Shown: positions 1 to 33,276 of the stretch, piece by piece
Position numbering within the stretch: the stretch's first letter is position 1
Layout of the letters: every line of letters begins with the position of its first letter
Assembly: GCA_029557535.1 (NCBI GenBank)
Contig: JAKQII010000166.1
Coordinates: 1 to 33,276 of the forward strand
Source: Acidobacteriota bacterium
Lineage (GTDB): Bacteria; Acidobacteriota; Blastocatellia; Pyrinomonadales; Pyrinomonadaceae
DNA: 33,276 nt
Direction of reading: 5' to 3'
The notes under the pieces: generated by a model
Databases searched by the model: none
What the model was told of the DNA's origin: nothing
What the model saw: the letters and a program-made list of their open reading frames with translations, nothing else
Program-made: the position numbers and the translations under genes

Positions 1-93
<93 letters not shown>

Positions 94-97
94 CTAG

Positions 98-631
98 ATG
101 ATCGACATTGAACAAGATATAAACGACGATCCCGGGTTCATAAAGACGGTGCAAAACGTTTTAGCGTTTTACCTTCGAACCCGCGATCCGAACTACGTTT
201 CGATCATCAAGGTAGATCATTGGTTTGATTTCAAGTGGCGGGAGTTTTCGCACAAGATTTTCGGGGCGTTGGGGATTTGGCGCGAACCTTTGAGAATTCC
301 TCCGTTTCATCCGAATCGGATCGTCGAGGAGTTTCACTTTGAGAAGGATGGCGAACAGTACTACCGGATCGAACGTTATTCGCACATATTTCAGCCATCT
401 TCTGAAAATGCGCAGAGAAAGATTAGAAGAAACCGCGCACTGTACGTTTGGTTTAGCGGTGACACGAAAAGCGGAAACCAAGCGAGTCTGATGATCTATG
501 ACTTCCCCGATGAAACTCAGAACTCGTGGTATGCGTCGTTTCTAAAGGGTTCGCACCGCGCCGATTGGCAGGTTCGAAAAACGGATGGAATCTCAAGAGC
601 CGAACTTGGAATGATGATTTCCGGCACTTGA
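98..631 (+). CDS. Unrecognised 177-aa protein between pheS and pheT
   Basis: I do not recognise a family. The ATG lies 4 bp after the pheS stop, and the TGA overlaps the region where the next gene begins, so it looks co-transcribed with pheS and pheT. The product is soluble in appearance: no signal peptide or membrane segment, rich in aromatic residues (for example DHWFDFKWREF near residues 40-50 and ALYVWFSGD near 113-121), with many Arg and Lys in the middle. The mix of hydrophobic and charged residues looks like a real folded protein rather than a shadow frame. The DNA is visibly more AT-rich than pheT, which hints at different origin. No clear Shine-Dalgarno precedes the ATG, so translation may be coupled to pheS. 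Confidence 0.6.
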   Translation: MIDIEQDINDDPGFIKTVQNVLAFYLRTRDPNYVSIIKVDHWFDFKWREFSHKIFGALGIWREPLRIPPFHPNRIVEEFHFEKDGEQYYRIERYSHIFQPSSENAQRKIRRNRALYVWFSGDTKSGNQASLMIYDFPDETQNSWYASFLKGSHRADWQVRKTDGISRAELGMMISGT

Positions 632-639
632 TTTACGCA

Positions 640-945
640 ATGGGTTGGGCAACGCCGTATATCGCTGAACTCAAAGACGGCCGGACCGTGAAGTTCCGGC
701 CGCGTGGCCATTCGATGAAGGGCAAGATCGAATCGGGCCAGCTTTGCACGGTCGAACCGATCGCCGATATCGGTACGATCGGAACAGGCGACATCGTCCT
801 ATGCAAGGTGAACGGAAGCGATTACTTGCATCTCGTCAAGGCAGTTCAGGGCGCGCGGTTTCAGATCGGAAACAATCGCGGCCGCATAAACGGCTGGATC
901 GGGCCGAACTTGATCTACGGAAAACTCGTGGCGATCGAGGATTAA
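640..945 (+). CDS. Small S24/S26-like peptidase-fold protein without DNA-binding domain
   Basis: From the ATG at 640 the product is 101 aa. It carries a LexA/signal-peptidase-type core: RPRGHSMKGKIESGQ around residues 20-34, where Ser25 sits in the GxSM motif, then GTGDIVLCKV (49-57), and YLHLVKAV (62-69) with Lys68 in the position of the general base. The Ser-Lys spacing of 43 is close to that of LexA-like proteins. There is no helix-turn-helix upstream and no transmembrane anchor, so it is neither a complete repressor nor a membrane leader peptidase. The frame is open upstream to 526 and a TTG at 628 overlaps the previous stop, so the exact start is uncertain. It ends 6 bp before pheT. Substrate unknown. 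Confidence 0.65.
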   Translation: MGWATPYIAELKDGRTVKFRPRGHSMKGKIESGQLCTVEPIADIGTIGTGDIVLCKVNGSDYLHLVKAVQGARFQIGNNRGRINGWIGPNLIYGKLVAIED

Positions 946-951
946 GATTTT

Positions 952-3075
952 ATGTTGATCAGCTATAACTGGCTAAAGGACCTTTGTGACATCGACCTGT
1001 CGCCGCGTGAGGTTGCGGAAATGCTGACGAGCGTCGGAAACGCGGTCGAAGGCATCGAGGAACACGGCGACGATTTCGTCTTCGACATCGATCTGACGTC
1101 GAATCGCGGCGATTGCCTGTCGCACTGGGGCATCGCGCGCGAGATCCGCGCCGCCGCCGCGCTCGGCGACGCTCATTCCAAAGATTCCAAATTCCAAGAT
1201 TCCAGCACGGAATCACAATCTGGAATTCTGGACTCCGGCACCGCTGGGTCTGGAATCCTGGAATCGACTCTCGTGACAATCGAGGCGCCGGAACTGTGTC
1301 ATCGCTTCACCGCGCGCATTATTCGTGGCGTAAGGATCGGTCCATCGCCGGAATGGCTTGTGAAGCGGCTCGAGGCGGTCGGCGAGCGCTCGATCAACAA
1401 TGTCGCCGACATCACCAACTTCGTCATGCACGAACTCGGCAATCCGATGCATTCGTTCGATCTGAACAAATTGAAAGAAAACCGCATCGTCGTCCGCCGC
1501 GCGCGGTCGGGCGACAAGATCAGAACTCTTGACGAGGTCGAACGCGAGCTTGACGAATCGATGCTCATGATCTGCGACGCGGAAAAGCCGGTCGCGGTCG
1601 GCGGCGTGATGGGCGGTTTCGATTCCGGGATCACCGAAGAAACGGCCGACGTGCTGCTTGAAGTCGCCTATTTCAATCGTGATTCAATCCGTCAGACATC
1701 GCGCAAGCTCAAGCTTTCGACCGAGGCCAGCCATCGGTTCGAACGTGGCGTCGATGTCGAAAATCTTATCCGCGCTTCGAACCGCGCGACGGAGTTGATG
1801 TGTGAACTCGCCGGCGGGACGGCCGCGGAGTTCGTTGACGTATACCCGGCAAAACAGGAACGCAAATCGATCGAATCGAACGACATCGAGAACGCCGTCC
1901 GACGCTTAACCGGCCTCGACGTCTCGTCCGAAGAGATCGATCGAATCCTCAAAGCCTTGGGTTTCCAATCGCAAGTCGGAAATCGCAAATCGCAAATGTT
2001 CATCGTTCCCTCCTGGCGTCATGACGTCAGCATCGAGGAAGACCTGGTCGAAGAAGTCGCGCGGATCGTCGGCTACGACAAGATCGGCGAGGAACTTGCG
2101 CCGGCGTACGGCGCGGGCGAATATCAGCCGAATGAGATGCGCAAATTCCATCTGCGGCAGACTCTTGCAAACCTCGGGTTCGACGAGGCGATCTCCTACA
2201 GCTTTATCGATACGAAATATGACGACCGATTCGAACTTGTCGAGGGCCTCGTCGCGCCCGATCTCGACGAGCGTTTCGTGACGCTCCAGGATTCGATCAT
2301 CGAAGGTGCGACACGCATGCGGGCGACGCTGATCCCGGGATTGCTCGAAGCGGTCCGCACGAATCTCAATCATCAACAACGCAACCTTGCGCTGTTCGAG
2401 ATCGGGAAGGTCTTCGCCTCGTCGCCCGAAGAGAACGGACTGCCGATCGAACGCGAATTGTTCGCGCTCGTCGTGACCGGTGGCAAAATCCTGGAGCACA
2501 AGGCTTTGCCGATCGGAGAAACTGATTTTTACGACGCCAAAGGGGCGTTCGAAAGCGCGATGCATGCGATCGATGCTCCATCGCTTTCGTTCGCCGGTTC
2601 GGAAGTTTCGCATCTGCGCTCCGGGCAGTCGGCGGAGATCCTGCTCGATGGAAATCGCGTCGGAACGATCGGTCGGCTTTCGGATGAAATTGCCGGCTCA
2701 TTCAAGTTCCGACAACCGGTGTTCGTGGCTGAGGCCGATCTCGATGCGTTGCTGGCCGCAAAGCCGGATGCGGTCATTTATCGGCCGCTTGCCGTCTATC
2801 CGTCGGTCACGCGCGACGTCTCGTTCGTGATCAAGCGAAGCCTGACGTTTGGCGCGATCCGCGAAGCGATACTTGCGGAAAACTACGAATTGCTCCGTAA
2901 GGTGGAATTTTCGGACCTGTTCGAAGGAAAAGGAATCGCGGGCGACGAACGTTCGCTGACGATCAGGCTCGAATATCGCTCAGATGAGCGGACGCTGGTG
3001 GAGGAAGAGGTCGAATTCGTCCACCAGTCGGTCCTTTCGTCGCTCGAACGGAGATTCGGGATCAAAGTACGGTAA
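952..3075 (+). CDS. pheT: Phenylalanyl-tRNA synthetase beta subunit, short form
   Basis: This 707-aa protein is the beta subunit that, with PheS, charges tRNA-Phe. It has the N-terminal B1 segment (YNWLKDLCDIDLS), the IDLTSNRGDCLSHWGIAREI motif near residues 46-65, the B3/B4 editing region (SINNVADITNFVMHELGNPMHSFD near 147-170), B5 (LTGLDVSSEEIDRILKALGF) and a C-terminal FDX-ACB anticodon-binding domain (YPSVTRDVSFV near 620). Most bacterial PheT are close to 800 aa. This one passes directly from B1 to the SNRGDCLS motif and so lacks the B2/EMAP tRNA-binding domain. Two linkers, residues about 75-105 and 338-349, are encoded by low-complexity repeats also found in spacers of this window. A GAGG about 11 bp upstream precedes the ATG. 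Confidence 0.95.
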   Translation: MLISYNWLKDLCDIDLSPREVAEMLTSVGNAVEGIEEHGDDFVFDIDLTSNRGDCLSHWGIAREIRAAAALGDAHSKDSKFQDSSTESQSGILDSGTAGSGILESTLVTIEAPELCHRFTARIIRGVRIGPSPEWLVKRLEAVGERSINNVADITNFVMHELGNPMHSFDLNKLKENRIVVRRARSGDKIRTLDEVERELDESMLMICDAEKPVAVGGVMGGFDSGITEETADVLLEVAYFNRDSIRQTSRKLKLSTEASHRFERGVDVENLIRASNRATELMCELAGGTAAEFVDVYPAKQERKSIESNDIENAVRRLTGLDVSSEEIDRILKALGFQSQVGNRKSQMFIVPSWRHDVSIEEDLVEEVARIVGYDKIGEELAPAYGAGEYQPNEMRKFHLRQTLANLGFDEAISYSFIDTKYDDRFELVEGLVAPDLDERFVTLQDSIIEGATRMRATLIPGLLEAVRTNLNHQQRNLALFEIGKVFASSPEENGLPIERELFALVVTGGKILEHKALPIGETDFYDAKGAFESAMHAIDAPSLSFAGSEVSHLRSGQSAEILLDGNRVGTIGRLSDEIAGSFKFRQPVFVAEADLDALLAAKPDAVIYRPLAVYPSVTRDVSFVIKRSLTFGAIREAILAENYELLRKVEFSDLFEGKGIAGDERSLTIRLEYRSDERTLVEEEVEFVHQSVLSSLERRFGIKVR
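1174..1267. repeat. TTCCAAGATTCCA-type repeats inside pheT, in frame
   Basis: The stretch 1174-1205 is made of repeated ATTCCA and GATTCCA words. The stretches 1220-1236 and 1249-1267 carry the complementary TGGAAT/TGGACT words, so the whole has an inverted layout. It stays in frame with pheT and encodes a Ser/Asp/Gly-rich linker at residues about 75-105. The same ATTCCAAGATTCCA word occurs in the lon-clpX spacer. Confidence 0.8.
1963..1998. repeat. AATCGCAAATCGCAAA-type repeat inside pheT, in frame
   Basis: Words of the form AATCGCAAATCGCAAAT occupy this stretch of pheT and encode about residues 338-349 (QSQVGNRKSQM), between an ALGF motif and IVPSWRHDV. In other PheT proteins this is a variable turn. 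The same word is repeated in the clpX-clpP spacer around 12405-12441. Confidence 0.75.
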
Positions 3076-3076
3076 A

Positions 3077-3262
3077 AGTAGACGGTAGTCAGTAGGCCGT
3101 AGAGGGTAGGCGTACAATTGTCGTTGGAAGTCGACGGAAAGCGTTCTTTTCATTAGCGGCCACGCGCGAATCGAAAAGCTCTGATGTAATCGGTAAAGTC
3201 TGGCTGTTTGAGCGGTGACAACACTCCAGCTACCGTCTCCGGTCTACTGACTACCGTCTACT
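3077..3262. repeat. 186-bp spacer element with perfect 19-bp inverted ends
   Basis: The left end AGTAGACGGTAGTCAGTAG (3077-3095) is perfectly complementary to 3244-3262. Further imperfect complementarity continues inward (GGCCGTAGAGGGTAGG against AGCTACCGTCTCCGG). The element begins 2 bp after the pheT stop codon. It encodes no protein. The ends match those of the argR-argG spacer element at most positions, so it belongs to a dispersed family. Confidence 0.85.
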
Positions 3263-3337
3263 GAAAGATTGACTACAGGCCGAAAACTTAACATAATCGA
3301 AACGCAACACCACCCCAAACTTTACTTGGAGAATTTA

Positions 3338-3619
3338 ATGAACGGTCTCGCAGGAATGGAGAAATTTTCGCATCTCGAAGACAAGATTTACCTCACCATC
3401 GAGAATGTTAAGAAGATTCGCGACGAGAAGGACAAGCTCGAGAACGAACTGCGATCGCTGCGCCATGAGGTCAGCAGTCTATTGTCTGAAAAAAGCAGGC
3501 TCGAAATGAAGATCGAGGACCTGCTCTCAGAACGCGACGCCATCCAACTGAAGGTCGAAGCGATGCTCGACGCGATCACGATTATTGAACCCGATGTCGC
3601 CGAGGCTCTCGGCCGTTAA
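3338..3619 (+). CDS. Coiled-coil protein, ZapB-like, upstream of zapA
   Basis: The chosen ATG at 3338 has a good GGAG six bases upstream; an upstream in-frame start at 3269 has none and would add residues with no coiled-coil character. The 93-aa product is almost entirely a coiled coil from about residue 12 to 75, rich in Glu, Lys, Leu and Arg in heptads, with no membrane segment. It lies 35 bp before zapA (counted to its GTG). Small coiled-coil proteins of the ZapB kind assist FtsZ ring assembly through ZapA. Position and shape suggest that role, but coiled coils align too easily for sequence alone to settle it. Confidence 0.65.
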   Translation: MNGLAGMEKFSHLEDKIYLTIENVKKIRDEKDKLENELRSLRHEVSSLLSEKSRLEMKIEDLLSERDAIQLKVEAMLDAITIIEPDVAEALGR

Positions 3620-3654
3620 TCCCAAAACTTGGAAGAATGAGAGGTGGAACCGAA

Positions 3655-3978
3655 GTGACCGAACAATCGATCCGAGTAGAGATCTATAACCAGACCTATA
3701 ACATCCGGTCGGACGGCGATAACGATTACATCATGCGCCTCGCCGAGTATGTCGACGGCAAAATGCGCGAGATCTCGTCGGGCACGCTCACCGTCGACTC
3801 GCTCAAAGTCGCGATCCTGGCGGCGCTGCATATCGCCGACGAATTCCATCAATTGAAAAACCTTCAGGAAGCGACCGACGCTCAGATCGCCGTCCGCAGC
3901 GCCGAAATGACCGAAATGCTCGACCACATCTTCAAGCAGAAGGACATTAAGCCCCAGGAAGTCGAGACCGAACAATAG
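3655..3978 (+). CDS. zapA: Cell division protein ZapA
   Basis: The 107-aa product has the ZapA layout: an N-terminal beta-rich head (SIRVEIYNQTYNIRSDGDNDYIMRLAEYVDGKM) followed by a helical and coiled-coil tail (DSLKVAILAALHIADEFHQL). ZapA bundles FtsZ filaments and promotes Z-ring stability. The GTG at 3655 is preferred over the ATG at 3637 because GAGGTGG sits 7 bases upstream of it. The gene follows the ZapB-like coiled coil and precedes a probable 6S RNA, an order shared with the zapA-ssrS arrangement of many bacteria. The stop codon TAG overlaps the start of a spacer repeat. Confidence 0.88.
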   Translation: MTEQSIRVEIYNQTYNIRSDGDNDYIMRLAEYVDGKMREISSGTLTVDSLKVAILAALHIADEFHQLKNLQEATDAQIAVRSAEMTEMLDHIFKQKDIKPQEVETEQ

Positions 3979-4009
3979 TCAGAACCGGGAGCGGGTAACG
4001 ACCGGCACG
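3976..4009 (+). repeat. Single copy of the TCAGAACCGGGAGCG repeat after zapA
   Basis: Starting at the zapA stop codon, TAGTCAGAACCGGGAGCG followed by GGTAACGAC closely repeats the sequence that starts at the ymdB stop codon (5264 onward). No clear inverted partner is visible before the 6S RNA region, so this may be a half element. Confidence 0.7.
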
Positions 4010-4165
4010 TTTAAGTGGCAGGGGCAATCGTTTTGCGACCGGGTTCAACAAGTTGGGGACTTGGATGAAATAGCTTCAATTACGGAACGCTCCGACGGAG
4101 ATCAACCTCAAGACCATTTCACCCTTTCGCCTTTTTACTTTTTCCTTTTGCCTTTCCCAGCGTGT

Positions 4166-4171
4166 TATAAT
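4166..4171 (+). promoter_or_regulatory. TATAAT -10 box of the probable 6S RNA
   Basis: A perfect TATAAT lies about 7 bases before the inferred RNA start. The -35 region is a T/C-rich stretch (TTTCCT at 4141-4146, about 19 bp spacing) and is only a weak match. Confidence 0.5.
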
Positions 4172-4176
4172 CTTCT

Positions 4177-4373
4177 CCAGCGGAAGAACTCCACTGCGGG
4201 GTTCGTGACCAGACGACATAATAATTGAGCCAACATTAATTGATCGGGAAGCTGATGCCCGTTTCAGTGCAGTCTTCTACGATGGAGATCTGCCGGAGAA
4301 TCAGGCTCGTTGCGTTCGGAAACGATCGCACTAGGTTACCCACCTGTAGAATACAGGTTCAATTTTTCCGTCT
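4177..4373 (+). ncRNA. ssrS: Probable 6S RNA
   Basis: The non-coding stretch between zapA and ymdB begins just after a TATAAT box. CGGAAGAAC (4181-4189) can pair with GTTC...TTCCG (4357-4370) with a bulge as a closing stem, and GTGACC (4205-4210) pairs with GGTTAC (4334-4339). The left strand CTGCGGGGTTCGTGACC and the right strand AGGTTACCCACCTGTAG resemble the conserved strands flanking the open bubble of 6S RNA. Location next to zapA is the classic ssrS locus. 6S RNA mimics an open promoter and binds housekeeping RNA polymerase in slow growth. Ends are approximate; I could not fold it or run a covariance model. Confidence 0.65.
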
Positions 4374-4477
4374 GAACGGCCATCGTGGTACTCTTCCGTT
4401 GATAGAATAGTAGACCCTATATAGTTCCCAAGAGTGAAGCTGCTCTTGGATTTTTGTTTTTTTCGGGGATTCAGTTT

Positions 4478-5266
4478 GTGAAAGTTCTCATGATCGGTGA
4501 TGTCGTCGCCCGTCCGGGACGCCGGATCGTTTTGGACAGACTCACCGGAATACGAAAGGAATTCGGGATCGATATCGCCACGCTCAACGCCGAGAACGTC
4601 GCGGGTGGATTTTCGATAACTCCGCCGATCGCCGACGAACTGTTCGCGGCCGGAATCGACGTCATGACGTCCGGAAATCATATCTTCGACAAGCCGGAGA
4701 TCATTCCCTACATCGAAAAGAATCCGAGATTGCTGCGCCCCGCGAATTATCCGCCGTCGACGCCGGGTCACGGGCTTTTCGTCGGCGAGGTCAACGGATT
4801 CCGCATTGCGGTTCTGAACGTCATGGGGCGCCTTTTCATGCCGCCATCCGACGATCCCTTCCGGGCCGCGAACGATTGCGTACGGGCGATACCCGATGAC
4901 GTCCGGATCCGGCTTGTGGACATGCATTCGGAAGCGACAAGCGAAAAATACGCGATGGGCTGGTATCTCAACGGTCGAGTATCGGCCGTCGTCGGGACCC
5001 ATACCCACGTCCAGACCGCCGACGAACGCATCCTCGACAAAGGAACTGCCTATATTACTGATCTTGGAATGACCGGAAGCTACGCCGGCGTGATCGGCAT
5101 GGAAAAATCGGGCGTGATCGAACGATTTACAAAACACCCGGCACCGCGGGCGGAGCATTCAAAAGGCGACGCCTGGCTGTGCGCCGTGGTCATCGACATC
5201 GACGAGGAGACCGGTCGCGCCCGTTCGATCGAACGGCTGAAGATCACCGAGGAAGATTGGACTTAG
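4478..5266 (+). CDS. YmdB-family metallophosphoesterase (cyclic-nucleotide phosphodiesterase)
   Basis: The GTG at 4478 has GGGGAT 7-8 bases upstream and gives 262 aa, the usual family length. Metal-site motifs of the YmdB/TIGR00282 family are in place: [11 protein letters not shown] (Asp8), NAENVAGG (Glu39, Asn40), SGNHIFDK (Asn67), MHSEATSEK (His150) and [10 protein letters not shown] (His175, His177). Characterised members are binuclear-metal phosphodiesterases acting on 2',3'-cyclic nucleotides and affect biofilm and RNA turnover. In many bacteria the gene follows zapA and rny; here no rny is present between them and the 6S RNA occupies the gap. The TAG stop overlaps a spacer repeat. Confidence 0.88.
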
Positions 5267-5401
5267 TCAGAACCGGGAGCGGTAGCGACGGGCAAATAAG
5301 CTTCACACAGACATGTGATGATTGGCCGTGGCAGTCGGAACACGGTAGTTGACTTGGTCTTTTGGTTCGGTTTTTCGGTCGCTATCGCTCCCGGATCTGA
5401 C
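5266..5401. repeat. 136-bp spacer element with imperfect 24-bp inverted ends
   Basis: The left end reads GTCAGAACCGGGAGCGGTAG and continues with CGAC (5266-5289). Its complement appears at 5378-5401 with two mismatches. The element starts on the last base of the ymdB stop codon and lies between ymdB and the convergent rho. The left end is shared with 3978-4002 after zapA. Confidence 0.82.
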
Positions 5402-5477
5402 ATTCTCAGCAACTGAAATGGGATCGCAGATTTGATCAATCCGCAATCCCAATTCCGCATTCGCGATTCCAAATGGA

Positions 5478-6887
5478 CTAGCTTTGCATCGAAGCGAGGA
5501 ACTCGGCGTTTGATTTGGTCTTGCCGAGACGTTCGAGGACGACTTCCATCTGCTCGACCGGCGACAGCGGGTTGAGAACCCGGCGCATCACCCAAACGCG
5601 CGCCAGATCTTCCTTGCCGATGAGCAATTCTTCCTTACGCGTACCCGATCGTTGAAGATCGATCGACGGGAACAGTCGTTTATCCGAAAGACGACGGTCA
5701 AGGTGGATTTCCGAGTTACCGGTTCCCTTGAACTCTTCGAAAATGACATCGTCCATTCGCGATCCGGTGTCGATCAGCGCCGTTGCGATGATCGTCAGCG
5801 ATCCGCCTTCCTCGATATTGCGCGCCGCGCCGAAGAATCGTTTCGGACGCTGGAGCGCGTTCGAATCGATTCCGCCCGAAAGGATCTTGCCCGACGGCGG
5901 AACGACCGCGTTGTGCGCACGCGCGAGGCGAGTGATCGAATCGAGCAGAATAACGACATCGCGTTTGTGCTCGACAAGGCGCTTGGCCTTTTCGATCACC
6001 ATATCGGCGACCTGCACGTGACGCGTCGGCGGTTCGTCGAAGGTCGAAGAAATGACCTCGCCTTTGACCGAACGCTGCATGTCGGTGACTTCTTCCGGCC
6101 GCTCGTCGATCAAAAGAACGATCAGCGTCACTTCCGGATGATTCTCCGTGATCGAATTCGCGATCGTCTGGAGAAGCATCGTCTTTCCGGTTCGCGGCGG
6201 AGCGACGATCAACGCGCGCTGGCCTTTTCCGACCGGGGTGACAAGATCGATGACGCGCGCCGAGATATTGTCGGTCGTCGTCTCCATTTTGAGCTGCTCG
6301 TCCGGATAAAGCGGCGTCAGGTTGTCGAAGAATACCTTCTCGCGAGCCTGTTCCGGCGCCTCGAAGTTGATCGCTTCGACCTTGATCAGCGCGAAGTATC
6401 GTTCACCTTCCTTCGGCGGACGGATCTGGCCCGAGATCGTGTCTCCGGTCCGGAGATCGAATTTGCGGATCTGCGACGGACTGACGTAAATGTCGTCCGG
6501 ACCCGGGAGATAGTTGTATTCCGGCGCGCGCAGAAAGCCGAAGCCGTCCGGCAACGTTTCGAGTACGCCTTCCGAGAAAATAAAGCCGCTCTTTTCGGTC
6601 TGCGCCGCCAATACCTTGAAAATGAGTTCTTGCTTGCGCATGCCCGAAGCGCCTTCAACCCCCATTTCCTTTGCGATGTGCGTGAGCTCAGAGATCGACA
6701 TGTCCTTGAGGTCGGTCAGATCCAGGCTCGAACCCGAGGAGACGACCGGTTCGCTGCGGCCTTCCGATGCCGCTGCCGGTTTCTCGTCGGCTTGCATGTC
6801 CTGTGATTCTTCGGGTGCGCCGTTGGAATCAGACTCGTCTGAGCGACTCCGTTTGGTCACCTTCGGTTTTGCTAATTTGGCTGCCAT
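5478..6887 (-). CDS. rho: Transcription termination factor Rho
   Basis: The 469-aa protein is a hexameric RNA helicase that ends transcription of untranslated RNA. Residues 1-55 form a charged Ser/Glu-rich extension. A Rho N-terminal helical domain follows ([18 protein letters not shown] near 59-76), then the cold-shock RNA-binding domain ([20 protein letters not shown] near 107-126), the Walker A APPRTGKT (229-236), Walker [10 protein letters not shown] (258-266), the [10 protein letters not shown] segment and the [12 protein letters not shown] region near the C terminus. It is transcribed after engB. The N-terminal extension is longer than in E. coli Rho (419 aa), as in many other phyla. 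Confidence 0.97.
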
Positions 6888-7120
6888 GTTGTTTTTTCCG
6901 TTTGTTTAATTGGGTAGTTAAGTTGTAGTAAAGAAGAGATTTGGGATTCCGCGCAGACAAGTCACATTTCCGACTGATTTGAACCGCTAAACTCGTGGAG
7001 ATTGTTGTCTGGAAAGTTCAGAATTCGTGCTTCAAGCTCTCGAGCTTTCGCAAAAAACCCTTGAGTTATCTTGGAATGGTTAATTATTACAGAGGAGTAA
7101 CTTAAAAATCAACCCGTTTT

Positions 7121-7702
7121 TCAAAATTTGGCCAAAGATTTTTCAATCTCGCTCCAGACCTCGTCGCGGCCCTTTGCGGTCTGTGCCGAATACGCGATCA
7201 CATTTGATTCCGGCAGTTCATCCTTGATGCCGCGAATGGACTTCACCAGCGTGTTGCTCGAGAGCTTGTCCGATTTCGTTGCCACGACGATCGAGTTCTT
7301 CCCGTGAATTTTGAGCCATTCGTTGAGGTTCAGATCAAGTTCCGTGGGCTTGTGACGCGAATCGACTAATTGAATAAATAGCACAAGTTCTTTGCGGTTG
7401 GCAAGATATTCTTCCGCCATCTTGCCCCAGTCCTTGCGCATCGTTTTCGAGACACGGGCGTATCCGTACCCCGGCAGATCGGCAAAATAGAACGCGTCGT
7501 TGATGAGAAAAAAGTTGATCGATTGCGTCCGTCCGGGCGTGTTCGACGTCCGCGCGAGCCCTTTCCGCTGGAGCAGCGAATTGATGAGACTCGATTTGCC
7601 TACGTTCGAACGCCCGAGAAACGCGATCTCGGGCCGGCCGTCGGTGACCCAGTGCGAACGCTCGAAGGCGCTTTTCACGAATTCGGCTGAGGTGATCTTC
7701 AC
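7121..7702 (-). CDS. engB: Ribosome-biogenesis GTPase EngB/YsxC
   Basis: The 193-aa protein has the short TRAFAC GTPase form of EngB: G1 GRSNVGKS (30-37), G2 within TPGRTQSINFF (55-65), G3 DLPGYG (75-80) and G4 TKSD (142-145). Members help late assembly of the large ribosomal subunit and are usually essential. The neighbour upstream on the same strand is lon, with 212 bp between, the same lon-engB adjacency seen in many bacteria. The 233 bp downstream, before rho, show no gene or convincing terminator. Confidence 0.95.
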   Translation of the reverse strand: MKITSAEFVKSAFERSHWVTDGRPEIAFLGRSNVGKSSLINSLLQRKGLARTSNTPGRTQSINFFLINDAFYFADLPGYGYARVSKTMRKDWGKMAEEYLANRKELVLFIQLVDSRHKPTELDLNLNEWLKIHGKNSIVVATKSDKLSSNTLVKSIRGIKDELPESNVIAYSAQTAKGRDEVWSEIEKSLAKF

Positions 7703-7914
7703 AGATGATTATTCTTGGGGGCGGCGCGGAGTGATGTCAAACGGGGACGGTCATTGCAATCTGAAATCACCAATGTATTCAGCGAGCGACGCGATTGAAA
7801 GGCAATCGGGGCCACGAGTTCCGAATCGCCGGCCACAATGCGGCGGAGCGAATGGAAAGGACACGAACAGACCCGGTCATTCGTGCCCTTCGATCAATCG
7901 CAGATCGCGGCCGC

Positions 7915-10344
7915 TTACTCGACAACCGCGGTCGGCAAGTCGTCGCCGGGTTTGTCGGGTGTCCAGACCGGAGCCGTCGGGATCACCGGTTCGGATGGCT
8001 TCGAATCTTCGAGTGCATAACGCAGCACCTCGTCGATCATGTCAACCGGATGGATGGTCAGTTCCTCGCGAACTTCCTCGGGAATGTCGGCAAGATCCTT
8101 CTCGTTGTCCTTCGGAAGAACGATCGTCCGCAGACCAAAACGGTGCGCGGCGAGCAGCTTTTCCTTGACGCCGCCGATTGGCAGCACTTTGCCGCGAAGC
8201 GTGATCTCGCCGGTCATCGCCAGATCATGACGCGCTTTCTTGCCTGTCAGGATCGAAACGATCGCCGTCGCCATCGTGATGCCGGCGCTCGGACCGTCTT
8301 TCGGGATCGCGCCTTCGGGAACGTGGACATGAAGGTCCTTTTCGTTGAAAACGTCCGAATCAAGTCCGAGAGCCTCGGCGCGCGTCTTGACGCAAGTCAG
8401 CGCGGCCCTAGCCGATTCCTGCATGACCTCGCCGAGTTTTCCGGTCAAGGTCACATTTCCCTTTCCCTTGACGAGCGTCGCCTCGACCTGAAGCACGTCG
8501 CCGCCGACCTCCGTCCACGCCAAGCCGTTGACGAGGCCGACCTCGCTTTTGCGCGCGATGTCCTGTTTGCGGAAGCGGATAGTCCCCAAAAGCTCGCGGA
8601 CCTTTTCGGCGTCGATGACGGCTCTGAAGTCGTCCTTCGTCGATGAAACGACGAACCGTTTCGCGATCTTGCGCAGGCAAGACGAGATCTCGCGTTCAAG
8701 ATTGCGGACGCCGGCCTCGCGGGTGTAGTGGCGGATGATCTCGAGAATGCCGTCGTCGGTGAATTTTACCGCTTCAGAGTCGAGCCCGTTGCCGTCGGCC
8801 TGTTTCGGGATCAGGTGACGCTTGGCGATCTCGCATTTTTCGCGCTCGGTATAGCCCGAAAGATTAAGGATCTCGAGCCGGTCCTGAAGCGCCGGCGGGA
8901 TGGTGTGGAGCACGTTCGCCGTGGCGATAAAGAACACCTGCGAAAGATCGTAATCGACGTCGAGGTAATGATCGCGGAACGTGCTGTTCTGTTCCGGATC
9001 GAGAACTTCGAGAAGCGCGGCCGACGGATCGCCGCGGAAGTCGCGGCCAAGTTTATCGACCTCGTCGAGCAGGATCACCGGATTCACCGTTCCGGCCCGC
9101 TTCATTAGCTGGACGATCTGTCCCGGCAAGGCGCCGATATATGTCCGGCGGTGGCCGCGGATCTCGGCTTCGTCGTGGACGCCGCCGAGCGCGAGGCGGA
9201 CGAACTTGCGTCCCGTCGCGCGTGCGATCGATTTACCGAGCGACGTCTTTCCGACACCGGGAGCGCCGACAAAACAGAGGATCGTCCCCTTCGGGTTCTT
9301 GACCAATTGCCGGACGGCGAGATATTCGAGAATGCGGTCCTTGATCTTCTCAAGCCCGTAATGATCTTCGTTCAGCACCGTTTCGGCCTCGCCGAGATCC
9401 TCGATCTCTTCGGTCCGATGTTTCCACGGAACGTTGATCAGCCAGTCAATGTATGTGCGGGAAACCGTCGATTCGGCCGACATCGGCGACATCGCCTCGA
9501 GCCGCGAAAACTCCTGCAGCGCCTTGTCCTGCGCCTCTTCCGACATTCCCGCCTCTTCGATCTTCTTCTTGAGTTCTTCGAGTTCGGCCTTTTCGTCCTT
9601 GCGTCCGAGTTCCTTGTGGATCGCCTTGATCTGCTCGTTCAGATAGTACTCGCGCTGATGCTTGTCCATCTGCTTTTTGGTGCGAGCATGGATGTTGCGG
9701 TCGAGCTGCTTCTTTTCGATCTCCGTTTCGAGGATCTCGATCAGTTTTTGCAGCCGTTCCTGGACCGACGACATTTCGAGCAGTTTCTGCTTTTCCTCGA
9801 CGGTGATGCGAAGGTGCGACGACATTGCGTCCGAGATCTGCGCCGCCGAGATACCGCGTAGCGATGCATGCAGCGCGTCCGAGTACGCGTCGGGCGAGAC
9901 ACGCAGCAACTGCTCGACAAGATTGTGGATCTTCTGCAGCAGTCCGTCCGTTCGGTAACCCGATTCATCGACCGAGTCTACCTTGCGGACATAGGCGTAA
10001 AACATGCCGTTCTCGTCCTGCTCGACGCGAACGGCGACCCCGCGGTCGCGGCCTTCGACGACGACCTTGATCTGTCCGTTGTCCTGTTTCTGGGCCTGCA
10101 GAATGCGGCCGAGCGTTCCGATCGTGTAAACCTGATCCGGGTTCGGCTCATCGACCGACGCGTCGTGCTGGGTCGCGAGAAAGATATTCCGCTCGCCGGT
10201 CATCGCTTGCTCAAGCGCGGCGACCGAGCTGGCGCGGCCGATCTTGAACGCGACCTTGGTGTACGGAAATATCACGACATCGCGGATCGGAACCATTGGA
10301 AACCGCACGATATCCTTTGGCATCTGGTCAGAAAATTCTTGCAT
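7915..10344 (-). CDS. lon: ATP-dependent Lon protease
   Basis: The 809-aa protein has the full Lon-A plan. The N-terminal substrate-binding domain starts at [13 protein letters not shown] (15-27), a coiled helical region spans about 185-300, the AAA+ module carries Walker A GAPGVGKT (360-367) and Walker [10 protein letters not shown] (422-430), and the protease domain has the Ser-Lys dyad, Ser686 in PKDGPSAG and Lys729 in GGVKEK. Lon degrades misfolded and short-lived regulatory proteins. A 7-bp inverted repeat with a 9-bp spacer lies 21-43 bp upstream of the start. The long spacer on the clpX side is full of repeats, so lon probably has its own promoter. Confidence 0.97.
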
Positions 10345-10364
10345 AAATTGGTCTATCGAATCGG

Positions 10365-10387
10365 GAACTTTGCTTTCGATAAAGTTC
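10365..10387 (-). promoter_or_regulatory. Inverted repeat upstream of lon (possible operator)
   Basis: GAACTTT (10365-10371) and AAAGTTC (10381-10387) form perfect 7-bp arms around a 9-bp centre. The geometry resembles a heat-shock repressor site such as CIRCE (9-bp arms, 9-bp spacer), but the arm sequence differs. It could equally be a hairpin in the lon leader. Confidence 0.4.
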
Positions 10388-10444
10388 TATTGGGCCTTGA
10401 TTTCTAATTTTAGTTGATTGGGCGCGGCAAAGCCAAACAATTTT

Positions 10445-11060
10445 GGATTTTAGATTTTGGATTTGCGATTTGGGCCAGCGGTATTCCAAGATTTCAGGCC
10501 TCCGGCATTCCAAGCCAAGGGCATTCCAAGATTCCAAGCCGGAGGCATTTCAAGATTCCAGGCCTCCGGCATTCCAGAAGTCCAGGCCTCCGGCATTCCA
10601 GATTCCAGCCTTCGGCATTTTCTTCAGATTTCCGGGCGAGATTTCGGGACCGTTGACTTCCATTCGGGTTTTCGCGTCGCTTCGCGCGATTCGCAGTCCG
10701 TCCTCTCTTGATCGGAATCTGCGTTCATCGTTTTACGCAAGACAGGAAGAAAACCGGACAGCGAAATGCGCGAAATGACGCGAGAGTCAAAGCGCGATTC
10801 AAGATAGCGGCACTCAGCCGGCAAAAAAAACAAAACCGCGAATGAACCAATCGGAGCATTAACGGTCTGTGAAATCTTGAGTTGCCAACGGCTTGGAATC
10901 TTGAAATGCCTCCGGCTTGGAATCTTGAAATGCCTCCGGCTTGGAATCTTGGAATGCCCTTGGCTTGGAATGCCTCCGGCTTGGAATCTAGAAATGCCTC
11001 CGGCTTGGAATCTTGGAATACCGTTGGCTTGGAATGCCGAAGGCTTTGAATCTTGAAATG
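10445..11060. repeat. Lon-clpX spacer: two opposed arrays of 24-bp and 16-bp repeats
   Basis: The 716-bp spacer 10345-11060 has no convincing gene. On the right, 10890-11060 is a head-to-tail series of units starting GGCTTGGAAT: 24-bp copies at 10890, 10914, 10938, 10978 and 11002, 16-bp short copies at 10962 and 11026, and a last copy from 11042 that runs to the clpX stop codon. On the left, about 10480-10620, the same unit occurs in the opposite orientation (GGCATTCCAAGATTCCAAGC). The left array is preceded by ATTTTGGATTT words at 10441-10475. The centre 10621-10889 is unique sequence without a supportable open frame. The two arrays could fold into one long imperfect hairpin. Confidence 0.85.
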
Positions 11061-12299
11061 CTACGCTGCTTCGTCGAGATCCTTGATCAGCTCGAAGACA
11101 GGCTTCTTGTTTTCGACCATCTCCTTCGTGATGACAAGTTCCTTGACCTTCTTTTGTGACGGCAGGACGTACATTGAGTCGAGCAGGATCTCTTCGAGGA
11201 TCATCATCAAGCCGCGGGCGCCGACCTTCCGTTTGATTGCCCTGCGCGCGATCGCCTTGAGAGCGTCGTCGTTGAACTTGAGCTTGATGTTGTCGAACTC
11301 GAACTTGCGCTGGTACTGCTTGATCAGCGCGTTCTTCGGTTCGGTCAGGATCTTCAGCAGCGCGTCCTCGTCGAGTTCGCGCAAGGTTCCGAGAACCGGA
11401 AGACGTCCGACGAATTCCGGGATCAGGCCGTAATGGATCAGATCTTCGGGCTCGAGTTTCTCGATCGCCTCGTTCTGGCGCTGTTTGCTCGATTTGACGT
11501 CCGCCGAAAACCCGAGCGACTTGTTGCGGAAGCGCTTCTCGACTACCTTTTCGAGTCCGATGAACGCACCGCCGCAGACAAATAGGATGTTGGTCGTATC
11601 GACCGGCGTGAATTCCTGCTGCGGATGCTTGCGGCCGCCCTGCGTCGGGACGTTCGCGACCGTTCCCTCGAGGATCTTGAGCAGCGCTTGCTGCACGCCT
11701 TCGCCCGAAACGTCGCGCGTTATCGACGGATTGTCGTCCTTGCGGCAGATCTTGTCGATCTCGTCGATGTAAATAATTCCGTGTTGGGCGCGTTCGACGT
11801 CGCCGCCGGCGGACTGGAGCAGTCTCAGGAGGATCGTTTCGACGTCTTCGCCGACGTAGCCGGCTTCCGTCAGGCTCGTCGCGTCGACGATGCAGAACGG
11901 AACGCTCAGGATCCGTGCCAGCGTCTGCGCCAACAGCGTTTTGCCGGTTCCGGTCGGACCGATCAGCAGAATATTCGATTTCTGGAGTTCGACATCGGTA
12001 CGGCGTTTTGCGAGTTCGATGCGCTTGTAGTGCTGGTAAACGGCGACCGACAGCCGCTTCTTGGTTTCGTCCTGGCCGATGACGTATTCGTCGAGGAACG
12101 ATTTCAGTTCCTGCGGTTTCGGCAGCGTCGTGCGGACCGACGCGCTTTCGGCCTGCTCGTCGTCATTGATGATCTCGTTGCAGATGTCAATGCACTCGTT
12201 GCAGATATAAACGCTCGGACCGGCGATCAATTTCTTGACCTCGTTCTGCGACTTACCGCAGAAAGAACAACGCAGGATTTCTTCAGGGCGACGAATCAT
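11061..12299 (-). CDS. clpX: ATP-dependent Clp protease ATP-binding subunit ClpX
   Basis: The start is the ATG at 12299, giving 412 aa and [18 protein letters not shown] at the N terminus. The frame is open to 12548, but that extra 83-residue part is translated spacer repeat and overlaps clpP, so it is rejected. The zinc-binding domain has Cys11, Cys14, Cys33 and Cys36. Walker A is GPTGTGKT (113-120) and Walker B is IIYIDEIDK (175-183). [10 protein letters not shown] segment sits where the ClpP-contacting IGF loop is found. ClpX unfolds substrates and feeds them to ClpP, whose gene is just upstream in the same operon. The stop codon TAG abuts the lon-clpX repeat array. Confidence 0.96.
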
Positions 12300-12444
12300 G
12301 GAATTTTCGATTTTCGATTTGCGATTGCTCGTCCGATCGCGGAACGACAGACCACAGTCGGTCAACTTCCCAAACTCCGACGATTCACAATTGCGAGATG
12401 CACGAATCGCAAATCGCAAATTGCAAATTGCAAATCGCAAATAC
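12300..12444. repeat. ClpX-clpP spacer with GCAAAT repeats
   Basis: AATCGCAAATCGCAAATTGC-type words run through about 12405-12441. The opposite-strand words TTTTCGATTTTCGATTTGCG lie at about 12302-12322, so the spacer has an inverted layout. The repeat ends 3 bp from the clpP stop codon. No gene is present. Confidence 0.75.
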
Positions 12445-13029
12445 CTACTTCTCTCTGTGTTCGATGACCTCGTCGATGAGGCCGTACTCCTTCGCCTGCT
12501 TCGGCGAGAGGATGCGGTCTCGTTCGACGTCTTTTTCAACCTGATCAAACGGCTGGCCCGAGTGATTCGCCAGGATCTGCGACGTCATTTCGCGCATTCT
12601 GAGAATCTCCTCGGCCATGATGCGCACGTCCGTCGCCTGTCCCTGAGCACCGCCAGAAGGTTGGTGGATCAGGATACGCGAATGCGGCAACGCGAACCGC
12701 TTGCCCTTTGTTCCGGCCGTCAGCAGGAGCGCGCCCATCGAGGCGCACTGCCCGACGCAGATCGTCGTCACATCGTTTTTGATGAACTGCATCGTGTCAT
12801 AGATCGCCATTCCGGCCGTGATCGATCCGCCCGGCGAATTGATGTAGAGATTGATGTCGCGCTCCGGATCCTCAGCTTCGAGGAAAAGGAGCTGCGCGAC
12901 GATGAGATTCGCAACCGTGTCGTCGATCGGCGTACCGATAAAAATGATGCTGTCCTTCAGGAGACGCGAGTATATGTCGAAGGCACGTTCGCCGCGCGAA
13001 GTTTGTTCGACAACCATTGGCACTAACAT
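12445..13029 (-). CDS. clpP: ATP-dependent Clp protease proteolytic subunit ClpP
   Basis: The 194-aa serine peptidase has its catalytic triad in standard places: Ser97 in GQCASMGA, His122 in [10 protein letters not shown] and Asp171 in ERDRILSP. The handle region and the [18 protein letters not shown] segment (64-81) are typical. Fourteen subunits form the barrel that degrades proteins delivered by ClpX. It lies between tig (upstream) and clpX (downstream) on one strand, the common tig-clpP-clpX order. A long inverted repeat lies 65 bp upstream of the start. Confidence 0.97.
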
Positions 13030-13093
13030 AGCTTTCTCTGTTTCCTTATCTTGAGATTTCGGACGGTTTGTTCAGGAGTTGCTTTAAGTCGAA

Positions 13094-13152
13094 GAAGATA
13101 AGTTGTTGAAATGACGTCTGATGCCGCCAAATGCATTCTACAACTTATCTTC
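13094..13152 (-). promoter_or_regulatory. 13-bp inverted repeat between tig and clpP
   Basis: GAAGATAAGTTGT (13094-13106) is perfectly repeated in inverse at 13140-13152, with 33 bases between. No T-run follows on the minus strand, so it is not a standard Rho-independent terminator. It may be an operator, an RNA processing hairpin or another spacer repeat. Confidence 0.5.
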
Positions 13153-13205
13153 GAAAAAGCAAATCGGAAATAAGACCGACCGCATCAATTGATTTTCAAT
13201 GGCGG

Positions 13206-14618
13206 TTATTTGTCTTTCTTCGCCGCCTTCTTCTTGGGCTTTTCAGCTCCGGCGTCTTCGGCCTTCGCCTTCTTCGCCTTCTTCTTTTCGGGCTCTGGTT
13301 CGGGCGCACCCGGCTCAAGCCACTCTCCGTCCGCGATCTTCGCGTGATCAAAAACGGCCTCGACCGCCTTCCGGGTCCGCAAAGTATTGGAAATACTGGA
13401 TTCTACGCCCTTCTGGCTGCGAATCTCGTCGACCGATACCTGGTAGTATTCGGCCATCTTTCCGAGTTCGTCCTCGATCTCGGCATCGGTCACCGCGATG
13501 TTTTCAAGCTCGGCGATCCGCTCAAGCAGCATCGCTCCGCGGACGTCAAACTCGGCCTGCTGGCGCATCTGGTTATACGCCATCTTGATAAAGTCTTCTT
13601 CGACCTTCTTGAGATCGAACCCGCGGTTCGCCATGTCGCGGGCAAAGTTATCGAGCAGGTTCCGCGCCTGACTTTCGATCAACGCGCTCGGCACCGGAAA
13701 CGCATGGCCTTGGATGATCGTATTGATCAATTCGTTGCGGACGCGGATGTCAGCCTCTGACTTGGCGACCGTTTCAAGATCCTGGGCCAATTTCTTGCGC
13801 AGATCCGACAGCGACTCGTACCCTTCATCGAGGCTCTTCGCCCATTCGTCGTCAAGTTCCGGCAGTTCGACCGTTCCGACGGATTTGATCTTGGCATGAT
13901 AATCGATCGTCTTTCCGGCGAGGCTCGGAGCCGAGAATCCTTCCGGGTATGTCACCGTGAAGTCCTTCTCCTCGTCGGTTTCGACCCCGGCAAGATTGTC
14001 GGTGAACGACTTCTCGATCGACTCGTCGCCGAGCTTGATCTCGAGGTCGTTCAGGACGATCGGTTCCTGCTCGTCGTCGCCGACAAAGGTTCCAGTCAGA
14101 TCGACGATCACCGTGTCGCCGTCCTTCGATTTGCGGCCTTCGACCGGTATCAGGCTCGCCGATTCGCTGCGCCGGGCCTCGATCAGGTTGTCGACCTCGT
14201 CGGCCGGAGCTGGCTTCACGCGTCGCGTCGCCTCGACGCCCTTGTAAGCCGGATCGGGAATCACCGGCATCACTTCGAAGTGAATGTGCAGGGACAGCGG
14301 CTCGCTTCCGTTCACCTTCATCGTGTCCCAATTCTCAAAGTGCATGTTCGGCTCGGTCAGCGGCATCTGGCCATGCTCTTTGATCGCTTCGGTCACGCGG
14401 TCAGGAAGGAGCTCGCGCACGACCTCGTTTTTGATGTCTTCCTTGTAGCGCAGACGCACGACGTCGAGCGGCGCGAATCCTTTGCGGAATCCGGGAACGC
14501 TGGCCGCTTTCGCGTATTTGCCCGATACTTTGTTGTAAACTTCACGGACCGCTTCCGCCTCGATCTCGATCTTGATCTCGCGTTCGATCTCCGATACTTC
14601 AATCAGTTCTGTCTTCAT
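13206..14618 (-). CDS. tig: Trigger factor (ribosome-associated chaperone)
   Basis: The 470-aa protein binds the ribosome exit tunnel and shields new chains. The ribosome-docking signature is present as GFRKGFAPLDVVRLRY near residues 43-58. The central FKBP-like domain follows, with GDTVIVDLTGTFVGDD near 166-181, and then the long helical C-terminal arm. The last 30 residues are a Lys/Ala/Glu-rich tail (KKKAKKAKAEDAGAEKPKKK), an extension not seen in E. coli and of unknown role. The gene heads the tig-clpP-clpX cluster, with a tRNA-Leu gene 43 bp upstream on the same strand. Confidence 0.96.
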   Translation of the reverse strand: MKTELIEVSEIEREIKIEIEAEAVREVYNKVSGKYAKAASVPGFRKGFAPLDVVRLRYKEDIKNEVVRELLPDRVTEAIKEHGQMPLTEPNMHFENWDTMKVNGSEPLSLHIHFEVMPVIPDPAYKGVEATRRVKPAPADEVDNLIEARRSESASLIPVEGRKSKDGDTVIVDLTGTFVGDDEQEPIVLNDLEIKLGDESIEKSFTDNLAGVETDEEKDFTVTYPEGFSAPSLAGKTIDYHAKIKSVGTVELPELDDEWAKSLDEGYESLSDLRKKLAQDLETVAKSEADIRVRNELINTIIQGHAFPVPSALIESQARNLLDNFARDMANRGFDLKKVEEDFIKMAYNQMRQQAEFDVRGAMLLERIAELENIAVTDAEIEDELGKMAEYYQVSVDEIRSQKGVESSISNTLRTRKAVEAVFDHAKIADGEWLEPGAPEPEPEKKKAKKAKAEDAGAEKPKKKAAKKDK

Positions 14619-14661
14619 CTAATCGACTCAATAATTGTTGATAAATATAGCTTTACGATAC

Positions 14662-14747
14662 TGGTGCCGAGAGCGAGACTCGAACTCGCACGCCTTGCGG
14701 CACAGGCTCCTAAGACCTGCGTGGCTGCCAATTTCACCATCTCGGCA
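14662..14747 (-). tRNA. tRNA-Leu (anticodon UAG)
   Basis: Read on the minus strand, the 7-bp acceptor stem TGCCGAG pairs with CTCGGCA, followed by an encoded CCA at 14664-14662. The D arm (TGGTGAAATTGGCA), an anticodon loop CTTAGGA with anticodon TAG, a long variable arm (TGCCGCAAGGCGT region) and a T loop of GTTCGAGTC are all present. The long variable arm and TAG anticodon identify tRNA-Leu. It reads CUA, and by wobble other CUN codons. Confidence 0.95.
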
Positions 14748-14752
14748 ACAAT

Positions 14753-14782
14753 GCGGAAACCGCCCCGGAGGACTGTTTCCGC
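14753..14782 (-). promoter_or_regulatory. Hairpin upstream of tRNA-Leu
   Basis: GCGGAAAC (14753-14760) and GTTTCCGC (14775-14782) are perfect inverted arms. They lie 5 bp upstream of the tRNA 5' end on its strand. The role is unclear: a leader hairpin removed by RNase P, or the terminator of another transcript without a T-run. Confidence 0.35.
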
Positions 14783-14887
14783 AACCTTGAATGTAGCTTG
14801 TTTGCGAGTGAAAGTCTAGCGACCGAATCAGCGCCGAAACGCCTTCGCGAGCACGGTTTGACGAGGTTCCGAAAGTTCGGACGAGCC

Positions 14888-15154
14888 TTATTTCGTGAGG
14901 AATTTCCGCCGGATCTCTTCGAGTTCCCGATTGGATCTGTCAAACTCGTCGAGCGCGAACGGATCGCCGTCGTCGAGCTCGTTGCGCTTTCCGCTGCCGA
15001 AAAGCAGTTTGTAACCGCCGTACCCGACAAGGCCGATGACGGCCGCGTAAACCAGCAACCAGAAGATCCCGAAGATCAATCCGATCAGCCAGTAGCCGAC
15101 GACCAACAGCGCCACGATCCCGATCAGTATCAGCAAAAGTTTGATTAAATCCAT
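14888..15154 (-). CDS. Small two-helix membrane protein of unknown function
   Basis: The 88-aa product has a nearly unbroken hydrophobic region from about residue 4 to 52, best read as two membrane helices joined by a short turn (LLLILIGIVALLVVGYWLIG, then FWLLVYAAVIGLVGYGGYKL). A charged cytoplasmic-looking tail follows (ELDDGDPFALDEFDRSN...RRKFLTK). An excellent AGGAGG Shine-Dalgarno lies 5-6 bases upstream of the ATG, strong evidence that it is translated. It is divergent from murE. I recognise no family. Confidence 0.75.
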   Translation of the reverse strand: MDLIKLLLILIGIVALLVVGYWLIGLIFGIFWLLVYAAVIGLVGYGGYKLLFGSGKRNELDDGDPFALDEFDRSNRELEEIRRKFLTK

Positions 15155-15189
15155 TGTTCCCTCCTTTGCGGTTTCGGATCCGGCTCATT

Positions 15190-15219
15190 TTCGCAAATCG
15201 AAAACTAAACCGCTATAAT
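15190..15219 (+). promoter_or_regulatory. Sigma-70-type promoter for murE
   Basis: TATAAT at 15214-15219 with TTCGCA at 15190-15195 as a moderate -35 box, 18 bp apart. The murE TTG is 40 bp downstream of the -10 box. Confidence 0.6.
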
Positions 15220-15258
15220 CCATCACAATTACGAAACGCTTTTTTTGAGGATAAAGTT

Positions 15259-16752
15259 TTGGATTTTAACGCGGTTGATATCGAAACCCTGGCGCGCGGA
15301 CTCGGCGCCGAACTTTCCGGCGACGGCAAAATTGCGGCCAGCAATGTCACGCACGATTCGCGACAGGCCCGCGAAGGCACTGTCTTTACAGCCATCCGGG
15401 GCTTGACGATGGACGGTCACCGCTTCGTCGGCGACGTCATGCGGCGCGGCGCCGCCGGCGTGATCTCTGAACTCGAGCGTCCGGTCGATTTTGAAGGTGC
15501 GTGGCTGAAGGTCGCAGACGCGCGTGAATCGCTCGCGAAGGCGGCGTCGATCATCTTCGGCGATCCGTCGCATGAACTGAATTTGGTCGGGATCACCGGC
15601 ACGAACGGCAAGACGACGACGACGTACCTGTGCTTCGCGCTTGCCGAGGCGGCCGGAGACAAGCCGGCGATGCTGACGACGGTCGAATACCGGATCCGCG
15701 ACAAGAGCGAACCGGCTATCCGGACCACGCCTGAAGCATCGGACACGAACCGCTTTTTGCGTGAGGCGCTCGACGCCGGGTGCAACATGGCGGTGATGGA
15801 GACCTCGTCGCAGGCGATCGATCTTCACCGATGCGACTGGCTGCGGTTCAAGGTCGCGATCTTCACGAATCTGACGCGCGATCACCTCGATTACCATCAC
15901 ACGATGGAGAATTATTTCGACGCCAAGAAACGGCTCTTCGACGGACGGCTCGGCGAGCGTCCCGCGTCGTCGGTTGTGAACATCGACGATGAATGGGGCC
16001 GGAGATTGACCGAAAGCCTCCGGTCGGAAGGCGCTCGCGTCGTGACCTTTTCACAGCGCGGCGACGCCGATCTGACGGCGCACGACATCGACGTTTCGAT
16101 CCTGCGCGGAACTTCTTTCAGGCTCGTCACGCCGGCCGGCGAACGGCGCGTCAATTCCCCGCTTGTCGGGCGCCCGCACGTTTACAACATGCTTTCGGCG
16201 ACCGCGGCCGCGCTCGAGCTCGGTTACGGTCTCGACGACATCGTCCGCGGCCTCGATTCGTGCGTCGGCGCGCCCGGGCGCTTCGAACGCGTCGCGCACG
16301 ACGGCGATTTCGCGATCGTCGTCGATTACGCGCATTCCGACGACGCGCTGCTCAATACGCTGAAGACCGCGCGGGACCTGACTTCGGCACGAATCATCAC
16401 GGTCTTCGGTTGCGGCGGCGACCGCGACAAGACGAAACGCGCGCCGATGGGCGAGATTGCCGGTGCGGAAAGCGATCTGGCGATCATCACGTCGGACAAT
16501 CCGCGGACCGAAGATCCGCTGCGGATCATCGAGGAGATTGAGGCCGGGATCAAGACCACTTCAACGCCGTACTTGGTAGTCCCGGACCGTCGCGAGGCCA
16601 TTAATGCGGCAATTTCGAAGGCGAAACCGAACGACCTCGTCCTGATCTGCGGAAAGGGACACGAGACCTACCAGATCATCGGAGACGAAAAATATTACTT
16701 TGACGATCGAGAGGTGGCGTTGGAGGCGCTTTCGCGCTTAGCCGAAGAGTAG
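15259..16752 (+). CDS. murE: UDP-MurNAc-L-Ala-D-Glu:meso-diaminopimelate ligase MurE
   Basis: The likely start is the TTG at 15259, 8 bases after a GAGG; longer in-frame extensions are not conserved in character. The 497-aa enzyme adds the third residue of the peptidoglycan stem. It has the ATP loop TGTNGKT (113-119), the TNLTRDHLDYH segment (203-213), the candidate carbamylated lysine in DAKKRLF (221-227) and DNPR (413-416), which marks selection of meso-diaminopimelate rather than lysine. It stands alone here: no murF, mraY or ftsI neighbours, so it is outside any division and cell-wall cluster. Its TAG stop lies at the edge of a repeat-filled spacer. Confidence 0.95.
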   Translation: MDFNAVDIETLARGLGAELSGDGKIAASNVTHDSRQAREGTVFTAIRGLTMDGHRFVGDVMRRGAAGVISELERPVDFEGAWLKVADARESLAKAASIIFGDPSHELNLVGITGTNGKTTTTYLCFALAEAAGDKPAMLTTVEYRIRDKSEPAIRTTPEASDTNRFLREALDAGCNMAVMETSSQAIDLHRCDWLRFKVAIFTNLTRDHLDYHHTMENYFDAKKRLFDGRLGERPASSVVNIDDEWGRRLTESLRSEGARVVTFSQRGDADLTAHDIDVSILRGTSFRLVTPAGERRVNSPLVGRPHVYNMLSATAAALELGYGLDDIVRGLDSCVGAPGRFERVAHDGDFAIVVDYAHSDDALLNTLKTARDLTSARIITVFGCGGDRDKTKRAPMGEIAGAESDLAIITSDNPRTEDPLRIIEEIEAGIKTTSTPYLVVPDRREAINAAISKAKPNDLVLICGKGHETYQIIGDEKYYFDDREVALEALSRLAEE

Positions 16753-16905
16753 TTGGGGAAGTTGGGAAAGTCTTGGAAATTTTGAAAGTTTTGGAGGTTC
16801 AGGAAGATTGGGAAGTTGAGGAAGCCAAGAACTTTCAGAGCTTCCAAAACTTCCCCAGCTTCCAAGACTTCCAAGACTTTTTAAGCTTTCTCAGCTTTCC
16901 AAACT
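16750..16905. repeat. Inverted GGAAGTTTTGGAA-type repeats between murE and the PilZ gene
   Basis: From the murE stop, words such as GGAAGTTGGGAAAGTCTTGG run to about 16825. From 16835 the complementary words CTTCCAAAACTTCCCCAGCT and TTCCAAGACTTCCAAGACTT run to about 16905, into the last codons of the convergent PilZ gene. The two halves can form a long imperfect hairpin and may serve as a two-way terminator. Confidence 0.8.
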
Positions 16906-17217
16906 GCTGACGAATTGTTCCAAAAAGCTGCGCTGGGCCTCGCCGAGGTCGATGAATTTCAGCGCGAATCCGATCTCGTAAACGTAATTGACTACCTCGC
17001 CCGAGAACTGTATCTTCATGCCCTCGCCGACCGGAAGAAAAACGCGGATGCGGTCTCCGTTCTCGAAGTTTCCCGAACACAGCACGAAGCATCCCTCGAC
17101 CGAGATGTCGCTCATCGTGCCCTGATGACGACCTTCAGCGTTCTCCCAGTTGATATCAATGTTCACCGCATATCGCGGCCATTTGCGCCGGTCAATTCCG
17201 GCTCGCCTGTCAATCAT
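16891..17217 (-). CDS. PilZ-domain protein
   Basis: The 108-aa product is a single PilZ domain. The RxxxR motif is Arg11-Arg15 in RRKWPRYAV, and the DxSxxG motif is DISVEG at 37-42. These are the c-di-GMP-binding residues in known PilZ proteins, so binding is likely. No output domain is fused. The ATG overlaps the stop of the upstream permease gene (ATGA), so both are co-translated. The last residues (SLES) are encoded by spacer-repeat sequence, so the C terminus may have been set by the repeat. Confidence 0.88.
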   Translation of the reverse strand: MIDRRAGIDRRKWPRYAVNIDINWENAEGRHQGTMSDISVEGCFVLCSGNFENGDRIRVFLPVGEGMKIQFSGEVVNYVYEIGFALKFIDLGEAQRSFLEQFVSSLES

Positions 17218-18692
17218 TCCTTGTCACCGTTCGCCGCGGGGTATTTTCTAGACGTCAAATAATAATAAATTGGTAATCCGGCCAAAATCAGGAAAATTCC
17301 GATCCCTGATTGTTTCGGGTTCGTCATGATCGTGTTGATCAGCAGCCAGAGCGCCACGAGAATGAAGACGACCGGCACGACGGGATATCCGAATGCCCGG
17401 TACGGACGCTCGAGATCCGGATATTTCGCGCGGAAAACAAAGACCGACGCCGTCGCCAGCGCGTAGAAGATCCACGACCCGAAAATGACGTAATCGGTGA
17501 GCGTGTCGAACGATCCGGAGAGTGCCAAAAGACACGCCCAGATCCCCTGCGTGACAAGTGCGACGACAGGAACGCGCGTCGCCGAGATGCGTCCCAAAGA
17601 TTTGAACATCACGCCGTCCTCGGCCATCGCGAACGGGACGCGCGAACCGGCTAGGATCGATGTGTGGAGAGTTCCGAGCGACGAGAGCATCAGTCCGCCC
17701 GTTATCAGAACAAGCGCTCCCGCGCCGAAGAACCGCACGGCAACCTCGCGCGCGACCGACGAGTCCTTTGATACGCTGGCGATCTCGGTCGGCGTCAGAA
17801 CGTAGAAGTATGCCGCGTTCACAAATACATAAAGGACGATGATGAGGATCGTGCCGCCGATCAGCGCAAGCGGGATATTGCGTTTCGGGTTCTCGACCTC
17901 GCCGGCGACGAGCGAGAGGTTATTCCAACCGTCGTAGCCCCACAGCGCCCCGAGCATCGCCGCGCCGAATCCGGCAAGAAACGGCGTTCCTTCAAATCCG
18001 TACCGAGCCGCTTTGTCGACGCCCTCGCAGACGCCGCCGTCGTTGAGCATCGCGTAGTGCGTCCAATCGCCCTGCGCGAGGAAAAACGCGCCGCACCCGA
18101 CGAGCACCACCAACCCGATCTTGACGAAGGTCAGGAAGGTCGCGATCTGACCGCCGATCGAGACGGACGCACAATTGATCGTCGTCACGATGACGATCAT
18201 CATCACGGCAACGATCTGCAGCGACGTCAGTTCGTATTGACCCACGGAAACAAGCGGATCGTTTCCGATCAGGCCGGTTTTGTCGAAGAACAGTACCCGG
18301 AAAAGCGTCTGTTTGAGTCCGCCGCCAAGGAGATCGTTGAGGAACACCGCGAACGCGACCGCGACCGCCGCCTGCGAACCGGTCTTGGCGACAAAGATTT
18401 GCATCCAGCCGAACAGAAAGCTCGAAACGCGCCCGTAGGCATCGCGGAGAAACACGTATTCACCGCCCGCCTGCGGTTTCATCGCGGACAATTCGGCGTA
18501 CGTGAGAGCGCCGGCCAGCGACAGGATTCCGGCCGCGACCCAGGCGATGATCACCCACGTCGGCGAGCCGACATTGCAGGTCATCACGCGCGCCTTCAGG
18601 AAAACGCCGGTGCCGATGACATTTCCGACGATCATCGAGATCGCCGCCATTAGGCCGAGTCCGCGGACGAGAGTTACGGTTTCTTTCTTCAT
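17214..18692 (-). CDS. Amino acid permease of the APC superfamily
   Basis: The 492-aa protein has about 12 hydrophobic segments. The first, MAAISMIVGNVIGTGVFLKA, carries the GxIGxGxF unwound-helix motif that binds the amino-acid backbone. The QAGGEYVFLRDAYG segment near residue 75 is typical of the LAT/SteT-like branch. It likely exchanges or imports amino acids across the inner membrane; the substrate cannot be read from sequence. The downstream PilZ gene overlaps by 4 bp. The start is divergent from the GYF_2-like gene. Confidence 0.88.
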   Translation of the reverse strand: MKKETVTLVRGLGLMAAISMIVGNVIGTGVFLKARVMTCNVGSPTWVIIAWVAAGILSLAGALTYAELSAMKPQAGGEYVFLRDAYGRVSSFLFGWMQIFVAKTGSQAAVAVAFAVFLNDLLGGGLKQTLFRVLFFDKTGLIGNDPLVSVGQYELTSLQIVAVMMIVIVTTINCASVSIGGQIATFLTFVKIGLVVLVGCGAFFLAQGDWTHYAMLNDGGVCEGVDKAARYGFEGTPFLAGFGAAMLGALWGYDGWNNLSLVAGEVENPKRNIPLALIGGTILIIVLYVFVNAAYFYVLTPTEIASVSKDSSVAREVAVRFFGAGALVLITGGLMLSSLGTLHTSILAGSRVPFAMAEDGVMFKSLGRISATRVPVVALVTQGIWACLLALSGSFDTLTDYVIFGSWIFYALATASVFVFRAKYPDLERPYRAFGYPVVPVVFILVALWLLINTIMTNPKQSGIGIFLILAGLPIYYYLTSRKYPAANGDKE

Positions 18693-18718
18693 GTTTGTTT
18701 AACTGCGTTAAAAACTTA

Positions 18719-18747
18719 TTGTCAACGGACGGCTCAAAATCTATAAT
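18719..18747 (+). promoter_or_regulatory. Sigma-70-type promoter for the GYF_2-like gene
   Basis: TTGTCA (18719-18724) and TATAAT (18742-18747) are separated by 17 bp. The predicted start of transcription is about 48 bases before the ATG at 18802. Confidence 0.75.
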
Positions 18748-18801
18748 TCATTTGGCAGCCTGCCGATCCCTTACCGCCCGTACGGGGCATCGATTAATGC
18801 A

Positions 18802-20313
18802 ATGACATACACAGTCGTACGGCTCGACGGAAAAGAGCAGCACGGTCTATCCCCGGATCAAGTAAAGGAGCTCTTCTTTCGTCGACAGATCAACCAGGAT
18901 TCACTTGTCTGTTCGATGGACAACCCGTCTCTTCGAATGCTGAAGCGGGAGTTCGATCTTAGGCTCTGGATTCCTGATGCCGCCGTGAACCCGGCTCGTC
19001 CGCCGAGCGGATCGCAACCGTTTTCCGGTTCGCAAACGCCCGCCGTACCGATCTCGTTCAGCGCCGAGCCGGTTACGACTACGTCGGCCGGCCCAAATAA
19101 TTACACTCAAAATAGTCAAAGCCAGACCTTTTATCAAGCATCGACACTTCCCGAGCAGGCAAAGCTCGTCAACATTCAGTCAAACTACGCCCCGACGGAG
19201 GTCCGTTACGAACCCGTGTCACCAACGGCGGCGACCGGCGAACGGCCCGGTCTTCGGTCGGCGTCGGTCTTCCTGATCATCGGCGTGGTAGTATACGTGG
19301 CGATTCTCGTCGTCGGCGGAGTCATGCCGCACGCCGACTCGGCGGAAGCCGTCGGACAGATGGTCGGACGGGCGATCGTGCCCATCGCGATCGACCTGCT
19401 GCTCGCCGTTAAATTGTGGAAACGTGAGAGTTCCGACGGCGTTCGCCGATGGGTGCTCGTCCGCGCCTACGCCGGGTTCGTTATCGGATTGCTGGTACCA
19501 TTCGCGTCCGATGACGGATTCACGATCGCCGTCGGCGTCGTCACCGGACTCGCCGGATTCTTATATCTCCTGGCGCTCGCGCTCGTACTTCACGGCCGGC
19601 AGAATCCCTCGACCGGCCGTGTTTATGCCGGTGTCGCATCGTTCGTCCTCTTTGTGTTCGCGATCGGCGGGATTCTCGGGATCGCCGCGATCGGAAAAGT
19701 GCTTCCTACGCTTTCAAAGCTTCAGCTGACGAGTCCCGAGGTCGCGAAATACAAAATAGACGGAACGGAGTTCAAGGACAAAACCACCGGCGCTTCGGTT
19801 TCGATCCCCGAAGGCTGGGTGATGCTCGCGACGAGCAATCCGATGATCAACACGCCGTACGCGCGGATGGTCGCGACCGACACCGAGGGCGCTCGGATCG
19901 CGATGCTCGAAGTCGTGCCGGTTCCGGCTCAGCTCGATATGAAGCGCCAGGCGCCGACGATGATCCTCGATCAGCTCTGCGACAACGTCGTCGAGTCGAT
20001 GCAGAAGGATCTTGAGGAATCGTCCATTTTCGGCCGGACGATCGTGAAGGAAATGTCACGGCTCTCGATCTACGTCGGCAAACATCCGGCAAAACTGCTG
20101 ATAGTCGAAAAGTCGGTCGGCCGTGAAAGCGTCAAGGGACACATCATCATCACTTACGACGAATTGACTTTCTACGTCCTTCATTCATGGTGCCCGATCG
20201 ACGATTATCAGCGTTCCCAAAACGACTTCCAGTACTTCGAGAAATCATTCGCGGTTCCCGACGACATCAACTCCACGTTTACCCAAACCGCAGAAAACGA
20301 AGCCCGAAAGTAG
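18802..20313 (+). CDS. GYF_2-like multi-pass membrane protein of unknown function
   Basis: The 503-aa product starts with a GYF_2/DUF4339-like domain (about 1-57: GKEQHGLSPDQVKELFFRRQ, then DSLVCSMDN). A disordered Pro/Ser/Thr/Gln-rich linker covers 60-150. Five hydrophobic segments follow at about 155-175, 187-205, 218-235, 241-264 and 274-300. A C-terminal soluble domain of about 200 residues begins SIPEGWVML, resembling a PsbP/DUF1795-like fold, and may be outside the cytoplasm. GYF_2 domains are thought to bind peptides at membranes. It has its own strong promoter and precedes pabB by 36 bp. I assign no function. Confidence 0.7.
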   Translation: MTYTVVRLDGKEQHGLSPDQVKELFFRRQINQDSLVCSMDNPSLRMLKREFDLRLWIPDAAVNPARPPSGSQPFSGSQTPAVPISFSAEPVTTTSAGPNNYTQNSQSQTFYQASTLPEQAKLVNIQSNYAPTEVRYEPVSPTAATGERPGLRSASVFLIIGVVVYVAILVVGGVMPHADSAEAVGQMVGRAIVPIAIDLLLAVKLWKRESSDGVRRWVLVRAYAGFVIGLLVPFASDDGFTIAVGVVTGLAGFLYLLALALVLHGRQNPSTGRVYAGVASFVLFVFAIGGILGIAAIGKVLPTLSKLQLTSPEVAKYKIDGTEFKDKTTGASVSIPEGWVMLATSNPMINTPYARMVATDTEGARIAMLEVVPVPAQLDMKRQAPTMILDQLCDNVVESMQKDLEESSIFGRTIVKEMSRLSIYVGKHPAKLLIVEKSVGRESVKGHIIITYDELTFYVLHSWCPIDDYQRSQNDFQYFEKSFAVPDDINSTFTQTAENEARK

Positions 20314-20349
20314 CCGCTCGCGTATGCTAAGATTCTTGGCACGAACGAC

Positions 20350-21663
20350 TTGCAACTTCGACTGGAACAAAAAACGACCGCGATCGACGCTCTGGTCCCG
20401 CGCCTGTTAAGGCTCGCACGGACCGAGAACGTCTTCCTTCTCGACGGCGCCGCGGCGCGCCACGGCGGCTCGCGCCACCTCATCGCTGGTCTCCGTCCGC
20501 GGGAAACCCTGGCGCTCAGGTTCATGGACCCATCGGCGACTCTCGACGAAATCGATCGGTGTTGCCGCGACTTCCCGTTTGTGTTCTTCACGGCAGCTTA
20601 CGAGTTCGGACTCAAACTCAACGCGATCCCGTCACGGCACTCGGGTTCCGAACCCGATATTTGGCTGATGGCCGGCGACGGGGTACTTGTTCATGACTAT
20701 CTGACGAACGAAACGAAACTTGTCGGCACGCCGGAGTGGATCGCGGAATGTGCCGAAATGATCGAATCGATCGATCCCGGTTTTGAAACGGACGAGACCG
20801 GCCGGCGTGTTGAGGTTTCCTTTGACGTTTCGCGCGACGAGTACGTCAAGCGGGTCGATGAGGTCCGGGAACTGATCCGGTCGGGCTTGACGTATCAGAC
20901 GAATCTCACGCAGCCGATCCGCGTGGCGCTTCCCGATTCACTTCATCCGACCGAGATCTTCCGAAGGCTGCGCCACCTTCATCCGGCGCCGTTCGCGGCG
21001 TTTATCTCGCGCGGCAAATCGACAGTGATCTCGGCGTCGCCGGAACGCTTTTTTTCGATCCGCGACGACCTGATAACCGCTGCGCCGATCAAGGGAACGC
21101 GGCCGCGCGGAGACGGTACCGACTCAGACGACGCCTTGCGGAAAGCGCTGCGGGACTCCGAAAAGGACCGCGCCGAGAATGTGATGATCGTCGATCTTCT
21201 GCGCAATGATCTCGGGCGTATTTGCGAATTTGGATCGGTCGAGGTCGAACGGCTGTGCGAGATCGAGGAGCATCCGTCCGTTTTCCATCTCGTTTCGACG
21301 ATCCACGGAAAATTGAGGTCGGACTGGCGACTTTCGGACGTCTTTCGCGCTCTGTTTCCATGCGGATCGATCACCGGAGCTCCGAAGTTCAGCACGATGA
21401 AGATCATCGACGCGATCGAATCGACTCCGCGCGGGCTTTCGATGGGAGCGATCGGATACTTTGCTCGGAACGGGTTGTTCGGGAATGAACCGCGGCCGGC
21501 AGTCGACACTTCCGTCGCGATCAGGACGATGGTGGTCCGCGGCAATCGGGCTGAATTCAACGTCGGCGGCGGGATCGTCATCGACAGCGACGCGGACGAC
21601 GAATACCTTGAATCACTCACGAAGGCGACCGCCTTGCTCGATTCGCTCACAAAATCTGTCTGA
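20350..21663 (+). CDS. pabB: Aminodeoxychorismate synthase component I
   Basis: The 437-aa chorismate-utilising enzyme has PIKGT (246-250), whose lysine is the mark of PabB, where anthranilate synthase TrpE has PIAGT. TYQTNLTQP (181-189), ISASPERF (227-234) and the CGSITGAPK segment near 338-346 also fit. PabB combines chorismate and ammonia, supplied by a PabA partner not seen here, to form aminodeoxychorismate on the way to folate; folP lies 3.6 kb away. There is no fused lyase (PabC) domain. The predicted start is TTG with no clear Shine-Dalgarno and may be approximate. Confidence 0.9.
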   Translation: MQLRLEQKTTAIDALVPRLLRLARTENVFLLDGAAARHGGSRHLIAGLRPRETLALRFMDPSATLDEIDRCCRDFPFVFFTAAYEFGLKLNAIPSRHSGSEPDIWLMAGDGVLVHDYLTNETKLVGTPEWIAECAEMIESIDPGFETDETGRRVEVSFDVSRDEYVKRVDEVRELIRSGLTYQTNLTQPIRVALPDSLHPTEIFRRLRHLHPAPFAAFISRGKSTVISASPERFFSIRDDLITAAPIKGTRPRGDGTDSDDALRKALRDSEKDRAENVMIVDLLRNDLGRICEFGSVEVERLCEIEEHPSVFHLVSTIHGKLRSDWRLSDVFRALFPCGSITGAPKFSTMKIIDAIESTPRGLSMGAIGYFARNGLFGNEPRPAVDTSVAIRTMVVRGNRAEFNVGGGIVIDSDADDEYLESLTKATALLDSLTKSV

Positions 21664-21699
21664 TCGGGAACAATTTTCGGCGTTCCGGGTCTAAGTTCT

Positions 21700-21771
21700 C
21701 GAAAAGGCCGAGCCGGACGTCGAATTCATTCTATCCTGCCTTTCGTCTTTGGCCCCGGGACGGCCTTTTCG
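21700..21771 (+). promoter_or_regulatory. Inverted repeat between pabB and exbD
   Basis: CGAAAAGGCCG (21700-21710) and CGGCCTTTTCG (21761-21771) form perfect 11-bp arms around 50 bases. The right arm covers a GTG at 21771 that could be mistaken for the exbD start. It might act as a leader hairpin or a weak terminator. Confidence 0.5.
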
Positions 21772-21797
21772 TGAAACTGCAGAAACCGGAGTTCCCG

Positions 21798-22232
21798 ATG
21801 AAACCGAATATCAATGTCACGCCGCTGATCGATGTCCTGCTCGTTCTCCTGATCATCTTCATGGTCGTCGCGCCGGTGCGTCCGGCGAGGTTCGAAGCAA
21901 AACTGCCAGCAGAGCCCAAAAACGTCGACGGTACCAAGCAACATCCGAACACGATCATCGTCGCGGTGCGGCCGGACCGATCGATCGACTTCAACGACTT
22001 AAAGAATGTCGCGAACACGGGCGATCTCGACGGCGTGACCGGCCTTTTGCGCGAACGGTTTGAATACCGCATAGCGAACGGGGTCCTGCGTGAAAACTCG
22101 AACGAGGTCGAGCGCACGGTATTCATCAGCGCGCCGCGGTCGATGGACTACGGAACCGTTGTGAAAGTCGTCGACGCCGTCAAACAGGCAGGCGCCGAAC
22201 CGATCGGTTTGCAGCTCGACGATCTTCGTTAA
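21798..22232 (+). CDS. ExbD/TolR-family biopolymer transport protein
   Basis: The ATG at 21798 has GGAG six bases upstream and gives 144 aa starting MKPNINVTPLIDVLLVLLII, the normal family N terminus. A longer GTG start at 21771 has no ribosome site. One membrane helix covers about residues 8-28, with Asp12 in PLID at the conserved proton-path position. A periplasmic domain follows. ExbD or TolR works with a partner (ExbB or TolQ) to drive TonB- or Tol-type transport across the periplasm. No exbB, tolQ or tonB lies next to it, so its stator partner must be elsewhere. Confidence 0.88.
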   Translation: MKPNINVTPLIDVLLVLLIIFMVVAPVRPARFEAKLPAEPKNVDGTKQHPNTIIVAVRPDRSIDFNDLKNVANTGDLDGVTGLLRERFEYRIANGVLRENSNEVERTVFISAPRSMDYGTVVKVVDAVKQAGAEPIGLQLDDLR

Positions 22233-22256
22233 CCTGAAGCATCGCTGTGATATAAT
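22229..22256 (+). promoter_or_regulatory. Possible promoter for the J-protein gene
   Basis: TATAAT at 22251-22256 and TTAACC at 22229-22234 are 16 bp apart. The start codon follows 41 bp after the -10 box. Confidence 0.5.
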
Positions 22257-22297
22257 TCACGTCGGATCGGGCCCGATCCCCTCTCCGGCGTAAGCGA

Positions 22298-23095
22298 ATG
22301 AACTACTACGAAATTCTCAATGTTTCGCCAAAGGCCTCAAACGCCGACATAAAGTCGGCCTATCGAAAGCTTGCCCGGAAACTTCATCCGGACAAGCACG
22401 GCGGCGACGCGTCGATGGCTCGCGAGTTCGCAAAGATCGCCAACGCCTACGAAACACTCGGAAATCCGAAAACGCGCGCGAATTACGACCGGCGCATGCT
22501 TGACGACCAGTTCAAAAGAAACGGCGCGTCAGGGCTCGACGACGACAATCCGCACGTCCGGCGTTGGCGGCAGATGGTTTACGAGCGTCGGTTCAATGAG
22601 ATCATCGATCGGATGATCGAGGACGAGCGGCAGGAGTCGGTCGCGCTGCAGAAGATCATCTTTCCGATGGTCGCGCTGTTTCTTTCGACATTCGTCGCCG
22701 CCATCTTCAGGCCCAGCTTTTTCACAAGTTCGGCGATGATCGGAAAGATCATTCTCGTTTCGCTGTTCGTGGCCGGGATGATCCACCTGATCGGTCGTCT
22801 GCGAGAGGCCTTTCAGCGCTATACGTACCCGGAGAACATCCACGACACGATCCTTGAAGAGAATGCCGCCGAGACCAGGCCGTACTCGCGCGTGACCGCC
22901 GTCGCGTTCATCGTCGTCGGATTGTTTGTTTGCCTCGGACTCGGATGGCTCACCGGAAACTACTTTTCATGGGTTATTCATGCGTCCATGCCGGCGCTCT
23001 ATTCGCAGACGCTCAGTCCGGAGATCGCACTTTATCCGCCGATCGTCGTACTTTTCGTCGATTTCGTCCACCTCATCGCGCAGCGCTACGAGTAG
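22298..23095 (+). CDS. Membrane-anchored J-domain protein
   Basis: The 265-aa protein begins with a J domain (about 1-67) with the HPD triad at 30-32 in KLHPDKHGG, so it can stimulate a DnaK-type Hsp70. It has no Gly/Phe region, zinc-finger domain or client-binding domain of DnaJ. Instead a charged helical stretch (88-115) leads to four hydrophobic segments at about 119-138, 148-165, 199-220 and 243-262. It is therefore a co-chaperone tethered to the membrane, perhaps recruiting DnaK there. Such type-III J proteins are varied and I cannot name an orthologue. Confidence 0.8.
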   Translation: MNYYEILNVSPKASNADIKSAYRKLARKLHPDKHGGDASMAREFAKIANAYETLGNPKTRANYDRRMLDDQFKRNGASGLDDDNPHVRRWRQMVYERRFNEIIDRMIEDERQESVALQKIIFPMVALFLSTFVAAIFRPSFFTSSAMIGKIILVSLFVAGMIHLIGRLREAFQRYTYPENIHDTILEENAAETRPYSRVTAVAFIVVGLFVCLGLGWLTGNYFSWVIHASMPALYSQTLSPEIALYPPIVVLFVDFVHLIAQRYE

Positions 23096-23103
23096 GATTC
23101 GGC

Positions 23104-23132
23104 TTGACAAAGACGGTACGGGCCGATAGAAT
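23104..23132 (+). promoter_or_regulatory. Sigma-70 promoter for rpsT
   Basis: A perfect TTGACA (23104-23109), a 17-bp spacer and TAGAAT (23127-23132). The rpsT ATG is 42 bp beyond the -10 box. Confidence 0.85.
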
Positions 23133-23174
23133 CTGGAATTTCTCTTACGAACCAAGGGAAGAACTGATAAAGAT

Positions 23175-23441
23175 ATGCCTAATCATAAGTCAGCTGAAAA
23201 GCGCGTCAGACAAACAGAAAAAAGAAACCTGATCAACCGGAACAACCGGAGCCGTCTGCGCACGCAGATCAAGAAACTTCGCACCGCTCTCGCCGGTGGA
23301 GACAAGGCGCAGAGCCAGGAACTGCTTGTGCCGACGATTTCGGCGATCGACAAAGCCGTCAACAAGGGAATTTTGCATCGCAACACCGCCGCGCGCTATA
23401 AGTCGCGTCTGACGATGCACGTCAACAAGCTTGCTCAGTAG
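23175..23441 (+). CDS. rpsT: Small ribosomal subunit protein bS20
   Basis: The 88-aa, strongly basic protein shows the bS20 pattern: MPNHKSAEKRVRQTEKRN at the start, the RSRLRTQIKKL segment, and AVNKGILHRNTAARYKSRLT near the C terminus. bS20 binds 16S rRNA early in 30S assembly. A consensus promoter lies upstream and a strong terminator 33 bp downstream, so it is its own transcription unit. Confidence 0.97.
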   Translation: MPNHKSAEKRVRQTEKRNLINRNNRSRLRTQIKKLRTALAGGDKAQSQELLVPTISAIDKAVNKGILHRNTAARYKSRLTMHVNKLAQ

Positions 23442-23474
23442 AAACGAATCGTTCGTTCCTACATCTCTCCTTGG

Positions 23475-23514
23475 AATCGGAGGCTGCCGGAAACGGTGAG
23501 CCTCCGATTTTTTT
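23475..23514 (+). terminator. Rho-independent terminator of rpsT
   Basis: AATCGGAGGCT (23475-23485) pairs perfectly with AGCCTCCGATT (23499-23509), with a 13-base loop, and the right arm runs into seven T residues. Confidence 0.92.
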
Positions 23515-23593
23515 GCGTGCTCAGCTCAATGTTCGGGACGTGATATTTGTCGATCGACCCAAGGAACTGATTAACGGGTCATTGAAGTCTGAA

Positions 23594-23632
23594 ACTTGAG
23601 AGTGGATATTTCTCAACTGTCCATTCTCAAGT
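23594..23632. repeat. Inverted repeat between convergent rpsT and holA
   Basis: ACTTGAGAGTGGA (23594-23606) and TCCATTCTCAAGT (23620-23632) are complementary at 12 of 13 positions, with a 13-base loop. It lies 43 bp past the holA stop on the holA strand and has no long T-run. It could mark the end of the holA transcript or be another spacer repeat. Confidence 0.6.
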
Positions 23633-23674
23633 CTTAACTACTTGTCGGATCAGCGAAAACCAAGTGCCCCGCCG

Positions 23675-24718
23675 TTAAACGCGCACAAGTTCGGCGACGA
23701 GAAGTTCGATCTGGAGCCGGGCGCCATTCGGACCGCCACCGCCGCGGGAGGTCTTGATCGCCACGTCCGTCTTCGCGATCCGTCCGAGTGCGTCCATCAA
23801 ACGCCTGGCATCGGTCCGGCGGGCGAGCGCGAGGAACTCTTCCTGTTTGCGATACGGGAGTCCGAGCGTCCGTGCCACGTCGCGTCGATCCGCCCCCGAC
23901 TCCATCAGCGCCTTCGCCTTGAGCAACCGCCTGAAGTTCGTCGCGATCAGTCCGAGCAGCATCAGCGGTTCGGCGCCGTCGTCGAGTATCTTCTTAAGCG
24001 TCTCAAAGGTCCGTGACTTGTCCGCAGCAAACAGGTGATCGGCAAGGTCGAAGTTCGAAAGAATCCGCGAACTCGGAACGAGCGACTCTACGAGATCGGT
24101 CGTGATGATCCGGTCAGGAAGGGCGGCCGTCGTGATCTTTTTGATCTCCGTCGTCAGCCGCTGCAGATCGTCCCCGACCAGCGACACAAAGTAGGCGAGG
24201 GTCCGTTCGTCGATGTCGAATCCATCGTTCGTGATCTCGCGCCGAGCCCAATTGGCGAGATCGGCATCGTCGAGGCGCGAGAATTCGATCGACGCGGCAC
24301 GATCCAGCAGGAGCTTCGTCATCCGGCGGCGTTTATCGATCTCGTCCGCGACGAAGATCAGGACGGTCGATTCGGAAGGCCGCTCAAGATACTTCACGAG
24401 CATCGCTTCGTGGTCTTCTTTAAGAGTGTCGCGCGTCCCCGTCGCACTGACACGAACATCGGTGATCCGGACAACTCGCCGTTCAGCCATCATCGGAAGT
24501 TGCATCGCGCTCGCTAACGCACTGGCAAGACCGTCGGAGTTTGTCAGCGAGACCGTCGTTTCGTTGAATTCGCGCACCGCGCTCTCGCCAAGCGCGTGCG
24601 TCGCGATTGTCGCCGCGGCCCGGTCACGGAGGAACGGCTCGTTGCCGAACAAAAGGTAAACTGGAGCGATCTCGCCCTGCTTGAGGTTCTTCCAGAGTTG
24701 TTCGCGCGTCAGGTTCAC
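23675..24718 (-). CDS. holA: DNA polymerase III delta subunit
   Basis: The GTG at 24718 starts 5 bp after the lptE stop and gives 347 aa, close to the 343 of E. coli. A longer frame to 24784 would overlap lptE by over 60 bp and adds a basic stretch with no family character. The N-terminal VYLLFGNEPFLRDRAAATI segment is typical of HolA, and the rest has the AAA+-like fold without a working ATP site, ending in the helical collar domain. HolA is the wrench of the clamp loader: it opens the beta clamp. The lptE-holA adjacency is common in bacteria. Confidence 0.9.
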   Translation of the reverse strand: MNLTREQLWKNLKQGEIAPVYLLFGNEPFLRDRAAATIATHALGESAVREFNETTVSLTNSDGLASALASAMQLPMMAERRVVRITDVRVSATGTRDTLKEDHEAMLVKYLERPSESTVLIFVADEIDKRRRMTKLLLDRAASIEFSRLDDADLANWARREITNDGFDIDERTLAYFVSLVGDDLQRLTTEIKKITTAALPDRIITTDLVESLVPSSRILSNFDLADHLFAADKSRTFETLKKILDDGAEPLMLLGLIATNFRRLLKAKALMESGADRRDVARTLGLPYRKQEEFLALARRTDARRLMDALGRIAKTDVAIKTSRGGGGPNGARLQIELLVAELVRV

Positions 24719-24722
24719 GTGG

Positions 24723-25274
24723 TTATTTCTTTTCTTCCTTGACTCCCATGCCGTTGACGATCGTCGAAACGACCGATTCGGCAAACGCCCGCGCCATGCG
24801 TTCGACCGCGGGGTCCTCTTCGTTGAAGAACGACCGCGGGTCGTCGCTGAATTCGAAAGAATCCCGGAAAATGAAATTTTGATTGTCGTAAAGAATTCTG
24901 TTCGATTTAAGATCGCGAATAGTCACCGCCGAGGTGATCGTCACCTCGTAAACGCGTGCCCGGCCTTCGCGGTCGAGCAGCACACCCGTAAAGCTGAAAT
25001 CGCGGATATTCCCTTCGATCACCGCATCGGCTCCCTCGCGGCTGCCCTGAACCTTGAGTCCGCGGCCGCGACGGATCACTTCGCGTGTCACGGCTTCCGT
25101 GAAGCGGCTCTCGACGCGATACCGCAAACCTTTTGCCTCGAACTGAAACGCGGGTACGGCGATGGTCTTGATGTTCTTCGGCAACCCGCTTTCGGTGACC
25201 GGCTTGTAGCATTCGGTGAAGCCGGAAACCAAAACAAAGACGATCCCGATCAGAATGAACCTCATGATTTTCAT
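24723..25274 (-). CDS. lptE: LptE-like LPS-assembly protein
   Basis: The 183-aa protein has an N-terminal hydrophobic segment (residues 4-18) and the KNIKTIAVPAFQFEAKGLRY segment typical of LptE-family proteins, followed by TEAVTREVIRRGRG. LptE plugs the LptD barrel and helps lipopolysaccharide reach the outer membrane. LptE is normally a lipoprotein. Here the only cysteine near the signal segment (Cys22) is preceded by GFTE, which does not fit a lipobox, so lipidation is doubtful. It overlaps folP by 4 bp and precedes holA by 4 bp, as expected for an operon. Identification rests on fold-type similarity and its holA neighbour. Confidence 0.78.
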   Translation of the reverse strand: MKIMRFILIGIVFVLVSGFTECYKPVTESGLPKNIKTIAVPAFQFEAKGLRYRVESRFTEAVTREVIRRGRGLKVQGSREGADAVIEGNIRDFSFTGVLLDREGRARVYEVTITSAVTIRDLKSNRILYDNQNFIFRDSFEFSDDPRSFFNEEDPAVERMARAFAESVVSTIVNGMGVKEEKK

Positions 25275-26113
25275 AATTCTTGTTTCAGCGCCTCCGTGAG
25301 GCGGACCGCCCGCGCCGTCTCCGCAACATCGTGTACGCGCACGATCCGCGCCCCGTTCCAGACCGCGACGGTCGCCGCGGCGAGACTCCCGCCGAGCCGC
25401 TGATCCGGCGGGGATCCGTCCAAAATCTTGCCGATGAATGACTTTCTGGACGCACCGACGAGAATCGGGTAGCGGCTGAATTCGTCCACAAGTTTATCAA
25501 GTTTGGCAATGAGTTCTAAATTCTGCGCGAGCGTCTTTCCGAATCCAATGCCGATATCGAGCGCGACACGATCCGATTCGACCCCGGCACTCGCCGCGAT
25601 TCCGAGCGATTCGCGCCAGCCGCGGGCGACTTCGGCAATGACGTCCGTAACCGGTTCCTGGGAATGCATCGACTCGAAACTCCCCCGCAGATGCATGAGA
25701 ACTGCCCCCGCGTCGGTTTCGGCGCAGACCGAGGCGAGCAGCGGATCGAAGATGAACCCTGAAATGTCGTTGACGATCTCCGCGCCGGCATCGATCGCGG
25801 CACGGGCGACCTCAGCCTTGGACGTATCGATCGAAACGGGCACGTCGAACCGCTTCGCGACTGCCTCGATGACGGGAACAACGCGCTTTACTTCTTCGTC
25901 GGCGCTCACGCGGGCGCTTCCGGGACGCGTCGACTCGCCGCCAACGTCGAGAATGTCGGCGCCCTCGCTGATCAGCCGTTCAGTCTGTTTCACCGCTTCA
26001 TCGAGCGAGGCGAACCTGCCACCATCCGAGAAACTATCAGGCGTGACGTTGAGGATCGCCATGACGAGCGTCCGGTCGAGCCCGATCGTGCGTCGTGAAG
26101 TTCTCCAGATCAT
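25271..26113 (-). CDS. folP: Dihydropteroate synthase
   Basis: The 280-aa enzyme joins p-aminobenzoate to the pterin diphosphate to make dihydropteroate in folate synthesis. It shows both family signatures: ILNVTPDSFSDGG (20-32) and ILDVGGESTRPGS (about 55-67), followed by VPVSIDTSKAEVARAAIDAG and NDISGF. The C-terminal VGASRKSFIG segment and the RVHDV motif are also present. It is the first gene of folP-lptE-holA, overlapping lptE by ATGA. The 286 bp upstream, toward ftsH, carry the ftsH terminator and no gene. Confidence 0.96.
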   Translation of the reverse strand: MIWRTSRRTIGLDRTLVMAILNVTPDSFSDGGRFASLDEAVKQTERLISEGADILDVGGESTRPGSARVSADEEVKRVVPVIEAVAKRFDVPVSIDTSKAEVARAAIDAGAEIVNDISGFIFDPLLASVCAETDAGAVLMHLRGSFESMHSQEPVTDVIAEVARGWRESLGIAASAGVESDRVALDIGIGFGKTLAQNLELIAKLDKLVDEFSRYPILVGASRKSFIGKILDGSPPDQRLGGSLAAATVAVWNGARIVRVHDVAETARAVRLTEALKQEL

Positions 26114-26345
26114 ACGTTAAGTTTAGCCAAAAACAACAAAAGACGCAGTCCGCATCCGAATGAAACCGACTAGCGCGTTGGACGAAAGTTCCGGCACTCG
26201 AATCGACGCCAATGAACGCGAATCAAGCAGACAACCTGATCGCTTCGGTTGATTCGCGGCAGGTCGCGCGCAAAATGCGCCGGTGCGTCAACCGATTCGA
26301 ATAAAGGCGGTCTCTGTCGAACTCAATGCGATCGGCGTGCAACTG

Positions 26346-26374
26346 AAAAAGGATGAAGCCGAAACCTCATCCTT
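26346..26374 (-). terminator. Rho-independent terminator of ftsH
   Basis: On the minus strand AAGGATGA (26374-26367) pairs with TCATCCTT (26356-26349) around a 10-base loop and is followed by T residues. It lies 26 bp after the ftsH stop. The GATGAAG words around it are repeated in tandem. Confidence 0.75.
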
Positions 26375-26399
26375 CATCCTTCATCTTCTATCTTTCCGG

Positions 26400-28352
<1,953 letters not shown>

Positions 28353-28541
28353 GTTAATGCCTCCAACTTACCTTACCCAAAACAACTACCGTTCGATGAT
28401 ATTTCGAATCGGACCGTTGTTTCGAAAGCGCTCGGAGAACGCTGTCAAACTAGATTCTAGTTTCCGCAAATACAATTTTCAACCTTTCTTTCCAGTTCGA
28501 AGATTTCGCTCCGACGTTCCGATCGTGCCTTCGCCGAATCC

Positions 28542-29525
28542 TCATTCGGCGCCGCGGACGATAAATCTCAGCTTTCCGCCGCCCCTGACGACCTGCGTTC
28601 TGCCCGGAAGCTCAACAACCCGGCCGCTTTTCCGACTGCTGATCAAACGCAGGATCGCGTCGATATGTTTCGCCCCGACGCCACGCAGACCGCCGCGCTC
28701 CCTCTTGATCCAGGCGCGCAGGACCTCGGCACGCATCTCGTCCGGAGTTTCCTCAAGATCGGCGATCCTGAGTTCCGTCTCGGTCGCTGATGGCTCCGGG
28801 GCCGGCATCATTGCCGCCGTCCGCGAAATAACGCTGACAATCGACGGGTTGAACGTCGCAAGCAGCGGAATAAGCTCTTCGCGCACGCGAACGCGGGTGA
28901 ACCGCCGGTCGGAATTCATCGCGTCGATGCGGAATTCGATCTGCTGCGAGCCGCAAAAATCCACTGTGTCCGAACGCGTCGCCCAGCCGATCATTGGTCG
29001 CACGAGCCGCATCGGGGATATGTCGTCGTCGCACTTAAATTGAACATTGACGGCGCGCATCGCACGAAGTCCGGTCGGGCCGCTTCCGCGCAAGAGATTA
29101 ATCAGGAACGTCTCGGCCTGATCGTCGATCGTATGAGCCGTCACCGCGGCGTATGCGGATTGCTCTTCCCGGACCGACGCGAGGAACCGATAACGCGCCC
29201 GCCGTGCGTTCTGCTCGAGATTGCCCTTCAGGTTGAAAGCGAAGTTTCCCGCGGCCTCCCCGAAAGCGAAACGGAAGCCGCATCGGTCGGCCAGCCGCTT
29301 GACGAAATCGGCGTCCTGACGGCTTTCATCGCCGCGAAGCCGATGGTTGAAATGGGCGACAACAAGATCGTTAGTGATCTTTGCGCGTCTCGCAAGGTCC
29401 GCGAGCGCGAGGAGAAGACTGACGGAATCGGCGCCGCCGGAGACCGCGACGACGATCGTTTCGCCGCTTGCCGGCAATTCGAGCCGACGCCACTCCGTCA
29501 GCAGGCTGCGAACGAATTTATGCAT
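28542..29525 (-). CDS. tilS: tRNA(Ile)-lysidine synthase
   Basis: The 327-aa protein has the N-type ATP pyrophosphatase loop SGGADS (29-34), the HFNHRLRGDESRQDADFV segment and TAHTIDDQAETFL, both standard for TilS. The enzyme attaches lysine to C34 of tRNA-Ile(CAU), so that it reads AUA. It is shorter than the E. coli enzyme (432 aa) and carries only a reduced C-terminal part (GRVVELPGRTQVVRGGGKLR). The start overlaps the thioesterase gene by 8 bp. A small hairpin (28533-28550) overlaps the stop codon without a T-run. Confidence 0.93.
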   Translation of the reverse strand: MHKFVRSLLTEWRRLELPASGETIVVAVSGGADSVSLLLALADLARRAKITNDLVVAHFNHRLRGDESRQDADFVKRLADRCGFRFAFGEAAGNFAFNLKGNLEQNARRARYRFLASVREEQSAYAAVTAHTIDDQAETFLINLLRGSGPTGLRAMRAVNVQFKCDDDISPMRLVRPMIGWATRSDTVDFCGSQQIEFRIDAMNSDRRFTRVRVREELIPLLATFNPSIVSVISRTAAMMPAPEPSATETELRIADLEETPDEMRAEVLRAWIKRERGGLRGVGAKHIDAILRLISSRKSGRVVELPGRTQVVRGGGKLRFIVRGAE

Positions 29526-29958
29526 CGGATTTCGGCAGCGTCACCTGCGCGCCCCCCGGTTTCAGCGAGAGCGTGCAGCGCGAGACGCAGATCAGCTTTC
29601 CCCGATCGTTGGTGATCTCAACCTGCCAAACACTGATCGAGCGGCCGTGATAGACGTTCTTGGCGTCGGCGGTGATCGTTCCCTTGCTGACCGCGCGCAG
29701 GTGGTTCGCGTTGATCTCGATCCCGACCGGCGAGACCTTTGAAAGATCGCTGCCGATGACCGCGCCGAACGACGCCGCGGTTTCGGCCAGCAGCAGCGAG
29801 AACCCGCCGTTCATGATGCCGATGTACTGGTGGACCTTTGATGTCACCGGCATCGAGATGACGACGCGTCCGACCTCGGCCGTCTCGATCTTCATTGCGA
29901 GCATGCGGAACATTTCGCTCGCCTCGGTCATGCGGACGAGTTCCGGAATATCGATCAT
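29518..29958 (-). CDS. PaaI/YdiI-like hotdog-fold thioesterase
   Basis: The 146-aa hotdog protein carries the segment HQYIGIMNGGFSLLLAETAAS (split as HQYIG, 43-47, and MNGGFS, 49-54), where the family usually reads LHGG. The conserved His before GG is Asn50 here. The catalytic Glu59 in LAET is kept, as in YdiI and the DHNA-CoA thioesterases. It probably splits an acyl-CoA thioester; the substrate is unknown. It overlaps argH by ATGA and tilS by 8 bp, so it is embedded in the argH-tilS-ftsH transcription unit without an evident link to either. Confidence 0.85.
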   Translation of the reverse strand: MIDIPELVRMTEASEMFRMLAMKIETAEVGRVVISMPVTSKVHQYIGIMNGGFSLLLAETAASFGAVIGSDLSKVSPVGIEINANHLRAVSKGTITADAKNVYHGRSISVWQVEITNDRGKLICVSRCTLSLKPGGAQVTLPKSDA

Positions 29959-31349
29959 CGCACCTCCCGGTCGAGATCGCCGCGAGCGGCATCAAGCGCT
30001 TCCGCCACGCGTTCGGGCGAAGTTCCTCCGATCTGGTTCTTCGATCCGAGCGTCGATTCGAGACTCAAGGCTTCCCGCACGTCATCGACGATCTCGGTCG
30101 AAAACTCACGAAGTTCGGCGATCGACATTTCGTGAAGTTCCTTTCCTATTTCTATTCCGCCGAGAACAGCGCGGCCGACCGTGTCGTGCGCCGTCCGGAA
30201 CGGCACGCCCTTGGCGACGAGATAATCCGCCAACTCGGTGGCGTTCAGATAGCCCTTCATCGCGGCCTCACGCGAACGATCGGCGTTGATCCCGATATTT
30301 CGGAGGACGATCGCCGAAACGCGGAGCGTACCCGAAACGGTGTCGACGGTGTCGAAAACGGCTTCCTTGTCCTCCTGCATGTCCTTGTTGTAGGCGAGCG
30401 GCAGTCCTTTCATCAGCGTCAGCAAGGCAAGGTTGTGGCCGAACACGCGCGCCGCCTTTCCGCGGATCAGTTCGAGCGCGTCCGGGTTCTTCTTCTGCGG
30501 CATCAGGCTCGATCCGGTCGAGATCGCGTCGCCAAGTTCAATGAATCCGAATTCGTTCGTCGAATAGACGATCAGATCCTCGGCGAGCCGCGAAAGGTGC
30601 ATCATCAGGATCGACGCCGCGCCAGTAAAGTCGATCGCGAAGTCGCGGTCGCCGACCGCGTCGAGGCTGTTCGCGCTGATACCGTCGAAACCCAGTTCGT
30701 TCGCGACCGATTCCCTGTCGACCTCGTAACTCGTCCCGGCGAGAGCCGCCGAACCGAGCGGCATGACGTTGATCCGACGCCAAACCTCGTCGAACCTTTC
30801 GCGGTCGCGCGCGATCATCTCAAAATAAGCGAGGCACCAGTGAGCCCACAGGACCGGCTGCGCGCGTTGCAGATGAGTGTATCCGGGCAGGACGGCATCG
30901 CGGTGCGCTGCGGCGAGATCGACAAGCGCCCGCTGGACTTCGCGGGCGAGACGCGAGAGTTCAGCGACGTTCTCGCGGAGCCAGAGCCGGAAAGCGGTCG
31001 CGACCTGATCGTTGCGGCTTCGTCCCGTATGGAGTTTGCGTCCGGTGTCGCCGATCAGCTGCACAAGTTTCGACTCGATGAACGAATGTACGTCCTCGGA
31101 CGGATCGTCGAAGTAATTCTTGTCGAAGTCGGCGCGTTTGAAAATCGTCGCAAGCCCGTTCTTTATCTTTTCGGCCTCGAGACGCGTGAGGACGCCGGCG
31201 TGGAACAACCCGTTGCAGTGCGCGACGGACGCGCGGATATCAGCCGCGAAGAGCCGGCGGTCAAATCGAAATGAGTTGTTGTATTCGGCAAAATCGGCGT
31301 CGGCGCTTCCCGTGAAACGCCCGCCCCAAAGCTTGTCTGTTCCGGACAT
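29955..31349 (-). CDS. argH: Argininosuccinate lyase
   Basis: The ATG at 31349 gives 464 aa starting MSGTDKLWGGRFTGSADADF, the standard N terminus. A longer frame opens at 31427 but that start lies within the ARG-box repeats. The family signature GSSLMPQKKNPDALELIRG is present near residues 282-300, along with TGRSRNDQVATAF. The enzyme splits argininosuccinate into arginine and fumarate, the last step of arginine synthesis. It is divergent from argR and argG and probably under ArgR control through the shared spacer. Confidence 0.95.
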   Translation of the reverse strand: MSGTDKLWGGRFTGSADADFAEYNNSFRFDRRLFAADIRASVAHCNGLFHAGVLTRLEAEKIKNGLATIFKRADFDKNYFDDPSEDVHSFIESKLVQLIGDTGRKLHTGRSRNDQVATAFRLWLRENVAELSRLAREVQRALVDLAAAHRDAVLPGYTHLQRAQPVLWAHWCLAYFEMIARDRERFDEVWRRINVMPLGSAALAGTSYEVDRESVANELGFDGISANSLDAVGDRDFAIDFTGAASILMMHLSRLAEDLIVYSTNEFGFIELGDAISTGSSLMPQKKNPDALELIRGKAARVFGHNLALLTLMKGLPLAYNKDMQEDKEAVFDTVDTVSGTLRVSAIVLRNIGINADRSREAAMKGYLNATELADYLVAKGVPFRTAHDTVGRAVLGGIEIGKELHEMSIAELREFSTEIVDDVREALSLESTLGSKNQIGGTSPERVAEALDAARGDLDREVR

Positions 31350-31420
31350 ATCGTTAATCGTAATTCCTTCTGGACGTTTCGCAAATCGGCGATTGAATTT
31401 TTCAAACCGTTCTGCTAGTT

Positions 31421-31471
31421 TATGCATCTATGAGTTGATTATGCATTTGAGATGCATGAATACATCATAAT
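31421..31471. promoter_or_regulatory. Probable ArgR operator region between argH and argR
   Basis: ATGCAT occurs three times, at 31422-31427, 31441-31446 and 31452-31457, and CATGAATA (31455-31462) matches the left half of the Bacillus-type ARG box (CATGAATAAAAAT...). The whole 51 bp is AT-rich and in part palindromic, unlike the GC-rich flanks. Its place between argH and argR suggests one set of sites controlling both directions. argR has no clear Shine-Dalgarno and may be nearly leaderless. Confidence 0.6.
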
Positions 31472-31900
31472 ATGCAGAAAGAGCAGCGACAAGAGACATT
31501 GATGAAACTGATCGGCGAGAATCGCATCTCGCGTCAGGATGAACTTGCAGCGCGGCTCGAAGAACTGGGATTTTCGGTGACGCAGTCGAGCGTTTCACGC
31601 GATCTTGTCGAACTCGGCGTCGTCAAGGTCGGCGGATTCTATTCGCTGCCGCAAAAGTCGGCCGCGGCGATGACCGTCGGCGTCAAGAGCCTGCAGGTCG
31701 CGGGCGACAATCTGGTCGTTGCGATATGCGACTCGGGGCTGGCATCAGCATGCGCCGTCCGCATCGACGCCGAGAATCTGGAGGAAATTGTCGGCACGGT
31801 TGCCGGCGACGACACGATATTCATTGCCGTCCGCGACGCGAAATCGCAGCGCGCGGCGTTGCGGAAGATCTGGGAAATATTTGAAGGCAGTGGCCAGTAG
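31472..31900 (+). CDS. argR: Arginine repressor ArgR
   Basis: The 142-aa protein has the winged-helix DNA-binding domain (about 1-65, with VTQSSVSRDLVELGVVKV) and the C-terminal hexamer and arginine-binding domain, with GTVAGDDTIFIAV near 110-122 carrying the two adjacent Asp residues that contact arginine. It senses arginine and represses arginine-synthesis genes. It lies between argH (divergent) and argG (151 bp downstream, same strand). Its TAG stop overlaps the terminal repeat of a spacer element, and the last residues (GSGQ) may be encoded by repeat sequence. Confidence 0.95.
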   Translation: MQKEQRQETLMKLIGENRISRQDELAARLEELGFSVTQSSVSRDLVELGVVKVGGFYSLPQKSAAAMTVGVKSLQVAGDNLVVAICDSGLASACAVRIDAENLEEIVGTVAGDDTIFIAVRDAKSQRAALRKIWEIFEGSGQ

Positions 31901-32038
31901 TCGGTGGTCAGTGGTCAGTTGTAGGTGGTCGGTAGGACGGACACCTGTGTTCAAAAGCTTGAAGCGCCATCATCCAAACATCGGTCACTGACCACTGAGA
32001 CAAGCAATTAGCCGCCGACCACTGACCACCGACCACTC
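31896..32038. repeat. ArgR-argG spacer element with inverted GGTGGTCAGTGGTC ends
   Basis: The left end AGTAGTCGGTGGTCAGTGGT starts in the last codons of argR, and its complement (GACCACTGACCACCGACCAC) ends at about 32037, with one mismatch over about 20 bp. Interior words of the same type are present (GTAGGTGGTCGGTAGG, TCGGTCACTGACCACTGA). The ends match the 3077-3262 element at most positions. Confidence 0.85.
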
Positions 32039-32051
32039 GCTTTATCGATTT

Positions 32052-33248
32052 ATGACACAAATTAAGAAAGTCGTCCTCGCCTATTCCGGCGGACTTGATA
32101 CATCGGCCATGCTTTTGTGGCTCAAGGAAACCTACGGCTGCGAGGTCGTTTGCTACACGGCTGACGTCGGCCAGGGCGAAGAACTCGACGGGCTTGAAGA
32201 AAAAGCACTGAAAACCGGGGCTTCGAAACTCTACACCGAAGACCTTCGCGAAGAATTTGTGAAGGATTTCGTCTGGACGGCCGTCAAGGCGAACGCCTTG
32301 TATGAAGGCGTTTACCTATTGGGCACCTCGCTCGCGCGGCCGGTGATCGCGAAAAAACAGATCGAGATCGCGCAGATGGAAGGCGCTGACGCCGTCGCGC
32401 ACGGAGCGACCGGTAAAGGCAACGACCAGGTCCGGTTCGAACTCACGTATTACGCTCTCCAGCCCGACATTAAGGTCGTCGCGCCGTGGCGCCACTGGGA
32501 ATTCAAGGGCCGCGCCGATCTGATCGCCTACTGCGCGAAACATGACATCAACGTCACGGCAACCGCCGAAAAGCCGTATTCGACTGACCGCAACCTGATG
32601 CATATCTCGTATGAAGGCGGAATCCTCGAGGATCCGTGGAACGCGCCGCCGGAAGACATCTTCCTTCTGACGAAATCCCCGGAAAAGGCGTCCGACAAGT
32701 CTGAAGAGATGGTCCTGACCTTCGAAAAGGGCGAGCCGGTCGCGATCAACGGCGAAAAATACGGCGCCGTCGACATGCTCTCGAAGCTGAATCACATCGG
32801 CGGCGAACACGGCATCGGACGCGTCGATCTCGTCGAGAATCGCTTCGTCGGGATGAAATCGCGTGGCGTTTATGAAACCCCCGGCGTGACGATCCTGCAG
32901 ACGGCGCACCGTGCGCTCGAGTCGATCACGATGGATCGCGAAGTGATGCGCCTGCGCGATTCGCTCGGCGTCAAGTTTGCCGAATCGGTCTATTACGGAT
33001 TCTGGTTCGCACCCGAATTCGAGATCCTGCGCTCGATGATCGAGCAAACGCAGGAGACCGTTTCGGGCGACGTCCGTCTCAAACTCTACAAGGGCAATGT
33101 CACCGTCACCGGACGCAAATCCCCGTTCTCGCTCTACAAGGAGCGCGTCGTGACGTTCGAGGACGACGCCGGCGCGTACAACCAGTATGACGCCGAGGGC
33201 TTTATTAAGCTCCAGGCGCTGCGATTGCGGTTGAGGAAAATGGATTGA
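32052..33248 (+). CDS. argG: Argininosuccinate synthase
   Basis: The 398-aa enzyme joins citrulline and aspartate using ATP. The N-terminal pyrophosphatase loop AYSGGLDTS (10-18) is intact, and [19 protein letters not shown] (about 118-136), [20 protein letters not shown] and the C-terminal [13 protein letters not shown] fit the family. Length is normal. It is downstream of argR on the same strand and next to argH, so the last two steps of arginine synthesis and their repressor are together. Confidence 0.97.
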
Positions 33249-33255
33249 GCAAGCC

Positions 33256-33276
33256 CGTGGTCGGTGGTCAGTGGTC
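33256..33276 (+). repeat. Start of another GGTCGGTGGTCAGTGG repeat after argG
   Basis: CCCGTGGTCGGTGGTCAGTG followed by GTC runs off the window edge, 8 bp after the argG stop. It matches the end of the argR-argG element in the same orientation, so a second element probably continues downstream. Confidence 0.75.

Follow-up and report, generated by a model that had tools for sequence, protein, structure and literature searches.

The window, a 33,276-nucleotide stretch of a Pyrinomonadaceae genome that runs from base 1 of contig G000:C355, begins at a pheST operon in which pheS and pheT are separated by two small genes, here called A and B (Table 1). The four genes are co-directional, and the gaps between pheS (stop codon at 91-93) and A, A and B, and B and pheT are 4, 8 and 6 bp, respectively; the coordinates and spacings given for this split operon in a preliminary description of the sequence were correct. 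Further downstream, a 6S RNA is predicted at 4188-4395, 3' of a zapA-like gene (3637-3978) and 5' of a YmdB-like gene (4454-5266), with a score of 46.6 bits that barely exceeds the Rfam cut-off of 46.4. A tRNA gene at 14665-14746 on the minus strand adjoins genes that resemble, by eye, trigger factor, clpP, clpX and lon.

Table 1. Genes at the pheS-pheT junction of the window and the basis of their assignment
Feature	Position	Strand	Basis
pheS, 3' end	1..93	+	contig starts inside the gene; matches the PheS C-terminus
Gene A, 177 aa, family unassigned, AT-richer, rare	98..631	+	open frame; four relatives
Gene B, 101 aa, soluble, mini-peptidase-like, Ser25-His64	640..945	+	relatives, model, fold matches, conservation
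pheT, 707 aa	952..3075	+	B3_4, tRNA_synthFbeta, B5 and FDX-ACB domains

The composition of gene B is like that of pheT, with a G+C content of 0.57 in both and third-position values of 0.72 and 0.70, respectively. Gene A differs (G+C 0.47; third positions 0.56) and was rightly described at the outset as AT-richer and unrecognised, with zero matches at E<=1 in Pfam, NCBIfam, PHROGs or PADLOC. Comparison with solved structures gave no convincing match, and the single-sequence structure model, with a pLDDT of 44, is too poor for use. Four relatives of gene A were detectable: a second copy in the same genome at 34% identity (L024), two in another genus (L019 and L020) flanked by genes that look by eye like an alpha/beta-hydrolase and an aminodeoxychorismate lyase, and a fourth in a distant genome of the Acidobacteriota (L268). 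Gene A is present in three of 396 genomes sampled across the phylum, the source genome among them, and searches of viral contigs and plasmids for relatives came up empty.

The AlphaFold2 model of the gene B product, built from 18 sequences, has a mean pLDDT of 91.7 and a pTM of 0.84 and describes a compact beta fold. Foldseek matched this model with a probability of about 1.0 to the LexA C-domain (E 2.1e-4, TM about 0.6), SpsB of S. aureus, UmuD' and the human signal peptidase complex; SipA was also among the structural matches, and the best viral structural match was an archaeal-type signal peptidase I. Matches to the Pfam Peptidase_S24 and S26 profiles were sub-threshold only, with 16.6 bits against PF00717 relative to a curated cut-off of 23.3, and the best family member in alignment A1 reached E 2.8e-8 against the same profile. 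That the protein lacks both DNA-binding and membrane parts, as had been supposed, is upheld by the 24 residues that precede Ser25, a start shared by its relatives, and by the lack of any long hydrophobic segment among its 101 residues.

Conservation across 95 family members, whose identity falls to about 40-50%, points to a different active center from the one first proposed. Ser25, His64, Gly23, Met26 and Asn84 are invariant (95/95), and Asn78 and I76 are nearly so (94/95). The preliminary description had assigned a free-standing LexA/signal-peptidase-like core with Ser25 and Lys68; the serine and, by the model, the free-standing core stand, while the lysine is residue 67 and is not a conserved base, being present in 69 of 95 sequences and replaced by T, S, R, L, G, Q, E or H in the other 26. 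A LexA-like Ser-Lys autoprotease was rejected on these grounds, the invariant partner of the serine being His64. In a profile alignment of B with SpsB, His64 falls on the lysine of YVKRV and Ser25 on the nucleophile, the two catalytic residues of SpsB, and His64 likewise aligns with the histidine of VHRV in longer Acidobacteriota relatives. The register of His64 with the catalytic lysine, together with an IGNN motif at the place of the Omega-loop (a loop assignment made by sequence), sets B nearer to the Ser-His branch of signal peptidases than to LexA. The center looks Ser-His and SEC11-like, which would make B proteolytic; the LexA/signal-peptidase superfamily also has inactive members, and catalytic-looking residues are sometimes kept for structure.

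Gene B belongs to a widespread unnamed family that is most numerous in contigs of large phages. None of the libraries searched has a dedicated entry for it, and a literature search on the family found no papers. Matches occur in 14 of 119 genomes of the order, and 17 loci, all but one at 63-75% identity, were found in genome contigs of several phyla, which include Lysobacter, Occallatibacter and MAGs filed as Nannocystis, Planctomycetota and Flavobacteriales. Annotated relatives on 0.8-0.9 Mb replicons of Vibrio, Variovorax and Miltoncostaea are labeled as S24 or S26 peptidases or as hypothetical. IMG/VR, in which viral labels are predictions, yielded 117 relatives, of which 80 were kept; their contigs have a median length of 110 kb, with 47 of 79 at 100 kb or more and 26 of 79 at 200 kb or more. 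One relative, named repressor-like, is carried by an annotated Caudoviricetes genome of 197 kb. Every relative stands alone, with a length of about 100 residues, and many begin with MGWA.

The surroundings of these copies vary. A fixed phage neighbor was rejected, as the commonest neighboring family, an HNH-like endonuclease, occurs at only nine of 80 loci; a gene that resembles a release factor by eye lies close to B in five. In the Vibrio, Miltoncostaea and Variovorax records (L154, L155 and L156, respectively), B lies amid mostly hypothetical proteins, the Variovorax replicon has tmRNA and SmpB and the Miltoncostaea replicon an RNA ligase, and all three records may describe giant phage-like elements that were deposited as plasmids. 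At locus L242 (G437:C9:3653-4263), gene B occurs twice, about 20 bp apart, with an internal stop codon in the second copy.

Within the Pyrinomonadaceae, B is found between pheS and pheT in 11 genomes from several genera, including the source genome. It is intact in six (the source genome, G011, G029, G030, G033 and G066) and broken in five, by an internal stop (G032), by frame breaks (G072 and G074), or by reduction to a C-terminal piece (G009) or to about ten codons at the pheS stop (G061). Purifying selection acts on B between the intact copies (pN 0.10-0.18 versus pS 0.47-0.93). Decay of the genes and absence of the peptidase fold had both been named beforehand as outcomes that would count against a functional system: the former was seen for B in five of the 11 genomes, and on the latter the model confirmed the fold. 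No trace of B was found at pheST in 63 of 73 relatives with a resolved junction.

The junction itself holds unrelated contents in other genomes, among them a PIN-domain gene with a small partner, XisH/XisI, WG-repeat proteins, a serine dehydratase, an NAD-binding protein and an ABC-type binding protein. XisI alone or XisH-XisI lies inside pheST at L084 (G029) and L081 (G030), and WG-repeat proteins occupy several other gaps. Over 74 junctions, which include a second allele of the source MAG, the gap ranges from -4 bp to more than 4 kb and is at least 130 bp in 37. At the control junction rplT-pheS, 18 of 39 gaps with both genes readable are at least 130 bp, a sample biased to short pheS-pheT gaps because the region read ended 4.5 kb upstream of pheT. 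Because the two junctions are about as variable as each other, pheS-pheT was rejected as a special insertion hotspot, and the special arrangement that had been suspected here gives way to a broader pattern in which extra genes are common in housekeeping operons of the Pyrinomonadaceae. At L111 (G064), a 53-aa frame within the pheS-pheT gap, about 770 bp before pheT, gives another short match to the pheT N-terminus (51% over 45 residues), which an insertion may have left behind as a partial duplication.

Two trees place the pheST copies of B on one side of a branch that is unsupported (7/0; 101 columns), within a bacterial group that itself lies among phage copies. The copy in G106, elsewhere in that genome, groups with copies from other families of the class and on its tree position is best taken as a separate entry. 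A clade of three B copies from the same genus was not rejected (p-AU 0.22 on the 101-column alignment).

The source assembly also holds a second pheST junction, on contig C162 (L143, G000:C162), in which pheS is followed by a 108-bp spacer (3155-3262) and the start of pheT, with neither A nor B. The final 94 bp of pheS are 99% identical in the two alleles, and a 158-bp stretch that begins just upstream of the pheT start is 92% identical; the identity stops right after the pheS stop codon and returns a few bases before the pheT start. The spacer contains an imperfect inverted repeat, pieces of which recur on many other contigs. The simplest reading of C162 is a co-existing strain that lacks both genes.

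Many phage copies of B are located inside same-strand tRNA arrays, some with tmRNA. On 14 contigs with 1-20 tRNAs, not all of them independent, B lies closer to tRNA genes than random positions do (Fisher P = 6.5e-4; 0.003 without two related contigs), and half of these contigs show no such closeness. A count within 4 kb, a less fair measure than the distance test, gave no excess, with a tRNA near B on 16 of 40 contigs relative to an upper-bound expectation of 21; the tRNAs near B number 150 against 38 expected, the two figures coming from different programs. Large phages are generally tRNA-rich (PMC7162821). We regard the position of phage B near tRNA genes as a lead, not a result, and it makes a link between B and translation possible.

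Taken together, we favor, at a probability of roughly 0.55, the reading that the pheST operon carries B as a passenger, a mini-peptidase of phage origin that acts in trans, with its activity and its target both inferred. A large phage or similar element would have brought B into an ancestor of the Pyrinomonadaceae, where it would have settled in the pheST operon and then been inherited with repeated loss; we infer the phage-to-bacterium direction of this transfer, and repeated transfer into the pheST site may also be compatible with the tree, given a branch support of 7/0. Translated along with the operon, the protein would stay cytoplasmic and would not form part of the synthetase. His64 would activate Ser25, the IGNN.G.INGW segment would be the counterpart of the signal-peptidase GDN loop that orients the nucleophile, and the soluble protease would clip an exposed peptide of another protein in trans. 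Cleavage of another protein rather than of B itself is suggested by the lack of both a LexA-like cleavage arm and a membrane anchor. Gene A is most likely a separate passenger, unrelated to B.

A serious, if rather doubtful, alternative is that B is a binding or regulatory module in which the core fold serves as a peptide- or RNA-binding shape, comparable to SipA or to UmuD' in its structural role. Such a module would account for residues outside the dyad that are as strictly kept as the dyad itself (G23, M26 and N84 in 95/95; N78 and I76 in 94/95) and agrees with the presence of SipA, a signal-peptidase homolog, among the structural matches; it fits poorly with the retention of Ser25 and His64 without exception in 95 sequences of such divergence. 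Regulation or processing of PheRS or another translation component is quite unlikely to be the job that the pheST location and the phage tRNA proximity reflect. The six intact operon copies and the distance test (P = 6.5e-4 or 0.003) are what such a role would predict, and they must be set against the copies in other phyla, which are not at pheST, the 63 of 73 relatives that have no trace of B there, the absence of closeness in half of the 14 contigs, and the tendency of large-phage tRNA arrays to gather other cargo as well. Action on PheRS in particular is possible but unlikely, since most relatives have no B at pheST and B elsewhere has other neighbors. We would likewise give little weight to a bolder combination with our preferred reading, in which large phages would use B as a protease tied to translation. 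B would then be a minimal signal-peptidase-like core of the Ser-His type that works in the cytoplasm, cleaves a tRNA-acting factor of host or phage, and was domesticated by the Pyrinomonadaceae in the PheRS operon.

The preliminary description had further treated A and B as a tightly coupled pair, and a functional two-gene module inserted into pheST as a unit (for example, toxin-antitoxin or protease-substrate) would suit two adjacent, co-directional genes 8 bp apart that are both missing from C162, all the more as a PIN-domain gene with a small partner fills another pheST gap. We consider this very improbable, as the two genes are distributed independently and do not recur together: B is undetectable in the three other genomes that carry a relative of A (G055, G076 and G466), the neighbors at the examined B loci differ from A, the B remnants in G072, G074 and G061 come directly after pheS without A, and the composition of A is not that of B. 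The A-B pair is not a system in itself. Hardly credible, finally, is an assembly artefact that joined unrelated contigs, even though the window opens where its contig does and C162 in the same MAG offers a junction that lacks both genes, because B occupies the same place in related genomes from other assemblies and the 99% and 92% identities of the two alleles are as expected for co-existing strains.

If the preferred reading of B as a mini-peptidase holds, the protein would represent the Ser-His branch of the LexA/signal-peptidase superfamily in a minimal version free of the membrane, and its target, once known, could expose a common step in infection by large phages. For the pheST operon, the main lesson is that essential operons of the Pyrinomonadaceae readily take up extra genes.

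With the S26 enzymes of the SEC11/SipW type (Ser-His), B shares the core fold, the G-x-S-M motif, a GDN-like loop (GNN in B) and a histidine where bacterial signal peptidases have their catalytic lysine. It differs from them in its length of only 101 residues, without a transmembrane anchor or any sign of a membrane role. An acidic residue completes the active center of SEC11-type enzymes, and near its expected place B has Asn84, an acidic residue not being evident. In SEC11A, a histidine replaces the lysine of the E. coli signal peptidase, and an Omega-loop asparagine is held against the nucleophile in signal peptidases; LexA-type enzymes have a conserved proline and an aromatic residue at the Omega-loop place (PMC12984324). 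Like the S24 proteins (LexA, UmuD and the C-terminal domain of the phage CI repressor), B is soluble, has the same core fold and is the size of a catalytic domain, but it lacks a DNA-binding domain, an arm with a cleavage site ahead of the serine, a conserved catalytic lysine and a loop proline of the LexA type. Its nearest longer relatives by profile are unnamed S24/S26 proteins of the Acidobacteriota (L243-L265), which are longer (open frames mostly of 160-240 aa), more diverged and extended by extra C-terminal parts, and which share with B the same serine and the histidine of VHRV.
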